This document shows positions 1-64,000 of a stretch of 64,000 nt of DNA, one piece after another. The translations under genes and the position numbers were made by a program. How positions within the stretch are numbered: position 1 is the stretch's first letter; each line of letters opens with the position of its first letter. The DNA is taken from assembly GCF_003856975.1 (NCBI RefSeq), contig NZ_CP033107.1, forward strand, positions 186,001 through 250,000. Direction: 5' to 3'. The notes below the pieces were generated by a model. The model was not told the origin of the DNA and ran no database searches. It saw nothing but the letters and a program-made list of their open reading frames with translations. This DNA comes from Plantibacter sp. PA-3-X8 (lineage in GTDB: Bacteria; Actinomycetota; Actinomycetes; Actinomycetales; Microbacteriaceae).

Positions 1-422
1 GTCCGCACGTCGAGCGCCGTCGCGTTGGACTGGGTGAAACGCGCGGAGTCGACGACCCCACCGTCCGCGACGAGCGCGATGAGCGTGCCGGGCCCGTGGC
101 CGACGTAGTCCACGAACGGCTTGACGTAGCCGGGCTCACCGCGCGTGGCGTCGGGGTCCACCACCGCTCCGGCACCGGCCTGCTGATCGTGGAACTTCAC
201 CACGGAGTGCTCGAAGGCCTCCATCGACCCGGTGAGCTGGGTGTCGACGACGGCGGTGACCGACCCTTCGACCGTGACGATCGTCAGGATGCCCGACACC
301 GCGAGGACCGCTGCGATGACCGCCGCGATGCCCGTCACCAACCGTCGCTGAAGCGTCCACGGGTGCCGCCGGTCCGCCCGAGGCGTCGGCACGCCCGCAG
401 TCGGAACCGATGCGGTGCTCAT
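1..422 (-). CDS. Sensor histidine kinase, N-terminal part (cut by window edge)
   Basis: Only the first 140 codons are in the window; the reading frame runs off base 1. The visible protein has a short basic cytoplasmic start (about residues 1-28), one strongly hydrophobic segment (about 29-50) and then an extracytoplasmic region with no recognised domain. This is the usual front end of a membrane histidine kinase. The assignment rests mainly on position: its ATG (422-420) overlaps the stop of the OmpR-type regulator by four bases (ATGA), so the two are translationally coupled. HAMP, H-box and ATPase domains would lie outside the window and cannot be checked here. Confidence 0.8.
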   Translation of the reverse strand, partial: MSTASVPTAGVPTPRADRRHPWTLQRRLVTGIAAVIAAVLAVSGILTIVTVEGSVTAVVDTQLTGSMEAFEHSVVKFHDQQAGAGAVVDPDATRGEPGYVKPFVDYVGHGPGTLIALVADGGVVDSARFTQSNATALDVR

Positions 423-1264
423 TCGACCGGCCGCAGCACGTATCCGACACCGCGGACGGTGTGGATCATCGGCGCACGGTCGGCGTCGATCTTCTTGCGG
501 AGGTAGGAGACGTAGAGGTCGACGATGCTGGCCTTGCCGGCGAAGTCGTAGTTCCACACGCGGTCGAGGATCTGGGCACGACTCAGCACGCGCTTCGGAT
601 TGCGCATGAAGTAGCGCAGCAGTTCGAACTCGGTCGTGGTGAGCGCCACCGGCTCGCCGTCACGGCTGACCTCGTAGCTGCGCTCGTCGAGGAAGAGCCC
701 GCCGATCGTGATGCGGGAGTCGTCGTCGGACACGACGTGCGCGGTGCGGCGGAGGAGACCGCGGAGACGGGCCACGAGCTCCTCCAGCGAGAACGGCTTC
801 GTCATGTAGTCGTCGCCGCCGGCGGTGAGTCCCATGATGCGGTCGTCCACCGAGTCGCGAGCGGTGAGGAACAGGGTCGGGGTGCCCGATTCCGGCTCCC
901 CCTGCGAGAAGCTGCGGAGCTGGCGCAGGACGCTCAGTCCGTCCATGTCGGGCAGCATGATGTCGAGGACCACGACGTCCGGACGTTCCGTGCGGTAGCG
1001 CTGGACGGCCTCGCGACCGTTGGTGGCGACGTCCACGACCCACCCCTCGTAGCCGAGGGCCAGGCTCACGAGGTCGGTCAGGACCGCTTCGTCGTCGACG
1101 AGGAGGACGCGGATGGGTGAACCGTCGGCCCGGTACATCCGCGGTAGCTTGGCGAGGACCGCCCGGCGGCGCCCCGAGTCGACGATCTGCGTTGGCAGGT
1201 CGGAGGGCATGGGTCGATTATCCGTCGTCGAGCTGCGAGGCGCGGGGAGCGACGGGCGATTCAT
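419..1264 (-). CDS. OmpR/PhoB-family response regulator
   Basis: 281 residues. The receiver domain starts near residue 50 (IRVLLVDDEA) and carries the phospho-acceptor Asp near residue 101 in VVLDIMLPDMDG, then the conserved Lys in the TKPFSLEEL segment. A C-terminal winged-helix DNA-binding domain follows (LTTTEFELLRYFMRN, ending in VRGVGYVLRP). The first ~45 residues are an unusual extra tail; an internal ATG at residue 19 or 43 could be the real start. The ATG at 1264 has GAGG five bases upstream, so it is kept. It is the first gene of a regulator-kinase operon and divergent from the GNAT gene. The signal sensed is unknown. Confidence 0.9.
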   Translation of the reverse strand: MNRPSLPAPRSSTTDNRPMPSDLPTQIVDSGRRRAVLAKLPRMYRADGSPIRVLLVDDEAVLTDLVSLALGYEGWVVDVATNGREAVQRYRTERPDVVVLDIMLPDMDGLSVLRQLRSFSQGEPESGTPTLFLTARDSVDDRIMGLTAGGDDYMTKPFSLEELVARLRGLLRRTAHVVSDDDSRITIGGLFLDERSYEVSRDGEPVALTTTEFELLRYFMRNPKRVLSRAQILDRVWNYDFAGKASIVDLYVSYLRKKIDADRAPMIHTVRGVGYVLRPVE

Positions 1265-1321
1265 AGAGGCCTCATATCTTTTCAGGCCGAGCCCATGGGC
1301 GCGGTGCCTACCGTGGAGGGC

Positions 1322-2086
1322 ATGACCCGAGCAGAGCCCCTGGGCACGTCGTTCGCCCCCCGCCGTCGTCGGACGGCCGGAGCGACGGCCGAGCCTGCGG
1401 ACCGGATCCGGATCGGCCTCGCCGCCGCCGTCCGTGCTCTGCGTCCCCTGTTCCCGGCAGGTGTCTCACGTCCTCGATTCCTCCGCGGGCCGCGGATCGA
1501 GGCTCCCGTCGACGCGCACCCGATCAGCACCGACCGTCTCGTCCTGCGTCGCCACCGGTTGGAGGACGCCGAGGCCTGGTACCGCATCCAGTCCACACCG
1601 GCGGTCGTCGAGCACCTGCCGTGGCCGGTCCGCGACCGGGAGGCGTCCCGTGAGCACCTGCGCCACCGCGTCCGGCACAGCCGCCTCTGGCAGTCGGGCG
1701 ACTTCCTCGCCCTGGCCGTGGAGCACGACGGGCGGCTCGTCGGCGATGTCTCCCTGCATCTCCGGGAGGTCCATCCCGCCGAGCGCTCGGTCGAGATCGG
1801 ATGGGTCCTCGACCCCGCCGTCGGCGGACGCGGTCTCGCGAGCGAGGCCTCCGAGGCGATGATCGACCTGGCCTTCCGCGAGCTCGGGGCGAAGACCGTC
1901 ACAGCCGTCATCGAGCCGGAGAACACCAGGTCCATCGCCCTCGCCGAGCGGCTCGGCTTCCTGCGGGCGACCGCGCCGCGCCGGTCGTCGAGCATCACCT
2001 TCGCGATCACGCCCTCACTCCTCGCCGCGCGTCGTGCAGAACGCGTCGAAGCCAGGCACACGGGGTCCACCGTCACGCGCCCCTGA
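1322..2086 (+). CDS. GNAT-family N-acetyltransferase (RimJ/RimL-like)
   Basis: 254 residues. The acetyltransferase fold begins near residue 67 with ISTDRLVLRRHRLEDAEAW, typical of the RimJ/RimL-type proteins that acetylate protein N-termini or small molecules. The acetyl-CoA loop is seen as GGRGLASEASEAMIDLAF, and NTRSIALAERLGF is the usual C-terminal motif. The ~65-residue Arg/Ala-rich N-terminal extension is not part of the domain. The start is uncertain: ATG 1322 has GGAGGG almost touching it, and ATG 1295 in the same frame is an alternative. Substrate cannot be told. Divergently transcribed from the response regulator. Confidence 0.8.
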   Translation: MTRAEPLGTSFAPRRRRTAGATAEPADRIRIGLAAAVRALRPLFPAGVSRPRFLRGPRIEAPVDAHPISTDRLVLRRHRLEDAEAWYRIQSTPAVVEHLPWPVRDREASREHLRHRVRHSRLWQSGDFLALAVEHDGRLVGDVSLHLREVHPAERSVEIGWVLDPAVGGRGLASEASEAMIDLAFRELGAKTVTAVIEPENTRSIALAERLGFLRATAPRRSSSITFAITPSLLAARRAERVEARHTGSTVTRP

Positions 2087-2172
2087 TCGCCGGCGTCCCG
2101 ATCGCCGAACCTGCCGGGGCTGAGTCTCCCCCACTCCAGCCTCGGCAGGTTCAGCCGTCGGGACGCCGGCGA
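2087..2172. repeat. Long inverted repeat, 33-base arms
   Basis: Starts directly after the GNAT stop codon. The left arm 2087-2119 and right arm 2140-2172 are complementary at 29 of 33 positions, with a 20-base loop. It could fold into a very stable hairpin and end transcription of the GNAT gene, but no T-run follows. The length and the mismatched arms look more like a mobile or dispersed palindromic element than a simple terminator. Confidence 0.7.
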
Positions 2173-2196
2173 CGTGAGTCCCTCGTGTCACACGTC

Positions 2197-2275
2197 CACA
2201 ACTCAGGTGCCCCCGGCGCGTCGCCTCCGGCTGCCGCCCGAGGGCGCCGACCCGCCCGTGGCGTCCTGAGTTGTG
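2197..2275. repeat. 79-base element with perfect 11-base terminal inverted repeats
   Basis: CACAACTCAGG at 2197-2207 is repeated exactly inverted at 2265-2275. The GC-rich interior is not clearly palindromic. The layout resembles a small REP or MITE-like element. It lies between the GNAT gene and the tetrulose kinase promoter, with no coding sense in it. Confidence 0.55.
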
Positions 2276-2301
2276 CGCAGTCCAGGGTTTCGGTCGGTTC
2301 C

Positions 2302-2320
2302 AATATCCTATAGGATTATT
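2302..2320 (+). promoter_or_regulatory. Palindromic operator TCCTATAGGA upstream of the erythrulose kinase operon
   Basis: ATCCTATAGGAT at 2305-2316 is a perfect 12-base palindrome in an AT-rich patch within very GC-rich DNA, about 55 bases before the kinase start. The identical 10-base core occurs once more at 10968-10977, upstream of the opposite operon of the same cluster. The GntR regulator at 5582-6331 is the natural candidate to bind both; that is inference. Confidence 0.65.
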
Positions 2321-2372
2321 GCGATGTGCCGGCTTGCGCCGGATCGACGGACTCGATGACGAGGAGATGCAG

Positions 2373-4103
2373 ATGACCAGGCTCTGGAACCGACCGGCCG
2401 ACTTCGCGGACGAGATGGTGGACGGCTTCGTCCGCGCCAACGGACGCTGGGTGCGCAAGGTCTCCGGCGGGGTGTCGCGCTCCACGAGGTCCGCGGAGCC
2501 GGAGGTCGCCCTCGTGATCGGTGGCGGATCCGGCCACTACCCCGCCTTCGCCGGCCTCGTCGGCCCGGGACTCGCCCACGGTGCGGCCATGGGCAACCTC
2601 TTCGCGTCGCCGTCCGCACACCAGGTGGAGAGCGTCGTCCGCGCGAGCGAGCAGGGTCGCGGCGTCCTCCTCAGCTACGGCAACTACGCCGGCGACGTGT
2701 TGCACTTCACCGCGGCGCAGGACGCCGTGAAGGCCGACGGCATCGACTGCCGCACCGTCACCGTGACCGACGACATCTTCAGCGCACCGCCCACCGAACT
2801 CGAGAAGCGGCGCGGGATCGCGGGCGACCTCACCGTCTTCAAGGTCGCTGGCGGTGCGGCATCGGGCGGGTACTCCATCGACGACGTCGAGCGCGTGGCG
2901 ATCCTCGCCAACGCCCGGACCCGTTCGATGGGCGTCGCGTTCTCCGGGTGCACGCTGCCCGGTGCCGACGAGCCGTTGTTCTCCGTGCCGGAGGGACGGA
3001 TGGCCGTCGGGCTCGGCATCCACGGCGAGCCCGGTATCGACGAGACCGACATCCCCTCCGCCGACGGGTTGGCGGAGTTGTTCGTGCACCACCTCCTGAA
3101 CGAGGCCGAGATCCCGGACGGCGTCACGCCGAACGGCGCACGCGTCGTCCCGATCCTCAACGGCCTCGGCTCCGTGAAGTCGGAGGAGCTGTTCGTCGTC
3201 TACGACCGCATCGCCTCCCTACTGGAGGACGCCGGGATCACCCTCGTCGATCCGCAGGTCGGTGAGTTCTGCACGAGCTTCGACATGGCTGGCGTCTCGC
3301 TCACCCTGCTCTGGGTCGACGAGGAGCTGGAGCGACTGTGGAGTGCCGCTGCGGACACGCCCGCGTTCCGCACGGGCGCCGTCGACTCCGGCGCGCTCGA
3401 GACCGTCGCCGCCGACGACACCGAGGACGTCGCCTTCGTCGTGCCGGACGCCTCGCCCGAGTCGCAGGAGTCGGCGGCCGTCGTGGCCGACGCGATCTCC
3501 GCGATCCAGGAGCTCCTCGCGGAGCACGCGGACGAGCTGGGACGCCTCGACGCCATCGTCGGCGACGGCGACCACGGCATCGGCATGGACCGCGGGGCGA
3601 CCGCTGCCGCCGCCGAGGCCGAGCGCCTGCGTGAGGCCGGTGCCGGCGTCGCGACGCTGCTCGACCGCTCGGGCGACGCCTGGTCCGACCGCGCCGGTGG
3701 CACCTCGGGCGCTCTGTGGGGCGTCATGCTCCGCACCCTCGGCGAGCGCCTCGGCGACGCCGAACGCCCGACCGCCACCGCCGTGAGCGAGGGCGTGACC
3801 GCAGCGAAGGACGCCGTCATGCGCTATGGCAAGGCCTCCGTCGGCGACAAGACGCTCGTCGACGCCCTGGTCCCGTTCGCCGACACGCTCGCAGAACGCG
3901 TCGCCGCCGGCGACGACCTCTCCACCGCCTGGACCACCGCGGCGGCGGCAGCAACCGCTGCGGCACACGACACGGCCGGTCTCATGCCCGGCATGGGTCG
4001 CGCCCGCTCGCACGGCTCGAAGGCCGTCGGCGTCGAGGACCCGGGAGCCGTCTCCCTCGCCCTCATCGTCGAGCGTGTCGGTACCCTCCTCACCGAGCAC
4101 TGA
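2373..4103 (+). CDS. lerK: Fused DhaK-DhaL sugar kinase, probable L-erythrulose kinase
   Basis: 576 residues. The N-terminal DhaK domain (about 1-330) shows VIGGGSGHYPAFAG and the GIHGEPG segment near residue 217 that holds the His forming the covalent bond with the ketose substrate. The C-terminal DhaL domain (about 375-576) has the ADP-metal signature GDGDHGIGMDRG near residue 395 and the GGTSGALWG segment. Both domains are in one chain, as in ATP-dependent dihydroxyacetone and tetrulose kinases. Neighbouring isomerases of the LerI/DerI type point to erythrulose rather than dihydroxyacetone; D-erythrulose kinase (DerK) cannot be excluded. ATG 2373 is chosen because AGGAG lies six bases upstream. 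Confidence 0.85.
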   Translation: MTRLWNRPADFADEMVDGFVRANGRWVRKVSGGVSRSTRSAEPEVALVIGGGSGHYPAFAGLVGPGLAHGAAMGNLFASPSAHQVESVVRASEQGRGVLLSYGNYAGDVLHFTAAQDAVKADGIDCRTVTVTDDIFSAPPTELEKRRGIAGDLTVFKVAGGAASGGYSIDDVERVAILANARTRSMGVAFSGCTLPGADEPLFSVPEGRMAVGLGIHGEPGIDETDIPSADGLAELFVHHLLNEAEIPDGVTPNGARVVPILNGLGSVKSEELFVVYDRIASLLEDAGITLVDPQVGEFCTSFDMAGVSLTLLWVDEELERLWSAAADTPAFRTGAVDSGALETVAADDTEDVAFVVPDASPESQESAAVVADAISAIQELLAEHADELGRLDAIVGDGDHGIGMDRGATAAAAEAERLREAGAGVATLLDRSGDAWSDRAGGTSGALWGVMLRTLGERLGDAERPTATAVSEGVTAAKDAVMRYGKASVGDKTLVDALVPFADTLAERVAAGDDLSTAWTTAAAAATAAAHDTAGLMPGMGRARSHGSKAVGVEDPGAVSLALIVERVGTLLTEH

Positions 4104-4160
4104 ACGTCCGATCCGCCGACAGACGACCCGCTCCCTGAACAAACGCCACGCTCCCCGAAG

Positions 4161-4230
4161 CGACACCCCGTCCCTGAAACGACACCCCGGTCCCTGAAAC
4201 GACACCCCGGTCCCTGAGCTTGTCGAAGGG
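4161..4230. repeat. Three tandem ~20-base units ending in a dispersed repeat copy
   Basis: Units of the form CGACACCCCGGTCCCTGAAA begin at 4161, 4180 and 4200 (the first is one base short). The last unit runs into CCTGAGCTTGTCGAAGGG, ending at 4230, a copy of the repeat family also found at 6336-6485, 11012-11135 and 19653-19676. It separates the kinase and isomerase genes of one operon. It looks like slippage amplification of the repeat's outer half. Confidence 0.65.
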
Positions 4231-4250
4231 CCAGCAACGAAAGGCACACC

Positions 4251-4712
4251 ATGACCCGCACCTGGCGAATCGTCATCGGCTCCGATGACGCCGGTTACGA
4301 CTACAAGGAGATCCTCAAGCGCGACCTCGAGGCGAGCGACCTGGTCGCCTCCGTGGTCGACGTCGGGGTCGACGCCGACGGCCACACCAACTACCCGACC
4401 GTCGCGGTGACCGCGGCCGAGATCGTCGCCCGCGGCGAGGCCGACCGCGCGCTGCTCATCTGCGGCACGGGCCTCGGCGTCGCGATCGCGGCCAACAAGG
4501 TCCAGGGCATCCGAGCCGTCACCGCGCACGACGGCTTCTCCGTCGAACGCGGGGTGCTCTCGAACGACGCCCAAGTGCTCTGCATGGGCCAGCGGGTCGT
4601 CGGCATCGAACTCGCCCGCCGCAACGTGCGCGAGTGGCTCACCTACGAGTTCGACGCCTCGAGCGCGTCGAACGACAAGGTGCAGGAGATCAGCGCATAC
4701 GAAGCGTCCTGA
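4251..4712 (+). CDS. derI: RpiB/LacAB-family isomerase, probable D-erythrulose 4-phosphate isomerase
   Basis: 153 residues, full family length. The start [17 protein letters not shown] matches the RpiB phosphate-binding region, and [20 protein letters not shown] is the RpiB active-site block with the catalytic Cys. In tetritol and apionate pathways this family (EryI/DerI) interconverts D-erythrulose 4-phosphate and D-erythrose 4-phosphate, which then enters the pentose phosphate pathway. Position between a DhaK-type kinase and a TIM-like isomerase supports that role over ribose 5-phosphate isomerisation. Its TGA overlaps the next ATG (TGATG). Confidence 0.8.
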
Positions 4713-5515
4713 TGTCAGGACGTCCCAGACTCGTCGGCGTGAGCCTGAAGATGTACTTCGGGCACGCGCAGACGCTCGACTGGTGCTCGGTCGTCGCGGG
4801 GGTGTCGGCCGAGCACCACGCACTCCGATCCGGCGCGGCGGAGCTGTTCGTCATCCCCGGATACCTCTCGGTGACCGGCGCGGTCGAGCGGCTCCGCGGC
4901 GTCGCAGCCGTGGGGGCTCAGGACCTCGCGACCGAGGACACCGGGGCGTTCACCGGCGAGGTGAGCGGCGCCGAGCTCCAAGAGGTCGGCTGTGAGGTCG
5001 TCGAGGTCGGGCACGCGGAGCGGCGCCGACTGTTCGGTGAGACGCCCGATGTCGTCCGCGCGAAGACGACCGCCGCGCTCCGCAACGGTCTCGCGCCGGT
5101 GCTGTGCATCGGCGAGGCCGAGCACCGAGACGCCGAGGTGGCGGCCGCGGAGTGCGTCGCACAGCTCGACGACGCTCTGGCAGGGGCGGTCGCCGCCGGG
5201 ATCGTGGGCCGCGTCATCGTCGCCTACGAACCACACTGGGCCATCGGCGCCACCGAGGCCGCGAGTCCAGCCCACATCCGCACGGTGTGCCTCCGGCTGC
5301 GCGGCCACCTCGACGCGCTCGCCGCGGCCGGGCACATCGACACCTCCTCAGCCGTCATCTACGGCGGGAGCGCCGGACCCGGCCTGCTGACCACGATCGG
5401 CGACGCGGTCGACGGGGTCTTCCTCGGCCGCTTCGCCCACGATCCGGCAGCCCTCTCGCTGGTGCTCGACGAGGTGGCCGGCCTCGACCGCGCGGGCTCC
5501 GACCTGCCGCGATGA
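4712..5515 (+). CDS. lerI: Triosephosphate-isomerase-like L-erythrulose 1-phosphate isomerase
   Basis: 267 residues. It has the three TIM catalytic residues in altered surroundings: Lys in VSLKMYFG (classical TIM has NWKMN), His in VEVGHAERR, and Glu in AYEPHWAIGA, plus the phosphate-binding YGGSAGPG. The SLKMYF variant is typical of the EryH/LerI branch, which converts L-erythrulose 1-phosphate into D-erythrulose 4-phosphate. The product is the substrate of the isomerase encoded just upstream. The start overlaps the upstream stop by one base, indicating translational coupling. It is not the housekeeping tpiA. Confidence 0.85.
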   Translation: MSGRPRLVGVSLKMYFGHAQTLDWCSVVAGVSAEHHALRSGAAELFVIPGYLSVTGAVERLRGVAAVGAQDLATEDTGAFTGEVSGAELQEVGCEVVEVGHAERRRLFGETPDVVRAKTTAALRNGLAPVLCIGEAEHRDAEVAAAECVAQLDDALAGAVAAGIVGRVIVAYEPHWAIGATEAASPAHIRTVCLRLRGHLDALAAAGHIDTSSAVIYGGSAGPGLLTTIGDAVDGVFLGRFAHDPAALSLVLDEVAGLDRAGSDLPR

Positions 5516-5581
5516 CGCCTGGAGGCCCCGTAAACTGGTCCTCGACGATCATCGCGGCCGCTCGACCGGAGGTTCCCCTCC

Positions 5582-6331
5582 GTGACGACGCCTCGAGCAC
5601 ACCCTTCGGAGGCTGCCGTGGTTGATGCCGTCTTCCCGCTCGGCGCCTCCGCCTCGCTCGAACGCCGCGGTCTGCGCGACCGCGTCTACGAGCTGGTGCT
5701 CGACATGCTCCTGAGCTCCGGTATCGAACCGGGTGCCCGCCTGTCGATCGACGCGATCGCCCGCGACCTCGACGTCTCGCCGACGCCGGTCCGCGAGGCG
5801 CTCGTCCAGCTCGAGCGCACCGGCCTCGTCACCCGGGTCACCCACAAGGGCTACCGGGTGGCACCGCCGCTCGCCGACGACCAGCTCGAGTCGCTGTTCG
5901 ACGCCCGCATCGTGCTCGAGAGCGGCGCCACCGCGCTGGCCGCCGCCCACGCCGACGAGCTCGTCCCGGCCCTCGAGGTCGCCCTCGCACAGCACGTCGA
6001 GATGACCGCCAGGGTGCGCGCCGCGGCGTCGGCCGGCGAGATCCCCGTCGCACTCCTCCGCGAATACTTCGCGGTCGACTGGAACTTCCACCACCTCATC
6101 TTCGAGGGCACCCGCAACCCCTTCCTCCTCGACATGTCCGAGGGCATCTCCACCCGCGTGCACCGCATGCGCCAGACGGTCGAGACGGGCGTCACCGACG
6201 CCGACCAGGCGGTCGTCGAGCACCGCGCCATCCTCGACGCGTTCTCCGACGGCCCCGAGGCCGCCGCGGCGGCCATGCGCTCGCACATCGAGCTCGTGCG
6301 CACCCGCGCCCGCAGCGACGCCGAGCACTGA
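5582..6331 (+). CDS. GntR-family (FadR/FCD type) transcriptional regulator
   Basis: 249 residues. The winged helix-turn-helix (about residues 25-95) includes LSIDAIARDLDVSPTPVREALVQLERTGLV, followed by an all-helical FCD ligand domain with the pattern of Asp/His residues that bind a metal and small acids (FHHLIF, EHRAILDAF). GTG start with GGAGG nine bases upstream. It is 67 bases after lerI on the same strand, so it is likely the local regulator of the cluster. A sugar acid or sugar phosphate effector is plausible for this subfamily. Confidence 0.88.
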   Translation: MTTPRAHPSEAAVVDAVFPLGASASLERRGLRDRVYELVLDMLLSSGIEPGARLSIDAIARDLDVSPTPVREALVQLERTGLVTRVTHKGYRVAPPLADDQLESLFDARIVLESGATALAAAHADELVPALEVALAQHVEMTARVRAAASAGEIPVALLREYFAVDWNFHHLIFEGTRNPFLLDMSEGISTRVHRMRQTVETGVTDADQAVVEHRAILDAFSDGPEAAAAAMRSHIELVRTRARSDAEH

Positions 6332-6335
6332 GCCG

Positions 6336-6485
6336 CCCTTCGACAGGCTCAGGGACCGGGATCTGACAGCCGCAGGGCCGGGCACACACCCTTCGACAGG
6401 CTCAGGGACCGAGTCCTCCGGTCCCCGAGTCGCCCTGCTCCGGTCCCTGTGCCGCCCCAAACCGGTTCCTGAGCCTGTCGAAGGG
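6336..6485. repeat. Three copies of a dispersed repeat, inverted, acting as likely bidirectional terminator
   Basis: CCCTTCGACAGGCTCAGGGA occurs at 6336 and again at 6389. The reverse orientation, CCTGAGCCTGTCGAAGGG, ends at 6485. The facing copies can pair into a long stem between the convergent regulator and MFS genes, so this is a plausible terminator for both. The same repeat occurs elsewhere in the window (4213-4230, 11012-11135, 19653-19676). Confidence 0.75.
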
Positions 6486-6541
6486 CGCAGAACGGGGCCG
6501 ACCGCCTGAGCGATCGACCCCGTCCGGGTGTTGCGTCGTGA

Positions 6542-7915
6542 CTAGTGCGCCGTGCGGTTCGCCGTCGTCTCGAGCAGCTCGTCCGCCTTCGCCCCACGGA
6601 AGAACCGGGTGCAGTAGAGCATCGCGGCCGCAAGGAAGGCGAACACCCCGAGCGAGACCACGCCCCACACGCCGCTGTCGGTCGGCACGCTCTCGTTGAT
6701 CCCGGTGCGCATGATCGGGGCGACGAAGCCGCCGAGGTTACCGAGCGAGTTGATGAGGCCGATGCCCGCCGCTGCAGCCGTGCCGGTGAGGAACGCCGTC
6801 GGGTAGGCCCACGTGATCGGCCCGACCGAGAGGAAGCTCGCCACCGCGATGGTGATGAACAGGATGCCGAGGATCGGCTGGTTGTTCGCGCCTGCCCAAG
6901 CGGAGGCCAGGATGAAGACGCCGGTGGAGATGTAGAACATCGTTCCCCAGGTGCGACGACGGACGACCGTGTTCGCGTTCCGACCCACGTAGTAGCAGGC
7001 GAACAGACCCACGAGCCACGGGATGGCCGCCACGAGACCGACCTGCCAGCCGACGTCCTGGCCGATGAGGTTCGCCACCTGCTGCGGGAGGTAGAACGTC
7101 GTGCCGTACACCGCGATCTGCAGGCAGAAGTAGATGATGGTGAAGTACCACACCTTCCAACTCGTCATCGCCTTCGCGATACCGGTCGGGCCGTCCGACT
7201 GCCGCACGGTGTCCTCGCGTTCCATCGCGGCCGTCAACGAGTCCTTCTCCTGTTGATCCAGCCACTTCGCCTGTTGTGGCGAGTTGGTGAGGAAGTAGAG
7301 CGCTGCGAAGCCGGCAAGGACCGCGAGCATGCCCTCGGCGAAGAACATCACCTGCCAGCCGTGCCACGGGGTCAGGGCGTCGCCGAAGCTGATGAGGCCA
7401 CCACTCAGCGGGGCGCCGAGCATCTGCGAGAATGGCTGCGCCAGGTAGAAGATCGAGAACATCTGGACGCGGACCTTGTTCGGGAACCACTCCGACAGGA
7501 ACATGATGACGCCGGGGAAGAGCCCGGCCTCGGTCACGCCGAGCAGGAACCGCAGGACGATGAACATCGTGTCGTTCGTCGTGAAGGCGAACAGGGCGGC
7601 GACGATGCCCCAGGTCACCGCGATGCGGGCGAGCCAGAACCGGGCGCCGAACTTCTTCAGCAGCAGGTTGCTCGGGATCTCGAAGATCGCGTAGCCGATG
7701 AAGAAGATGCCGGCCCCGAGGGCGAAGGCACCGTTCGAGATGCCGCGGTCGACGCTGAGCGCCTCCTCGGCGAAGCCGACGTTCGTGCGGTCCAGGAACG
7801 CGACGAAGTACAAAATGACGAGCATCGGCATGAGGTGCTTCGACGCCTTGCGGATCGCCGACTTCAGCGCCGGATCGTTGGTCGATCCGATCGCCGGCGG
7901 ATTGGGTGTGGACAA
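6542..7915 (-). CDS. MFS transporter, anion:cation symporter (ACS) type
   Basis: 457 residues with about 12 hydrophobic segments and a central cytoplasmic loop (about residues 205-245). The start LVILYFVAFLDRTNVGFA is the classic ACS-family signature of proton-coupled carriers for sugar acids and other organic anions (tartrate, glucarate, hexuronates). RFLLGVTEAGLFPGVIMFLSEWFP is the matching loop 2-3/TM5 region. TTG start with AAGGAG seven bases upstream. Clustered with sugar-acid enzymes, so it probably imports the pathway substrate as an anion. Last gene of the minus-strand operon. Confidence 0.9.
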   Translation of the reverse strand: MSTPNPPAIGSTNDPALKSAIRKASKHLMPMLVILYFVAFLDRTNVGFAEEALSVDRGISNGAFALGAGIFFIGYAIFEIPSNLLLKKFGARFWLARIAVTWGIVAALFAFTTNDTMFIVLRFLLGVTEAGLFPGVIMFLSEWFPNKVRVQMFSIFYLAQPFSQMLGAPLSGGLISFGDALTPWHGWQVMFFAEGMLAVLAGFAALYFLTNSPQQAKWLDQQEKDSLTAAMEREDTVRQSDGPTGIAKAMTSWKVWYFTIIYFCLQIAVYGTTFYLPQQVANLIGQDVGWQVGLVAAIPWLVGLFACYYVGRNANTVVRRRTWGTMFYISTGVFILASAWAGANNQPILGILFITIAVASFLSVGPITWAYPTAFLTGTAAAAGIGLINSLGNLGGFVAPIMRTGINESVPTDSGVWGVVSLGVFAFLAAAMLYCTRFFRGAKADELLETTANRTAH

Positions 7916-7982
7916 GACACTCTCCTTTGAGATGACTGGTGCGGGTGGGTGCTGCTGGCGCTACTGCTGCTGCTGCTGCTGG

Positions 7983-8093
7983 TCAGGAGACCATCGAGGG
8001 GACGATCATCCAGAGGCCGATGCCGACGAAGACGACGCCGAGACCGAGGAAGATCAACCGGGATTTGGTCCACTGACCGGTGAGGTGCTGCAT
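7983..8093 (-). CDS. Small single-pass membrane protein, 36 residues
   Basis: A short frame between the SDR and MFS genes on the same strand. It begins MQHLTGQWTKSR, continues with a hydrophobic stretch of about 22 residues (LIFLGLGVVFVGIGLWMIV) and ends PSMVS. The basic residue before the stretch predicts an N-in, C-out orientation. GGAGC lies about seven bases before the ATG. A (CTG)5 run follows its stop codon. The pattern resembles small subunits or companions of transporters, and it may assist the ACS carrier just downstream. No family recognised. Confidence 0.6.
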   Translation of the reverse strand: MQHLTGQWTKSRLIFLGLGVVFVGIGLWMIVPSMVS

Positions 8094-8129
8094 GGTGCTG
8101 CTCCGTTCGCTCGTGGTGCGTGTGGTGGA

Positions 8130-8903
8130 TCAGTGCATGTAGAGGCCGCCGTCGACGTTCAGCGTCTGACCGGTGACGAAGCCGGCGTCCTCACTGATGA
8201 GGTAGGCGATGGCGGCGGCGATGTCGCGTGGGGTGCCGATGCGCGGCAGGACGCCGTCGGCGGCCATGGCCGTCTTGCGCTCCTCGGTGAGGGTGCCGCC
8301 CATGATGTCGGTGTCGATGGGTCCGGGCGAGATGGCGTTGACCGTGATGCCGTCGTGGCCGAGCTCGCGGGCGACGCTGCGGGTGAAGCCGATCACGCCG
8401 GCCTTCGCCGCCGAGTAGGCCGTCTTGCTGAAGGTGCCGCCGCCACGCTGGGCGGAGACGGACGACAGGCTGACGACGCGACCGACGCCGTTCGACACCA
8501 TCGACTCGACCGCACGGCGGGTCGTGTAGTGGACGCCGTTGAGGTTGATGTCGATGACGCGCTTCCACTCGTCGGCACTCACCTCGAGGTAGGGCACGGG
8601 TGAGGCGACACCCGCGAGGTTCACGAGGGCGACGAGCTGTGGGAGGGCGGCTTCGAGCGCGTCGAACGCGGCACGCACCTGCGCCTCGTCGGCGACGTTC
8701 GCGCCGGCGCCGGCCGCCTGCACCCCGTGCTGCTCCGCGATCTCGGCGGCGACCGCCTGCGCCGCAGCCTCGTCGAGGTCGATGATCCCGATGTTCCAGC
8801 CGAGTTCGGCGAGGTGGTGGGCGGAGGCACGACCGATGCCGCGCGGGGAGGCTGCGCCGGTGAGGACGACGGTCTTGGATTCGGGGAAGCTGGTGGCGGT
8901 CAT
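8130..8903 (-). CDS. Short-chain dehydrogenase/reductase (SDR)
   Basis: 257 residues, standard classical-SDR length. It has the NAD(P)-binding TGAASPRGIGRA near the N-terminus, an Asp after the second strand (IIDLDEA) favouring NAD, catalytic Ser in VVSLSSVSAQ and the YSAAKAG Tyr/Lys pair, then SPGPIDTDIM and the C-terminal GQTLNVDGG. The substrate is unknown. Within this cluster it could oxidise a sugar alcohol or aldose-derived lactone before the main 3-dehydrogenation step. AAAGG precedes the ATG. Confidence 0.85.
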   Translation of the reverse strand: MTATSFPESKTVVLTGAASPRGIGRASAHHLAELGWNIGIIDLDEAAAQAVAAEIAEQHGVQAAGAGANVADEAQVRAAFDALEAALPQLVALVNLAGVASPVPYLEVSADEWKRVIDINLNGVHYTTRRAVESMVSNGVGRVVSLSSVSAQRGGGTFSKTAYSAAKAGVIGFTRSVARELGHDGITVNAISPGPIDTDIMGGTLTEERKTAMAADGVLPRIGTPRDIAAAIAYLISEDAGFVTGQTLNVDGGLYMH

Positions 8904-8978
8904 GGCCGGCCTTTCTGCGTGGGAGTGGTGAAGTCGGTGTCCGATCGAGCCGGACGGTGCGCTCGGTCGGCGCGGCGC

Positions 8979-9932
8979 TCAGTTGATGGGTGCGGGGCCG
9001 AGCTCGTCCATGAGCTGCTTGATCGCGACGTAGGCCTTGTTGCGGTAGGCGATCAGCTCGGGGGTGCGGTCGGCCGGGACGTCGAGGTAGCCGGCACCCG
9101 ACTTGGTGCCGAACTTGCCGGCGTCGACGAGCTCCTTGAGGGAGTCCGGCGTGGCGAACCGCTCGGGCCACCGGGTCTGGAGCGAGGCGTAGCAGAACGA
9201 GTACACGTCGAGTCCGGCCATGTCGGCGATCGCGAAGGGACCGAAGACGGGGAGCCGGAAGCCGAAGGTGGTGCGGACGATCGTGTCGATGTCCTCGGGC
9301 GTCGCGACGCCCTCCTCGACGAGCTGCGTCGCCTCGTGGAACAGCGCGTACTGCAGGCGGTTGAGCACGAAGCCCGTCGCGTCCTTGACGCGGGCGGTCT
9401 CCTTGCCGGTCGCTGCGACGATCTCCTCGACGGTGGCGATCGCCGCATCGGCGGTGGTCTCGTGCGGGATGAGTTCGACGCCGGGGATGAACGGGGCCGG
9501 GTTCGAGAAGTGGACGCCGAGGAACCGCTCCGGGTTGGTGACGGCCTCAGCGAGCGAACCGATGAGGATGGTCGAGGTGTTCGAGCCGATGATGGCGTCG
9601 GGCGAGGCCGCGGCGCTGATGCGACGGAGGGTCTCGTGCTTGATCTCGATCTTCTCGGGGACGGCCTCCTCGATGAAGTCGGCTCCGGTGACGGCCTCCT
9701 CGATGGACGCTGCGGGCGAGACGTTGGCGCGGATCCGCTCCACGGCGTCGGCAGGGAAGAGTCCGTCGGCGACGAACTGCTCGGCCTCGGCGATGAGGCG
9801 GTCGTAGTTCTTGCGCGCGATCTCCTCGGAGATGTCGGCGATGCGGACGGTGGCGCCGGACAGCGCGAGCACCTGGGCGATGCCGCCGCCCATGTACCCC
9901 GATCCGACGACGGCGATGGTGTGTGTGGTCAT
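8979..9932 (-). CDS. 3-hydroxyacyl-CoA-dehydrogenase-like NAD-dependent sugar-acid dehydrogenase
   Basis: 317 residues. Rossmann domain with VGSGYMGGGIAQ, followed by EAVPEKIEIK, SNTSTI and the active-site His in GVHFSNPAPFIPG. The C-terminal helical domain includes KDATGFVLNRLQYALFHEA. Length and motifs match short single-domain enzymes of this superfamily that act on free acids (L-gulonate 3-dehydrogenase, L-carnitine dehydrogenase) rather than CoA esters. Oxidation at C3 of a sugar acid would give a 3-keto acid for the TIM-barrel protein upstream. AGGAG lies nine bases before the ATG. Confidence 0.8.
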   Translation of the reverse strand: MTTHTIAVVGSGYMGGGIAQVLALSGATVRIADISEEIARKNYDRLIAEAEQFVADGLFPADAVERIRANVSPAASIEEAVTGADFIEEAVPEKIEIKHETLRRISAAASPDAIIGSNTSTILIGSLAEAVTNPERFLGVHFSNPAPFIPGVELIPHETTADAAIATVEEIVAATGKETARVKDATGFVLNRLQYALFHEATQLVEEGVATPEDIDTIVRTTFGFRLPVFGPFAIADMAGLDVYSFCYASLQTRWPERFATPDSLKELVDAGKFGTKSGAGYLDVPADRTPELIAYRNKAYVAIKQLMDELGPAPIN

Positions 9933-9959
9933 GATGAAGCTCTCCTGTGGTCGTCTGGA

Positions 9960-10913
9960 TCAGGCCTGCGGCAGCAGGGTCCTGATGTACTTCTGGTTGG
10001 TGGAGCACATGCCGAGGCTGTCGCCGCCGTAGTGCTCGGCCAGGATGATGCCGTTGAAGCCGAGCTCGACGGCGTCGCGGAAGACCTGGCGGTAGTTGAT
10101 GAGCCCGGCCTCCATGGTGGAGGGCACGGACGTCGCCCAGGTGCCGTCGGCCGCCTCGTCGCGGGTGTAGTTCTTCACGTGCATGTAGTTGGCGTACGGC
10201 AGGGTCTTGGCGAACAGCTCGCGCCAGTCCTCCACCGGGCGGTGCAGGCGGATGAGGTTCGCGACGTCGGGGTTCAGACCGACGTTGTCGAGCCCGACCT
10301 CCTCCACGAACCGCACCGCGCTGTCGGCGGTGCCGAGGTAGGTGTCCTCGTAGAGTTCGAGGGCGAGTGGCAGCCCGACGTCGGCCGCGTGCTTGCCGAG
10401 CTCGCGGATGCGGCTGACGGCGGCGTTCCAGACCTCGGGGTCGTCGGGGTCCTTCGGGCCCTGGGCGGTCCAGAACCAGAGCGCCTTGCGCTGGGCCTCG
10501 CTGAAGGGCTGGTGCAGGCCGGTGGAGAAGACCTGCATCCCCCACTCGGCGGCGGCGTCGATCGTGCGGTGCGCGTACTCGAGGTTGCGCTCCTCGTGGC
10601 CCGGCATGATCACGCTCTGCCGCTGCAGGTGGACGGACGGGACGCCGACGCCGTGCGACTTCGCGATGGCGAGGAACTCGTCGCGACGGGACGGTTCGAG
10701 GTCGGCGGGTCGGACGTGGCTGTCGGGCAGTTCGGCGAGGGTGAACCCGACGCCGGCGACCTGCGCGAAGAGGTCGTCCCAGGCTTCGGGTTCCGCGTCG
10801 TGCAGGGAGACGCCGTTGCGGTCGACGGGTGGGATGCCGTGCAGGCAGGTGGCGATGGGCCAGGTGTCGGCGGTCCATCGGGGGGTCGACGCGGTCGCGG
10901 TCGTATCCGTCAT
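9960..10913 (-). CDS. Xylose-isomerase-like TIM barrel protein, possible 3-keto-acid decarboxylase
   Basis: 317 residues. Sugar phosphate isomerase/epimerase (AP endonuclease 2) fold with the usual metal ligands spaced along the barrel: Glu in LALELYEDT, Asp/Asn in GLNPDVAN, His in NYMHVKNY and Glu in IILAEHYGG. Enzymes of this fold act as epimerases, 2-ketoacid isomerases (OtnI) or, in apionate catabolism, as the 3-oxo-isoapionate decarboxylase OiaC that yields L-erythrulose. The erythrulose kinase and LerI in this cluster make the last role attractive, but it cannot be proved from motifs. First gene of the minus-strand operon. Confidence 0.75.
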   Translation of the reverse strand: MTDTTATASTPRWTADTWPIATCLHGIPPVDRNGVSLHDAEPEAWDDLFAQVAGVGFTLAELPDSHVRPADLEPSRRDEFLAIAKSHGVGVPSVHLQRQSVIMPGHEERNLEYAHRTIDAAAEWGMQVFSTGLHQPFSEAQRKALWFWTAQGPKDPDDPEVWNAAVSRIRELGKHAADVGLPLALELYEDTYLGTADSAVRFVEEVGLDNVGLNPDVANLIRLHRPVEDWRELFAKTLPYANYMHVKNYTRDEAADGTWATSVPSTMEAGLINYRQVFRDAVELGFNGIILAEHYGGDSLGMCSTNQKYIRTLLPQA

Positions 10914-10960
10914 GATGCTCCATTGCGCTCAGGGACTGCTCGGGGCTGGTGCTCCCGGTC

Positions 10961-10980
10961 AAAAAGATCCTATAGGAAAT
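10961..10980 (-). promoter_or_regulatory. Second TCCTATAGGA operator, upstream of the sugar-acid operon
   Basis: ATCCTATAGGAA at 10967-10978 lies in an AT-rich island about 55 bases upstream of the TIM-barrel start codon, the same distance as the copy before lerK (2305-2316). GTAAAGCGTTTCC follows at 10982-10994. The shared position and sequence indicate co-regulation of the two outer operons. Confidence 0.65.
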
Positions 10981-11011
10981 AGTAAAGCGTTTCCACGAAT
11001 GCGCAAGGGCA

Positions 11012-11135
11012 CTTCGACAGGCTCAATGACCGGCGGAGGGGAGGCTCGGTGACCGGCGGCGGGGAGGCCCGGTGACCGGTGGGGCGGGAGGCGAGCTTCC
11101 GGGGCGAATCCGACCGGTCACCGAGCCTGTCGAGG
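11012..11135. repeat. Degenerate inverted copies of the dispersed repeat
   Basis: CTTCGACAGGCTCAATGACC begins at 11012 and the opposite orientation CACCGAGCCTGTCGAGG ends at 11135. Between them the GGTGACCGG element is repeated three times. It occupies the gap after the LON gene and before the sugar-acid promoter, and can fold into a long hairpin, so it may end LON transcription. Confidence 0.6.
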
Positions 11136-11149
11136 TGCGAAGACGGGGC

Positions 11150-11845
11150 TCAGCCGCCGAGGATGTCCCAGTCCTCGTCGTCCGCGTCGGCGATGCCGCC
11201 CGCGATGAACGCTTCGCCGGCCTCGGTGGCGCGATCGCGCACACCGACCAACAGCTCTTCCAGCGAACCGGCCGAGAGGAACCGCATCTGGTCGAGCTCG
11301 CTCACCGGGGCGATGCCCGCGAGCTGCCACGACGACTCCAGCGGGTCGTCGGCGAGCTCCACGACCGAGGCCCACTGCTGCTCGCTGAACTCGCTGGCCA
11401 CGGCCAGCGAACGCCGCACCGCCGCCTCGGTCTCGTCCCGCAGCTGCTCCCAGCGCTCGTCCCACTCCAGGTCGTCGAGCGTGCGGATCTCGGCGCGTGG
11501 GTACGGGTCGTCCGGCAGCCAGTCGGTCACCTCGAAGCGCTGACCGCCCTCGGCGATCACCGCCACGAAGCCCTCGCCGCCGTCGACCTCGACGATCTCC
11601 GCCACGGTCCCCGTCCGGAAGCGGTGCTCACCGCCTCCCGTCTCGCGCCCGCGCTCGATGAGCACCACGCCGAACGCCGGGTCCTCGGCCTCGAGCAGGT
11701 GGGCGAGCATGGTCAGGTAGCGCTCCTCGAAGAGCCGCAGGGCGAGCGGCATGTGCGGGAACAGCACAGAGCCGAGCGGGAACATCGGCAGCTCGAGGAC
11801 CGGGAGGCCGGACGCCCAGGGCTCGGCACTGAAGGAGTCGGTCAT
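11150..11845 (-). CDS. LON substrate-binding domain protein (protease-less)
   Basis: 231 residues. The N-terminal two thirds match the LON substrate-binding fold: LPVLELPMFPLGSVLFPHMPLALRLFEERY is at residues 14-43, followed by a Tyr/Met-containing helix and GRETGGGEHRFRTGTVAEIVE. There is no AAA+ or Ser-Lys protease domain, so it cannot degrade proteins itself. Such stand-alone proteins are common in actinobacteria and their function is poorly known. Acidic C-terminus. It stands alone, with the 11012-11135 repeats downstream. Confidence 0.85.
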   Translation of the reverse strand: MTDSFSAEPWASGLPVLELPMFPLGSVLFPHMPLALRLFEERYLTMLAHLLEAEDPAFGVVLIERGRETGGGEHRFRTGTVAEIVEVDGGEGFVAVIAEGGQRFEVTDWLPDDPYPRAEIRTLDDLEWDERWEQLRDETEAAVRRSLAVASEFSEQQWASVVELADDPLESSWQLAGIAPVSELDQMRFLSAGSLEELLVGVRDRATEAGEAFIAGGIADADDEDWDILGG

Positions 11846-11944
11846 GTCACTCTCCCTCCGTCTCGCAGGTCCGACCGGGTGCCGCCCGGCGAACCTTCCA
11901 CCCGAACCGTGCTGCGATCATAGTCGCCGGACACCGGAGGCGAC

Positions 11945-12166
11945 TCAGTCGCCGAGGACCGCTCGCAGGGCCTGGTCGAACCGGATCGCCCGATCGATTT
12001 CGACCGCCGTCTCGTAGTCGGCCCCGCGGAGGGCGACGTGTAGCGGCCAGTCCACGTCGATGAACCCGATTCGCCGATCCCCCACGAAGACGCCGAAGCG
12101 GTCGGCCGTGAGCTGCTCCACCCAGGCTCGGCGGAGTTCAGACGTCTCGCTGCCGGCGGAGCCCAT
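11945..12166 (-). CDS. Small hypothetical protein, 73 residues
   Basis: Codes for MGSAGSETSELRRAWVEQLT followed by a compact mixed alpha/beta sequence ending FDQALRAVLGD. The ATG has AGAGAGG about eight bases upstream, and codon use (GC in third positions) is like its neighbours. No signal peptide, no membrane segment, no recognised domain. A short inverted repeat AGTCGCC/GGCGACT (11922-11928 and 11939-11945) sits at its stop and may terminate transcription. Confidence 0.55.
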   Translation of the reverse strand: MGSAGSETSELRRAWVEQLTADRFGVFVGDRRIGFIDVDWPLHVALRGADYETAVEIDRAIRFDQALRAVLGD

Positions 12167-12377
12167 GGAACGACCTCTCTCGGCAGGTGCAGTGACCGGG
12201 TCCGGACAACCCTTCGAAGTATCTCGATTGTCTAGCTATCTCCGCCGTGCTTCATCATGACAGCACCGACGGCCGATGGACAACTCCGTATCCATCAGAC
12301 GAAACGAGCACGCCTCGACGCCATCGTTGCGAGATCGTGGCGCGATGGTCCGCGGATCTTCAGGAACCGTCCGTAGG

Positions 12378-12596
12378 ATGCTGATCGTGGGGTGGAAGTG
12401 GCCGTGGGGACGCAAGCGCATCGTCGATGCGCCGGTCGATGCCGGGTCCGACCCCTACCTCCAGTACCTCGAGTGGGTCCGCCTCGGGAAACCGTCACTG
12501 GCATCACCCGACGATCCACCGCTGCAGTTCGACCCGCGGTTCGCGCCACGACTGGCCTCCGACGCCGTCAACTCCTCGCGCGCCGACGGCGTCTGA
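12378..12596 (+). CDS. Small hypothetical protein, 72 residues
   Basis: Begins MLIVGWKWPWGRKRIVDAPV and contains a soluble acidic/aromatic segment SDPYLQYLEWVRLGKPSL. No known domain. A longer in-frame start at 12276 exists, but the DNA between 12180 and 12370 has lower GC and non-coding character, so the shorter start is preferred. The 12167-12377 gap otherwise shows nothing clear. Confidence 0.5.
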   Translation: MLIVGWKWPWGRKRIVDAPVDAGSDPYLQYLEWVRLGKPSLASPDDPPLQFDPRFAPRLASDAVNSSRADGV

Positions 12597-12616
12597 GCCT
12601 GCCGGTCCACACACAG

Positions 12617-12650
12617 CACAGCGCCCGACACCGAGGTGCCGGGCGCTGTG
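12617..12650 (-). terminator. Hairpin terminator downstream of msrA
   Basis: CACAGCGCCCG at 12617-12627 pairs perfectly with CGGGCGCTGTG at 12640-12650 over a 12-base loop. It lies 8 bases beyond the msrA stop and 20 bases beyond the facing hypothetical gene, so it may work in both directions. No T-run, which is common in high-GC actinobacteria. Confidence 0.7.
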
Positions 12651-12657
12651 GACGTGC

Positions 12658-13206
12658 TTACGCGGTGGCCTGCTCCGCGACCCCTGCGCGGCGCGGGAGC
12701 TTCCAGCCCGGGCGCACGAAGTGGCACGTGTAGCCCCACGGAATGCGCTCCAGGTAGTCCTGGTGCTCCGGCTCGGCCTCCCAGAACTCGGACACCGGCT
12801 CGACCTCGGTGACGACCTTGCCGGGCCAGAGCCCTGAGGCGTCGACGTCGGCGATCGTGTCGCGGGCGACGCGCTCCTGCTCGGGCGAGGTGTAGAAGAT
12901 CGCCGAGCGGTAGCTCAGGCCGACGTCGTTGCCCTGGCGGTTCTTCGTCGACGGGTCGTGGATCTGGAAGAAGAACTCCAGGAGCTCGCGGAAGGACAGC
13001 TTGCTCGGGTCGAAGACGACCTCGAGGGCCTCCGCGTGGGTGCCGTGGTTGCGGTAGGTGGCGTTGGCGACGTCGCCACCGCTGTAGCCCACGCGGGTCG
13101 ACTTCACGCCCGGCATCTTCCGGACGAGGTCTTCCATGCCCCAGAAGCATCCGCCGGCCAGCACCGCGCGCTCGGTCGTCGTGCTCTGCTCGTCTGCTGC
13201 ACTCAT
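12658..13206 (-). CDS. msrA: Peptide methionine-S-sulfoxide reductase MsrA
   Basis: 182 residues. It carries the MsrA signature [21 protein letters not shown] with the catalytic Cys in GCFWG, the substrate-binding [16 protein letters not shown] and IFYTSPEQE. It reduces the S epimer of oxidised methionine, free or in proteins, using thioredoxin, in the cytoplasm. An additional resolving Cys is seen only in GYTCHF near the C-terminus. Monocistronic, with its own terminator. Confidence 0.95.
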
Positions 13207-13356
13207 CGTGACTCCTCCTTCGTGCCGAGCACCGTGCGGGGTCCCCGCGTGCTCCGGTCTTCGGCTCCATGGTATGCAACAGCGTCCGCTTCCGGACTGT
13301 TCCGGCCGGGGCTTGCACTCAGCGCTCGCACAGGTGTGCGGACGCGACGGCAGGGC

Positions 13357-14004
13357 TCAGACGGTCCGCTTGCGGCGGAGCTGCTTGATCGACTCGTGGA
13401 TCTCGGGCGCCAGCACCACGGCGCCGGACTGCTCCGACTGCTCGAGGGTGACGGCCTGCGCCTCGTCCGCCGCGGCGAACCAGGAGGCGATGGTGACGCC
13501 ATGGCCGGGCTGTCGGACGATCTCGATCGGGTCGCCCGCCTGCACCGTCCCGCTCTTGACCACCTTGAGGTAGGCACCGGGCCGCGCGGCGTCGGCGAAG
13601 CGCTTCACCCACCGCGGCTCGCCCAGGCGCCGCTGGAAGGTGCCGCACGGGGTCCGCGGGCAGGTCACCTCGACGACGAGGGCGTCGCCGATCCGCCAGC
13701 GTTCACCGATCTCGGCACCGTTCACGTCGAGCCCCTGCGTGCGGAGGTTCTCGCCGAACAGCCCCGGCGTGATCTCCCGACCGAGCTCGCCCTGCCAGAA
13801 CCGCGCGTCCTCCTCGGCATAGGCGTAGAGCGCCTTCGTCAGACCGCCGTGGTGTTTGCGATCGGCCTGCACGTCGCCGTACAGCCCCATCGGCCGCACG
13901 TGCAGCGGCTCGTCGACCGGGCGCTTGTCGATCGCGGTGACACCGATCGACCCGTCGTCCACCTGGAGGGCTTCGACGCGACAGAGGGCGAGGAGTTCAG
14001 ACAT
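13357..14004 (-). CDS. MOSC domain protein (YiiM-like)
   Basis: 215 residues, start ATG 14004. It shows the YiiM-type MOSC layout: an N-terminal segment with GLYGDVQADRKHHGG, then ITPGLFGENLRTQGLDVN and the conserved Cys in VTCPRTPCGTF. MOSC proteins bind or transfer sulfur from molybdenum cofactor-type ligands; YiiM-like members act in detoxifying N-hydroxylated compounds together with molybdoenzymes. No molybdenum genes are nearby. Located between MsrA and the LacI regulator on the same strand, but far enough from both to be separate. Confidence 0.85.
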   Translation of the reverse strand: MSELLALCRVEALQVDDGSIGVTAIDKRPVDEPLHVRPMGLYGDVQADRKHHGGLTKALYAYAEEDARFWQGELGREITPGLFGENLRTQGLDVNGAEIGERWRIGDALVVEVTCPRTPCGTFQRRLGEPRWVKRFADAARPGAYLKVVKSGTVQAGDPIEIVRQPGHGVTIASWFAAADEAQAVTLEQSEQSGAVVLAPEIHESIKQLRRKRTV

Positions 14005-14072
14005 GGGACCAGTCTGCCGTGTCGTCCGCGCCCGTCCGGACGACGGGGCCGGTGCGGCCCGGGTGGAATGGC

Positions 14073-15185
14073 TCAGGCGGACTCGCGGATGACAAGTGAG
14101 ACACCGACCGAGCGTCGGACGGACGGTCCCGAGAGCGGGAGCGTGCCGGACATCATGCCGTCGAGCAGTTCGAGACTGTGCCGTGCGATGTCGCCCTTGT
14201 CGACGGCCACGCTCGTCAGCTCCGGGGTGACGAAGCGACCGAGGTCGAGTCCGTCGATGCCGATGACGGCGACGTCCTCCGGCACGCCGACCCCGGCACG
14301 GGCGAGTCCCTTGAGCACGCCGACGGCCATGACGTCGTTGAAGACGAGCACGGCATCGACGTCGGGCATCGCGGCCCGGCACCGCAGGGCGGCCGACACC
14401 CCGCCCTGGTGGGTGTCCTCCGCCCAGGTCTCCGACGCCTCCGACCACGGCAAGCCGTGCTCCTCGAGGAACGCTCGGTACGCGAGACGTCGTCCGGACG
14501 GTTCGGCCGAGGCGTCGATCATCGCGATGGACCGGCGCCCGGTCGCGACGAAATGGGCGAGCGCCTGTCGGATGCCGTCCTCGAAGTCGATGTCGACGCC
14601 CGCCACCTGCAGCGTCGGCTCGGCGCCGGACGGGTTCGTTCCTGCCTCGGACTCGTCTGACCGATGGTCGCCGAGGGAGACGAACGGGATGGTGGCGAAG
14701 GCGCCCTGGAGTGCTCCGTGGTCGGCGCCGTTGCGTCCGACGACCGCGTCGACCTGCCGCGCGAGTTCGGCGAGCTGCGCACGTTCCGCGTCGGGGAGGT
14801 CCGGTCCGCGATCCGCGGCGGCGGGTCGGTCGCCCGATGCGTTCGCCGCTCCCCCGACCTCGGCGACCAGCACGGTCCAACCCCGCTCGGACGCCTGCTG
14901 CACCAGGGCGGCGGCGAGCTCGGGGTAGTAGGGGTTCCGCAGGTCGTCGACGACGAGGCCGAGCGTGGTCGTTCGACCGCTGACGAGGTGCTGCGCGGCG
15001 CGGTTCGGGCGGTAGTTGAGGGAGGCCGCGACCTCGACGACCCGCTGCCTGGTGGTCTCGCTGACATCGCGCATGCCGTTGAGCGCCCGGGTGACGGTCT
15101 GCCGCGAGACCCCGGCGACCCTGGCGACGTCGATGATCGTCGCTCGCGCCGGAGCGTGATCGTCGCGGGGCCTGGTCATGGTCAC
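14073..15185 (-). CDS. LacI-family transcriptional regulator
   Basis: 370 residues. N-terminal helix-turn-helix and hinge: TIIDVARVAGVSRQTVTRAL, then NYRPNRAAQHLVSGRTTTLG. The rest is a periplasmic-binding-protein-like effector domain with VFNDVMAVGVLKGLARAGVGVPEDVAVIGIDGLD. Residues about 115-135 and 175-190 have inserts relative to typical members. It is divergent from the dehydrogenase-reductase fusion gene, and a 20-base perfect palindrome of LacI type lies between them, so it likely represses that gene in response to a sugar. Confidence 0.92.
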   Translation of the reverse strand: MTMTRPRDDHAPARATIIDVARVAGVSRQTVTRALNGMRDVSETTRQRVVEVAASLNYRPNRAAQHLVSGRTTTLGLVVDDLRNPYYPELAAALVQQASERGWTVLVAEVGGAANASGDRPAAADRGPDLPDAERAQLAELARQVDAVVGRNGADHGALQGAFATIPFVSLGDHRSDESEAGTNPSGAEPTLQVAGVDIDFEDGIRQALAHFVATGRRSIAMIDASAEPSGRRLAYRAFLEEHGLPWSEASETWAEDTHQGGVSAALRCRAAMPDVDAVLVFNDVMAVGVLKGLARAGVGVPEDVAVIGIDGLDLGRFVTPELTSVAVDKGDIARHSLELLDGMMSGTLPLSGPSVRRSVGVSLVIRESA

Positions 15186-15203
15186 ATCGTACTGATACGC
15201 TCA

Positions 15204-15223
15204 CACCGTGAACGTTCACGGTG
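15204..15223. promoter_or_regulatory. LacI-type operator, 20-base perfect palindrome
   Basis: CACCGTGAACGTTCACGGTG has a central CG as in LacI/PurR operators. It sits 18 bases from the regulator's start codon and about 50 bases from the divergent fusion gene, with an additional half-like GTGACGTTCAC overlapping at 15221-15231. Binding here could control both genes. Confidence 0.8.
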
Positions 15224-15275
15224 ACGTTCACCACAGACCATCGCACCGCCGATCAACGTTGAGGAGCACCACCAT

Positions 15276-17267
15276 ATGGAACACGTCGCTTGGGGAATCA
15301 TCGGCCCAGGAACGATCGCCGAACGGTTCGCGACCGAGCTGCACGCCAGTCGCACCGGTCGACTCGCCGCCGTCGCCAGTCGTGACGCGTCGCGTGCCGA
15401 AGAGTTCGGCGAGCGCTTCGGCGACGGCACGGCTCCCGTCCGCGGGTACGGCTCGGTCGCCGAGTTGCTGGCCGACCCCGGCGTCGACGCGGTCTACATC
15501 GCGACCCCGCACACGGAGCACGTCCGGCTGGTGATCGAAGCGGCGGAAGCCGGCAAGCACATCGTCAGCGAGAAGCCGCTCTCGGTGAACCGCGCCGGTG
15601 CGATGCTCGCGATCGAGGCCGCCCGCCGTGCCGGCGTGTACCTCGCCGAGGCGTTCATGTACCGCTTCCACCCGCAGACCGCGAAGCTCGTCGAGCTCGT
15701 GTCGTCGGGTGCCATCGGCGACGTCCAGCACATCGAGGCGTCGTTCGCGTTCGCCGCAGACCTGCCCGCCGATCACCGACTCATGAACCCGGAGCTGGCG
15801 GGCGGCGGCATCCTCGACGTCGGCGGCTACCCCGTCTCCATCTCGCGGCTCATCGCGGGTGCTGCCGTGGGTGCGCCGTTCGCCGACCCGACGGAGGTCA
15901 CCGGGAACGGCACCATCGGTTCGACCGGCGTCGACGAGTGGGCCAGCGCCTCGCTCGTCTTCCCGTCGGGCATCACGGCGCACGTCACGAGCGGCGTCCG
16001 CCTGCAGGACGACAACCGCGTGGTCGTCACGGGGTCCACCGGGCAGATCATCGTGTCGGACCCGTGGCTGCCGTCGGTCGAGGACGGTTCGACGATCGAG
16101 GTCCGCACCATCTCGGGCACCGAGTCGATCCACATCCCCGGGGCGCCGCAGTACGCGATCCAGGCCGATGCGGTCGCGACGTTCGCCGACGCGGGCCAGG
16201 CGCCGCAGATGCGTTGGGCGGACTCGCTCGGCAACCTCGCGACCCTCGACCGGTGGCGTGAGGCGATCGGCCTCGAGTACCCGTTCGAGTCGATCGACAC
16301 CGACATCCCGACCGGTTCCGGTCGGCCGCTCGCCGTGCGCGCCGAGCTCCCGATGCCGACCGGTCGCATCGCGGGCATCGACCACGACATCTCGCGGCTC
16401 GTGATGGGTGTCGACAACCAGCAGACCCTGTCGCACGCGTCGGCGATGTTCGACGACTTCTTCGAGCGCGGCGGCAACGCCTTCGACACGGCCTGGCTGT
16501 ACGGCGACGGGCTCCAGGAGCAGCTGCTCGGACGCTGGCTCGCCAACCGGGGTCTCCGCGACGACGTCGTGGTGATCGGCAAGGGTGCGCACACACCGTT
16601 CTGCGACCCGGAGTCGATCTCCCGGCAGCTGTTCGAGAGCCTCGACCGTCTCGGCACCGACCACCTCGACCTGTACCTCATGCACCGCGACAACGTGGAG
16701 GTGCCGGTGGGCGAGTTCGTCGACGTGCTGAACGAGCACGCCGAGGCCGGTCGCATCCGTGCGTTCGGTGGCTCCAACTGGACGATCGACCGGTTCGAGG
16801 AGGCGAACGCCTATGCGGCGGCCAACGGGAAGCGGGGGTTCGCGGCGCTGAGCAACCACTTCGGTCTCGCCCGCGCGCTCGACGTGCCGTGGGCCGGGTG
16901 TGTGGAGGTGACGGATCCGACGAGCCGGGCGTGGCTCGAGGAGACGAAGACGCCGCTGCTGCCGTGGTCGTCGCAAGCGCGCGGCTTCTTCACCGGGCGT
17001 GCCGAGCCCGAGGACCTGTCGGACCCGGACCTCGTGCGCTGCTACTACAGCGACGACAACTTCGAGCGGCTGGCCCGTGCGCGTCAGCTCGGCTCGGAGC
17101 TGGGGGTCGCGCCGACGGCGATCGCCCTGGCGTACGTCCTGGCGCAGGACTTCCCGACCTTCGCCCTCATCGGGCCGCGGTCCATCGAGGAGACCCGTTC
17201 GTCGACCGACGCCCTCTCCCTGAAGCTGACCGCGGAGCAGGTCGCCTGGCTCGACCTCCGGGTCTGA
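15276..17267 (+). CDS. Gfo/Idh/MocA oxidoreductase fused to an aldo/keto reductase
   Basis: 663 residues. Residues about 1-330 form a Gfo/Idh/MocA dehydrogenase: WGIIGPGTIAERF dinucleotide site and the EKPLS active-site block. Residues about 355-663 form an aldo/keto reductase with the catalytic tetrad visible: Asp and Tyr in FDTAWLYGDG, Lys in VIGKGAHT, His in DLYLMHRDN. The two redox domains are joined by a short linker. A two-step oxidation-reduction (for example sugar epimerisation or 3-keto sugar processing with cofactor recycling) is possible but not shown. Under the divergent LacI regulator. Confidence 0.9.
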   Translation: MEHVAWGIIGPGTIAERFATELHASRTGRLAAVASRDASRAEEFGERFGDGTAPVRGYGSVAELLADPGVDAVYIATPHTEHVRLVIEAAEAGKHIVSEKPLSVNRAGAMLAIEAARRAGVYLAEAFMYRFHPQTAKLVELVSSGAIGDVQHIEASFAFAADLPADHRLMNPELAGGGILDVGGYPVSISRLIAGAAVGAPFADPTEVTGNGTIGSTGVDEWASASLVFPSGITAHVTSGVRLQDDNRVVVTGSTGQIIVSDPWLPSVEDGSTIEVRTISGTESIHIPGAPQYAIQADAVATFADAGQAPQMRWADSLGNLATLDRWREAIGLEYPFESIDTDIPTGSGRPLAVRAELPMPTGRIAGIDHDISRLVMGVDNQQTLSHASAMFDDFFERGGNAFDTAWLYGDGLQEQLLGRWLANRGLRDDVVVIGKGAHTPFCDPESISRQLFESLDRLGTDHLDLYLMHRDNVEVPVGEFVDVLNEHAEAGRIRAFGGSNWTIDRFEEANAYAAANGKRGFAALSNHFGLARALDVPWAGCVEVTDPTSRAWLEETKTPLLPWSSQARGFFTGRAEPEDLSDPDLVRCYYSDDNFERLARARQLGSELGVAPTAIALAYVLAQDFPTFALIGPRSIEETRSSTDALSLKLTAEQVAWLDLRV

Positions 17268-17280
17268 TCCGTTCCCTCGG

Positions 17281-17417
17281 GTGACGCCAGCGCGGTGCGC
17301 TGGCGTGACCGCGGGTCATGCACGTGGGCGCGGGTCTCCAGAGGCCCGCGCTCACGCGTGCGGGGCGCGCTCGCGCCGAGTCGCTCCTCCTCGCGTCAGC
17401 GCACCGCGCTGGCGCAA
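17281..17417. repeat. 137-base palindromic element, copy A
   Basis: The left end carries GCCAGCGCGGTGCGCTGGCG and the right end (about 17394-17416) the same sequence inverted with one change. The interior shares CACGTGGGCGCG and CCCGCGCTCACG with copy B at 39964-40083. The left end alone folds into a 10-bp stem with a GGT loop (17284-17306), 16 bases past the fusion gene stop, so it may also terminate that gene. Confidence 0.75.
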
Positions 17418-17446
17418 CCACCGGAGCGCGCCCGGGCGGATGGGTG

Positions 17447-18538
17447 TCAGGTGAGGGGTTTGCGGGTGCGGTCACGCGCCAGGAGGACACCGAGGAGCAG
17501 GATCAGGATAAGGACGACACCGCGGGCGAGACCCTGCCAGTAAAAGGACAGCCCGATGAGGTTCATCCCGTTCGTCAGCAGCGCGAAGATGAGCACGCCG
17601 ACGAGCGTCCCGAAGAGGTTCGGCCGCCCCGTCCGACTCAGCGTCGTCCCGATGAACACCGCACCGATGGAGTCGAGCACGTAGAGCTGCCCGCTGTTCG
17701 CGACGAAGCCCTGGCTCCGCGAGGCCAGGATCAGCCCGGCGATGGCCGCGATCCCGGCGGCGAAGATGAAGGCGGTCGCCATCGACGTCCCCGCCAGCCG
17801 ACCGGAGATCCGGGTCGCAGTCGGCTGCTCACCCGCCGCGGTCAGCACCCGACCCCAGCGACTCCGTTCGAGCGCAGCCCAGACGATGATCAGCACGAGC
17901 ACGGCGACGACGATCGGCGCCGCGACACCGAGTACGGTTCCGGCACCCAGCCACGCGAACTCGTCCGGCACGCTGCTGCGCGACAGGTAGATGGGCGACC
18001 CGCCGTCGGTCGCGACCTGCTGCACGCCACCACCGATGAACCAGACGCTCAGCGTCGCGAGGAACGGTCGGATGCGCAGCACCACGATGAGGAACGCGTT
18101 CACGGCCCCGACGAGCAGGCCGACGACCAGACCGCCGACGATCGCCACCCAGGCCACGTAGTCGTCGGCCAGGAGCGCCGACGCGGTGAGCGCCGCGAGG
18201 TCGATGGCGACACCGATGGAGAGGTCGATGCCACCGGCGCGGACGACGACCGTCATCGCGACGGCCGCGAGCAGGAGGAGCGCGTTCTGGTTGAGCACGC
18301 CAAGGAGGTTGTCGGCGGTCAGGAACGACGGCGACAGCACCGCGAACACGATGAGCAGCACGGCCAGCACGGCGGGGGCGAGCGCCTGCGGGACCGCGGC
18401 ACCGAGGCCACGGACCGTCAGCCTCGAGAGCGGGCCGCCGGGACGCTGGTCATCGCCGCCTCCCGGTCCAACCGACCCGGCCTTCGGGACGGAGACGCCG
18501 GTGGTGGCGGAGGACTGCGTGCGCGTGTCGACACTCAT
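17447..18538 (-). CDS. RbsC-type sugar ABC transporter permease (second)
   Basis: 363 residues with about 8-10 hydrophobic segments. A ~55-residue hydrophilic N-terminus precedes them. The RbsC hallmark VVRAGGIDLSIGV is present, as is GLVVGLLVGAVNAFLIVVLRIRPFLATL. Start ATG 18538 overlaps the stop of the other permease by four bases (ATGA). It forms the membrane channel with its partner permease and the duplicated ATPase encoded upstream. Last gene of the four-gene operon. A longer in-frame start reaches into the neighbour and is unlikely. Confidence 0.92.
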   Translation of the reverse strand: MSVDTRTQSSATTGVSVPKAGSVGPGGGDDQRPGGPLSRLTVRGLGAAVPQALAPAVLAVLLIVFAVLSPSFLTADNLLGVLNQNALLLLAAVAMTVVVRAGGIDLSIGVAIDLAALTASALLADDYVAWVAIVGGLVVGLLVGAVNAFLIVVLRIRPFLATLSVWFIGGGVQQVATDGGSPIYLSRSSVPDEFAWLGAGTVLGVAAPIVVAVLVLIIVWAALERSRWGRVLTAAGEQPTATRISGRLAGTSMATAFIFAAGIAAIAGLILASRSQGFVANSGQLYVLDSIGAVFIGTTLSRTGRPNLFGTLVGVLIFALLTNGMNLIGLSFYWQGLARGVVLILILLLGVLLARDRTRKPLT

Positions 18539-19563
18539 CGCTTGACGCTCCGTTCGCGGATCGCGGCGACCGCGAGGACCAGCAGGATCAACACACCCTT
18601 GGTGATGCCGATCCACTGGCTCGGGACGCCGAGCTGGCTGAAGCCATTGGTGAGGATCGCGACGAACACGGCACTGAACAGAGTCCCCGTGATCGTGACG
18701 ACGAGCCGACGGGAGAACGCGATGGACAGGAACGTCGCGAGGAGGATGTCGATGAGCGACTGCTCGCCGATCCCCGGCAGGGCAGCGGACAACCGACTGG
18801 TCATGAGGACGCCCGCGATCCCGGCGAGGACCGCCGCGAGGACGTAGCTGACGACGATGTGGCGGTTGACGGCGATCCCGGCCACCCGGGCGGCCGTCGG
18901 ATTCTGCCCGACCGCGGCGTTCTTCACGCCCCAGCTGGTGCGCCCGGTGGTGAAGGCGGCGACCGCGAAGACGAACAGGAGCACGACGACCGCGGCAGGG
19001 ACACCGACGACGTGTCCACTCCGCAACCAGACCAGCCCGGCGTCGGAGACCGGCACCTTCACGTTGTTCGTGATGACGATGGTGAGACTCGTGACGATGC
19101 TCATCATCGCGAGGGTGACGAGGAGCGGGCGGATCCCGGCGACAACGACGAGACCGTTCACGAGCCCGATGACCGCCGCGGCTCCGAGCCCGATGAGCAG
19201 CGCGAGCGGCAGACCGAGCTCGGCCTGCAGGAGCACCGCGACGAGGGCACCGGAGAAGCCGAGGACGGCGCCGATGGAGAGGTCGATGCCGCCGCGGACG
19301 ACGTCCTCACCGCCCGTGACGACGACGATGGACAGTCCGAAGGCCGCGATCGCGTAGACCGCCGACTGGGTGAGGATCGTCGCGAGGTTGGCCGGGTCGA
19401 GGAAGCCGGGCGAGGCGACCGCGAAGACGACGACCTCGATGACGACGATCGCGTAGCCGATGAGTCCCAACCGGGAGACCGGGCGACGGCGTTTGGTCGC
19501 GGACTCGGCTGCGGCCGACGGCGCCTGGCCGGGCGCGACGGGTGGAGCGGAGAGGGCGGTCAT
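18535..19563 (-). CDS. RbsC-type sugar ABC transporter permease (first)
   Basis: 342 residues, multiple membrane segments. It contains the family motif VVRGGIDLSIGAVLGFSGALVAVLL and GLVNGLVVVAGIRPLLVTLAMMSI. Two different permeases in one operon suggest a heterodimeric channel, unlike the single RbsC of ribose systems but like AI-2 (LsrCD) and several actinobacterial sugar systems. Start and stop both overlap neighbours by four bases. Confidence 0.92.
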   Translation of the reverse strand: MTALSAPPVAPGQAPSAAAESATKRRRPVSRLGLIGYAIVVIEVVVFAVASPGFLDPANLATILTQSAVYAIAAFGLSIVVVTGGEDVVRGGIDLSIGAVLGFSGALVAVLLQAELGLPLALLIGLGAAAVIGLVNGLVVVAGIRPLLVTLAMMSIVTSLTIVITNNVKVPVSDAGLVWLRSGHVVGVPAAVVVLLFVFAVAAFTTGRTSWGVKNAAVGQNPTAARVAGIAVNRHIVVSYVLAAVLAGIAGVLMTSRLSAALPGIGEQSLIDILLATFLSIAFSRRLVVTITGTLFSAVFVAILTNGFSQLGVPSQWIGITKGVLILLVLAVAAIRERSVKR

Positions 19564-21278
19564 GCGGAAGCTCCTCGGGTGGGCAGTGTGCCGCCTCCAG
19601 GGTCTGCCGACGGGGCAGACCTCGGGGGATCAGCCTGCGTCGACGACGTGGGCCCTTCGGCAAGCTCAGGGACCGGCGGGACCGAGGGGGCCGGCGGCGT
19701 TGACGCGACCTCGGCGGCGCCCGTCGACCAGGCGAGGATCGTGTCGGCGGTCGCCTGCGATCGGGGCAGCTCGGTCCGGATCGTCCCGCGGTACAGCACG
19801 AGGACGCGGTCGGCGAGGCCGATCAGTTCCTCGAGGTCGACGCTCACGAGCAGGACGCCGGCGCCCTGCGCGACGAGCGCGTCGATCTCCGCGTAGATCT
19901 GTTGACGCGACCCGATGTCGACGCCGGAGGTCGGCTGGTCGAGCACGAACACCGTCGATCCGGCCGCGAGCCATCGACCGAGCACGACCTTCTGCTGGTT
20001 GCCGCCGGAGAGGCTCCCGGCCACCGCGGTGTCGTTCGCGGGCCGGACGTCGAGCCTCGCGACGAGGTCGGCGGCGATCTCCCGCTCGCGTCGACCACGC
20101 AGGATCCCGCCGAGCCCGGTGATGCGGTCGAGCGCGGCGAGGGTGAGGTTCTCGCGGACGGACTGACGGTTCAGGATGCCGTCGCGGTGGCGGTTGGCCG
20201 GGACGTACGCCCCACCCGCCCGGACGAAGGCCCTCGGCGAGCGGATCGTCGCCCGGCCGAGCCGCACGGTTCCGCCGTGCGCGCGCAAGCCGGTGACCGC
20301 GTCGGCCAGTTCCTCGAGGCCCGAGCCGACGAGACCCGTGACGCCCACGATCTCGCCCGGACGGACGGCGATCGAGACGCCGTGCAGCCGTTCGGGGACC
20401 GTCAGGCCATCGATCGCGAGGACCGGTTCGGCGACGGCGTCGGCGACGATCCGTTCCCGGTCGCCGAACTCCTCGACGCTCCGCCCCACCATGAGCTGGA
20501 CGATGGCGTCGAGGGTCGCGTCGGGATCGGCGAGGTCGAGGGCACCGACGCGTTCACCGTTCCGGAGGACCACGACGCGGGACGCGATGTCGCGCACCTC
20601 CTGCAGGTAGTGGGAGATGTAGATGACGGCGACGCCCTGGCTCTGCAGGGTCCGGACGATGCGGAACAGCCGCTCCACGTCGCCGGCGGCGAGCGGTGCG
20701 GTGGGTTCGTCGAGCACGAGGACCCGTGGTCGCGTGATCGTCGCGATCGCGAGCTGCAGGAGTTGCTGCTCGGCGACGCTCAGCTCGTCGACGAGGGTCT
20801 TGCCCGGCACGTCCAGCCCGACGAGGTCGAGCAGCTCCCGCTCGGCGCGCCGGTCGAGCTGCCGGCCGGTGAGGAACGCGGAGCGCGAGCCGAGGAACAG
20901 CTGCTCCGCGACCGTGAGGCGACCGGCCAGGTGGCGGTCCTGGTGGATGACGCGGACACCGAGGCGTTCGGCGTCGCCCGGGTTGCGGATGACGACCGGT
21001 TCACCGTCGATCTCGATGGTGCCCTCGCTCGCCGTGTAGAGGCCGGTGAGGATCTTGATGAGCGTCGACTTGCCCGCGCCGTTCTCGCCCACGAGCGCGA
21101 CGACCTCGCCGGGGTGCACCTCGAGGTCGACGTCGTCCAGCACCCGGACGCCGCCGAAGTCCTTCGCGATGCCACGCATACTCACGGCGGGAGCCGAGGC
21201 TTCGGTCGTGGCTGCACCGGGCCGACCGCCCAGCGAGCGCTGGGCGGTCGACTCGTCGATCGAGGTGTCGTGCGTCAT
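19560..21278 (-). CDS. Sugar ABC transporter ATPase with two nucleotide-binding domains (RbsA-like)
   Basis: 572 residues. The first ATPase domain (about 30-260) has Walker A GENGAGKSTL, the signature LSVAEQQLLQLA and Walker B VLVLDEPTAPL. The second (about 275-510) lacks a clean Walker A (GVTGLVGSGLEEL), as usual for RbsA-type proteins, but has LSGGNQQKVVLGRWLA and FVLDQPTSGVDIG. It powers import through the two permeases downstream. The last ~35 residues are Pro-rich and partly encoded by a dispersed repeat copy (VPELAEGP at 19653-19676). ATGA overlaps at both ends. Confidence 0.95.
   Translation of the reverse strand: MTHDTSIDESTAQRSLGGRPGAATTEASAPAVSMRGIAKDFGGVRVLDDVDLEVHPGEVVALVGENGAGKSTLIKILTGLYTASEGTIEIDGEPVVIRNPGDAERLGVRVIHQDRHLAGRLTVAEQLFLGSRSAFLTGRQLDRRAERELLDLVGLDVPGKTLVDELSVAEQQLLQLAIATITRPRVLVLDEPTAPLAAGDVERLFRIVRTLQSQGVAVIYISHYLQEVRDIASRVVVLRNGERVGALDLADPDATLDAIVQLMVGRSVEEFGDRERIVADAVAEPVLAIDGLTVPERLHGVSIAVRPGEIVGVTGLVGSGLEELADAVTGLRAHGGTVRLGRATIRSPRAFVRAGGAYVPANRHRDGILNRQSVRENLTLAALDRITGLGGILRGRREREIAADLVARLDVRPANDTAVAGSLSGGNQQKVVLGRWLAAGSTVFVLDQPTSGVDIGSRQQIYAEIDALVAQGAGVLLVSVDLEELIGLADRVLVLYRGTIRTELPRSQATADTILAWSTGAAEVASTPPAPSVPPVPELAEGPTSSTQADPPRSAPSADPGGGTLPTRGASA
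19653..19676. repeat. Dispersed repeat copy inside the 3' end of the ABC ATPase gene
   Basis: CTTCGGCAAGCTCAGGGACC within this span matches the intergenic repeat family (6336, 6389, 11012) but is read through in frame, giving the peptide VPELAEGP in the non-conserved C-terminal tail. The gene remains open, so insertion of the repeat lengthened the protein without breaking it. Confidence 0.7.
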
Positions 21279-22309
21279 TCCAGGCCGAGTCGCTTGCGCT
21301 CGTCGGCGACGTTCGCCTTGTCGATGAACACGGCGTCGAGGTAGGTGCTCAGCGGCACCTCGTCCTGCTTGCCGCCGAGGTACAGGGCGACGTTGTTCGC
21401 GCTCGTCGTCCCGAACAGGGTCGGCTGCTGCGCGACCGTGAACTGATACACCGAGTCGGGGTCCTGGATGAGGTCGAGCGCTCCGGGCTCGGCGTCGACG
21501 CCGTAGACCTTGATCTCGTCGCGGCCCGCCGCGTCGATGGCCTGGGAGGCACCGATCGCCGGGAGGTCCCAGCACGACCACACGGCCGAGATCTCGCCCT
21601 TGGGGTAGCGGGTGAGCGCATCGTTCGTCTTCTGCTTGGCGTCCTCGATGGTGCCCTCGTAGATGTCCTGCAGCTCGGGCTCGATGATCTCGATGTTCGG
21701 GTAGTTCTTCAGCACGAGCTTGAACTCGTCGTAGCGGATCTGGCAGGGGGTGACGTCGTAGAAGCCGTTGAAGACGAGCACCTTGCCCTTCCCGCCGATG
21801 TCCTCGGCGAGGGTGCGGGCGAGGGTGGAGCCGATCTGCCAGTTGTCGGAACCGATGTTGTTCACCGAGTTCTCGCTGGCGTGGTCGATCGTGAAGACCG
21901 GGATGTCGGCGTCCTTCGCCTGCTGCAGCGCCGGGGCGAGCGTGGTCGCGTCGCCGAGGATGACGACGATCGCGTCGACCTTCTGTGAGACGAGGTTCTC
22001 GACGTTGGCCAGGTGCTTGTCGTCCTGTGCGTCGGCCTGGGTCGCGACCACCTTCGCGCCGAGCTCCTCCAAGCGGTCCTGGACGCCCTGGTAGGTGAGG
22101 CGACCGAAGTCGCGCACGACGTCCTTCGCTGCCACGCCGACGGTCTTGCCCTTGAGCGAGGGGACGTCGGCGTCGGAGGCCGCTGAGCTGGCGGCGGGGC
22201 CGCTCGTCGACTCGCCGGATGAGGACTGCTTCAGCGAACAGCCGGTGGCGAGGCCGGCCACGACGGCCAGCGAGATGATGGACAGCGCGAGGCGTGATCG
22301 ACGACGCAT
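21275..22309 (-). CDS. Sugar-binding lipoprotein of the RbsABC-type importer
   Basis: 344 residues. Lipoprotein signal peptide MRRRSRLALSIISLAVVAGL followed by the lipobox ATGC near residue 26. The mature part is a type I (RbsB-like) periplasmic-binding protein: TVGVAAKDVVRDFGRLTYQGVQ, DAIVVILGDATTLAPAL, FTIDHASENSVNNIGSDNW and VYGVDAEPGALDLI. It captures sugar outside the membrane and delivers it to the permeases encoded after it. First gene of the operon; its stop overlaps the ATPase start. Sugar identity unknown. Confidence 0.92.
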   Translation of the reverse strand: MRRRSRLALSIISLAVVAGLATGCSLKQSSSGESTSGPAASSAASDADVPSLKGKTVGVAAKDVVRDFGRLTYQGVQDRLEELGAKVVATQADAQDDKHLANVENLVSQKVDAIVVILGDATTLAPALQQAKDADIPVFTIDHASENSVNNIGSDNWQIGSTLARTLAEDIGGKGKVLVFNGFYDVTPCQIRYDEFKLVLKNYPNIEIIEPELQDIYEGTIEDAKQKTNDALTRYPKGEISAVWSCWDLPAIGASQAIDAAGRDEIKVYGVDAEPGALDLIQDPDSVYQFTVAQQPTLFGTTSANNVALYLGGKQDEVPLSTYLDAVFIDKANVADERKRLGLE

Positions 22310-22525
22310 GGGGACTCCAGAGGACGGTGGGGCGCGGGAGGGTGCAAGGGTGGTGGGGCGGGCCGGCGTCCGCTGTCGGCGCGTGGGGGCGCACCGGGAC
22401 GTCGGGTTGCAGTAACAGTAAGGAGTGATCGGACGGGCCGCGAGAGGGCGCTCAACCTGACGTAACACAAGCCGCGCGGCGTCGGAGGTGCGCGCTGACC
22501 GGTGCCGGCGCAGCCCACGAAAACG

Positions 22526-22538
22526 TCGGATGTATCAT
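22526..22538. promoter_or_regulatory. Putative GntR operator TCGGATGTATCAT
   Basis: Located about 50 bases upstream of the GntR start and within the region shared with the divergent RbsABC operon. It contains ATG-TAT-CAT, an odd palindrome. A 12-of-13 match, TCGGATGTCTCAT, lies at 26547-26559 before the fucosidase and its binding-protein gene. The shared sequence suggests autoregulation and control of the fucoside genes. Confidence 0.5.
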
Positions 22539-22588
22539 GGCGCGAGGCGGAGCGACCGGCGACCGTCGTGCACCAACGGGGGGTCTCC

Positions 22589-23260
22589 ATGGCAGTCACC
22601 GACGAAGCGATCGCGAGGATCCAGGCGATGATCGTCGCCGGCGATCTCCAGCCCGGGCAGCGGCTCCCTCCGGAGAAGGAACTCAGCGAGACGCTCGGGC
22701 TCTCGCGCAGCTCGCTCCGTGAAGCGGTCAAGGCCCTCGAACTCATCCGCGTGCTCGACGTGCGTCGCGGCGACGGCACCTACGTCACGACGCTCGAACC
22801 GAGCCTGCTGCACGAGGCGATGTCGTTCGTCATCGACATGCACGCCGACGGTTCCCTCATCGAGATGTTCGAGGTGCGGCGGATCCTCGAGCCGTCCGCC
22901 TCGGTGATGGCGATCCGCCACCTGGACGACGAGAAGATCGCCGAACTGCGCGCGATGGTCGACGAGGTGGACGAGTCCACGACCGTCGAGGACCTCGTCG
23001 CGCACGACCTGCAGTTCCACGCCCGCGTCATCGAGCTGAGCGGCAACGCCTACCTCGCGAGCCTGCTCGCCGCCCTCGGCAGCAAGACGGTCCGCGCCCG
23101 CATCTGGCGCGGCCTCACCGAGGAGAAGGCCGTCGCCCGCACCCTGCAGGAGCACCATGCGATCGTCGACGCCCTCGAGAAGCGCGACACCGAACTGACG
23201 CGTGCCCTCGTGACCGTGCACGTGAGCGGCGTCGAGAGCTGGCTGCGCCGGTCCCTCTGA
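22589..23260 (+). CDS. GntR-family (FadR/FCD type) transcriptional regulator
   Basis: 223 residues. Winged helix at about 5-75 with GQRLPPEKELSETLGLSRSS and LREAVKALELIRVLDVRRGDGTYV, followed by an FCD domain (EMFEVRRILEPSASVMAI, DLQFHARVIELSGNAYLASL, EHHAIVDALEKRD). ATG 22589 is preferred over an in-frame start at 22502 because the domain begins directly after it and a G-rich stretch precedes it. It lies between the RbsABC-type operon and the MalEFG-type/fucosidase group, and a matching candidate operator links it to both its own promoter and the fucosidase region. Confidence 0.88.
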   Translation: MAVTDEAIARIQAMIVAGDLQPGQRLPPEKELSETLGLSRSSLREAVKALELIRVLDVRRGDGTYVTTLEPSLLHEAMSFVIDMHADGSLIEMFEVRRILEPSASVMAIRHLDDEKIAELRAMVDEVDESTTVEDLVAHDLQFHARVIELSGNAYLASLLAALGSKTVRARIWRGLTEEKAVARTLQEHHAIVDALEKRDTELTRALVTVHVSGVESWLRRSL

Positions 23261-23286
23261 CCCCTGCCACGTGCCCGGGTGGGTCG

Positions 23287-23316
23287 GAGCGGGCTCAGCG
23301 TCCGCCGAGCCCGCTC
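23287..23316 (-). terminator. Hairpin at the end of the MalG-type permease gene
   Basis: GAGCGGGCTC (23287-23296) pairs with GAGCCCGCTC (23307-23316), a perfect 10-bp stem spanning the permease stop codon and 27 bases past the GntR stop. It may terminate both convergent genes. No T-run. Confidence 0.5.
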
Positions 23317-24227
23317 GTCACGATGCCCCGGATGAGGTGCTTCTGCAGCAGGATCAGCATGAGGACGGTCGGGAGCATCGAGATGACCGAAGCCGCCATC
23401 ACCAGATTCCACTGGCTGCCCTGCTGCCCGAAGAACTGCTGGAGCCCGAGCGGGATCGTCCCATAGGTGTTCACGTCGTTGACGATGATGAGCGGCCAGA
23501 GGAACGAGTTCCAGTAGGCGATGAACGAGAAGACGGCGAGAACCGCGAGCGTCGGGCGGGCGAGCGGGAGCATGACGTGCGTGAACGTCTTGATCACGCC
23601 GGCGCCGTCGACACGAGCGGCGTCGTCCAGTTCCTGCGGCACGGTCAGGAAGAACTGCCGACAGAGGAAGGCGCCGAGCGCGGTGAACGCGAACGGGATG
23701 ATAAGTGCTTGGAACGAGTCGACCCAGCCGAACCCCTGCATCATCACGTACAGCGGGATGAGGAGCACGTCCTGCGGGATCATCATCGTCGCCAGGAAGA
23801 GGACGAACACGAGGTTGCGGCCCCTCCACCGGAGGCGGGAGAAGGCGTAGCCGCTCAGCACGGAGACGGCCATGTTGATCATGGTGCCGACGACAGCGAC
23901 GAACAGACCGTTCAGGAGGAACCGGCCGAAGGGCAGGTAGCTGAAGGCCTCGGAGTAGTTCTCCCAACGGATCGACGAGCCGATGAGCGTCGGGGGTGTC
24001 GTGAACGTCTCGGCCGGAGGCTTCAGCGAGGTCGCCACCATGTAGACGAGCGGTGAGATGAACGCGAGGGCGACGAGACACAGCACCACGTAGGACACGA
24101 TCGACCGAGCACGGCTGACGGACTTCGTCTGCCCCCGCCGGAGCCCGCGGGGGTTGACGGTGACGAACGACGAGGTCGGCGGATGCTGTCTGGCGGCCGA
24201 CCTGCCCGCCGAGATCCGATTACTCAT
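23295..24227 (-). CDS. Carbohydrate ABC transporter permease, MalG type
   Basis: 310 residues, six membrane segments. Begins in a cytoplasmic Arg/Ser-rich tail, then IVSYVVLCLVALAFISPLVYM. The EAA loop that docks to the ATPase is seen as VPQELDDAARVDGAGVIKTF. Start ATG 24227 lies 8 bases inside the upstream permease, giving coupling. No ATPase is encoded in this operon; in actinobacteria such CUT1 systems generally share a common MsiK-like ATPase located elsewhere. Confidence 0.9.
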   Translation of the reverse strand: MSNRISAGRSAARQHPPTSSFVTVNPRGLRRGQTKSVSRARSIVSYVVLCLVALAFISPLVYMVATSLKPPAETFTTPPTLIGSSIRWENYSEAFSYLPFGRFLLNGLFVAVVGTMINMAVSVLSGYAFSRLRWRGRNLVFVLFLATMMIPQDVLLIPLYVMMQGFGWVDSFQALIIPFAFTALGAFLCRQFFLTVPQELDDAARVDGAGVIKTFTHVMLPLARPTLAVLAVFSFIAYWNSFLWPLIIVNDVNTYGTIPLGLQQFFGQQGSQWNLVMAASVISMLPTVLMLILLQKHLIRGIVTSGLGGR

Positions 24228-25164
24228 AGTGCACCCACTTCTTCTGGCCGAGGAACTGCACGGCGGTGATCGCCAGGATGATGATGAACAGCACCCAGGC
24301 GGCGGCGGAGGCCACCCCGAGCTGCTGGAACACGAATCCCTGGTTGTAGATGAATTGCACGAGCGTGGTGGTCGATGAACCCGGACCACCCTTCGTGAGG
24401 ATGAACGGCTGGGCGAACACTTGGAACGCGGTGATGAGCGTCATCATGGCGGCGAAGAAGATCGACGGCGAGATCATCGGGAACTTGATCCGCCAGAACG
24501 AGGTCCATGCCCCGGCACCGTCGAGCTCGGCCGCCTCGAGCTGGCTCTCCGGTACCGAGTCGAGCGCTGCGGAGAAGATGAGCATGTTGTAGCCGAAGCC
24601 CTGCCAGACGCTCATCGCGACGATGGCGAGCATGGCCCAGTGCTCATCGGCGAGGAAGTTCGGAGCCGAGACCCCGATGCTCGACTGCATCGTCGCGTCG
24701 ATCAGCCCGTCGGGCTGGTAGATCATCCGCCAGATGACCGCGTTCGCGACGATGGGGGTGACCGTTGGGATGAAGAAGAGGACCCGGAAGATCTGACGGT
24801 GTTTGATCTTCGGGCTGAGCCAGGCTGCGAGTCCCATCGACACGATGAGGTTGAGCGGCACGTACAGGACGACGAACAGGGTCGTGTTGAGGATGACCGT
24901 TCGGAAGATCGGGTCTGCGAACAACGCTGCGTAGTTGTCGAAGCCGACGAAGGTCGGCGATCCGAGCATCGGCCAGTTGTTCAGGCTGATGACGAGCGAC
25001 GCGATGATCGGCACGACGGTGAACAGCGCGAGACCGATCGCGTGCGGACTGGCGAATCCCAGTCCCCACCAGGATCGTCGGGCGTGGACCGCGTCCGGAT
25101 CGACGCGCGCGGTGCGCTTGGAGGGCCGGACGGCTCGCACCGGGGCCGCTGGGAGGGTAGCCAT
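24220..25164 (-). CDS. Carbohydrate ABC transporter permease, MalF type
   Basis: 314 residues, about six membrane segments. N-terminal cytoplasmic part, GLALFTVVPIIASLVISLNN, and the EAA loop VPESQLEAAELDGAGAWTSF. Forms a heterodimeric channel with the downstream MalG-type protein for uptake of an oligosaccharide or glycoside, probably the fucosidase substrate. Preceded by the binding-protein gene with a 72-base gap. Confidence 0.9.
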   Translation of the reverse strand: MATLPAAPVRAVRPSKRTARVDPDAVHARRSWWGLGFASPHAIGLALFTVVPIIASLVISLNNWPMLGSPTFVGFDNYAALFADPIFRTVILNTTLFVVLYVPLNLIVSMGLAAWLSPKIKHRQIFRVLFFIPTVTPIVANAVIWRMIYQPDGLIDATMQSSIGVSAPNFLADEHWAMLAIVAMSVWQGFGYNMLIFSAALDSVPESQLEAAELDGAGAWTSFWRIKFPMISPSIFFAAMMTLITAFQVFAQPFILTKGGPGSSTTTLVQFIYNQGFVFQQLGVASAAAWVLFIIILAITAVQFLGQKKWVHYE

Positions 25165-25236
25165 GCGGGTTCTTCCTTTGCTTCGACGACGATCGGAGCG
25201 GCTGGTGGGCGACGTGGGTCGCCCACCAGCCGGAGC

Positions 25237-26457
25237 TCACTTCGGCAGTTGGCTCGAGATCTGGTCGAGGACCTCGGCGCCGGATTGCTGTCCGTTCATC
25301 GCCTGGATCGCGTACTGGGACATCAGTTGGGCGAGCTGATCGCTGTTCTTGTTCCCGGGCAGCGGGACGGATCCGTCCTGGGCTGCTGCGAAGCTCTCCT
25401 CGACGCCGTCGATACCGGCGTTGTCGAACCAGGCGCCCTGCGCTGTGGTGCGGGCGGGGAACGCCCGCCCCTCCTTGCCGAGTGTCGAGAGCACGTCCTC
25501 ACTCGTCATGGTGGTGATCGCCTGATAGGCCTGCTCGGGGTACTTGCACTCCTTCGAGACACCGAAGCCCGATCCCGCGGAGAAGGTCGTCGGGGCGCTA
25601 CCGGCCGGCAATGTCACGACGCCGACGTCGAACGTCGCCTTGGCTTTCGTGTTGATGAGCGACCAGGGTCCGTCGACATAGGTGGCGGCCTGTCCGTTGA
25701 TGAAGGCGTTGTCGTCGGCCGAACTGTCGGCGCTCGCAGGCGTCGCGTAGCCGTCCTTCACGAGGCCGGCGATCCACTCGAGACCCGCAGCGAATTTGGC
25801 GTTGGTCACGTCGAGCGAACCGTCCTCGCTCACCACCCGACCGCCGTTGTAGGACAGGATCATGGACTCGAGGTAGAGATCCTCTGCGCTCGGCGCGTAG
25901 AGCTGCTTCCCCGCCGATTTGAGCGCTTCACCCGCGGCTTCGAAGTCGTCCACGGTCCAGCCGGGCTTCGGTTCGGCGACGCCGGCCTCGGCGAAGAGGT
26001 CCTTGTTGTAGAACATGACGAGCGGGCCGGTGTCGTAGGGGAGGGCGTAGAGCTTGCCGTCGACCTTCATCGCGTCGAGCGCGGTCGCGTCGAACTCGTC
26101 GAGCGCGGTGCCGCTGCTCTTCGCGAGGTCGTCCAGCGGGAGGAGGACATCGGTGTAGTTGGCCGCCCGAAGGCTCTGCACCGTGACGATGCAGGGGGCA
26201 GTACCGGCACTCAACTGGGTGCGGAGCTTCGTCCAGTAGTCGGAGAACGGCGCGCCCTGGATGGTGACGTCGATCTTGTCCGACGACTTCACCTCGTCGG
26301 CGACCGTCTGCCACGCTGCCTGGTCCTCCTGACCGGCGATCCACATGGACCAGACGAGCGACTCTGCAGTCTGGGAGCCGGTCGCGCTGCCACCGGAACA
26401 CGCCGTGAGGGCGAGGACACCGGCCATCGCCGCGCCGGCCATGAGCTGTCGTTTCAT
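25237..26457 (-). CDS. Extracellular sugar-binding lipoprotein (family 1 solute-binding protein)
   Basis: 406 residues. Start ATG 26457 gives a short lipoprotein signal MKRQLMAGAAMAGVLALTAC with the lipobox Cys near residue 20. The mature protein has the type II binding-protein features MWIAGQEDQAAWQTVADEV, ALPYDTGPLVMFYNKDLF and FINGQAATYVDGPWSL. It collects an oligosaccharide outside the cell for the two permeases. Its promoter region is shared with the divergent fucosidase gene and contains the candidate GntR site. Confidence 0.92.
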   Translation of the reverse strand: MKRQLMAGAAMAGVLALTACSGGSATGSQTAESLVWSMWIAGQEDQAAWQTVADEVKSSDKIDVTIQGAPFSDYWTKLRTQLSAGTAPCIVTVQSLRAANYTDVLLPLDDLAKSSGTALDEFDATALDAMKVDGKLYALPYDTGPLVMFYNKDLFAEAGVAEPKPGWTVDDFEAAGEALKSAGKQLYAPSAEDLYLESMILSYNGGRVVSEDGSLDVTNAKFAAGLEWIAGLVKDGYATPASADSSADDNAFINGQAATYVDGPWSLINTKAKATFDVGVVTLPAGSAPTTFSAGSGFGVSKECKYPEQAYQAITTMTSEDVLSTLGKEGRAFPARTTAQGAWFDNAGIDGVEESFAAAQDGSVPLPGNKNSDQLAQLMSQYAIQAMNGQQSGAEVLDQISSQLPK

Positions 26458-26546
26458 CGGATGCTTCTCCACTTCGTTGGGCGTGCAGTACTCAAGGGAT
26501 CCAGACCCGGTCGGGAAAGACGGCTGAACGTGGTGCGATCTAAACA

Positions 26547-26559
26547 TCGGATGTCTCAT
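26547..26559. promoter_or_regulatory. Putative GntR operator TCGGATGTCTCAT
   Basis: Sits between the divergent binding-protein (26457) and fucosidase (26682) genes in an AT-rich stretch. GATG-TCT-CATC is a perfect short palindrome around a 3-base centre. It differs at one base from the site before the GntR gene (22526-22538). Confidence 0.5.
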
Positions 26560-26681
26560 CTGTCAACTGTTGATATTTCCGCGAATCTGGGCCACTTTGG
26601 AGACATTCGCCCCGCAGAGTACGGATGATTGGCATCCCTGACTCGCATCTCAGCCGCATCATCGACGACGAAGGATCACGC

Positions 26682-28031
26682 ATGGCCATGTTCAAGGACG
26701 ACTCCGTCCGCCTCCCCGAGTTCGAGAAGTTCGTCCACGAGACACCCGCCTGGTTCTCCGACGCCAAGCTCGGGATCTTCGTCCACTGGGGGGCGTACTC
26801 CGTCGCAGCCTGGGCGGAACCGATCGGTGAGCTCGGGGCGACGGACCACGCGCACGACTTCGCCCGGAACCCGTACGCCGAGTGGTACTTCAACACCATC
26901 CGCATCGAGGGGAGCCCGGCGCAGCAGCACCACCGGGAGACCTTCGGAGACGTCGACTACGACCACCTGCTCGAGCTGTGGCGCGCCGAGCGCTTCGACG
27001 CGGACGAGGTGCTCGCCCTCGTGAAGCACACGGGAGCACGGTATTTCGTGCCGACGACGAAGCACCACGACGGGATCACGCTCTGGGACGCTCCCGAGAC
27101 GAACGGCCGCAACACCGTCGCCCGAGGCCCGAAGCGCGACCTCATCGGCGAATTCGCTGCAGCGACGGAACGCGCCGGGCTGCGCTTCGGCGTCTACTAT
27201 TCGGGCGGGCTGGACTGGCACTTCTCCCCGTCCGAACCGGTCGTCGAGACCGACGGGCCGGACGGCTGGACGAACCGGGCCAACGACCGGCCGTACGCCG
27301 ACTACGCATACGACCAGGTCGCCGACCTCATCGAGCGGTACCGCCCTGACATCCTCTGGAACGACATCGAATGGCCCGACCCGGGCAAGGACGACGGCGC
27401 GCGTGGACTCGTCTCCCTCTTCGACCGCTTCTATGCCGCCGCCCCGGACGGACTGATCAACGACCGCTGGGGAGACACCCATTGGGACTACCGGACCACG
27501 GAGTACCAGATGGGCGGCATCACCGATGACCCGTGGGAGAACTGCCGCGGCATCGGCTACTCCTTCGGCCACAACACCCTCGAAGACGAGAAGCAGCTGC
27601 TGAGCGGCGAGGAGGCGATCCGGTACTTCGTGGACATCGTCGCGCGAGGCGGGAACCTGCTCTTGAACATCGGCCTGCAGGCGGACGGTACCGTCCCTCC
27701 GGAACAGCGCGCGACGCTGGAGGCGCTGGGCGATTGGAACGCGGTGAACGGTGCGGTCGTCTTCGGTTCACGACAGCTCGACGACGGGATCGCGAGCGGT
27801 TCGGAGTCACCGTGGACGAGGTGGACGCGTACCGGCGACATCGCCAACGCGATCATCGATGCGGACGGCCCGGTGACGCTGACACTCGCTGCCGACGCGA
27901 TCCTGGTCGACTCCGCTCGACTCGTCGACGGCACGTCGCTCGCCGCGTCCGTCGTCGACGGTGGTGTCAGGGTCGATCTTCCGACGCGCTCGGTGCCCGG
28001 CCCGCAGGTGGTCCGCTTCGATCTGAGCTGA
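26682..28031 (+). CDS. GH29 alpha-L-fucosidase
   Basis: 449 residues. The GH29 barrel is seen from WFSDAKLGIFVHWGAYSVAA, with the NPYAEWYFN, YFVPTTKHHDGITLWD and GVYYSGGLDW strands. The catalytic nucleophile Asp lies near residue 227 in PDILWNDIEWP. A small beta-rich domain (about 350-449) follows. No signal peptide, so it acts in the cytoplasm on imported fucosides. GAAGGA lies seven bases before ATG 26682, which is preferred to an upstream in-frame start at 26625. Divergent from the ABC operon that probably supplies its substrate. No fucose kinase or isomerase is nearby. Confidence 0.93.
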   Translation: MAMFKDDSVRLPEFEKFVHETPAWFSDAKLGIFVHWGAYSVAAWAEPIGELGATDHAHDFARNPYAEWYFNTIRIEGSPAQQHHRETFGDVDYDHLLELWRAERFDADEVLALVKHTGARYFVPTTKHHDGITLWDAPETNGRNTVARGPKRDLIGEFAAATERAGLRFGVYYSGGLDWHFSPSEPVVETDGPDGWTNRANDRPYADYAYDQVADLIERYRPDILWNDIEWPDPGKDDGARGLVSLFDRFYAAAPDGLINDRWGDTHWDYRTTEYQMGGITDDPWENCRGIGYSFGHNTLEDEKQLLSGEEAIRYFVDIVARGGNLLLNIGLQADGTVPPEQRATLEALGDWNAVNGAVVFGSRQLDDGIASGSESPWTRWTRTGDIANAIIDADGPVTLTLAADAILVDSARLVDGTSLAASVVDGGVRVDLPTRSVPGPQVVRFDLS

Positions 28032-28042
28032 GCCCGCTCCCG

Positions 28043-28069
28043 CTGCCCGCGATGGCGGGCGGGTAGTTT
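28043..28069 (+). terminator. Short hairpin after the fucosidase gene
   Basis: GCCCGC (28045-28050) and GCGGGC (28055-28060) pair over a GATG loop and are followed by GGGTAGTTTG. The stem is short, so this is a weak terminator candidate; the next gene begins at 28076. Confidence 0.4.
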
Positions 28070-28075
28070 GAGGGG

Positions 28076-29143
28076 ATGAACGGCACGATCGACACCCGAG
28101 CGCTCATCGACCCTGTCGACAGCGAGGCCATGGCGAAGGCGCCCGCGTACCACCGGGCGCCTTCCGCGCGGCTGTTCATCGGCCTGATCGCGGGAGTCGT
28201 CGTGGTCACCGTCGCCGGGTTCGTCCTGTTGGGGACGCTGTCGTCTTCCTCACGAGGCGGCTCCGGCCCGACGCCGCTGCTCGGGATCGGACTCCTCGCG
28301 GCCGCCGCCGTCGCGGTCGTCGCGGTCCTCTCCTGGCGCACGAGGCGCATCAAGCGCTTCCGCCTCTCCCAGTTCGCGGCGACCAACGGGATGACCTACA
28401 CCTCCGACCTCAGCTACCCACCGTTCCCCGGCATGATCTTCGGGATCGGATCGTCGCGGCAGGCTACCGACGTGCTGCGGGCTGATCGTCCCCGCCCCGT
28501 GGAGTTCGGCAACTACCGGTACACGGTCCGCCATGGCAAGAGTTCGACGACGCACCACTGGGGGTACGTCGCGGTGAAGCTGGACGTCCCCCTGCCGAAC
28601 ATCGTGCTCGATGCGATCGGCAACAACGGCTTCGGCTCGAACCTTCCCGCGGCGTTCCAGCGCGCCCAGCGGCTGTCCCTCGAAGGCGACTTCGACCAGC
28701 ACTTCACGCTCTACTGCCCGGCCGGCTACGAACGCGACGCCCTGTACCTATTCACGCCGGACATCATGGCGCGGTTCATCGACCACGCCGCCCAACTCGA
28801 CGTCGAGATCATCGACGATTGGATGTTCCTGTACACGAAACGCGAGGTGTCGACCCTCGATCCCGACACCTGGGCCTGGCTGTTCAGCGTCGTCGACGCG
28901 CTGATGACGAAGTTGGACCAGTGGGCGCGGTGGCGGGACGACCGCCTCCAGCCGCAGTCACCAGGAGGGCTGGAGCATCCGTCTGCACCAGGCGCTCAGG
29001 CCGACTCCCCAGCACTCGGACTGCTCAAGCCGCCGCCGGGGGTCGCTCCGTCCGGCCGCAGGTTGCGACGATCCGGCACGTGGATCCCCATCGTGTTCGT
29101 CGTCGGAACGGTGATCCTCTGGATCGTCATGCGCATGAACTGA
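28076..29143 (+). CDS. Membrane protein of unknown function
   Basis: 355 residues. Two adjacent hydrophobic segments near the N-terminus (about 32-53 and 65-85), then a basic stretch WRTRRIKRFR, a large cytoplasmic domain (about 95-285) and one more hydrophobic segment at the very end (TWIPIVFVVGTVILWIVM). The soluble part contains VKLDVPLPNIVLDAIGNNGF and LYCPAGYERDALYLFTPDIM. A Pro-rich linker (about 290-330) precedes the last segment. I do not recognise the family. It stands alone between the fucosidase and a lipoprotein gene. Confidence 0.75.
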   Translation: MNGTIDTRALIDPVDSEAMAKAPAYHRAPSARLFIGLIAGVVVVTVAGFVLLGTLSSSSRGGSGPTPLLGIGLLAAAAVAVVAVLSWRTRRIKRFRLSQFAATNGMTYTSDLSYPPFPGMIFGIGSSRQATDVLRADRPRPVEFGNYRYTVRHGKSSTTHHWGYVAVKLDVPLPNIVLDAIGNNGFGSNLPAAFQRAQRLSLEGDFDQHFTLYCPAGYERDALYLFTPDIMARFIDHAAQLDVEIIDDWMFLYTKREVSTLDPDTWAWLFSVVDALMTKLDQWARWRDDRLQPQSPGGLEHPSAPGAQADSPALGLLKPPPGVAPSGRRLRRSGTWIPIVFVVGTVILWIVMRMN

Positions 29144-29261
29144 CCACATGGTCCGCACGCATGTCGAGGACGTCTGGTGATCGACAGACGAGGACAGAAC
29201 AGGCCGGTTGCTGGGATGGCTGGGTGACCGACCCCGGTCACTCGTCAGAAAGGACCATCCC

Positions 29262-29717
29262 ATGCGCAGATCAGCCGCCTTCGGCTTCGCCGTCCCCGTC
29301 CTCGCCCTCATGCTGGGGCTCACCGCCTGCTCCGGGACGTCGGACGCCCCGTCCGGCGGTGGCGGGTCGCCGTCGACCGCCGACGGCTACGCCCAGGCGT
29401 TCGACGACTACACGATCTCCCTCGCGGGTTGCCTGCGCGACCACGGGGTCGACGTCGTGGACCCGGAACCCGGCACGGCGATCACCCTCGACGGCAGCGA
29501 TGCGATGAACCAGGCCTACGACGCCTGCAGCACGGAACTCGGCCCACCGCCGGCCAACCCCGATCAGCCCACCAGGGCGGAGATCTCCGACGAACTGCGG
29601 CTCCGCGCCCAGTGCCTGCGCGACCAGGGGTTCGACGTCCCGGACCCCGACGCGAACGGCGTGTGGGACCTGCCGGAGGACCTGTTCGACGAGGCCAGGG
29701 CCTGCGCCGTGCAGTGA
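29262..29717 (+). CDS. Small lipoprotein with duplicated Cys motif
   Basis: 151 residues. Lipoprotein signal ending in LTAC near residue 23 and a Gly/Ser-rich spacer. The mature domain contains a duplicated motif: CLRDHGVDVVDPEPG and CLRDQGFDVPDPDANG, plus two further Cys (YDACSTEL, ARACAVQ). The four Cys could form two disulfides. Similar small Cys-repeat lipoproteins occur in actinobacteria beside two-component systems; the partner here would be the convergent kinase. Function unknown. AAAGGA lies eight bases before the ATG. Confidence 0.75.
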   Translation: MRRSAAFGFAVPVLALMLGLTACSGTSDAPSGGGGSPSTADGYAQAFDDYTISLAGCLRDHGVDVVDPEPGTAITLDGSDAMNQAYDACSTELGPPPANPDQPTRAEISDELRLRAQCLRDQGFDVPDPDANGVWDLPEDLFDEARACAVQ

Positions 29718-29730
29718 CGACCGCTCCGGA

Positions 29731-29770
29731 CGGGACGGCCGACCGATCCGTTGATCGGTCGGCCGTCCCG
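29731..29770. terminator. Bidirectional hairpin terminator
   Basis: CGGGACGGCCGACCGATC (29731-29748) is perfectly complementary to 29753-29770 over a 4-base loop: an 18-bp stem between the convergent lipoprotein and histidine kinase genes. This is the clearest terminator in the window. Confidence 0.85.
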
Positions 29771-29781
29771 TCGTTCCGGGG

Positions 29782-30954
29782 TCAGGCGTCGTCCGGCTCA
29801 GGAGCGGGCACGGCGGGCAGCAGCACCGTCACTTCGAGCCCGCCGGCCGGCAGCGGCGCGAGGCCCAGCGAGCCACCGTGCAGCTCGACGATCCGCGCAC
29901 CGAGCGTCAGCCCGAGCCCGTTGCCACGGTCGGCACCGGCGGCGCGCGCGATCCTGGCGTCGTGGCGATCGAACGGCTCGACGAACCGAGCGACCTCGTC
30001 GTCGCCGAGCAGCGGTCCTGAGTTGCTGACGACCACGACCGCGTGGTCGGCCGCGGACGGGTCGGCCTGCGGATCCTCGCCCACCCAGACGGAGACCCAT
30101 CCGCCCGGACCGCTGTTGTACCGCACGGCGTTCGACAGCAGGTTCGTCAGCAGCTGCTGGAGGAGCACGCGATTGCCGAGCACGGCGGTGCTCCGGAGGG
30201 TCGAGGAGATCGTGACGCCGGCGTGGGCGACGTCCGGTGCGACGAGCTGCGACGCGTCGCGGGCCACCGCCGCCAGGTCGACGGGCGAGGTCACGAGCGG
30301 TCGGCGGTCGAGCTGGTTCAGCTGCAACAGGGCTTCCACGATCGCGATCCCCCGCTCGTTCGTCTCGTGCAGTCGGCGGAGCGCGCGGTCGACGTCACGG
30401 CCCTCCGGGTCGGCCTGCGCCACCTCGATGAGCATCTTCATGGTCGCGAGCGGCGTGCGCAGCTCGTGCGAGGCATTGGCCGCGAAGCGCTTCTGCGTGA
30501 GGAACGACTGCTCCAGGCGCGCGAGCATGTCGTCGAAGCGGTCGGCGAGTTCGCGGAACTCGTCGCGCGGACCCGTCATCGCGATGCGGTGGTCGAGCGA
30601 GCCCGCCGCTGCAGCCCGCACCGCGTCGTTGAGGTCGCGCAGCGGTCGCAGGACCCGACCGGCGACGATCCAGCCGACACCGGTGCCGATCACGGCCATC
30701 GCGATGAGCGCGAGCATCGAGTAGTTGATGAGCGAATCGCGGATCTCGCCACGGGTGATGCCGGACAACTGCTCCGGATCGCCGGCTGGCGCGATCGGGT
30801 AGTCGGGGAAGCGCCAGATGATGACGTTGATGACGATCAGCGCGACGAGACCGGTGACGACCGTGAAGGCGGCATAGGTCGCGGTGAGCTTGACGCGGGC
30901 CGTGATGCGCGTCGGACGGGACGCGACCGGCCGAGCGGGGGACGCGGTGGTCAT
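29782..30954 (-). CDS. Sensor histidine kinase
   Basis: 390 residues. Two membrane segments (about 20-45 and 80-102) enclose a short extracytoplasmic loop of some 35 residues. HAMP region follows (GRVLRPLRDLNDAVRAA), then the H-box ANASHELRTPLATMKML with the phosphorylated His, N-box LLSNAVRYN and G-box GNGLGLTLGARIVELHGG. The small sensor loop suggests membrane or envelope signals. Start ATG 30954 overlaps the regulator stop by four bases (ATGA). Confidence 0.93.
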   Translation of the reverse strand: MTTASPARPVASRPTRITARVKLTATYAAFTVVTGLVALIVINVIIWRFPDYPIAPAGDPEQLSGITRGEIRDSLINYSMLALIAMAVIGTGVGWIVAGRVLRPLRDLNDAVRAAAAGSLDHRIAMTGPRDEFRELADRFDDMLARLEQSFLTQKRFAANASHELRTPLATMKMLIEVAQADPEGRDVDRALRRLHETNERGIAIVEALLQLNQLDRRPLVTSPVDLAAVARDASQLVAPDVAHAGVTISSTLRSTAVLGNRVLLQQLLTNLLSNAVRYNSGPGGWVSVWVGEDPQADPSAADHAVVVVSNSGPLLGDDEVARFVEPFDRHDARIARAAGADRGNGLGLTLGARIVELHGGSLGLAPLPAGGLEVTVLLPAVPAPEPDDA

Positions 30955-31646
30955 TCGGCGTCCACCCTCGTGCGCTCGTCCTCGCCCGGCGGGAGCACCC
31001 GGTACCCGACGCCCGGCACGGTGTGGATGACCCACGGCTCGCCGAGGACCTTCCGCAGCGTCGACATCGTCACCCGCACGGCGTTCGTGAACGGGTCGGC
31101 GTGCTCATCCCAGGCGCGCTCGAGGAGCTCTTCGGCACTCACGACGCCACCCTTGGCCGCGAGCAGGATCTCCAGCACCGCGAACTGCTTCTTCGCCAGA
31201 CGCACGTAGCGGCCGTTGCGGTACACCTCGCGGCGGAACGGGTCGAGCCGCACACCGGCGTACTCGAGGACGGGTGGGAGCGACGCTTTGGGTCGACGCG
31301 CCAGTGAACGGAGCCGGAGGACGAGCTCGCGCAGCTCGAACGGCTTGGTCAGGTAGTCGTCGGCGCCGATCTCGAAGCCGCTCTCCTTGTCGTCGAGGTC
31401 GGCGGCCGCGGTGAGCATGAGCACCCGGCAGGGCAGTTCCTGGGCGATGATCCAGCGGCAGACGTCGTCGCCGTGCGTGCCAGGGAGGTCGCGGTCGAGC
31501 ACCACGACGTCGTAGGCGTTGACGGCGAGCCGCTCGAGCGCGGTGTCGCCGTCGAACACGAGGTCGGCGGCGAGCCCCTCGTGCTGCAGGCCCTCGAGGA
31601 TGCTCTCGGCGAGGTACTGCTCGTCCTCGGCGATCAGGACACGCAT
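30951..31646 (-). CDS. OmpR-family response regulator
   Basis: 231 residues. Receiver domain with MRVLIAEDEQYLAESILEGL, phospho-acceptor Asp near residue 51 in VVVLDRDLPGTHGDD, TKPFELRELVLRLRSLARR, and a C-terminal winged helix ending VIHTVPGVGYRVLPPGE. GGAGG lies five bases before ATG 31646. Its promoter faces the VanY-type carboxypeptidase gene, so regulation of that gene by this pair is plausible. Confidence 0.93.
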   Translation of the reverse strand: MRVLIAEDEQYLAESILEGLQHEGLAADLVFDGDTALERLAVNAYDVVVLDRDLPGTHGDDVCRWIIAQELPCRVLMLTAAADLDDKESGFEIGADDYLTKPFELRELVLRLRSLARRPKASLPPVLEYAGVRLDPFRREVYRNGRYVRLAKKQFAVLEILLAAKGGVVSAEELLERAWDEHADPFTNAVRVTMSTLRKVLGEPWVIHTVPGVGYRVLPPGEDERTRVDAE

Positions 31647-31842
31647 GGGACCTCCGGTGTTCGGGACGGACGACGCGTCGATGGCGTCGCTCCGGCGCCC
31701 GCGATGGGCGTCGTGTCGATCGTAGGCGGCACCGTGTTTCGGAACCGTCTGGTGATCATCCGACGCCCGCGCAACCGCCGTCGAGTTGGACTGGGGACTG
31801 GTCGTCGCGTGCCGAACACCGACCACCGACCGAGGAGGAACC

Positions 31843-32529
31843 ATGCAGCACGACATGCAGCACCAGCACCAGCACCAGCACCACCGGCTACCAGGCCGAC
31901 AGAGCACGGTCGCCCGCAAAGGCTCCAACCGAGCCGTCGTCATCCTCGCCGCCACGGCCGTCGCCCTCACCGCCGCGATCGCCTTGGTCGCGTGCACGGG
32001 CGTCGCTCCGACCATCACCCGCGGGATCACCGCGCTGGCCGAGCGCCCGTCCGGAGACGCGGGTGCCGGAACCACGACCACGACGGATGGCGCGTTCGGA
32101 ACCGACGACGGCGTGTTGGAGGAGAACCGGTACTCGGCCTACGACACCGATCTCCCGGCCATCGCGAACCTCGACCCCGACCTCCTGGAGGCCGTCCAGC
32201 AGGCGACCGACGCAGCGGCGGAAGACGACATCGCGCTGTACGTGAGCTCCGGCTGGCGGAGCACGGCGTACCAGCAGCACCTGCTCGACGAGGCGATCCT
32301 CCAGTACGGCAGCGAGGCGGCCGCCCGGCAGTACGTGGCCACGCCCGACGGGTCCTCGCACACGCGCGGGGCGGCAGTCGACATCGGTGCGACGGACGCC
32401 GACTACTGGCTCATCGAGCACGGCGCCGACTACGGCCTCTGCCAGACCTACGCGAACGAGATCTGGCACTTCGAGTTGGCCACCGTCCCCGGCGGCGAGT
32501 GCCCGGAGCTTCTTCCCGACGCCGGATGA
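31843..32529 (+). CDS. VanY-type D-alanyl-D-alanine carboxypeptidase, membrane anchored
   Basis: 228 residues. Starts with a cytoplasmic His/Gln-rich segment (MQHDMQHQHQHQHHR), then one hydrophobic segment (about 30-50) ending in ALVACTG, which could also be a lipobox. The catalytic domain (about 105-228) has GWRSTAYQQHLL, the zinc-binding SSHTRGAAVDIG and EIWHFE. It removes the terminal D-Ala from peptidoglycan peptides outside the membrane. Strong ribosome site GAGGAGGAA before ATG 31843. Divergent from the two-component operon, echoing VanRS-VanY arrangements; no other van genes are present. Confidence 0.9.
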   Translation: MQHDMQHQHQHQHHRLPGRQSTVARKGSNRAVVILAATAVALTAAIALVACTGVAPTITRGITALAERPSGDAGAGTTTTTDGAFGTDDGVLEENRYSAYDTDLPAIANLDPDLLEAVQQATDAAAEDDIALYVSSGWRSTAYQQHLLDEAILQYGSEAAARQYVATPDGSSHTRGAAVDIGATDADYWLIEHGADYGLCQTYANEIWHFELATVPGGECPELLPDAG

Positions 32530-32571
32530 GGTCGGTGCCGCGACCAGCTGCTCCCGCCGGGCGTCCCGGTC

Positions 32572-33243
32572 CTATCCGGCGACCGGTGCCAGCCGACTGA
32601 CGAACTCGTCCACGCGCAGGCGGATGTCCCGGAACGCTTCGTCGAACGCCTCGTCGGTCGCAGGCGCGGCAGGGTCGGGGATCGACCAGTGCAGGTCGTC
32701 CAGCCCGCCGAGCTCCTCGTGCGCCCGGTTGCACACGGTGATGACGAAGTCGCCGTGCCGGAGGACCTCCGCCGTCGCGCGTGGAACGCTCGGGCGGATC
32801 CGGACGCCATGGCGTGCCGCCGCCCGGACAGCGCCCGGGTTGACCTCGCTCGCCGGCCGACTACCCGCCGATGCGACGGGGACGTCGCTGCGCTCCTGCC
32901 AGAGCGCCTCCGCCATCTGCGACCGCGCCGAGTTCGCCGTGCAGACGAAGACGACCCGCGCCGGGGCGCTGATCGGTTCGGGCGCGAGGCGGTCGAACGC
33001 CCCCGGGACGAGCCGCACGTAGTTCCGGCGCCCATCGGACTCGGATCGCGACCGCGAGAGGATCCCCGCTCGCTGGAGGACGCTGAGGTGATGGGAGACG
33101 AGGTTCGAGCCCATCCCGAGGGCGAGCTGGATCTCGGTCGGCGAGAGGTCGCCGAGCGCCAGGAGGTCCACGATGCGCAGCCGCGCCGGTTCCGCGAGCG
33201 CGGCGAACTTGGACGCCCTTACCGCCAGCGACTCCACCGACAC
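32572..33243 (-). CDS. ArsR-type repressor fused to ArsC-type (low-MW phosphatase) arsenate reductase
   Basis: 223 residues from a GTG at 33243. The N-terminal winged helix (about 10-85) is ArsR-like: FAALAEPARLRIVDLLALGDLSPTEIQLALGMGSNLVSHHLSVLQRAGIL. The C-terminal domain (about 90-223) is a low-molecular-weight phosphatase/ArsC fold with the CX5R loop in VFVCTANSARSQMAEA. The typical Cys metalloid-binding motif of ArsR (ELCVCDL) is missing from the DNA-binding helix. No arsenite pump is nearby. It may act as a redox or metalloid sensor as well as an enzyme. Confidence 0.88.
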   Translation of the reverse strand: MSVESLAVRASKFAALAEPARLRIVDLLALGDLSPTEIQLALGMGSNLVSHHLSVLQRAGILSRSRSESDGRRNYVRLVPGAFDRLAPEPISAPARVVFVCTANSARSQMAEALWQERSDVPVASAGSRPASEVNPGAVRAAARHGVRIRPSVPRATAEVLRHGDFVITVCNRAHEELGGLDDLHWSIPDPAAPATDEAFDEAFRDIRLRVDEFVSRLAPVAG

Positions 33244-33251
33244 AACCCCCG

Positions 33252-33275
33252 TTGACTCAACCGTGATTGACTCAA
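33252..33275 (-). promoter_or_regulatory. Repeated TTGACTCAA operator before the ArsR-ArsC gene
   Basis: The 9-base near-palindrome TTGACTCAA occurs at 33252-33260 and 33267-33275, spaced 15 bases, next to the AT-rich AATAATAGG. It directly abuts the GTG start. The repeats fit an ArsR-family operator covering the promoter, giving autorepression. Confidence 0.65.
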
Positions 33276-33351
33276 TAATAGGCTGAGTCGTCCGTGAACA
33301 CCCCTTGAGCGATCCGCTCGAACTCACGGTCGTCGAGAAGAGGAGCTACTC

Positions 33352-33612
33352 ATGGGTCTCGGAACCGGAATCGCCCTGATCGTCATCGGCGCCATCCTCG
33401 CCTTCGCCGTGAACGTCGACGTCCCCGCTGTGGACCTCACGCTCATCGGGTACATCCTCATGGCCGCCGGCGCCGTGGTGTTCCTCATCTCGCTCGTCCT
33501 CGTGCTCCGCCGCCGACAGGTCTCCTCGACCACGCGCTCCGCCGTGGACCCCGGTAGCGGCGAACGCGTCACCCGCCGCAGCACGACCGACAACGACGGC
33601 CCCGTCCTCTGA
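33352..33612 (+). CDS. Small membrane protein, DUF6458-like
   Basis: 86 residues with two membrane segments (about 4-22 and 30-52): GLGTGIALIVIGAILAFAVN and IGYILMAAGAVVFLISLVLVL. An Arg cluster LRRRQ and a hydrophilic tail follow. This layout is typical of a small conserved actinobacterial family of unknown role. GAGGAG lies close before the ATG. First gene before the protein kinase operon, 23 bases apart. Confidence 0.8.
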   Translation: MGLGTGIALIVIGAILAFAVNVDVPAVDLTLIGYILMAAGAVVFLISLVLVLRRRQVSSTTRSAVDPGSGERVTRRSTTDNDGPVL

Positions 33613-33635
33613 CGACCGGACCGGCCGCACCACCC

Positions 33636-34871
33636 ATGACCGAACCCGCCACCGCGCCGTCCCAGAGCGGCGAACTGCTGGACGGTCGGTATCGACTCGA
33701 GCGACCGATCGGTGCCGGCGGGATGGCGACCGTCCATCTGGCGACCGACGAGGTGCTCGGGCGCAAGGTGGCGGTCAAGCTGTTCCGCCCGGGAACGACC
33801 GATGCGACCGACGGCGCCAGGACCGCCTCGGAGACGCGTCTGCTCGCGTCGCTGAACCACCCGGCCCTCGTCACCCTGTTCGACGCCAGGGTCGTGGCCG
33901 GTGACGGCTCCTACCTCGTCATGGAGCACGTCGACGGCCCGACGCTGTCCCAACGCATCGCTCGGTCGCCGCTTCCGTCGTCCGAGGTCGCCGCGATGGC
34001 CGTCGACCTCGCGGAGGCACTCCACACGGTGCACGCGGCGCGGGTCGTCCATCGCGACATCAAGCCGTCCAACGTGCTGCTGCGACCGACGATCCTGCCC
34101 CACCAGGAGTACCGCGCGAAGCTCGCCGACTTCGGCATCGCCTACCTCATCGACAGCACCCGCATGACCGCGCCGGGCTCACTGATGGGCACGGTCGCCT
34201 ACCTCAGTCCTGAGCTCGTCCGTGGAGCGGATCCGGCCCCTCCGGCCGACGTGTACGCCCTCGGACTCGTCCTCCTCGAAGCCCTGACCGGTCGCCGCGC
34301 CTACCCGCAGACCACCACGCACGAGTCGCTCATGGCACGCCTCAACGCGTCGCCGACGATCCCCGGCGAGCTCGGCTACCAGTGGAAGTCGCTGCTCACC
34401 GCGATGACCGCCGCCGATCCGGCGCAACGCCCCACCGCCCTCGACGTCGCGACGACCGTCCGCGCGATGGACCCCGTGCTCGACCCGGCGGATGTGACCG
34501 TGGCGACCTCGGCACCTGCGATGACGACGACCGCCGACCCGGCACCGACGGCAGCGACCGAGCCGCTCGTCTCGACGACGCCGTTCGAGTCGATGACAGG
34601 CGCGCGCGCCGAGACCGGCCCGACCACGGTGCTCGACGGCACTCGCCGCTCGGAGCGACGTCTCGCGGCTGGTGCACGGCGACAGGTCGCAGCGCACCAG
34701 CCGCGGCGCCTTCGACGCTGGCTGATCCTCGCGGCCGTGCTGCTGGTGATCGCGGTCGCCGTCGTCTGGTTCATCGTGTCCCAGGCACAGCCGCCCGCTC
34801 CGACGCTGCCCACCCTGCCCGAACCGTTGTCGACGCATCTGGACGAACTCCTGCGGAAGGTGACGCCATGA
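33636..34871 (+). CDS. Transmembrane Ser/Thr protein kinase (PknB-like)
   Basis: 411 residues. Kinase domain at about 15-275: Gly loop PIGAGGMATVHLA, Lys 48 in VAVKLF, HRDIKPSN with catalytic Asp near 141, DFGIAYL for metal binding and GTVAYLSPELV. A juxtamembrane linker rich in Ala/Thr/Pro (about 280-365) could be autophosphorylated. One membrane segment (RRWLILAAVLLVIAVAVVWF, about 368-388) and a very short outside tail of some 20 residues follow, so there are no PASTA sensor domains. Its stop overlaps the next start (ATGA). Confidence 0.93.
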   Translation: MTEPATAPSQSGELLDGRYRLERPIGAGGMATVHLATDEVLGRKVAVKLFRPGTTDATDGARTASETRLLASLNHPALVTLFDARVVAGDGSYLVMEHVDGPTLSQRIARSPLPSSEVAAMAVDLAEALHTVHAARVVHRDIKPSNVLLRPTILPHQEYRAKLADFGIAYLIDSTRMTAPGSLMGTVAYLSPELVRGADPAPPADVYALGLVLLEALTGRRAYPQTTTHESLMARLNASPTIPGELGYQWKSLLTAMTAADPAQRPTALDVATTVRAMDPVLDPADVTVATSAPAMTTTADPAPTAATEPLVSTTPFESMTGARAETGPTTVLDGTRRSERRLAAGARRQVAAHQPRRLRRWLILAAVLLVIAVAVVWFIVSQAQPPAPTLPTLPEPLSTHLDELLRKVTP

Positions 34872-35329
34872 GGAACTCCTGGAACCGAGGGCTCCGGCTG
34901 TTCGCAGCACCGTTGGTCGTCGTCGCCCTCCTGAGTGGCTGCGCCGGACCGGCTGCAGACCTCGACGCGAACACCGGCCGCGACCTGCAGAGTCGTGTAC
35001 TCGTGGTCGCGAACGCAGCCGCCGACGGCGACACTGCGGGCGCGCTCGCGGCTCTCGACGCGCTCGAGGCGCAGATGGCCGCTGCTGAGGCGGCTGGGAC
35101 CGTTTCGGCGACCCGAGCCGCGGACATCCGTGCGGCGATCGCGCTCGTCCGCGCCGACCTCTCCCCCGCGGTCGAGACCCCGACGCCGACCCCGGAACCC
35201 AGTTCGGTCGCGCCGGCCGAACCCGCTGCACCGGTCGAAGACGACGGAGGCGGGGACGATTCCGGGAACAACGGGAACAACGGGAACAACGGCAACAACG
35301 GCAAGAACAAGGACAAGAAGGACAAATGA
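34868..35329 (+). CDS. Lipoprotein with acidic/Asn-Gly repeat and Lys-rich tail
   Basis: 153 residues. Lipobox LLSGC near residue 24, a helical Ala-rich domain (about 30-105) similar to actinobacterial secreted helical domains found beside kinases, a Pro/Thr linker, then DDGGGDDSG, four NNG repeats and a Lys-rich end (KNKDKKDK). The DNA repeat GGGAACAAC (35265-35300) encodes the NNG units. ATGA-coupled to the kinase before and to the SRPBCC gene after it, so it is likely a partner or substrate of the kinase system. Confidence 0.8.
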   Translation: MRNSWNRGLRLFAAPLVVVALLSGCAGPAADLDANTGRDLQSRVLVVANAAADGDTAGALAALDALEAQMAAAEAAGTVSATRAADIRAAIALVRADLSPAVETPTPTPEPSSVAPAEPAAPVEDDGGGDDSGNNGNNGNNGNNGKNKDKKDK

Positions 35330-35889
35330 AGCGACGAGGAAGCACCGACTCCGCCCCCGACGACGGATCGTTCGAGCCCGGGGACGAAGAGACGGCGAAG
35401 CGAACCCGTACGGCGGAGGACGGGGTCTCGACCGTCCAGCACAGCATCATCGTCGACCTCCCCATCGCCGCCGTCTACAAGCAGTGGGTCGACTTCGAGT
35501 CGTACCCGGAGTTCTTGCCGGCCGTACGCGAGGTGAAGCTGACCGGCGAGGTCTACAGTCGCTGGACCGTCGCGATCAGCAAGCTCTCGCGGCAGTTCCT
35601 CGTCGAGATCCTGGAGCAGCTCCCCGAGGAGCGTCTGGTCTGGCGCACCATCGAGGGCGACGTCTGGTTCAGTGGCGACGCCACCTTCGACGCGATCGAC
35701 AAGCAGCAGACCCGCGTGGACGTCACTGTGCACTGGAAGCCGGTGTCCGCGGTGGAGCGGACCGCTGCGGCGCTCGGGCTCGCCGGACGGGTCGTCCGTG
35801 GGGCGCTCGAGGCGTTCAAGACCTACATCGAGTCGACCGGCGGCCCCTCGGGTCACTCCCGCATCAAGGTCGTCTCCCCGAAGGGCTAG
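35326..35889 (+). CDS. SRPBCC/START-like lipid- or ligand-binding protein
   Basis: 187 residues. A charged, presumably unstructured N-terminus (about 1-35) is followed by a polyketide-cyclase/dehydrase-type fold: VQHSIIVDLPIAAVYKQWVDFESYPEFLPAVREVKLTG is at about 36-73, with RLVWRTIEGDVWFSGDATFDAI after it. Such proteins bind hydrophobic ligands and often affect membrane or cell-wall physiology. Third gene of the kinase-lipoprotein operon with a four-base overlap. No enzyme activity can be assigned. Confidence 0.82.
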   Translation: MKRRGSTDSAPDDGSFEPGDEETAKRTRTAEDGVSTVQHSIIVDLPIAAVYKQWVDFESYPEFLPAVREVKLTGEVYSRWTVAISKLSRQFLVEILEQLPEERLVWRTIEGDVWFSGDATFDAIDKQQTRVDVTVHWKPVSAVERTAAALGLAGRVVRGALEAFKTYIESTGGPSGHSRIKVVSPKG

Positions 35890-35906
35890 CCGTCGGCCCC
35901 ACCTGA

Positions 35907-36701
35907 TCAGCTCATGAACGGTCGCAGGTCCGGATAGCCGGTGGTCTGCCAGGCACCGTCGACGACGAGGTTGTCGCCCGAGATGTACGACGCGTCGTCG
36001 CTCGCGAGGAACAGGGCGGCTGCGGCGATCTCCTCCGGCGCAGCCGCACGTCGGAGCGGGATGCGCTCGTCGTACGCGGCCTGCACACCGGGGATGTCGG
36101 TCAGCGACTTCGTCAACGGCGTCGCGACGAGACCCGGCGACACGGCGTTCACCCGGATGCCATGCTCACCGAGCTCGAGCGCCGCCTGCTTGGTCAACAT
36201 GACCGCGCCGGCCTTCGACGCCGTGTAGCCGACGCCGAAGTGCATGGGGACGAGCGAGTTGAGCGAAGCGATGTTGACGATCGACCCGGCCTTGCCCTCG
36301 GCGAGGAACTGACGGGCGGCGAGCCGGGTGCCGTTGAAGGCGCTGTAGAGGTTCAGTCGGACCGTGAAGTCCCAGTCCTCGAAGGAGATGTCGGTGATCG
36401 TCCCGGCGCGCGACCCACCGGCGACGTTGAAGAGCGTGTCGAGCGTGCCGAAGCGTTCGACGGTCTCGGCGACCAGCGCGGAGAAGTCAGCCTCGTCGGT
36501 CACGTCGGTGCGCCGACCCCACACGCGATCGCCGAAGGTCTCGGCGGCACGCGCGATGAGCTCGGCATTGATGTCCGCGACGACGACCGAGGCGCCCTCG
36601 GCGACCAGCCGTTCGGTGATCTTCGCCCCGATGCCGGACACGCCCCCGGTGACGATCGCGACCTTGCCGGCGAACCGGCCCTGGATTGATGCATTCGACA
36701 T
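35907..36701 (-). CDS. Short-chain dehydrogenase/reductase
   Basis: 264 residues. Cofactor motif VTGGVSGIGAKI, Asp in VVVADIN (NAD preference), NVAGGS, catalytic Ser in VNIASLNSL, the YTASKAG Tyr/Lys pair and C-terminal SGDNLVVDGAWQTTGYP. Substrate not predictable. It lies just upstream, on the same strand, of the DHA2 exporter, but a strong hairpin (36800-36838) separates the two. A possible operator is at 36755-36776. Confidence 0.85.
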   Translation of the reverse strand: MSNASIQGRFAGKVAIVTGGVSGIGAKITERLVAEGASVVVADINAELIARAAETFGDRVWGRRTDVTDEADFSALVAETVERFGTLDTLFNVAGGSRAGTITDISFEDWDFTVRLNLYSAFNGTRLAARQFLAEGKAGSIVNIASLNSLVPMHFGVGYTASKAGAVMLTKQAALELGEHGIRVNAVSPGLVATPLTKSLTDIPGVQAAYDERIPLRRAAAPEEIAAAALFLASDDASYISGDNLVVDGAWQTTGYPDLRPFMS

Positions 36702-36754
36702 GATGCCGCTCCGTTCTGCTCACCGGCTCTGGCGAGCACCCCCAGCATACGCAT

Positions 36755-36776
36755 CTATCAGTCACATGTCAGATAG
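36755..36776 (-). promoter_or_regulatory. Imperfect palindrome upstream of the SDR gene
   Basis: CTATC at 36755-36759 and GATAG at 36772-36776 flank GTCACATGTCA; 8 of 11 positions match between half-sites. It is AT-rich for this genome and 55 bases from the SDR start, so it may bind a TetR-type regulator. Neither TetR gene nearby can be linked to it with certainty. Confidence 0.4.
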
Positions 36777-36799
36777 TTTCAGGCAGTCCTCAGCATGAC

Positions 36800-36838
36800 G
36801 ACGCCGGCCCCGGGACGACGTGTCCCAGGGCCGGCGTC
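36800..36838 (-). terminator. Hairpin downstream of the DHA2 exporter gene
   Basis: GACGCCGGCCC (36800-36810) pairs with GGGCCGGCGTC (36828-36838), and the stem continues inward through GGGAC/GTCCC after one C-A mismatch. It follows the exporter stop by 17 bases on the minus strand. No T-run. Confidence 0.7.
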
Positions 36839-36854
36839 AGGCAGCGGCCGAGTC

Positions 36855-39268
<2,414 letters not shown>

Positions 39269-39272
39269 CACG

Positions 39273-39290
39273 AAGTGCAGTATTGCACTT
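39273..39290. promoter_or_regulatory. TetR operator AAGTGCA-N4-TGCACTT
   Basis: AAGTGCA (39273-39279) and TGCACTT (39284-39290) are perfect inverted repeats with GTAT in the middle. The site is five bases before the TetR start codon. A further TTGCACT (39257-39263) and GTGCAAC (39301-39307) flank it, suggesting a second degenerate site. Confidence 0.75.
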
Positions 39291-39351
39291 TCCGAGCCGG
39301 GGTGCAACTTGGCGCACGAGCCGACTGGTCGGGCATCACTAGAGTGAACGC

Positions 39352-39942
39352 ATGGACCCTCGTCAGGCACGAACTCGCAGTGCCCTTCGCGACGCGATCC
39401 ACACCCTCGCGGCGGCGAAGCGCATCGATCAGGTGACCGTTGCGGAGGTGTCCCGGGTGGCGGGGATCACCCGCGACACCTTCTACCGTCACGCCGCGAC
39501 GCCCGTCCACCTGCTCGCCGACGTGCTCGGCGAGGAACTGGATGAGACACTCCAGGCGCACGCCGATCTGCCGGCGCACAGCGACTCGACGCTGAGCGTC
39601 TTCGACGAGTCCGAACGCGACCTCCTGCGTCACGTCGCCGAGCACGCGACGATCTACCGCAACGCCATGCACCCCCGGCTCATCGGACCCCTGCGTGACG
39701 CGCTCACCGAGCGGATCGAGCAGGCGCTCGCGCACCACCTCGACCGGCACCCGCACATCGCCCCACCTCGCGAGGACGGCATCACGCCCGAGCGACACGT
39801 GCGGATGCTCGTGGCCTACGCCGGCGCCGGCACCGTCGCGGCGATCGAGGAGTGGCTCCGGTCCGGCGACCTCGACGACATCGACGCGGCGGCCCGCACC
39901 GTCATCGCGGCCTCCCCCGCCTGGTGGCTCGGCCGCTCCTGA
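39352..39942 (+). CDS. TetR/AcrR-family regulator
   Basis: 196 residues. HTH seen in RIDQVTVAEVSRVAGITRDTFYRHAATPVHLLADVL near residues 24-59, followed by a TetR C-terminal domain with HPRLIGPLRDALTERIEQAL and a hydrophobic core GAGTVAAIEEWLRSGD. Divergent from the exporter regulator. No obvious target gene; the following gene is a lipoprotein 227 bases away, with a repeat element in between. Confidence 0.85.
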   Translation: MDPRQARTRSALRDAIHTLAAAKRIDQVTVAEVSRVAGITRDTFYRHAATPVHLLADVLGEELDETLQAHADLPAHSDSTLSVFDESERDLLRHVAEHATIYRNAMHPRLIGPLRDALTERIEQALAHHLDRHPHIAPPREDGITPERHVRMLVAYAGAGTVAAIEEWLRSGDLDDIDAAARTVIAASPAWWLGRS

Positions 39943-39963
39943 CCCCGGCGCCTGGGCCTGGGC

Positions 39964-40083
39964 CTGACGCCAGCGCGGTGCGCTGACGCGAGCGCGGGTC
40001 CCTCACGTGAGCGCGCCCCTCCGGAGACCCGCGCTCACCTACCCTGGGGTGCGCTCACGCCAGCGCACCGCGCTGGCACAACG
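39964..40083. repeat. 120-base palindromic element, copy B
   Basis: Ends carry GCCAGCGCGGTGCGCTGACG and its inverse, as in copy A (17281-17417). The interior also matches (CACGTGAGCGCG, GAGACCCGCGCTCAC). Lies 20 bases past the TetR stop and may double as its terminator. Confidence 0.75.
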
Positions 40084-40169
40084 GCCTCATGCGCGACATA
40101 TGTCGGTGTAGGCATATCTGCACTGTGGATAACCCGGGCGGCCGCTTCGACCGCCCGTAGCGTCGAGGG

Positions 40170-40727
40170 ATGTCAACGATCTCCTCACCTCGAACCCTCT
40201 CCACACTTGCACTAGCGGTGGGACTCCTCGCGCTCACCGCGTGCACGGAAGTCGAACCGGCTCCCCCTCCGAGCAGCACTCCGCCGGTCTTCGAGAACGA
40301 GGAACAGGCCCTGGCTGCGGTGACGGAGACGGTTGGTTCCTTTGTCACCGTCGTCAACACAATTGGCGCCGAAGGCGGACAAAACCCAGAACGGCTCGAC
40401 CACCTTCTCGCGCCCGATCTGAAGGAAGCAGAGACCGCAGGATTCGTAGACATGGCCGCGAAGGGCTGGAGAACCACAGGCGAAGCCACCCTTCGGCGCG
40501 TCGAGCTCGCTCAGTGGTGGCCTCGGCCCGACGCTGTCGGTGTGATCGCGATTGCTCAAGCGTGCATCGACTACACCGGCGTCGATGTTCTGGACTCCGG
40601 CGGAACCTCAGTCGTCAATCCAGAGCGAGATCAACTCCGCTCAACAGAGCTTCAGCTCACCGCAGCGGACGGGGAAGTGCTGATTTCCACGAAGAAGCCT
40701 GTCCCGGAAAGCGAGATCTGCTCATGA
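40170..40727 (+). CDS. Putative lipoprotein of unknown function
   Basis: 185 residues. Lipoprotein signal with LALTAC near residue 24, a Pro/Ser linker, then a soluble domain containing EQALAAVTETVGSFVTVVNTI and a Cys pair (AQACIDYTG, SEICS). No family recognised. Codon use is clearly less GC-rich than surrounding genes (more A/T at third positions), suggesting recent acquisition or weak selection. Its stop overlaps the next start (ATGA), so both products may work together at the surface. Confidence 0.75.
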   Translation: MSTISSPRTLSTLALAVGLLALTACTEVEPAPPPSSTPPVFENEEQALAAVTETVGSFVTVVNTIGAEGGQNPERLDHLLAPDLKEAETAGFVDMAAKGWRTTGEATLRRVELAQWWPRPDAVGVIAIAQACIDYTGVDVLDSGGTSVVNPERDQLRSTELQLTAADGEVLISTKKPVPESEICS

Positions 40728-41569
40728 CCAGAAGGCTCGCTACGGTACTCGCACTGATCGCCGTTGTATCACTCACTGCTCCGGTCACGTCGGCGTCTGC
40801 AAACAGCTGCACCGAGGTGGACTACATGAATGGCGCTTGCATCGGCAACGGCTCGGTCGACATCGGGGGCAGCGTCGAGCGGCCTGGTTCGGGTGGAGGC
40901 GGTGGTTCCGGTGGCGGAACCGGCGGAGGCGACTACGAAGGCGGAGGCTCGGCCGAGCTGCCGCCCGGTGTGACCGACGGGCCCAACGGTGAGCGGACGG
41001 TCTGCAGCCTCATGCGGCCGGACGAGTGCTACACCTTCACCCCCGGCGACCTCGGCACCGACCTCGAAGCAGCGCCGGCGGCCCCCGTCACGATCCGCGA
41101 CGTCGCCAGCTTCGCCCCCGCCGCCCCCACCGTCACCACCGAACCCGCCGCCTGGGGTGTCCGCGGGCTCCACACCAACGTCATCGCAGCTGCTTCCGGC
41201 CACACCCGCACCGGCACCCTCCTCGGCCAGGTCGCAGAGGTGAACTTCATCCCCATCGGCTTCACCTTCGACTACGGCGACGGCGAGAGTGCGACCGTCC
41301 GGACCGGCGGATCCTCCTGGGCCGCCCTCGGACTGGCCGAGTTCTCCAAGACCCCCACCAGCCACCGCTACACGACGGTCGGGACCAAGACCATCACCAC
41401 GGAGGTCGAGTACGCCGCCGAATACCGCATCGGCGACAGCGGGTGGCTTCCCGTCGTCGGAACCCTCTCGATCCCGACCGAAGAACCCCACACGGTCCAG
41501 ATCGTCCGCAACTCGACCGTCGGCGTCGACAAACCCTGCCGACCCGGCAAACCCGCCATCGGCTGCTGA
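40724..41569 (+). CDS. Secreted protein with Gly-rich linker, unknown function
   Basis: 281 residues. Signal peptide about 1-27 (LATVLALIAVVSLTAPVTSASA). A Gly/Ser-rich stretch at about 55-85 follows, then a beta-rich domain with FTFDYGDGESATV and THRYTTVG-like strand pattern resembling a PKD/Ig-type fold. Four Cys are visible (CTEVDYMNGAC, CSLMRPDEC) plus CRPGKPAIGC at the end, so it is likely disulfide-bonded. The 5' part keeps the lower GC of the upstream gene. Coupled by a four-base overlap. Confidence 0.75.
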   Translation: MTRRLATVLALIAVVSLTAPVTSASANSCTEVDYMNGACIGNGSVDIGGSVERPGSGGGGGSGGGTGGGDYEGGGSAELPPGVTDGPNGERTVCSLMRPDECYTFTPGDLGTDLEAAPAAPVTIRDVASFAPAAPTVTTEPAAWGVRGLHTNVIAAASGHTRTGTLLGQVAEVNFIPIGFTFDYGDGESATVRTGGSSWAALGLAEFSKTPTSHRYTTVGTKTITTEVEYAAEYRIGDSGWLPVVGTLSIPTEEPHTVQIVRNSTVGVDKPCRPGKPAIGC

Positions 41570-41605
41570 ACCCGCGACCGAAACCGTGCTCGAGCCCGGT
41601 CTGGG

Positions 41606-42655
41606 TCAGATGAGCCCCTCGCGACCGCCCGACACCCAGTTCGGGTCGGCGGCCCGCGGACCGCTCACCTGGTCGGCGTAGGTGTCGATCTCGGCTCGGA
41701 TCTCGTCCGTCAGCTCAACCTGGAACGCCTCGAGGTTCGCGTGCAGGTGCGCGACGCTCCGGGTGCCGGGGATCGAGACGACCCGTGCGCCGAGCTGTTG
41801 TCCTCGGTCGTGCACCCAGGCGAGCGCGAGCGCCTCCGCGGTCGTCCCGATGCGGTGAGCGAGGGTGCGGAAGCGGGCCGCCAGTTCGAGGTTTGCCGCG
41901 AGGTGTTCGGGCTGGAAGCGCGGGAAGTTCGCTCGCGTCCCCCCGAGCGGCACCGTCTCGGCCGTGAAGTCCTCGGTGAACAGCCCGCGCGACAGCGGCG
42001 AGAACGCGACGACCGTCACGCCGAGCTCCGCCGCCGTCGGGACGACGTAGGTCTCGATGTCGCGGCTGACGATGCTCCACTCGGACTGGATCGCCGCGAT
42101 CGGGTGCACGGCGTGGGCGCGGCGGAGTTCGTCGCCCGTCGCCTCGGACAGACCGATGCGGAGCACCTTGCCGCCGGCGACCAGTTCGGCGAGCGCCCCC
42201 ACCGTCTCCTCGATCGGGATGTCGGGGTCGACGCGGTGCTGGTAGTAGAGGTCGAGGTGGTCGGTGCCGAGGCGGGTGAGCGTCCCGTCGATCTGCTCGT
42301 GGAGGTGGGTGCGGTCGCCACGGATCCCTCGTTTGCCGATGCCGCCGCCGGTGACGATGCCCACCTTGGACGCGAGGAAGACGTCGTCGCGGCGCCCGGT
42401 CAGGTACCGGCCGAGGAGTTCCTCGCTGCGGCCGTCCCCGTAGACGTTCGCAGTGTCGATGAGGTTCACGCCGCTCGCCAGGGTGGCGTCGAGGATGGCG
42501 GTGACATCGGCGTCGGCGATCGCCCCGTAGGTACCGGCGATGGACATCGCGCCGTACCCGATGGCGCCGACCTCCGTGGTGGTGTCGCCCGCGCCGATCG
42601 TGGTCGAGGGCAGCGCGGTCGTGGACGGCTCAGTGGCCAGGGGTGCTTCGCTCAT
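41606..42655 (-). CDS. Aldo/keto reductase
   Basis: 349 residues. Catalytic tetrad is visible: Asp and Tyr in LIDTANVYGDGRSEELLG, Lys in FLASKVGI and His in DLYYQHRVDP. NADPH-binding region near IPGTRSVAHLHANL. Resembles the AKR13/YajO-type branch acting on small aldehydes or ketones. About 25 extra N-terminal residues (Thr/Ser-rich). Stands alone; no hint of a specific substrate. Confidence 0.9.
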   Translation of the reverse strand: MSEAPLATEPSTTALPSTTIGAGDTTTEVGAIGYGAMSIAGTYGAIADADVTAILDATLASGVNLIDTANVYGDGRSEELLGRYLTGRRDDVFLASKVGIVTGGGIGKRGIRGDRTHLHEQIDGTLTRLGTDHLDLYYQHRVDPDIPIEETVGALAELVAGGKVLRIGLSEATGDELRRAHAVHPIAAIQSEWSIVSRDIETYVVPTAAELGVTVVAFSPLSRGLFTEDFTAETVPLGGTRANFPRFQPEHLAANLELAARFRTLAHRIGTTAEALALAWVHDRGQQLGARVVSIPGTRSVAHLHANLEAFQVELTDEIRAEIDTYADQVSGPRAADPNWVSGGREGLI

Positions 42656-42713
42656 GGATTCACCGTACGACTTCAGGACAGGTTCGACGTCCGGTTCGTC
42701 ACGCGGTGCAACG

Positions 42714-43709
42714 TCAGACCCGCGACGCGACGCGGGCGGCGAGTGCCTGCAGGAGCGCGGCGGGTTCCTCGGGGTCGTCGATCGTGATCGCGAACTGCTT
42801 GCCAGAGGTGCTCGTGACGACGAGTCCGGGGCCGGAGCGCAGCACGACGGCCGAGCGGCCGGGCATGATCCGGTAGCCCCAGCCGCCCCAGTCCATCGGG
42901 CGGATGTCGGTGGCCTCGACGACGTCGACCTGGTCGAGGGGGATGCGCTTCATCGGGATGCCGAAGAGCGAGACGACGCGGAGGCCGCGCCAGTCGACGC
43001 TCACTCGGAGGCGGATGAAGGAGGCGCAGAGGAGGGTCGCGACGGCGAGGATCGACAGACCGAACATCGCGACACCCGGCTCGCCGCCCAGCAGGATCGG
43101 CGTGTAGGCGACGGCGCCGATCGCGACGAGGGCGAGAGTGAGCCAGAGGAACAGCAGGGCTGTGACACTCCGGCTCCAGGCACCGACCTCGGTCTCGCCG
43201 AGGTCCATCGGCGCCGGTCGTGCAGCTGCACCGGCGAGCAGCGGCTGAGCCGGCAGGATCACGGCGGGGATCACGCCCCAGAGCGAGCACGCGGCGAGCG
43301 GGACGACCCACCAGCCGAGGACGGCACCGTCGACCGATCCCGCCTGCACAGTGAGCCAGGTGGGGATGATCCACACGGACGCGGCCGACCCGGCGGCGAT
43401 GCCGATGAAGAGGATGATCATGCGCTTGGTGCGCATGTCCGGCTTCGGCAGGGCGAGCAGGATGATGGCTGTGATCGCGGCGACGGACGCGATGATCAGC
43501 GTCACGAGGAAGACGCCCGCGGCCGGCAGGGAGTCGTCCGGTGCCCCGGTGCCCGACCAGTGCGATGCGACGTCGACGGGGATCGCATCGCCCCAGACGA
43601 GCCGGGTGAGTGCGATCGCGATCGCCGGGACGGCCATGGCGAGGCCGGCGAGCAGGATCCGTCCGCGCGCTGGTGCTGCCGGTGGCGGTGTGTTGGTGGT
43701 GTCGTGCAT
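42714..43709 (-). CDS. Multi-pass membrane protein, DUF1648-containing
   Basis: 331 residues, about seven membrane segments. The first segments with IPVDVASHWSGTGAPDDSLP match the DUF1648 signature (a short outside loop with His-Trp and Gly-Pro-like residues). The C-terminal ~100 residues form a soluble domain with a PH-like feel (DWRGLRVVSLFGIPMKRIPL, VLRSGPGLVVTST). Encoded after the small YtrA-type regulator on the same strand, a common pairing. Strong GGGGGAG before ATG 43709. Confidence 0.82.
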   Translation of the reverse strand: MHDTTNTPPPAAPARGRILLAGLAMAVPAIAIALTRLVWGDAIPVDVASHWSGTGAPDDSLPAAGVFLVTLIIASVAAITAIILLALPKPDMRTKRMIILFIGIAAGSAASVWIIPTWLTVQAGSVDGAVLGWWVVPLAACSLWGVIPAVILPAQPLLAGAAARPAPMDLGETEVGAWSRSVTALLFLWLTLALVAIGAVAYTPILLGGEPGVAMFGLSILAVATLLCASFIRLRVSVDWRGLRVVSLFGIPMKRIPLDQVDVVEATDIRPMDWGGWGYRIMPGRSAVVLRSGPGLVVTSTSGKQFAITIDDPEEPAALLQALAARVASRV

Positions 43710-43789
43710 GTGCTCCCCCTGAGCTGCTGAGGTGGTCCGATCGTCGGTGGTGACGGCCGACGTGGTCGTGAGGTGGGCGCCGGAGCCCG

Positions 43790-44137
43790 TCAGGTGCGTT
43801 CGATCATCCGGCTGAGGTCCTTCGGCGAGATCCCGAACTTGCGTGCCTCGGTGACGAGCTGGGCGACGAGTTCGTTGACCCGGACGAGGCCCGGTGCTGC
43901 ATCCTCGTTCACCCACGCGCCGCGGCCCTGTCGCATCCCGATGAGGCCGTCGTCGCGGAGCTCTCCGTAGGCGCGGAGGACCGTGTGCATGTTGATCTGC
44001 AGCGCGCGGGCGAGGTCGCGGGCAGGCGGCAGGCGCTCCCCCGGTGCCAGCGCGCCCGTCGCGATGCCGGAGCGCACCTGCACCGCGATCTGCTCGGCGA
44101 GCGAGACCGCGGAGGTGGGATCGACGCGGAACAACAT
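43790..44137 (-). CDS. GntR-family regulator, YtrA type
   Basis: 115 residues, only a winged HTH and a short dimerising helix: IAVQVRSGIATGALAPGERLPPARDLARALQINMHTVLRAYGELRDDGLI. Short GntR proteins of the YtrA class regulate membrane transport or envelope genes encoded next to them, here the DUF1648 protein. A 16-base near-palindrome, AT-rich, lies seven bases before its start. Confidence 0.88.
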   Translation of the reverse strand: MLFRVDPTSAVSLAEQIAVQVRSGIATGALAPGERLPPARDLARALQINMHTVLRAYGELRDDGLIGMRQGRGAWVNEDAAPGLVRVNELVAQLVTEARKFGISPKDLSRMIERT

Positions 44138-44144
44138 GTTTGCA

Positions 44145-44160
44145 ATTGTACTAGAACAAT
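44145..44160 (-). promoter_or_regulatory. Operator ATTGT-N6-ACAAT before the YtrA-type regulator
   Basis: ATTGTACTAGAACAAT is palindromic except for one pair. It overlaps the expected promoter and is a likely autoregulation site; a second copy before the DUF1648 gene was not seen, which fits a single operon. Confidence 0.65.
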
Positions 44161-44205
44161 GCCGTCCGTGCCCGCGACATCTGTGGGCTTGAGGTCCGGC
44201 GCGGA

Positions 44206-45021
44206 TCAGAGGGCGACGACGTGCACGGCGATGTCCGCGGCCGCCAGGCGCTCGAGCTCGTCGGGGTCGGCGGAGGAGTCGGTCACGAGGTCGTGGATCT
44301 GCCCCAACTCGGCCATGCGCGCGAGCGTGACCCTCCCGACCTTCGAGCCGTCGGCGACCACGATGACCCGCTGCGCGTGCCGCACCATCGCGAGGTTCGT
44401 CCGCGCCTCCCGCTCGTCGTGCGTCGTCGCACCGCCCTGCGCACTGATGCCGTCGGTCCCGAGGATCGCTGTACCCACGTTGATCGCGCTGAAGGTGTTC
44501 TCGGCGAGCGCCCCCACCGCCTCGAACGACGAGGAGCGCACCAGGCCTCCCGTCATGATCACCTGCAGGTTCGGCCGGGAGGCGATCTCGGTCGCCGTGG
44601 TGAGCGAGTTCGTCACGATCGTCAGTTCCGCCCGGTTGCTCAACTCCTTGGCGACCGCCGCCGTGGTGGTGCCACCGCTCAGGGCGATCGCGTACGGTCC
44701 TGCGGGGATCATCTCCGCCGCGCGTAAGGCGATCCGACGCTTGGCCTCACGGAACTGCGTGTCGCGGAACCGCACGGGCACTTCGTCGCGCGACTCCACC
44801 GCCCGAGCGCCACCGTGCGTCCGGAGGACGAGGCCCAGGTCGTCGAGGTCGGCGAGGTCACGACGGATCGTCGGGGCCGAGACGTCGAGCCGGGCCGTGA
44901 GGTCGTCGATCGAGACGACGGCGTCCTCCGCCGCGAGGAGCGCAAGGATGGCGCGCATCCGCTGACTGCGTTTCCCGGACGGAGCGTGTCGCGAGAGCTC
45001 GGCTGCGGTCGGTCCTCCCAC
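44206..45021 (-). CDS. DeoR-family transcriptional regulator
   Basis: 271 residues. HTH: RMRAILALLAAEDAVVSIDDLTARLDVSAPTIRRDLADLDDLGLVLRTHGGA around residues 21-72, then the sugar-phosphate-sensing domain with ALSGGTTTAAVAKEL, VTNSL, GAL and ILGTDGISAQGGATTHDE. Such proteins (GlpR, AgaR) sense a phosphorylated sugar. Divergent from the GH4 operon, with repeated GATCACT motifs between them. The AgaS-like gene in that operon supports an AgaR-like role. Confidence 0.9.
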   Translation of the reverse strand: MGGPTAAELSRHAPSGKRSQRMRAILALLAAEDAVVSIDDLTARLDVSAPTIRRDLADLDDLGLVLRTHGGARAVESRDEVPVRFRDTQFREAKRRIALRAAEMIPAGPYAIALSGGTTTAAVAKELSNRAELTIVTNSLTTATEIASRPNLQVIMTGGLVRSSSFEAVGALAENTFSAINVGTAILGTDGISAQGGATTHDEREARTNLAMVRHAQRVIVVADGSKVGRVTLARMAELGQIHDLVTDSSADPDELERLAAADIAVHVVAL

Positions 45022-45062
45022 GGCGAACCCCTCCCTCGTCGCCGACGGCTCTGCTCAGCGAA

Positions 45063-45129
45063 AGTGATCATTTCAATCGATTTCCGATCAAGTTCTTGCT
45101 CGGTTCGATCACTGTAGTCGATGATCACT
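45063..45129. promoter_or_regulatory. Repeated GATCACT sites between DeoR and GH4 genes
   Basis: AGTGATCA (45063-45070), CGATCACT (45106-45113) and TGATCACT (45122-45129) occur in a 67-base AT-enriched region that must contain both divergent promoters. The last copy ends two bases before the GH4 ATG. Spaced repeats are typical of DeoR/GlpR operators. Confidence 0.65.
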
Positions 45130-45131
45130 CC

Positions 45132-46448
45132 ATGACACGAGTGACTTTCATCGGGGCGGGCAGCGTCGTCTTCACCCGCCAACTCATCGCCGACCTCCTC
45201 CGCTACCGCGACCTCGCCGGCCTCGAGATCGTCCTGCACGACATCGACCCCGAACGCCTCGCGGTGGCCGAGGGCACCGCCCGCCACGTCGACGAGCGCC
45301 TCGACGGCCGGGCGACGATCTCGGCGGAGTCCGACCGTCGTCGCGCCCTCGCCGGCGCGGACTTCGTGATCAACATGGTCCAGGTCGGCGGCATCCGCGC
45401 GACCGTCTCCGACCTCGAGATCCCGGCGGCCCGCGGTCTCCTGCAGACCATCGGCGACACCACCGGCGTCGGCGGTGTCTTCCGCGCACTCCGCACCTTC
45501 CCGTTGCTCTCGGCGCTGACCGCCGACATGCGGGAGATCTGCCCCGACGCCCACCTCCTGAACTACACCAACCCGATGGCGATGAACATCTGGTGGGCGT
45601 CGGTCGTCGCCCCCGACATCAGCGCGATCGGCCTCTGCCACAGCGTGTTCTGGACGGTGAACGACCTCTGCGAGCTCGTCGGCGTGCCGATCGAGGGCAC
45701 GAGCTACCGCGCAGCCGGCGTCAACCACCAGTCGTGGTTGCTCGAGTGGACCCACGAGGGCCGCGACCTCTATCCGGCCCTGCGCGACCGCATCCGCGAG
45801 GACCCGGAGCTCAGCCGCCGCGTTCGCGTCGAGATGTTCCGCCGCATCGGCTACTACCCGACCGAGACGAGCGAGCACTCCTCAGAGTACCTGTCGTGGT
45901 TCCTCCGCTCCCGCGAGCAGGTCGAGCGCTTCCGCCTCCAGCCGCTCGAGTACCTCGGCATCAGCGAGGAGAACGTCGCGGAGTTCGAGGCGACGAAGGC
46001 CGCCCTCGCGGCCGGGACCCCGCTGACGCTCGAGGACGAGGCGAGCGAGTACGCCCCGCAGCTCATCCACTCGCTCGTGACCGACACCCCGCGACTCATC
46101 CACGGGAACGTCGTCAACCGCGGCCTCATCGACAACCTGCCGCAGGGTGCCGTCGTCGAAGTCCCGGTCCAGGTCGACGGGAACGGCATCGCCCCGCAGC
46201 CCATGGGCGCCCTGCCCGTGCAGTGCGCCGCACTCAACCGCCCGTACGTCTCCGTCGCGGAGCTCACGATCGAGGCGGCCCGCACCGGCAACCCGACGCT
46301 CATCCGGCAGGCGGTCCTCATGGACCCGAACGCCTCGTCCGCCCTCACGCCCGAGCAGATCTGGGAGCTGTGCAACGACCTCGTCGCCGCGCACGGCGAG
46401 CTGCTGCCGGAGCCGCTGCGGGAGATCATCCCCGCCGACCGCATCTGA
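45132..46448 (+). CDS. GH4 NAD-dependent glycosidase, alpha-galactosidase (MelA) type
   Basis: 438 residues. N-terminal NAD site TFIGAGSVVFTRQLIADLL, then AGADFVINMVQVGG, the metal-binding CHS in GLCHSVFW and AAGVNHQSWLLEW; TSEHSSEYLSWFLRS resembles MelA. GH4 enzymes cleave by oxidation at C3 and elimination, needing NAD and Mn, and act in the cytoplasm. ATG 45132 preferred (motif begins directly) over the upstream 45096. First gene of the operon; other GH4 specificities (glucuronide, glucoside) are possible. Confidence 0.9.
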   Translation: MTRVTFIGAGSVVFTRQLIADLLRYRDLAGLEIVLHDIDPERLAVAEGTARHVDERLDGRATISAESDRRRALAGADFVINMVQVGGIRATVSDLEIPAARGLLQTIGDTTGVGGVFRALRTFPLLSALTADMREICPDAHLLNYTNPMAMNIWWASVVAPDISAIGLCHSVFWTVNDLCELVGVPIEGTSYRAAGVNHQSWLLEWTHEGRDLYPALRDRIREDPELSRRVRVEMFRRIGYYPTETSEHSSEYLSWFLRSREQVERFRLQPLEYLGISEENVAEFEATKAALAAGTPLTLEDEASEYAPQLIHSLVTDTPRLIHGNVVNRGLIDNLPQGAVVEVPVQVDGNGIAPQPMGALPVQCAALNRPYVSVAELTIEAARTGNPTLIRQAVLMDPNASSALTPEQIWELCNDLVAAHGELLPEPLREIIPADRI

Positions 46449-46510
46449 CCGACCCGAAGCACCGCCGAACCGATTCCTTCCCGAACGATCGACACAGGAG
46501 ACGACCACCG

Positions 46511-47866
46511 ATGTTCCCACCCCGTTCCACGATCCACGCTTCCACCTCCCCGCACGCCCGCCGAGCACGTCGCCTCATCACCGCGACCGCCGTCCTCGCC
46601 GTCGGAGCGCTCGCGCTCTCCGGGTGCGCCGGCGGATCCTCCGGTGCCACGACGCTCGACAAGGACGCGAAGGTGAAACTCACCTTCTGGACCGGGCAGG
46701 CCGACGCCGCGCAGCAGATCCTCACCGGCCTCGTCGACGACTTCGAGAAGCTGCACCCCAACGTGACCATCGACGTGTCCTCGGGCGCGCCGTCCACGGA
46801 GGACCTCCTGCAGAAACTCTCCGCGAGCTTCGCGGGTGGCAACTACCCCGACGTCTCGTACGCCTTCGGATCCTGGGCGAGCCGACTCGAGGCGTCCGGC
46901 CGCACCCTCGACATCACCGACCAGGTGGCCGAGCCCGACGTCAAGTGGGACGAGTTCTCCGAGGCGGCCCGCAAGACGGTGCAGCCGACCGGTGAGAAGA
47001 CGATCGGCTTCCCCGCCGTGGTCGACAACATCTCCCTCCTCTACAACACGACCGTGTTCGATGCGGCCGGCGTCGACTACCCCACGGCCGACTGGACCTG
47101 GGACGACTTCCGCGAGGCGTCGAAGCAGCTCACCGACCCGGCGACGAACACCTACGGCTACGCGTACTCGGTGTCGGGCAGCGAGGAGACGACCTGGCAG
47201 TTCTGGCCGCACCTCTGGCAGAACGGTGGATCGATCATCTCCGACGACGCCAAGACGGCCGAGTTCGCCTCGGATGCGGGCGTCGACGCACTGACCTTCC
47301 TCCGCGACATGGCGGTCGAGGACAAGAGCGTCTACCTCGACCAGACCGACACGAAGTTCGGCGACCTCTTCGCCAGCGACCGCATCGGCATGATCACCTC
47401 CGGTCCGTGGCAGCTGTCGACGCTGCAGACGAAGGGCACGAAGTACGGCGTCACCGTCCTCCCCGGCACCGACGGCGACCACCAGACCGTCTCCGGCCCC
47501 GACGTCTGGGCGCTCTTCGACCACAAGGACAAGAACCGCGAGTACTGGGCGTACGAGTTCACGAAGTGGCTCACCGACTCGGAGCAGGACCTCAAGTGGA
47601 ACGTCGCCTACGGCAACCTCCCGCTGCGCTCGAGCGAGATCGACACCCCCGAGTTCCAGGCGCAGGTGGCTCAGCTGCCCGGCCTCGACGTGATGGCCGA
47701 GAACGGCGTCAACGCCAAGCAGGCCCGCCCGACGGTGCCCGGCTACGTCGGCCTGTCGGAGGCCATCGGCAAGGCGATCTCCTCGGTGCTGCAAGGCCAG
47801 GGCGATCCGAAGCAGGCCCTCGAGGACGCCGCGAAGACCGCCGACGACGCTCTGGCGGAGGACTGA
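46511..47866 (+). CDS. Extracellular sugar-binding lipoprotein (family 1)
   Basis: 451 residues. Long n-region (Arg/Ser-rich) before a hydrophobic segment ending in the lipobox LSGC near residue 38. Mature protein: KLTFWTGQADAAQQILTGLV, FPAVVDNISLLYNTTVFDAAGV and MITSGPWQL, all typical of family 1 solute-binding proteins. CAGGAG lies about ten bases before ATG 46511. Its stop overlaps the permease start (TGATG). Confidence 0.93.
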   Translation: MFPPRSTIHASTSPHARRARRLITATAVLAVGALALSGCAGGSSGATTLDKDAKVKLTFWTGQADAAQQILTGLVDDFEKLHPNVTIDVSSGAPSTEDLLQKLSASFAGGNYPDVSYAFGSWASRLEASGRTLDITDQVAEPDVKWDEFSEAARKTVQPTGEKTIGFPAVVDNISLLYNTTVFDAAGVDYPTADWTWDDFREASKQLTDPATNTYGYAYSVSGSEETTWQFWPHLWQNGGSIISDDAKTAEFASDAGVDALTFLRDMAVEDKSVYLDQTDTKFGDLFASDRIGMITSGPWQLSTLQTKGTKYGVTVLPGTDGDHQTVSGPDVWALFDHKDKNREYWAYEFTKWLTDSEQDLKWNVAYGNLPLRSSEIDTPEFQAQVAQLPGLDVMAENGVNAKQARPTVPGYVGLSEAIGKAISSVLQGQGDPKQALEDAAKTADDALAED

Positions 47867-48831
47867 TGTCCACGGTCGCCGGACGCGACACACGTCCATC
47901 GACGGAGCCGAAGCCGGAGCGTGCCGAGCGCGCTCCGGCCCGGCCCCGCCGTTCCGGACGACGGTTCCGCGACAGTCTCACCGGCTGGGGCTTCGTCGCC
48001 CCGGCGATGCTCATCGTGCTGGGCCTGTCGATCTTCCCCGCGATCTGGGCGTTCTTCCTGTCGCTCCAGAAGTGGGACGGGTTCAGCGAGCCGGAGCAGG
48101 TGGGGCTGGAGAACTACGCCAGCATGATCGGCAACGACGAGCTGCAGGCGGCCGTCGTCCACACCGTCGTCTACACGCTCCTCTTCGTCCCCGCGTCGCT
48201 CGGCCTCGGACTCTTCCTCGCCGTCGCGCTCAACCGCCGGATCCGCTTCATCGGCGTCTACCGCACGGCGATCTTCGTCCCCTTCGTCGCCTCCGCCGCC
48301 GCGACCGGCATCCTCACGACGTACCTCTTCAACCCGCAGTTCGGGCTCCTCAACACCGTGTTCCGGTTCCTCGGACTCCCGGCGCAGGGCTGGCTCGAAG
48401 ACCAGGGGCAGGCGATGGTCGTCATCACGATCATGTCGCTCTGGGGGCAGGCCGCCTTCACGACCGTCATCTACCTGGCGGCCCTGCAGGACATCCCCGC
48501 CGAACTGCTCGAGGCCGCACGGATCGACGGTGCGAACGCCTGGCAGTCGTTCTGGCGCATCACCTTCCCGCAGCTCGGACCGGTCACCGTGTTCGTCGCG
48601 ATCTGGCAGTTCATCCAGGCGATCCAGCTGTTCGACCTCGTGTACACCACCACCAGAGGTGGCCCGCTCGGTGCCACCCAGACGATCGTGTTCTACCTCT
48701 GGGACGCGGCGTTCAAGCAGTTGCAGTTCGGGTACGGCTCCGCGGTCGCCTACGGGCTGTTCGTGGTGACGCTCATCGCCACGATCGGTGTCGTCCTGTA
48801 CTCCCGCCGTTCCAACGTGGAGGCATTCTGA
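47866..48831 (+). CDS. Carbohydrate ABC transporter permease, MalF type
   Basis: 321 residues. An Arg/Pro-rich N-terminus (about 40 residues) precedes six membrane segments, the first with FVAPAMLIVLGLSIFPAIWA. EAA loop: IPAELLEAARIDGANAWQSF. Forms the channel with the next gene product. Overlaps its neighbours by one base at both ends. No ATPase in the operon, so a shared MsiK-type ATPase is expected elsewhere. Confidence 0.92.
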   Translation: MSTVAGRDTRPSTEPKPERAERAPARPRRSGRRFRDSLTGWGFVAPAMLIVLGLSIFPAIWAFFLSLQKWDGFSEPEQVGLENYASMIGNDELQAAVVHTVVYTLLFVPASLGLGLFLAVALNRRIRFIGVYRTAIFVPFVASAAATGILTTYLFNPQFGLLNTVFRFLGLPAQGWLEDQGQAMVVITIMSLWGQAAFTTVIYLAALQDIPAELLEAARIDGANAWQSFWRITFPQLGPVTVFVAIWQFIQAIQLFDLVYTTTRGGPLGATQTIVFYLWDAAFKQLQFGYGSAVAYGLFVVTLIATIGVVLYSRRSNVEAF

Positions 48832-49727
48832 TGACCGTCCTGACCACCCCACCACGCGGCGACGCCGCCACCGGCAAGTCGTCCGTGACCGCTCCGCCCG
48901 CCGAACGACGCACGCGTCGGCGGTTCAGCCCCTGGCATCTCGTGCTTGCCCCGATCGCGATCATCTTCGCCATCCCGTTCGTGCAGATGTTCATCACCTC
49001 GGTGACGCCGGAGTCGGAGATCAACACCTATCCGCCCCGCATCCTCCCCTCGCACATCACCTTCGACGGGTTCGCGAAGCTCTTCTCCGAGTCGAACATC
49101 CTGCTCTGGCTCGGCAACACGGTCATCGTGTCGACGGTCGCGGTCCTGTCCCACCTCGTGCTCTGCTCGCTCGCCGGCTACGGGTTCGCGCGGTTGAACT
49201 TCCGCGGCAAGACGATGGGCTTCCTCATGATCGTCGCGACGATCATGATCCCGACGCAGCTGCTGATGATCCCGACCTACATCCTGTTCTCCCGGATCGG
49301 ACTCATCGACAGCCTCGGGGCGGCGATCGTGCCGTGGCTGGCGTCCGCGTTCGGCATCTTCCTCATGCGGCAGTTCTTCCTGTCGCTCCCGGCGGAGCTC
49401 GAAGAGGCCGCGCTCATCGACGGCTGCACCCGCCTGCAGGTGTTCTTCCGGGTGATCCTGCCGCTCGCGAAGCCGGCTCTGGCGACGCTCGCGATCTTCA
49501 CCCTGTTGGGTTCGTGGAACGACCTCGTCTGGCCGCTCATCGCGATCAACAACGACCAGGCGTTCACGCTGCAGCTCGGCATCACGAACTTCCAGGGCGC
49601 GCGCCGCACGGACTGGGCGCTCCTCATGGCCGGCAACGTCGTCGCCACGCTCCCGCTGATCGTGTTCTTCCTCTTCGCCCAGAAGCAGTTCGTGGCGACC
49701 ATGACCTTCTCAGGCCTCAAGGGGTAG
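48831..49727 (+). CDS. Carbohydrate ABC transporter permease, MalG type
   Basis: 298 residues, six membrane segments. Features: VLAPIAIIFAIPFVQMFITS, EAA loop LPAELEEAALIDGCTRLQVF and a C-terminal KQFVATMTFSGLKG end typical of MalG-like proteins. Partners the upstream permease. A 114-base gap follows before the SIS gene, without a visible terminator, so the operon may continue. Confidence 0.92.
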   Translation: MTVLTTPPRGDAATGKSSVTAPPAERRTRRRFSPWHLVLAPIAIIFAIPFVQMFITSVTPESEINTYPPRILPSHITFDGFAKLFSESNILLWLGNTVIVSTVAVLSHLVLCSLAGYGFARLNFRGKTMGFLMIVATIMIPTQLLMIPTYILFSRIGLIDSLGAAIVPWLASAFGIFLMRQFFLSLPAELEEAALIDGCTRLQVFFRVILPLAKPALATLAIFTLLGSWNDLVWPLIAINNDQAFTLQLGITNFQGARRTDWALLMAGNVVATLPLIVFFLFAQKQFVATMTFSGLKG

Positions 49728-49841
49728 GCGCCGATCCCGGCGTGGCAGGATCACGTCCATCGCTGCACGCGTCGAACGCTCAACCAACATCGCTACCTCG
49801 CAACTCCCCCTCATCACCTCGACCCACCCCAGGAGCAACCC

Positions 49842-51014
49842 GTGTCCATCACCACCATCGTCGGTTCGGAAGCCACCGTCCGCGAGATCACCCAGCAGCC
49901 CGACGTCTGGCTCGAGGCGTCGACGGGGATCGCCGCCCGCCGCGAGGAGATCGACGCGTTCCTCGCACCGCTCCTCGCACGACCCGAGCTGCGTGTCGTC
50001 CTGACCGGGGCGGGGACCTCGGCCTTCATCGGCGAGATCGCGGCACCTGCCCTGACCCGGACGCTCCGTCGCCGGATCGACGCGGTCGCGACCACCGACA
50101 TCGTCTCCAACCCGCAGGAGTCGTTCGCCGAGGACGTCCCGCTGCTCCTCGTGTCGTTCGCCCGCTCCGGCAACAGCCCGGAGAGCGTGGCCGCGACGGA
50201 ACTCGCCGACCAGTCGCTCGCCGAGGTGCACCACCTGGTGATCACGTGCGACGAGACCGGCGAGCTCTACCGACGCCACCACGACCGCGCCTCGTCGCTG
50301 ACCGTCCTCATGCCCCTGCGCTCGAACGACGAGGGCTTCGCGATGACGTCGAGCTTCAGCTCGATGCTGCTCTCGGTCCTCCTCATCCTCGGCGGCACTG
50401 ACGACGCCGCGGTGCAGGCGCTCGCGGCCGGAGCGACGACGATCCTCGACCAGCGCGAGGTGGACATCCGCGCCCTCGCCAACGAGGGGTGCGAACGCGT
50501 CGTCTACATCGGCAGCGGCCCGCTCACCGGCCTGGCCCGCGAGTCGGCGCTCAAGTTGCTCGAGCTGACCGCCGGACGGATCGTCACCTACTACGACTCG
50601 GCGCTCGGGTTCCGTCACGGACCGAAGGCGGTCGTCGACGACAGCACGCTCGTCGTCGTCTACCTGTCGTCCGATCCGTACACGCGGCAGTACGACCTCG
50701 ACATCGTCGCCGAACTGCGCGCGACGCTGTCGCCGGAACGCGTGATCGCGATCTCCTCCGAGCCGCTCGCCGACGCCACGGCGTACGACTGGGTACTGCC
50801 CGAGCTCGTCGGCCTCGACGACGCGCAGCTCGCGATCGGCTACGTGCTCGTCGCGCAGCTGCTCGGCCTGTCGTACTCGCTCCAGCTCGGTGCGACCCCG
50901 GACAACCCGTTCCCCAGCGGCACAGTGAACCGCGTCGTGCAGGGCGTCCGGATCCACGAGTTCGACGGCGTCGACGACGCTCGGAGTGTCGCCGCTCAGC
51001 TGCAGGAGCAGTAG
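49842..51014 (+). CDS. SIS-domain sugar isomerase/deaminase, AgaS-like
   Basis: 390 residues, two SIS domains (about 40-190 and 210-350). Sugar-phosphate loops: VVLTGAGTSAFIGEI with SFARSGNSPESV in the first, and VVYIGSGPLTGLARESALKLLELTAGRI with ALGFRHGPKAVV in the second. The size and the GFRHGPK segment match AgaS, the galactosamine 6-phosphate deaminase/isomerase, rather than GlmS. GTG start with AGGAG six bases upstream. In an operon with a glycosidase, importer and GlcNAc-kinase-like protein, it suggests amino-sugar breakdown to tagatose 6-phosphate. Confidence 0.85.
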   Translation: MSITTIVGSEATVREITQQPDVWLEASTGIAARREEIDAFLAPLLARPELRVVLTGAGTSAFIGEIAAPALTRTLRRRIDAVATTDIVSNPQESFAEDVPLLLVSFARSGNSPESVAATELADQSLAEVHHLVITCDETGELYRRHHDRASSLTVLMPLRSNDEGFAMTSSFSSMLLSVLLILGGTDDAAVQALAAGATTILDQREVDIRALANEGCERVVYIGSGPLTGLARESALKLLELTAGRIVTYYDSALGFRHGPKAVVDDSTLVVVYLSSDPYTRQYDLDIVAELRATLSPERVIAISSEPLADATAYDWVLPELVGLDDAQLAIGYVLVAQLLGLSYSLQLGATPDNPFPSGTVNRVVQGVRIHEFDGVDDARSVAAQLQEQ

Positions 51015-51016
51015 TC

Positions 51017-51982
51017 GTGGCGCGGTACCTCGGCGTCGACGGTGGCGGGTCGAAGACGGCCTTCGTGCTGCTCGACGACGCCGGACGGGTGCTCGCGGAA
51101 GCGAGGACGGCGAGCTGCTACTACTTCGACGAGGGGATCGAGCTGGTCGGTCGCATCCTCACCGAGGGTGTCTCGGAGGTGTGCCGGCAGGCGGGTGTCA
51201 CGACCGCCGACATCGATCAGGCCTTCTTCGGTCTGCCCGGGTACGGCGAGGTGAGTTCCGACATCGCCCACCTCGATGCGCTACCGCGCGACGTGCTCGG
51301 TCATGACCGGTTCTCCTGCGACAACGACATGGTGTGCGGGTGGGCCGGATCGCTCGGCGCCGTCGACGGCATCAACGTCATCAGCGGAACCGGTTCCATG
51401 ACGTACGGCGAGCGCCGTGGCCGCGGGCACCGGGTCGGCGGGTGGAGCGAACTGTTCGGCGACGAAGGGTCGGCGTACTGGATCGCCGCCCGGGGCTTGA
51501 ACGCCTTCACGCGGATGAGCGATGGTCGCCTGCCGCGCGGTCCTCTCGTCGACCTCGTGCGGGCGAGGGTCGGGATCACGAGCGACCTCGATGTGATCGA
51601 CGTCGTCATGAACCGCTGGAAGGGTCAGCGTGGCCGGATCGCGGATCTCGCGAAGACGGTCGTCGCTGCTGCCCAGCAGGGCGACGAGGTCGCGGGGCGG
51701 ATCCTGGCCGACGCGAGCGGGGAGCTGGCGGAGATCGTCGAGACGACCCGCGTGGAGCTCGGTTTCAGCGGCGACGAGGTCGTTCCGGTGTCGTACTCGG
51801 GCGGGGTGTTCTCCGCTGAGCCGGTGCGGTCGGGTTTCGAGCAGGCCATCGCGGCGCTGCCCGCCCGGTACGAACTCCGGACCCCGCTCTTGGGTCCGGC
51901 GATCGGCGCCGCGCTGTACGCCGCGAAGCGCGCCGGGTCACCGCTCTCGCCCCAGGCGCTCGAAGTGCTGCGCTCCCGGTAG
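51017..51982 (+). CDS. BadF/BadG/BcrA-type ATPase, N-acetylglucosamine-kinase-like
   Basis: 321 residues. ASKHA fold with phosphate loops LGVDGGGSKTAFVLLDDAG at the start and ISGTGSMTYG, plus SELFGDEGSAYWIAARGL. These match eukaryotic-type N-acetylglucosamine kinase and related bacterial sugar kinases. GTG start two bases after the AgaS-like stop, so they are coupled. It most likely phosphorylates the released (amino) sugar, giving the substrate for the SIS protein or effector for the DeoR regulator. Confidence 0.85.
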   Translation: MARYLGVDGGGSKTAFVLLDDAGRVLAEARTASCYYFDEGIELVGRILTEGVSEVCRQAGVTTADIDQAFFGLPGYGEVSSDIAHLDALPRDVLGHDRFSCDNDMVCGWAGSLGAVDGINVISGTGSMTYGERRGRGHRVGGWSELFGDEGSAYWIAARGLNAFTRMSDGRLPRGPLVDLVRARVGITSDLDVIDVVMNRWKGQRGRIADLAKTVVAAAQQGDEVAGRILADASGELAEIVETTRVELGFSGDEVVPVSYSGGVFSAEPVRSGFEQAIAALPARYELRTPLLGPAIGAALYAAKRAGSPLSPQALEVLRSR

Positions 51983-52010
51983 CCCGCTCCTCCGCCCGCC
52001 GTCGCCATGG

Positions 52011-52033
52011 GCCAGCGCGGTGCGCTGACGCGA
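52011..52033. repeat. Single end of the GCCAGCGCGG palindromic element
   Basis: GCCAGCGCGGTGCGCTGACG plus CGA matches the left end of copy B (39966 onward) exactly, but no right end or interior follows. A solo fragment of the family at 17281 and 39964. Confidence 0.65.
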
Positions 52034-52068
52034 CCACTACGCACGCGGCGGGGCGACAGGTGACGCGA

Positions 52069-52101
52069 ACGGCCCCGGGAGCAGTGTGCTCCCGGGGCCG
52101 T
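52069..52101. terminator. Strong hairpin between convergent genes
   Basis: ACGGCCCCGGGAGCA (52069-52083) pairs perfectly with TGCTCCCGGGGCCGT (52087-52101) over a 3-base loop. It lies just past the minus-strand surface-protein stop (52117) and 87 bases after the sugar kinase stop. Likely bidirectional. Confidence 0.8.
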
Positions 52102-52116
52102 CGGACCTTCAGTCGG

Positions 52117-55100
52117 TCAGACCGCGCGGCGACGCGCACGCATCGCGACGAGGACTCCACCGAGAAGGACCAGCAGGACCCCCGCACCGATCGTGCCGAA
52201 CGGCAGCTCGGCACCGGTGGTCGCGAGCGCCCCACCCGACGCCGAACCGTCGACGCTCGTCCCGTCGGCCGCGATGATCCGCACCTCGGTCCAGCCGATG
52301 AGCGAGCCGTCCGCCGCGTAGACCGCGACCCGGTGGTCGCCCAGCGTCGCGTCGGCCGGGATGGTCGCCGACAGGTCACCGGCGGCGTTCGTCGTGCCGG
52401 TGGCGATCCGCGCCGGCGTCGAGTACAACCACACCTCGACGGCCGTCGCCGCGAACCGGTCCTCGAGGCCGACCGTCACGGTCTCGCCCCGCCGCACCGT
52501 GTCGGCGAGCGTGATCGCACCGCGGTTGCCCTCGGTGAGGCTCGTCCCGGGCAGTGGCGTGACGCCACCGGTCGGCGGGGTCACGGGCGGCGTGGTCGTG
52601 CCGGGCAGCGACCCGAGACGCAGGGCCTCGGAAGCGTAGCCGTCGGCGAACCAGTACACGGGACGCTTGCCGTCGACCGACAGCGAGGCCGGCGCGGTCG
52701 CGAAGCCCTCGTTGTTGAGGTCGGGCAGGCCCGCCGGACGCTCGACCTGAGCGATCCCCGGCTGCTCGGTTCCGTTCAACGTGATCTGAGCACCGGTACC
52801 CGCGCAGCCGTCGTCGCACACGGCCCACAGCACGCCGAGCGTCGTGTCGTAGTCGAGCGCCATGACCGCCGGGAGGCCCGGGTCGATCGTCGAGATCAGC
52901 GTGGCCGAGCCGTCGGCGTTCAGTGCGAACGCGTAGACGTCGCCGGTGTCCTCGACGCCGACGAAGAACAGCCCGTCACCGTGGCCCGCGTAGTCCGCCG
53001 GGTCGTACGTTCCCTTCGTGTTGTCGTCGAAGAGCTTGCCGGCGAGGTCGCCGTCTGCCACCCACTCGACGGCCTCGACACCGAGGTTTGCACCGACCGT
53101 CGGCAGCAGGGCCGTGAGGTCCCACTCCTGGGAGGCGACGACGTCGGGGCCGGGCGCGTTCGGGTCGACCTTGAGCACGGCGTTGAGCGTCGCGCCCTTC
53201 ACGCTGTTGTCGCGCTCGACACCGACATAGACGGAGCCCGCGCCGTCGACCGTGATGCCCTCGGTGTCGGGGCCGGCTGCGGAGGGGTTCGACGCGTCCT
53301 TCTGGAAGCGGGCGCGCTTGCCGTTCTCCCAACCGTCGACGAACGAGACGGAACCGTCGGCGGCGATCGCGAGCTTCCAGAACGAGCCGGTGCCGTTGTC
53401 GACCGCCCAGAGGAACGCGCCGTCGGCGGTGACCTGGGTGTCGAGTCCTGAGCTGTCCTCGAGGAACATCGGCGTGGTGTCGAGCACCGTCACGTCGGGC
53501 GAACCGGGCCACGGACCGACCGGGATCTCACCGGCGCAGACGTTGGCTGTGCCCTTGGTGGCCTCGGCCGTCGCAGCGAAGGCGCCGGTCGCGTCGGGGC
53601 AGCGTCCCCAGGTGTTCGCCGGGTGCCCCTCGCCCCAGGTGGTCGAGTCGAGCAATGCGTCGCCCTCGAACAGACGGACCGTGTCGCCGCCGCCGAGCCC
53701 GAAGCCGAGGGCTGCGCGCTCGATGACGAGGTAGCCGCCGGCCGCGATGCTCGTGCCGGTGGGGATGGCGTAGGCGTGGGTGTCGTCGTCGTCCTTCACG
53801 ACGATGCCGGAGACGTCGAGCGCTGCGGTCGTCGGGTTGACGAGCTCGATCCAGTCGTCGGGCGATCCGCCGTCGGACTCGACCTCGTTGATGCGCACCG
53901 GGTTGCCGCAGGCGTTGCGCAGGCCCTTGGTGGACACGGCGGTGTCGACGAACTCGCCCGTGCCGTCGGGGCAGCGCGCGAAGACACCAGCAGCGTGAGC
54001 CGCGTAGGTGTACTCGGCGACCGTCGCGCCGGCGGCGTTCCGCACGGTGGTGGTGTCGCCGTTGCCGAGACCGAACGCGAAGTTCACGTTCTGGTCGAAG
54101 ACGAAGTAGGCGCCGGGCTCGAGGATCGTGCCCGCGGGCAGCGGGGTCGTGTCGGCAGCGTGGCTCACCGGGTCGTTGTCCATGAGCGTCCAGCCGGAGA
54201 TGTCCAGCGCGGCCGCCTCGAGGTTGACGATCTCGACCCAGTCGGTCGTGTCCTTGTTCGACTCGACCTCGTTGATCGCGACGTTCGGGAGCACGCAGTC
54301 GTTCGCGGCACCCTTGGTGATGCGTGCGAGCGTGAAGTCGCCTTCACCGTCGGGGCAGCGGGCGAGCGTCGCGGCGATGAAGTCACCGTCGATGGCCGCG
54401 TGGCCGCTCCACGTTCCCGAGCGGTCGATGAGCGTGCCGGTGGCGTCGAACAGGCGGATCTCGTCGGCGCTGCCGATACCGATCGGGTCGCGGAACGCGC
54501 CCTGCGTCTCGGTGCCGCCGACCAGGCCGATCGTCGCTTCGTCGACCACGAGGAACTCGCCGGGAGCGATCGACGTGCCGGGCAGGAACTGCCAGCGGTG
54601 GTCGTCGGAGTTGTCGCGGATCTCGTAGCGCGAGATGTCGAGCGCCGTCGTGCCGGGGTTGAAGAACTCGACCCAGTCGGATGGCTGCGAGTCGATCTCG
54701 TTGATTCGGATCTCACCGTCGGTCTCGGGAACCTCGGGTGCGGTGAAGACGTTCGCGGCACCCTTCGTCGACTCGGTGGTCTCGGCCCAGCCGGTGCGGT
54801 CGGCGGTGACGCCGTAGGTGACCAGCGCGTGGGCGGTCCACGAGTACTCGTCGGCGAGCGCCGCGGTCGGGTCGAACAGGCGGACCGAGTCGTCCTTGCC
54901 GAGACCGAAGCCGAACTGCGTGTCGTCGATGACGAGGAACGCGCCGGGCTCGACGACCGTGCCGGCCGGGAAGGCGTAGGGCTTGTCGTCCTTGTTGTCC
55001 TTCACGACCCAGCCGTCGAGCGTGACGGCGGTCGTCGCGGTGTTGGTGAACTCGATCCAATCTGAGGCTTGGCCGTCGGAGGACTCGATCTCGTTGATCT

Positions 55101-55209
55101 GGAGCCCCGGCGCTGGGGCGGCGATGGCGGCGGCGGGCGTCGCGATGAGGGCGGTTGCACCGATGGCGCACGCGGCGGTCATCGTCAACACACGGGTGAG
55201 GCGGGGCAT
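52117..55209 (-). CDS. Large surface protein with four lamin-tail domains, esterase/phytase-like propeller and LAxTG anchor
   Basis: 1,030 residues from ATG 55209. Signal peptide about 1-31, then four lamin-tail-like repeats (about 35-560), each with INEIES/INEVES, DWIEFTN-like and FVAPG-type strands and a conserved ARCPDG/TKGAAN segment. A beta-propeller-like part follows (about 570-880) with DSSGLDTQVTADGAFLWAVDN and DTEGITVDGAGSVYVG, resembling esterase-like phytase domains, then a Thr/Pro linker and an Ig-like domain. The end has LATTG at 995-999, a hydrophobic segment and MRARRRAV: a sortase signal of the LAxTG type. Function unknown; perhaps adhesion or extracellular enzyme. Confidence 0.85.
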   Translation of the reverse strand: MPRLTRVLTMTAACAIGATALIATPAAAIAAPAPGLQINEIESSDGQASDWIEFTNTATTAVTLDGWVVKDNKDDKPYAFPAGTVVEPGAFLVIDDTQFGFGLGKDDSVRLFDPTAALADEYSWTAHALVTYGVTADRTGWAETTESTKGAANVFTAPEVPETDGEIRINEIDSQPSDWVEFFNPGTTALDISRYEIRDNSDDHRWQFLPGTSIAPGEFLVVDEATIGLVGGTETQGAFRDPIGIGSADEIRLFDATGTLIDRSGTWSGHAAIDGDFIAATLARCPDGEGDFTLARITKGAANDCVLPNVAINEVESNKDTTDWVEIVNLEAAALDISGWTLMDNDPVSHAADTTPLPAGTILEPGAYFVFDQNVNFAFGLGNGDTTTVRNAAGATVAEYTYAAHAAGVFARCPDGTGEFVDTAVSTKGLRNACGNPVRINEVESDGGSPDDWIELVNPTTAALDVSGIVVKDDDDTHAYAIPTGTSIAAGGYLVIERAALGFGLGGGDTVRLFEGDALLDSTTWGEGHPANTWGRCPDATGAFAATAEATKGTANVCAGEIPVGPWPGSPDVTVLDTTPMFLEDSSGLDTQVTADGAFLWAVDNGTGSFWKLAIAADGSVSFVDGWENGKRARFQKDASNPSAAGPDTEGITVDGAGSVYVGVERDNSVKGATLNAVLKVDPNAPGPDVVASQEWDLTALLPTVGANLGVEAVEWVADGDLAGKLFDDNTKGTYDPADYAGHGDGLFFVGVEDTGDVYAFALNADGSATLISTIDPGLPAVMALDYDTTLGVLWAVCDDGCAGTGAQITLNGTEQPGIAQVERPAGLPDLNNEGFATAPASLSVDGKRPVYWFADGYASEALRLGSLPGTTTPPVTPPTGGVTPLPGTSLTEGNRGAITLADTVRRGETVTVGLEDRFAATAVEVWLYSTPARIATGTTNAAGDLSATIPADATLGDHRVAVYAADGSLIGWTEVRIIAADGTSVDGSASGGALATTGAELPFGTIGAGVLLVLLGGVLVAMRARRRAV

Positions 55210-55375
55210 GGGTCTCCAGGGCACGAAGGGACGGGGATCGTGTTCCATCCCATCGGCGCGGGGTGGCCGGGTGGAGGAGCGGCGGTGACCGGGAGGTGAA
55301 CGGCGGGTGGCTTCCCAGGCGGGACGTGCCACGATCCAGCAGATCGGACGCAGCGACCAGGACTACGCTCACCCC

Positions 55376-56212
55376 ATGACCGACGATGCGACCACCGACA
55401 CCGCTCCGCGCGCAGACCTCACCGGCTGGGTGCGGACCCCGTTCACCGGCGGCGGCGTCACGCACGACCGCTTCGAGAAGGGGTCCGGGCCGGGCGTCGT
55501 CCTCATCCCCGAGCTGCCCGGGCTCACGCCCGAGGTCCTCGGGTTGGCGGAGCACCTCGTCGCGGAGGGCTTCACCGTCGCGATCCCGTCACCGTTCGGG
55601 ACGCCTGGGCACGAGGGGACCCTCGGCTACACGCTCGCGAGCGTCAGCAAGGTCTGCGTCTCCGCCGAGTTCAAGGCGTTCGCGACCGGCGCCCACCGAC
55701 CGGTCGCCGACCACGTCCGGGCACTGGCCGCCGACCTCGCGGCCCGCACACCGGGCCCTGGTGTCGGCGTCATCGGCATGTGCTTCACCGGCGGTTTCGC
55801 GCTCGCAGCTGCCGTCGACGAGCACGTCCTCGCCTCCGTCATGAGCCAGCCGTCCACGCCGTTCCCTGTCAGCCGGGCCCGCCGCATCGATCCCGGGATG
55901 TCCGCCACCGAGTTCGACGCCGTCGCAGCCCGTGCGGCTCAGGGCTCGGTCTGCGCACTCGGCCTCCGCTTCAGCGAGGATCGGGCCGTCCCGCGGGAGC
56001 GCTTCGCCACCATCGCGGCCAAGCTCGGCGACGCGTTCGAAGTCATCGAACTCGACTCCTCCCCCGGCAACGCAGCCGGCTTCGCGAAGACCGCCCACTC
56101 CGTCCTCACCGGCGAGGTCCGCGAGCGCGACGGCCACCCGGCGTTCGAAGCCCGCAAGCGCGTGGTCGCCTTCCTCCGCGAACGACTCGCGACACCGGCC
56201 ACGCAGGCCTGA
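55376..56212 (+). CDS. Dienelactone hydrolase family protein
   Basis: 278 residues. Alpha/beta hydrolase with the dienelactone-hydrolase nucleophile elbow GMCFTGG (Cys in place of Ser) near residue 140, preceded by GVVLIPELPGLTPEVLGLAEHLV. The His of the triad is likely in the C-terminal HPAFEARKR region. Cytoplasmic. Start ATG 55376 follows weak ribosome signals; an in-frame start at 55307 would add basic residues. Substrate unknown (dienelactones or related esters). Confidence 0.85.
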   Translation: MTDDATTDTAPRADLTGWVRTPFTGGGVTHDRFEKGSGPGVVLIPELPGLTPEVLGLAEHLVAEGFTVAIPSPFGTPGHEGTLGYTLASVSKVCVSAEFKAFATGAHRPVADHVRALAADLAARTPGPGVGVIGMCFTGGFALAAAVDEHVLASVMSQPSTPFPVSRARRIDPGMSATEFDAVAARAAQGSVCALGLRFSEDRAVPRERFATIAAKLGDAFEVIELDSSPGNAAGFAKTAHSVLTGEVRERDGHPAFEARKRVVAFLRERLATPATQA

Positions 56213-56250
56213 CCTTCCCAGCCGCCCGCCGCGCTGCGATCATCGACTCC

Positions 56251-56628
56251 ATGACCTCGACACGACACGACCGCGCGACACCGAACCTGCCGTCGCGCAG
56301 CTTCGACGCGACGGAGACGTTCTACTCGGCGTTCGGGTTCGAGCGCACGTTCCGAGACGAGGGCTGGCTGATCCTCGTCCGCGGTGGCCTGCAGCTCGAG
56401 TTCTTCCCCGCACCCGACCTCGACCCGGCATCGAGTAACTTCATGTGCTGCCTGCGTGTGGCCGACGTCGACGAACTCTACGACGCCATCCGACGTTCAG
56501 GAGTCCCCGAGGCGACCGTCGGCGCGCCTCGCCTGCATCCGGTCCGGATGCAGGATTGGGGACTCCGGGCCGGATTCCTCATCGACCCGGACGGCACGCA
56601 ACTCACCCTCATCGAGCAACGCGACTGA
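56251..56628 (+). CDS. VOC-family (bleomycin-resistance-like) protein
   Basis: 125 residues with two beta-alpha-beta-beta-beta modules: ATETFYSAFGFERTFRDEGWLILVRGGLQLEFF and NFMCCLRVADVDELYDAIRRSGV then GFLIDPDGTQLTLIEQRD. Lacking a clear set of metal ligands it resembles the bleomycin-binding (BRP) subgroup, which sequesters glycopeptide-like drugs; lyase activity cannot be excluded. Follows the hydrolase by 38 bases. Confidence 0.82.
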   Translation: MTSTRHDRATPNLPSRSFDATETFYSAFGFERTFRDEGWLILVRGGLQLEFFPAPDLDPASSNFMCCLRVADVDELYDAIRRSGVPEATVGAPRLHPVRMQDWGLRAGFLIDPDGTQLTLIEQRD

Positions 56629-56670
56629 TCCGCGACGGCGCGGCATCCGCGGGTCGCTGCTCGGGACCGC

Positions 56671-57993
56671 CTAGAAGAAGGTGATCCCGTGCGGCGCGCG
56701 GGGCGTCTGGAGCATTGATCGCAGCAGGAGCGGCGCAGCAGGGTCGGTCGCCTGCAGCACACCGGCTGCGGCGAGCGACACCGGGGAGACCGCGCCGAGC
56801 AGAAGCGAACCGAGGTCGGCGACGTCGAGCGCGAGGTCGGCGCCGGCAGCGTCGGTCTCGTCGCTCAGCTTCGTGGCAGTTCCACGACCACCGGTCACCT
56901 CGAGGCGGAAGGTGCCCGCCGCGTAGCCGAGGGCGTCGGTCACGGCGATCGTCAACGAACCGTCGACCGCGAAGGGACGCGACGCGAGGACGGCCGGGAG
57001 GTCGAGGACGCGCAGCCACACGTGGTCCTCTTCGTGCTCGATGTCGTACGCCCGGTTGTCGCCGAGGGCCGACACGATCGGGTCGTCGAGCCTGGCGCGG
57101 TTGTACTTCACGACGTCGTTGAGGTCGATGGAGAGCAGGAACTCCCAGAGCGACAGGTAGGCCGCGTCGGTCGCGTAGACGAGGTCGATGATCTCGATGC
57201 CGGTCTGACCGCCGGGCAGCTCGACCATGCGCCACGTGACGTAGCCGTCGACCTCCTCGCCGTCGGCGGGACGGTGCACGGCGGCGCGGGTGTCCTTCGC
57301 CGGTTCACCGTCGCGACCCAGCGTGCCGAGGACCAGCGGCCAGGATCCGGTGTTGCGGACCATGGACCCGATCGAACGCTCGTCGAAGCGATCGAACACC
57401 TGACGTGCGACGCCGTCGACCAGGTACTCGGGGGTGACGACCGACACGATGCCGCTCGTCGGCGCGAGGAACGGCAGCGCCTTCGCGCGCTTCACGACGA
57501 CGTTGCGCTCGCGGATCGCGGAGCCGAATCCGAAACGACGGTAGATCGTGCCCTCGCTGGCGGTGAGGGCCGCGATCGCATAGCCGTCGGCGACGCCGCG
57601 CTCGAGAGCCTGCGTCATCATGCGGCGCAGGATGCCGCGGCGTCGTTCGGTCGGGCGGACCGTGACGTCGGAGATCGCCTGCGTGTTGATGCTGGTGCCG
57701 TCGCCCCAGCTGAGCGCCTTCGGGAACCAGGAGAAGGTCCCCGCCGGCCAGGTCTCGTCGACCGAACCGGGCTGCGGCTTGCGGACATAGGCGCCGAGCA
57801 GCACAGCTTCGTCGGCGATGAGTTCGTTCACCTTGCGCTTGCGCGCCTCCGGCTTCGGGGTGGACTCGTGGAAGCCGAATCCGATGGCGTCGAGGGCCGC
57901 GAGGCTCTCGGGCGTCGGTTCGCCGTCGGCCCCGTTCGCGAACGGGAACTCACGGAGCTCGTACCGGGTGTCGAAATCTTTGCTGTTGGCCAC
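56671..57993 (-). CDS. Eis-type GNAT acetyltransferase with SCP2-like C-terminal domain
   Basis: 440 residues. Two GNAT-like regions: the first with SDVTVRPTERRRGILRRMMTQALERG (acetyl-CoA loop RRRGI) and ALTASEGTIYRRFGFG; the second, degenerate, in the middle. The C-terminal SCP2-like part ends in ITFF, the terminal carboxylate Phe that acts as catalytic base in Eis. Eis proteins acetylate several amines of aminoglycosides or Lys residues and form hexamers. Possible intrinsic aminoglycoside tolerance. No neighbours in operon. Confidence 0.9.
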   Translation of the reverse strand: MANSKDFDTRYELREFPFANGADGEPTPESLAALDAIGFGFHESTPKPEARKRKVNELIADEAVLLGAYVRKPQPGSVDETWPAGTFSWFPKALSWGDGTSINTQAISDVTVRPTERRRGILRRMMTQALERGVADGYAIAALTASEGTIYRRFGFGSAIRERNVVVKRAKALPFLAPTSGIVSVVTPEYLVDGVARQVFDRFDERSIGSMVRNTGSWPLVLGTLGRDGEPAKDTRAAVHRPADGEEVDGYVTWRMVELPGGQTGIEIIDLVYATDAAYLSLWEFLLSIDLNDVVKYNRARLDDPIVSALGDNRAYDIEHEEDHVWLRVLDLPAVLASRPFAVDGSLTIAVTDALGYAAGTFRLEVTGGRGTATKLSDETDAAGADLALDVADLGSLLLGAVSPVSLAAAGVLQATDPAAPLLLRSMLQTPRAPHGITFF

Positions 57994-58052
57994 GACTCCA
58001 GCCTAACGACCCGGCCTGACACGCCCCCGGGAAGCGCGATGGGACCGCGACC

Positions 58053-58862
58053 TCACGGCAGGGTGATCGACACCTCGACCGTGTACTCGTCGGCGGTCTG
58101 GCCCAGCACCCGCTGCCGCAGCTCGGTGGTCGGCATCGTGATCCCCCGCTCCGCGATCGCGTCGAACAGGGCGACCACCGCGGGGTGGGTCGATCCCTCC
58201 GGGAGCTCGACGCCCGGTTCGGATCGCCAGACCGCGGCGAGCTCGGTCCGCTCGGGCAGCACGTCGACCGTGGTCTCGTCACCACCCCACGTCGGTTCGA
58301 GCTGTGACGAGGTCGGCCAGCAGCAGACGATCTCGACTGCCCCCTGCTCGCCCGGACGGAGCGCGGTCCAGAACGTGCCCGTCGGGCCGACGCCGGCCTC
58401 CTGCAGGGCGACGTAGAGCTGCGAGAACTGCTCGTTCGCGTCGTCGTCCGTCACGGCGTCCTCGTCGCCGCGCGGCACGGTGAGCACCCGGCCGACGTAG
58501 GGCTGGGGTGGGAGCGCGCGTTCGACGATCTCGACCGGTGCCGCGAGCGACGCGACGACCGAGCGGGCCTGCGCGAACGCGTGGTCCTCCTGCTCCCGCT
58601 GCTCCAGGACCAGGCGATGGTGCACGTCGAGAGCGGTCGACGGGTCGGCGCCGGCGATGGAGACGCCCACCGCGGCGAGGGGGACGCCGGCATCGCGGAG
58701 CGCCTTCACGATCACGCCCGAACGCACCTGCTCCTCGCCGTAGCGGCGGTAGCCGGAGTCGGGATCGACGTCGGCCGGAACCAGGACGCCCTTCTCGTCG
58801 TAGTGGCGGAGCGCCTTCACGCTCAACCCGGTCATGCCTGCGAACTCTCCGATGTGCAACAT
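58053..58862 (-). CDS. MerR-family regulator with GyrI-like effector domain
   Basis: 269 residues. MerR HTH at 1-70: MLHIGEFAGMTGLSVKALRHYDEKGVLVPADVDPDSGYRRY, positions 1-41, then a helix-rich linker and a C-terminal effector domain (about 115-269) of BmrR/GyrI type with VEIVCCWPTSSQ and ending VEVSITLP. The effector domain usually binds multidrug-like compounds. It stands alone; the promoter spacer contains an inverted repeat (58876-58896), which fits autoregulation by DNA twisting. Confidence 0.88.
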   Translation of the reverse strand: MLHIGEFAGMTGLSVKALRHYDEKGVLVPADVDPDSGYRRYGEEQVRSGVIVKALRDAGVPLAAVGVSIAGADPSTALDVHHRLVLEQREQEDHAFAQARSVVASLAAPVEIVERALPPQPYVGRVLTVPRGDEDAVTDDDANEQFSQLYVALQEAGVGPTGTFWTALRPGEQGAVEIVCCWPTSSQLEPTWGGDETTVDVLPERTELAAVWRSEPGVELPEGSTHPAVVALFDAIAERGITMPTTELRQRVLGQTADEYTVEVSITLP

Positions 58863-58900
58863 GCTTCAAGCATCACGCCTCCCCCTACGGGAGAGTCAAA
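58863..58900 (-). promoter_or_regulatory. MerR-type promoter with inverted repeat in a long spacer
   Basis: On the minus strand TTGACT (58899-58894) is followed by CTCCCGTAGGGGGAG, an inverted repeat, and then TGATGC as a -10-like element after an 18-base or longer spacer, ending almost at the start codon. This is the classical MerR operator layout and would give a very short leader. Confidence 0.6.
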
Positions 58901-58939
58901 CCGCTGACATCGGCGTCCAAACCGCACCCCGAAGGTTCC

Positions 58940-58971
58940 TTAGTGAAGGATAAGCGCCTAAACTTCACTAA
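58940..58971. promoter_or_regulatory. TTAGTGAAG inverted repeat upstream of the Fic gene
   Basis: TTAGTGAAG (58940-58948) and CTTCACTAA (58963-58971) are perfect inverted 9-mers with 14 bases between. The block is AT-rich and 44 bases before the Fic ATG. It is most easily explained as the operator for the Fic protein's own winged-helix-like C-terminal domain. Confidence 0.7.
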
Positions 58972-59015
58972 CGGCTGTCGTAACTGCAACTTCGGCCGGG
59001 AAACAGGAGGGGACG

Positions 59016-60194
59016 ATGACGACCGCTGTCACGTATGAACAGCGGCCCTGGCGGTCGCGTATCGCTCCCGACGCGTTGCCGAAGCGCGAGCGGCTGCTCC
59101 TCGCACAGCCATACGACGCCGCGGTCCCGCCGCCGATCGCGGACCTCGACATCCGCTTGTCGGATGATCTCGTGGAGCTGCTGGGCGAAGCGCAGGAGCG
59201 GATCATCCGTTTCGACAGCGAGGTCGGTCACGTCACCGCGCCCTTCTCGTCGATCCTGCTGCGGAGCGAATCGGCGTCGAGCTCGCAGATCGAGAACCTG
59301 ACGAGCAGCGCGAAGGCGATCGCCGAGGCCGAGTTGGACGAGCGCGATACCGGAAACGCCCCACTCATCGTCGCCAATGTCCGAGCTCTCGAGGCAGCAC
59401 TCGCGGCATCGGACGAGCTCTCCAACACGACGATCATCGCCATGCAGGAGCAGCTCCTCGGCACATCGGCACCGGAGATCACCGGCCGATATCGCGACGA
59501 GCAGGTCTGGATCGGGGGCGGCAACTTCGGTCCGCATGAAGCGGACTTCGTTCCGCCGCACCATGACCGTGTCGCAGCGGCGATGGACGACTTCATCGCC
59601 TACTCCCTCCGACCGGCACCCCTCCCGCTCGCTGCGATCGCCGTCGCTCACGCGCAATTCGAGACCATCCACCCGTTCCCTGACGGCAACGGGCGCACCG
59701 GTCGAGCGCTGGTGCAGGCCGCCCTCCGGCGAGTCGGACTGACCAGCGGGGTCACTGTGCCCATCTCAGCCGGCATCCTGCAGCAGCGCGACGACTACTT
59801 CGCTGCACTCACCAGCTATCGGCAGGGCGACGTCGAGCCGATCGTCCACGTCTTCGCCGACGGTGCGTTCCTCGCGATCGCCAACGGACGGACATTGGTG
59901 GAGGAGATCGAGACCATCCGAGCCGCATGGCAGCAGGCCTTGCGCGACATCCGCGCCGATTCGGCCGCGCACCTCATCACGGCGCTGGCACTGGAGCATC
60001 CGGTGATGAACAGTCGACTCGTGCGCGAACATCTCGACGCCTCAGATCGCACGGTCTTCAACACCCTCGACACCCTCGTCGACCGTGGCATCCTCACGGT
60101 CGGCTCGTCGCGACAGCGGAACCGTCTCTGGACTGCGCCTCCCGTTCTGGCAGCGCGCGACGGGTTCGCTGCGCGCAGCATGCGGCGCAGCTGA
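59016..60194 (+). CDS. Fic-family AMP-transferase with N-terminal inhibitory helix and C-terminal winged helix
   Basis: 392 residues. The inhibitory motif (S/T)xxxE(G/N) is present as SSQIEN at 89-94, before the Fic core; the catalytic loop HPFPDGNGRTGR starts at 219. The C-terminal ~80 residues (about 310-392) look like a winged helix: LEHPVMNSRLVREHLDASDRTVFNTLDTLVDRGILT. Known Fic proteins of this kind attach AMP to target proteins and are silenced by the inhibitory helix; the DNA-binding tail suggests autoregulation. Its stop overlaps the next start (TGATG). Target unknown. Confidence 0.93.
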   Translation: MTTAVTYEQRPWRSRIAPDALPKRERLLLAQPYDAAVPPPIADLDIRLSDDLVELLGEAQERIIRFDSEVGHVTAPFSSILLRSESASSSQIENLTSSAKAIAEAELDERDTGNAPLIVANVRALEAALAASDELSNTTIIAMQEQLLGTSAPEITGRYRDEQVWIGGGNFGPHEADFVPPHHDRVAAAMDDFIAYSLRPAPLPLAAIAVAHAQFETIHPFPDGNGRTGRALVQAALRRVGLTSGVTVPISAGILQQRDDYFAALTSYRQGDVEPIVHVFADGAFLAIANGRTLVEEIETIRAAWQQALRDIRADSAAHLITALALEHPVMNSRLVREHLDASDRTVFNTLDTLVDRGILTVGSSRQRNRLWTAPPVLAARDGFAARSMRRS

Positions 60195-60739
60195 TGGCGC
60201 TCCCCCACGACACGGAGCGCCTGCGGTTCCGGCGCATGACACCGGCGGACCTCGACGAGATGGCGAAGCTCCTCGGCGACCGCGCAGTCATGGAGTTCTA
60301 TCCGGCGCCGAAGACCCGCGAGCAGGCCGCGGCGTGGATCACCTGGAACCAGGACAACTACACGTCCTACGGCCTCGGACTGTGGATCATCGAGACCCAC
60401 GACGGCGACTTCGTCGGTGACTGCGGCCTGACCTGGCAGCGGGTCAACGGCGTCCGGAAGCTCGAGGTCGGGTACCACGTGAGCCCCGCCTGGCAGGGTC
60501 GAGGGTTCGCGACCGAGGCCGCCGCCGCCAGTCGGGACTTCGCCCAGGAGCACACGGACTCGTCAGAGCTCGTCGCGATCGTCCACCCCGACAACCGGGC
60601 GTCGTCGCGCGTGGCGGAGAAGATCGGCATGCGGCGCGTGGACGACGACCTCGGGGCAGACGGGTCGGTGCGGCACGTGCTGAGCATGCGACTTCGATCG
60701 ACGGCCGCCCTCAGCGACGCCGATCACCTCGCTGAGTAG
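60194..60739 (+). CDS. GNAT-family N-acetyltransferase
   Basis: 181 residues. RimJ/RimL-like: DTERLRFRRMTPADLDEMAKLLGD at the start, LEVGYHVSPAWQGRGFATEAA with the acetyl-CoA loop QGRGFA, and HPDNRASSRVAEKIGM. Overlaps the Fic stop by one base, so it is co-translated, though no functional link is known. Substrate unknown. Ends 10 bases before the facing kbl stop, without a visible terminator. Confidence 0.88.
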   Translation: MALPHDTERLRFRRMTPADLDEMAKLLGDRAVMEFYPAPKTREQAAAWITWNQDNYTSYGLGLWIIETHDGDFVGDCGLTWQRVNGVRKLEVGYHVSPAWQGRGFATEAAAASRDFAQEHTDSSELVAIVHPDNRASSRVAEKIGMRRVDDDLGADGSVRHVLSMRLRSTAALSDADHLAE

Positions 60740-60748
60740 CCGCCACAC

Positions 60749-61918
60749 CTACCCCCGCGCCGCCACGAAGGCCGCGACACAGTCCTCGATGTCCTGCTCG
60801 CTGTGGGCGGCACTGATCTGCACGCGGATGCGGGCCTCGCCGCGGGGCACCACGGGGAAGCTGAACGGGATCACGTAGATGCCCTGCTCGAGCATCCGCG
60901 CCGCGACCTGCACCGCCTGCTGCTCGTCGTCGAACATCACCGGGATGATCGGGTGCGAGCCTTCCAGCAGCCGGAAGCCCTCTTCGGTCATGCGGGCACG
61001 GAACAGGTCGGCTTTGCGGAACAGTCCCTCGCGCAGCTCGTCACCCTCCACCGCGAGCTCCACAGCCCGACGCGCTCCGGCGACGAGCGACGGCGCCAGG
61101 CTGTTCGAGAAGAGGTACGGCCGGCCCGACTGCCGCAGCACGTCCACGATCTCCTGCTTCGCACTCACGTACCCGCCCGACGCACCGCCGAGCGCCTTGC
61201 CGAGGGTGCCGGTGAGGATGTCGACGCGGTCCTGCACGCCGAACAACTCCGGCGTTCCGCGACCACCCGGGCCGACGAAGCCGACGGCGTGCGAGTCGTC
61301 GACGAGGACGAGCGCGCCGTAGCGGTCGGCGAGGTCGCAGATCTCGTCCAGGGGTGCGTAGAAGCCGTCCATCGAGAACACGCCGTCGGTGACGATCACG
61401 GTGCGACGTGCGTCGGCCGCGTTCATGAGCTGCTGCTCGAGGTCGGCCATGTTGCGGTTGCGATAGCGCAGGCGTCGGGCCTTGCTCAGGCGGATGCCGT
61501 CGATGAGCGACGCGTGGTTGAGCGCATCGGAGATGATCGCGTCGTGCTCGCCGAACAGCGCCCCGAAGACCGCTCCGTTCGCGTCGAAGCAGGAGGAGAA
61601 CAGGATGGTGTCCTCCGTGCCGAGGAAGGCGCTCAGCTCCTGCTCGAGGTCGCGGTGGATCTGCTGCGTGCCGCAGATGAAGCGGACACTCGCGAGCCCG
61701 TAGCCCCACTCGTCGAGCGCCACCTTCGCCGCATCGACGATCGACGGCTCGTTGGCGAGGCCGAGGTAGTTGTTGGCGCAGAAGTTCCGCACCTCGCGGT
61801 CGTCGATCGTCACGTGACTGCCTTGGCGGGACGTGATCGCGAACTCGCGCTTCGTGAGGTCGTCGGCCTCGATGCGGTCGAGCTGGTCGCGCAGTTGCGT
61901 CTTGATGGTGCCGTACAT
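60749..61918 (-). CDS. kbl: Glycine C-acetyltransferase (2-amino-3-ketobutyrate CoA ligase)
   Basis: 389 residues, the usual Kbl length. PLP-dependent alpha-oxoamine synthase: [54 protein letters not shown] and the PLP Lys in [14 protein letters not shown]. It converts 2-amino-3-ketobutyrate plus CoA to glycine and acetyl-CoA, the second step of threonine breakdown. It directly follows tdh on the same strand (51-base gap), forming the tdh-kbl operon. Confidence 0.96.
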
Positions 61919-61969
61919 GTCGTCTCCTCGGGGTCGAGTGGGCGGTTGAGCTGAGGTTGTCGCGGTCGC

Positions 61970-63082
61970 TCAGGCGGCGGTCGCGGCGTGCGCGGCGACC
62001 GGTGCCTGCTCGTCGACGACGCCGGTGATCACGGCGTCGCGGGTGTCGGTCCAGTCGATGAGCACCTTGCCCGCCGCTCCCCCGCGTGCGGTGTCGAACG
62101 CGTCCTGCCAGGAGGCGAGCGGGAAGCGGGCGGTCACGAGCGATTCGAGGGCGTTACGGAGCTCGGGGCTGTGGTCGACCATCGCGCTCGCGTGGTGCCA
62201 GGTGTCGAACATCTCGCGGCCGTAGATGCCCTTGATGGTGATCATGCGGGTGATGACCTTGGTCCAGTCGATCTCGATGTTGGTCGAGGGCAGACCGAGG
62301 AGCGCAACCTTGCCGCCGGTGTTGAGGTTCTCGATGAGCTCGCTGGCGGCGGCAGCCTGTCCCGACATCTCGAGGCCGATGTCGAAGCCCTCGAGCATGC
62401 CGAGCTCGGCCTGGGCGTCGGCGACCCGTTCCTTCGAGACGTCGACGACGCGGTCCGCGCCGACGGCGAGGGCCTTCTCGAGGCGGTCGGCGACGACGTC
62501 GGTCGCGACGATGTTGCGCGCACCGGCCACCCGGCAGACGGCGATGGCCATGAGGCCGATGGGGCCGCAGCCGGTGATGAGGACGTCTTCGCCGAGGATC
62601 GGGAAGCTGAGGGCCGTGTGGACGGCGTTGCCGAGGGGGTCGAAGAGGGCGCCGAGGTCGGGGGTGACCTGGTCGCCGTGGACCCAGACGTTGGAGGCCG
62701 GCAGGACGACGTACTCGGCGAAGGCGCCGTCGAGGTTGACGCCCAGGCCGCGGGTGTGGCGGCAGAGGTGGCGGCGGCCGGAGCGGCAGTTGCGGCACGT
62801 GCCGCAAACGAGGTGCCCCTCACCGGAGACCGCTGCGCCGACGGGTATCCCCTCGACGCGGCTGCCGACCTCGACGACCTCACCGGAGAACTCATGGCCG
62901 GGCACGAGCGGGGCGTCGACCGCGCCGGCCGCCCACGGGTCCCACGACTCGATGTGGAGGTCGGTGCCGCAGATGCCGGTGCGATGGACGCGGATGAGGA
63001 CGTCGTCGGAACCCATGGCCGGCATCGCGCGCTCGACGAGTTCGAAACCGGCGGTGTCGGGTCGTTTCCAGAGGGCGAGCAA
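61970..63082 (-). CDS. tdh: L-threonine 3-dehydrogenase
   Basis: 370 residues from a TTG at 63082. Zinc alcohol-dehydrogenase family: catalytic zinc site GICGTDLHIESWDPWAAG and PGHEFSGEV, structural-zinc Cys set CGTCRNCRSGRRHLC, NAD site ITGCGPIGLMAIAVC, and the Tdh-like YGREMFDTWHH. Oxidises threonine to 2-amino-3-ketobutyrate for Kbl. The TTG has GGAAGGA upstream and matches where other Tdh proteins begin; an in-frame ATG at 63187 would add ~35 non-homologous residues. About 30 extra residues at the C-terminus are Ala-rich. Confidence 0.94.
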   Translation of the reverse strand: MLALWKRPDTAGFELVERAMPAMGSDDVLIRVHRTGICGTDLHIESWDPWAAGAVDAPLVPGHEFSGEVVEVGSRVEGIPVGAAVSGEGHLVCGTCRNCRSGRRHLCRHTRGLGVNLDGAFAEYVVLPASNVWVHGDQVTPDLGALFDPLGNAVHTALSFPILGEDVLITGCGPIGLMAIAVCRVAGARNIVATDVVADRLEKALAVGADRVVDVSKERVADAQAELGMLEGFDIGLEMSGQAAAASELIENLNTGGKVALLGLPSTNIEIDWTKVITRMITIKGIYGREMFDTWHHASAMVDHSPELRNALESLVTARFPLASWQDAFDTARGGAAGKVLIDWTDTRDAVITGVVDEQAPVAAHAATAA

Positions 63083-63227
63083 CGGCGTTCCTTCCTGCGG
63101 GAGCGGCGGCGGCCGGTGGTGCCGGCTGTCGCGGACGGGCGTCGTTGCGCTGTCCTGGTGACCAACGTAGTCAGATCGATCCGTCATGAATATTGAGGGT
63201 TTCCACGTGACCAGTTAGCTTGAGCTG

Positions 63228-64000
63228 ATGAATCTCTCTCAGATGCGGATCATGCGCGAACTGGCCGAGCGCGGCACGATCGCAGCGGTCGCGCGACACC
63301 TGCATGTCACGGCGCCGGCGATCTCGCAGCAGCTGGCCGCCCTGCATCGCGAGCTCGGTGTCGCGCTGACGTATCGGGTGGGGCGCGAGATCCGCCTGAC
63401 CGAGGCGGGCATGGCGCTGGCCGAGATGGCGGGGACGGTGCACACGCTGATCGACCGCGCGGCCGAGACGGTGCGCGAGTACGGCGGCGACACGGGTGCG
63501 CGGGTGCGGGTGGCGGCGTTCCAGAGTGCCGGGCAGGCGTTGCTGCCGGGGTTGCTGGAGGACGCTGAGGGTGGACCGTCGCTGGTGTTCGGCGAGCATG
63601 ATGTCGCGCAACCGGAGTTCGCCGGGCTCGTCGATCAGTACGACCTCGTCATCGCGCACCGGATGGACCACGACGAGCCCTGGCCGTCGGAGCAGCTGTC
63701 GGTGATGACGCTGTTGAGCGAGCCGTTCGATGTGGCGATGTCGGTGGACCATCCGCTCGCGGGCCGGTCGTCGGTGTCGGCGGTCGAACTCGCGGACGAG
63801 TCGTGGATCGCCGCCCACGCGGGCTTCGCGCCGGATGTCGCGCTCGGGGTGGTCGAGGCGACGGCTGGGGTGCGGTTCCATCGGGCGCATCGGGTGAACG
63901 ACTACCACCTGGCGGCGTCGCTCATCGTGGGCGGGGAACTGCTGGCGTTGTTTCCCCGGTACACGGCGCCGCGGGCCGACCCGCGATTGGTGCTCGTGCC
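63228..64000 (+). CDS. LysR-family regulator, C-terminus cut by window edge
   Basis: 257 codons visible. HTH at about 1-60: MNLSQMRIMRELAERGTIAAVARHLHVTAPAISQQLAALHRELG with the typical LysR follow-on RVGREIRLTEAGMALAE. The effector domain includes LLSEPFDVAMSVDHPLAGRSSVSAVELADESW. Divergent from tdh-kbl with a 145-base gap, so it probably controls threonine catabolism. The AT-rich CATGAATATTGAGGG stretch at 63185-63199 may hold the promoters. Confidence 0.9.
   Translation, partial: MNLSQMRIMRELAERGTIAAVARHLHVTAPAISQQLAALHRELGVALTYRVGREIRLTEAGMALAEMAGTVHTLIDRAAETVREYGGDTGARVRVAAFQSAGQALLPGLLEDAEGGPSLVFGEHDVAQPEFAGLVDQYDLVIAHRMDHDEPWPSEQLSVMTLLSEPFDVAMSVDHPLAGRSSVSAVELADESWIAAHAGFAPDVALGVVEATAGVRFHRAHRVNDYHLAASLIVGGELLALFPRYTAPRADPRLVLV

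Follow-up and report, generated by a model that had tools for sequence, protein, structure and literature searches.

Several described routes resemble parts of the locus presented here. Carter et al. are said to have described in 2018 a D-apionate pathway that proceeds via ApnO, OiaC, LerK, LerI and DerI, and Huang et al. reportedly described in 2015 the tetritol catabolism of Mycolicibacterium smegmatis. LerI, DerI and LerK are described in the accessible part of PMC10733421, where L-erythrulose 1-phosphate and D-erythrulose 4-phosphate are isomerised to D-erythrose 4-phosphate. In animals, according to the accessible part of PMC12435205, L-gulonate 3-dehydrogenase (CRYL1, 3HCDH family) is followed by 3-dehydro-L-gulonate decarboxylase (C11orf54, DUF1907). 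Weimberg- and Dahms-type pentonate routes, as given in the accessible part of PMC6336799, run via 2-keto-3-deoxypentonate.

The window analysed here is a stretch of 64,000 nucleotides from Plantibacter sp. PA-3-X8, a bacterium that belongs to a plant-associated group. The first-pass annotation had proposed eight genes, and the ORF check and profile search recovered 8 of 8 at the coordinates below and in the families that it had named. They form two operons, one on the plus strand (DhaKL kinase, RpiB-like and TIM-like isomerases, GntR) and one on the minus strand (barrel, 3HCDH-type dehydrogenase, SDR, MFS):

2306..2315, unstranded: palindromic operator TCCTATAGGA, copy 1, a putative GntR site 57 bp upstream of the kinase start
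2373..4103, plus strand: fused DhaK-DhaL kinase (Dak1+Dak2), read as a LerK-like L-erythrulose kinase from family matches and paralogy
4251..4712, plus strand: RpiB-like isomerase (LacAB_rpiB), from family matches and paralogy
4712..5515, plus strand: TIM-like isomerase, from family match and paralogy; its ATG overlaps the RpiB stop
5582..6331, plus strand: GntR/FCD transcription factor, putative regulator of both operons, from family match and operator co-occurrence
6542..7915, minus strand: MFS transporter, read as an organic-anion carrier from family matches
8130..8903, minus strand: FabG-like SDR dehydrogenase, a second or accessory enzyme, possibly for the C3 epimer, from family matches
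8979..9932, minus strand: single-domain 3HCDH_N+3HCDH enzyme, read as an L-pentonate 3-dehydrogenase from family matches and linkage to the barrel
9960..10913, minus strand: AP_endonuc_2 xylose-isomerase-like TIM barrel (5tnv family), read as a 3-oxo-pentonate decarboxylase giving L-erythrulose, from sequence and fold matches
10968..10977, unstranded: operator TCCTATAGGA, copy 2, 54 bp upstream of the barrel start

As in the D-apionate pathway, the window holds a kinase, TIM-like and RpiB-like isomerases and a xylose-isomerase-like barrel, with L-erythrulose as the expected four-carbon intermediate; it differs from that pathway by a 3HCDH dehydrogenase in place of ApnO of PF16896, which we take to be the ApnO family, and by a barrel that falls in another subfamily and carries an additional loop (about residues 133-158). 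The window lacks an ApnO-like PF16896 gene, as had been noted from the sequence, and the genome's one copy lies at C1:1023682. A second cluster of the same genome, at about 1.02 Mb, carries an ApnO-, OiaC- and ApnL-like upper half together with paralogues of the kinase and of both isomerases. D-apionate-like and window-type upper halves co-occur in this one genome, and the window is therefore read as a parallel upper half most likely feeding the same L-erythrulose pathway.

The lower-half enzymes of the window share 63-79% identity with their paralogues at 1.02 Mb versus 33-38% with the other copies of the genome: 64% for the kinase against 38% to DhaK, 79% for the RpiB-like isomerase against 33% to the third RpiB, and 63% for the TIM-like isomerase against 37% to TpiA. 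This gene set (fused DhaKL, TIM-like, RpiB-like) stands in one operon, distinct from the housekeeping copies, and is most likely of the L-erythrulose type; the proposal that the window holds the lower half of the apionate/tetritol route is thus supported by the paralogues in the apionate-like cluster. The RpiB-like protein exceeds the cut-off of TIGR02133, the actinobacterial ribose-5-phosphate isomerase (206 vs 168), and does not reach that of the DerI equivalog NF051858 (135 bits vs 240), a model whose short name ends in Rhiz and whose cut-off is likewise missed by the paralogue of the apionate-like cluster (144 bits). Our claim is that it would work like DerI, not that it is a member of the equivalog.

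The barrel belongs to the same family as PDB 5tnv, a Mycobacterium smegmatis TIM barrel with magnesium whose title states no function (full-length sequence match with E 1.6e-77 over residues 12-315; Foldseek E 2.7e-33, the alignment being 42% identical). The nearest folds after 5tnv are the Art22 isomerase, a hydratase and ketose 3-epimerases, while the NCBIfam matches, D-psicose 3-epimerase and hydroxypyruvate isomerase, stay below cut-off, the latter (TIGR03234) with 16.5 bits vs 353. Comparison with OiaC was made with the OiaC-like barrel of the same genome, beside the ApnO-like gene, as a stand-in for reference OiaC. Putative metal ligands E186, D216, H245 and E293 are all kept in both proteins; identity is 29% over 119 aa, with a loop difference at about residues 133-158, and the two are assigned by sequence to different subfamilies, in keeping with the earlier view that the upper half is unlike ApnO/OiaC. 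The barrel occurs in 36 of the 85 sampled genera of the window's family, and also in Sinomonas, Arthrobacter, Brevibacterium, Pseudonocardia, rhizobia and others. At locus L106, a barrel nearly like 5tnv by eye adjoins a 3HCDH gene and a GntP-type gluconate carrier.

The dehydrogenase at 8979-9932 has 3HCDH_N and 3HCDH domains with a conserved Ser/His/Asn/Glu site, which we presume to be the catalytic site of such enzymes; S120, H141, N144, E153 and N191 are invariant in 13 sequences. Its predicted structure (mean pLDDT 76) was used for the fold only. A specific likeness to L-gulonate 3-dehydrogenase, as first suggested, did not hold: among solved relatives FHMPC dehydrogenase (4om8, E 9.8e-52) is nearer by sequence than CRYL1 (3f3s, E 1.6e-34), and hydroxybutyryl- and hydroxyacyl-CoA dehydrogenases also outscore CRYL1, so that an assignment as L-gulonate 3-dehydrogenase proper was rejected on score order. 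Some databases name the clade 3-hydroxybutyryl-CoA dehydrogenase. A function in vitamin B6 breakdown was likewise rejected (222 vs 500 bits for the FHMPC dehydrogenase model; 185 vs 325 for the SDR against pyridoxal 4-dehydrogenase), and no further B6 gene was recognised among the eight cluster genes. The first-pass annotation was to fall if the dehydrogenase or the barrel clustered with an unrelated known pathway; this comparison, run in part, did not go against it, curated NCBIfam cut-offs being reached by none of the best 25 of the 26 dehydrogenase matches and by none of the 4 barrel matches.

Linkage between barrel and dehydrogenase exceeds chance. Among 299 genomes of the window's family, each of the 34 barrels with 75% identity or more has a dehydrogenase no further than 200 bp away; of 50 dehydrogenases with 70% identity or more, 48 lie within 6 kb of a barrel. 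Furthermore, of 80 named relatives, 68 have a 3HCDH gene next to the barrel and 61 have the SDR gene, as counted by tblastn with identity thresholds of our own choice (35-55% by gene); transporter parts, LacI and glycosidase-like genes at some loci were named partly by eye from sequence starts. A survey of 36 other loci was not random and was mostly composed of odd cases (barrel without dehydrogenase, separated or divergent pairs); 34 came from barrel or dehydrogenase matches in the window's family, and L106 and L107 from another search. The order barrel-kinase-RpiB-PdxA occurs in seven loci (L125, L126, L127, L128, L130, L133, L134), barrel-kinase-RpiB-3HCDH in four (L107, L138, L139, L142), and three annotated rhizobial records that were examined carry the operon GntR-PdxA-TTT-barrel-kinase. 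Judging from these neighbourhoods, the 3HCDH enzyme beside the barrel is replaced by PdxA-type enzymes and perhaps also by SDR-type ones, an SDR adjoining the barrel without a 3HCDH gene in L094, L095 and L121. The window's SDR probably acts as a second dehydrogenase, on the opposite C3 epimer or on some neighbouring substrate. The PdxA family is known for oxidation of beta-hydroxyacids, and a separate decarboxylase looks redundant in PdxA clusters because PdxA enzymes can bring about decarboxylation on their own. At L118, a 3HCDH gene 90% identical to that of the window is accompanied by the lower half and by two operators, yet no barrel lies alongside. A link to myo-inositol is hinted at by two loci only, where iolB and iolD adjoin the barrel (L060) or lie some kb off (L081).

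In the 4.08-Mb genome, TCCTATAGGA is found at two sites only, one per operon promoter, with 0 for the control. Exact copies occur in the loci of 71 of the 80 named relatives, nearly all at these two promoters: 110 sites vs 0.27 expected from base composition, 65 of them upstream of the barrel and 36 upstream of the kinase. By hand tally, the exact operator is present in 80 of the 92 loci where a GntR copy is recognisable (69/73 named relatives and 11/19 others), versus 3 of 24 loci without such a copy (L020, L085, L141); L139 is among the 12 loci with a GntR gene but without the exact operator. A 12-letter form, also tallied by hand, is found in 49 of 74 barrel genomes vs 14 of 225 others of the window's family. 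In the wider family the operator is not private to the sugar-acid pathway, several of 14 further sites examined adjoining other GntR or MFS genes. The operator stands at both promoters of the window's genome and nowhere else and is conserved in relatives, and the two operons therefore look like one regulon, which agrees with the single catabolic unit proposed initially. The GntR/FCD protein at 5582-6331 is the putative regulator acting at TCCTATAGGA.

Gene content, linkage, the shared operator, paralogy with the apionate-like cluster and exchange of the dehydrogenase are direct observations. The reading that we favour, and hold to be somewhat probable, is a GntR-controlled unit for L-pentonates, every catalytic step of which we infer. 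The MFS carrier, presumably of the ACS type as first labelled (best NCBIfam match TIGR00893, D-galactonate transporter, 261 bits vs a cut-off of 395), would bring in a five-carbon aldonate of the L series; the 3HCDH-type enzyme would then use NAD+ to oxidise the hydroxyl at C3, yielding a 3-oxo-pentonate, from which the metal-dependent barrel would release C1 as CO2 to give L-erythrulose; and the kinase and the two isomerases would convert L-erythrulose to D-erythrose 4-phosphate. As the C2 configuration would be lost at decarboxylation, C2 epimers would converge.

This route would share with tetritol catabolism the isomerisation steps to D-erythrose 4-phosphate but would start from an acid and lose CO2, instead of starting from a tetritol. 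As far as the sources cited above go, it would resemble the animal L-gulonate route in the 3HCDH-type C3 oxidation of an aldonate, after which the 3-oxo acid is decarboxylated to a ketose, with a C5 instead of a C6 substrate, a xylose-isomerase-like barrel instead of DUF1907, and phosphorylation of the product by DhaKL. Likewise, it would use pentonate non-phosphorylatively as do the Weimberg and Dahms routes, but no dehydratase is among the window's eight genes and one carbon would leave as CO2. A broader version, possible though rather doubtful, is a third non-phosphorylative L-pentonate route, neither Weimberg nor Dahms, in which 3HCDH enzymes (L-beta-hydroxy epimers) and PdxA or FabG-like SDR enzymes (D-beta-hydroxy) would feed one barrel decarboxylase, C2 being erased, so that a single barrel and lower half might handle as many as four diastereomers, among them L-lyxonate and L-xylonate, which arise from ascorbate breakdown.

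Alternatively, the barrel could isomerise or epimerise its substrate (as an OtnI-like enzyme or a 3-epimerase of the ketose or oxo acid), decarboxylation being spontaneous or due to the dehydrogenase and the rest of the route unchanged. The folds that follow 5tnv, the sub-cut-off matches, the PdxA-type partners, the barrel-free L118 and the LtnD-like and DUF1537 neighbours at some loci all speak for this, and we give it real weight while thinking it unlikely; the barrel stays constant while the dehydrogenase swaps, which fits a common step, although the loci were fetched with the barrel, and in the apionate route the corresponding barrel acts as a decarboxylase.

It is quite improbable that the substrate is a tetronate, converted by 3-oxidation and decarboxylation to dihydroxyacetone for a dihydroxyacetone kinase and a triose-phosphate isomerase. 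The family names of the kinase and of the TIM-like enzyme suit such a scheme, as do the L-threonate-type genes near some of the 80 named relatives' loci (LtnD-like in 12, DUF1537 kinase in 9), but it would leave the RpiB-like isomerase of the same operon without a role, and the kinase and isomerases are much nearer to the apionate-like cluster than to DhaK, TpiA and the third RpiB. A variant of the D-apionate route, in which the 3HCDH enzyme stands in for the oxidoisomerase ApnO and the barrel for OiaC, would account for the identical kind of lower half and the shared metal ligands; it is nevertheless highly improbable, with an ApnO-/OiaC-/ApnL-like cluster already in the genome, no C3 hydrogen on apionate to oxidise, and barrels of different subfamilies. 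Finally, the top family scores of the dehydrogenase, to CoA-type enzymes and FHMPC dehydrogenase, would suit action on a CoA thioester or in B6 breakdown with an incidental cluster position, an idea made scarcely credible by scores far under the curated cut-offs, by the lack of any recognisable CoA-ester or B6 gene in the window cluster, and by the barrel linkage and shared operator.

Returning to the L-pentonate route, we weakly order its substrates as L-arabinonate first, then L-ribonate, L-lyxonate and L-xylonate. A GH51 alpha-L-arabinofuranosidase lies within 10 kb of 5 of 54 3HCDH-linked barrels vs 0 of 29 others, in a hand tally of a pattern noticed before it was counted; the chance estimate took genes to be placed uniformly and their number to be roughly 136. 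The arabinose link is indirect, because no L-arabinose 1-dehydrogenase was recognised at the loci with arabinofuranosidase genes and araA is kept in all five genomes; a replacement of AraBAD by the barrel route was rejected on the latter ground. LtnD-like and DUF1537 neighbours point to C4 acids as well. According to the accessible part of PMC12780249, L-erythrulose served to isolate a Curtobacterium strain.

Mid-chain oxidation with loss of CO2 is known for a six-carbon acid in animals and, as far as could be seen, is not assigned to these widespread bacterial genes; judged by titles and the start of abstracts, the cluster is not described in the accessible literature, and prior publication is possible, most subscription papers being out of reach. 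Since the putative operator and the eight genes have been identified, the route can be tested directly. If true, it would assign a role both to the barrel family of 5tnv, whose structure is solved but carries no assigned function, and to the single-domain 3HCDH clade, and it would provide a CO2-releasing link between plant-derived sugar acids and the pentose phosphate pathway.

The eight open reading frames of the first-pass annotation exist and belong to the families stated there. They form two sets, the minus-strand one, beginning with the barrel, pointing towards the plus-strand operon.

2373-4103, plus strand, fused DhaK-DhaL kinase
4251-4712, plus strand, RpiB-like isomerase
4712-5515, plus strand, TIM-like isomerase
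5582-6331, plus strand, GntR/FCD regulator
6542-7915, minus strand, MFS carrier
8130-8903, minus strand, SDR
8979-9932, minus strand, 3HCDH-type dehydrogenase
9960-10913, minus strand, xylose-isomerase-like barrel

Each set probably forms a single transcript; the TIM-like start overlaps the RpiB stop, and the minus-strand gaps are 27 bp (barrel-dehydrogenase), 75 bp (dehydrogenase-SDR) and 214 bp (SDR-MFS). The window covers positions 186001-250000 of C1, the single contig of a 4.08-Mb genome. Among named genomes Plantibacter comes closest, with dehydrogenases 93-94% identical, and the barrel of Plantibacter sp. VKM Ac-1784 (L016) is 99% identical to that of the window.

In the proposed mechanism, the 3-position of a pentonate would be oxidised and C1 then lost, giving erythrulose; by carbon bookkeeping, all four L-pentonates lead to L-erythrulose. 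The dehydrogenase residues S120, H141, N144, E153 and N191, presumably those of the 3HCDH site, are invariant across 13 sequences. Among solved structures, FHMPC dehydrogenase and hydroxyacyl-CoA dehydrogenases are nearest to it, and L-gulonate 3-dehydrogenase (CRYL1) is more distant. The only sequence match of the barrel in solved structures (E 0.001 or better) is 5tnv from M. smegmatis, solved with magnesium, followed by fold by the Art22 isomerase, a hydratase and ketose 3-epimerases. The L106 barrel, by eye nearly identical in reading to 5tnv, adjoins a 3HCDH gene (56%) and a GntP carrier, with TIM-RpiB-kinase-GntR opposite. Because of the analogy with OiaC, which we take to be a comparable barrel decarboxylase, and because the barrel is constant while the dehydrogenase changes, the barrel would be the decarboxylase of the 3-oxo acid. 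The animal L-gulonate route, in the available text of PMC12435205, has equal chemistry with a substrate one carbon longer. By analogy with the LerI and DerI reactions, as far as the available text of PMC10733421 describes them, L-erythrulose 1-phosphate fits best as the compound on which the TIM-like enzyme would act.

Barrel and dehydrogenase are tightly linked. At a threshold of E 1e-60, the barrel is found in 74 of 299 family genomes and the dehydrogenase in 63. A barrel lies within 6 kb of 48 of the 50 dehydrogenases at least 70% identical to that of the window, of 6/9 at 55-70% and of 0/8 below 55%. Reciprocally, all 34 barrels at least 75% identical have a dehydrogenase within 200 bp, and one within 6 kb accompanies 1/2 at 60-75%, 19/43 at 45-60% and 0/4 below 45%. 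Across the phylum the barrel is rare: it turned up in 3 of 198 genomes, one of which is that of the window. The named loci are the best-scoring 80 of at least 563, and 10 of the 80 fall short of the full 20 kb. A dehydrogenase occurs in 68 of the 80 and never lies more than 250 bp from the barrel. The corresponding counts are 73 for GntR, 66 for the kinase, 61 for SDR, 60 for TIM, 56 for MFS, 51 for RpiB, 12 for an LtnD-like gene, 10 for PdxA and 9 for a DUF1537 kinase.

L118 (478-8815) holds a window-like cluster without barrel (LtnD-like, kinase, RpiB, TIM, GntR, MFS, SDR and two operator copies), with a dehydrogenase 90% identical to the window's, and the only other barrel match of the genome, 42% identical, is found at a different place; this means that the route is broken in L118 or that it can run without the barrel. 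iolB and iolD occur near the barrel locus in one Clavibacter (L060:6926-9816) and one Pseudonocardia (L081:17060-19878).

Where the dehydrogenase is missing, PdxA often takes its place. Among the 12 such named loci (best 80 of at least 563), PdxA is present in 9 and adjoins the barrel in 5; L065 ends at a contig end, and L071 and L081 have neither dehydrogenase nor PdxA at the locus. Two PdxA-bearing loci without 3HCDH (L094, L095) have the SDR (53-54%) immediately beside the barrel. In 36 further loci, chosen mostly as unusual, 3HCDH occurs in 18 and a PdxA relative in 11; the slot after RpiB is occupied by PdxA in L125, L126, L127, L128, L130, L133 and L134 and by 3HCDH in L107, L138, L139 and L142; in L121 the barrel is accompanied by an SDR but by neither PdxA nor 3HCDH. 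The barrel records (93) are mostly from rhizobial plasmids, and the order GntR-PdxA-TTT transporter-barrel-DhaKL was found in all three annotated plasmid records opened. Since oxidation of beta-hydroxy acids is common to the PdxA and 3HCDH families, this exchange supports oxidation at C3. The carriers vary as well (MFS, TTT, ABC, and GntP in L106, which matches the gluconate:H+ symporter model at 345 bits, above cut-off); except for the ABC kind, these usually move organic anions.

The same genome holds a second cluster of related design. PF16896, to which we take the apionate oxidoisomerase ApnO to belong, is present in 18 of 39 genomes searched and has one copy here, at 1.02 Mb, within the following locus.

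About 1,017,000-1,027,100 of G000:C1 (L108), GntR/FCD, MFS, DhaKL, RpiB, TIM, 265-aa barrel, PF16896 protein, SDR and ApnL relative

This locus looks like a D-apiose/apionate cluster; its PF16896 protein matches 5t57 and also KARI_N, its ApnL relative scores 171 bits with NF049900 (cut-off 750, residues 25-233 only), and none of the hits was to a model named ApnO or OiaC. Kinase, RpiB and TIM, families with three copies each in the genome, are 64, 79 and 63% identical between L108 and the window, versus 38, 33 and 37% between the window's and the genome's DhaK, third RpiB and TpiA. The two barrels share only 29% over 119 aa (26% in a three-sequence alignment), and a loop around residues 133-158 sets them apart; both keep E186, D216, H245 and E293, presumably the expected metal ligands. 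Given paralogous kinases and isomerases and dissimilar barrels, the genome thus has two upper halves, each paired with its own paralogous copy of the lower half. Elsewhere, a PdxA-type version adjoins ApnO- and OiaC-like genes (L126), and in L056 the barrel has ApnO- and ApnL-like genes no more than 10 kb away.

An interspersed repeat with the pattern CCTTCGACAGGCTCAGGGACCGG occurs in intergenic runs in the window (6332-6541, about 10990-11150) and in L108 (3787-3952), by eye; repeats of this type adjoin both window operons, in both orientations, and also occur within the apionate-like cluster.

Both window operons are preceded by the same palindrome.

2306-2315, perfect palindrome TCCTATAGGA, 57 bp upstream of the kinase, putative operator
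10968-10977, perfect palindrome TCCTATAGGA, 54 bp upstream of the barrel, putative operator

With at most one mismatch allowed, these are the only window matches (shuffles: mean 0.21, two or more in 1/100); the exact sequence occurs at two places only in the whole genome, and the reversed control pattern at none. The named loci (best 80 of at least 563) hold 110 exact sites in 71 loci, 0.27 being expected from base composition, and the nearest assigned gene is the barrel for 65, the kinase for 36, an aldolase for 3, PdxA for 2, DUF1537 and MFS for 1 each, with 2 unassigned. The 36 other loci have 14 sites in 12 loci (before barrel 9, kinase 3, dehydrogenase 1, MFS 1). By hand count, 80 of the 92 loci with a recognisable GntR gene (69/73 named, best 80 of at least 563; 11/19 others) carry an exact site, versus 3 of the 24 without such a gene (L020, L085, L141). 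The exact site is missing from 12 GntR loci (L064, L074, L078, L079, L121, L122, L124, L126, L130, L135, L139, L150); in L064, L078, L079, L121 and L150 a copy with one mismatch precedes one of the tested genes. Through this common putative operator, the two window operons would constitute one regulon.

A 12-letter form of the palindrome is found in 63 of the 299 family genomes (reversed control, 4), namely 49/74 with the barrel versus 14/225 without. We opened 14 sites away from barrel matches (L154-L167). In L158 and L160 the palindrome precedes an SDR gene sharing 45-46% identity with that of the window, so that the SDR is linked to the regulon, and in L163 it precedes GntR-barrel-kinase-RpiB-TIM. 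In L154, L156, L161 and L164 (the last from a genome without barrel match) the GntR gene near it shares only 33-41% identity with the window's; it also lies near an MFS gene (26-27%) in L159 and L161, and before an aldo-keto reductase (29%) in L162; nothing was recognised around it in L157 and L167. The palindrome is thus tied to this pathway in the window's genome, but in the wider family it seems to serve related GntR regulators outside the pathway as well; a wider group of such regulators may share the 12-letter operator.

In L166 (4190-8346), from a genome without barrel match, the palindrome stands between GntR and PdxA, followed by MFS, a further ORF and a DUF1537 kinase, which we read as a PdxA-type neighbour system under an identical operator. 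In L155 (site 5020) and L165 (site 5024), one of these genomes lacking a barrel match, it is beside a glycosidase-like gene, by eye.

Three weak leads bear on the substrate: arabinofuranosidase neighbours, 3HCDH stereochemistry and LtnD-like neighbours. A GH51 alpha-L-arabinofuranosidase lies within 10 kb of 5/54 dehydrogenase-linked barrels (G244, G256, G312, G336, G365; four genera) versus 0/29 others, random placement giving about 0.6. Four of these loci were opened (L140, L142, L145, L151): GH51 is accompanied by a LacI-like gene and parts of an ABC importer. Against this lead, an L-arabinose dehydrogenase was not recognised in any of the four, the window-type GntR and operator are absent from them, and all five genomes carry araA. 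As to stereochemistry, 3HCDH enzymes act on L-beta-hydroxy compounds, a configuration that bookkeeping assigns to L-arabinonate and L-ribonate, and the opposite one to L-xylonate and L-lyxonate; for that configuration PdxA or a FabG-like SDR would be suitable enzymes. L-threonate-dehydrogenase-like genes in 12 of the 80 named loci (best 80 of at least 563) suggest ascorbate breakdown acids, among which the available text of PMC11066805 documents L-lyxonate and L-xylonate. L-arabinonate is ranked first, as a tentative candidate more doubtful than probable.

In L090 (6090-14791), barrel and dehydrogenase lie between araB-araD-araA and a GH51 alpha-L-arabinofuranosidase plus an aldonolactone-oxidase-family gene. 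In G362 (C1:1045930-1050139), a genome without dehydrogenase match, a distant barrel (39% identical) is about 3 kb from araA.

The first-pass annotation was right in its observation, and its reading as a sugar-acid route through erythrulose is strengthened by the shared operator and the parallel apionate-like cluster. Without opening a new category, the route predicted from these sequences would convert an aldonate via a 3-oxo acid to a ketose, then processed by DhaKL and an L-erythrulose lower half.
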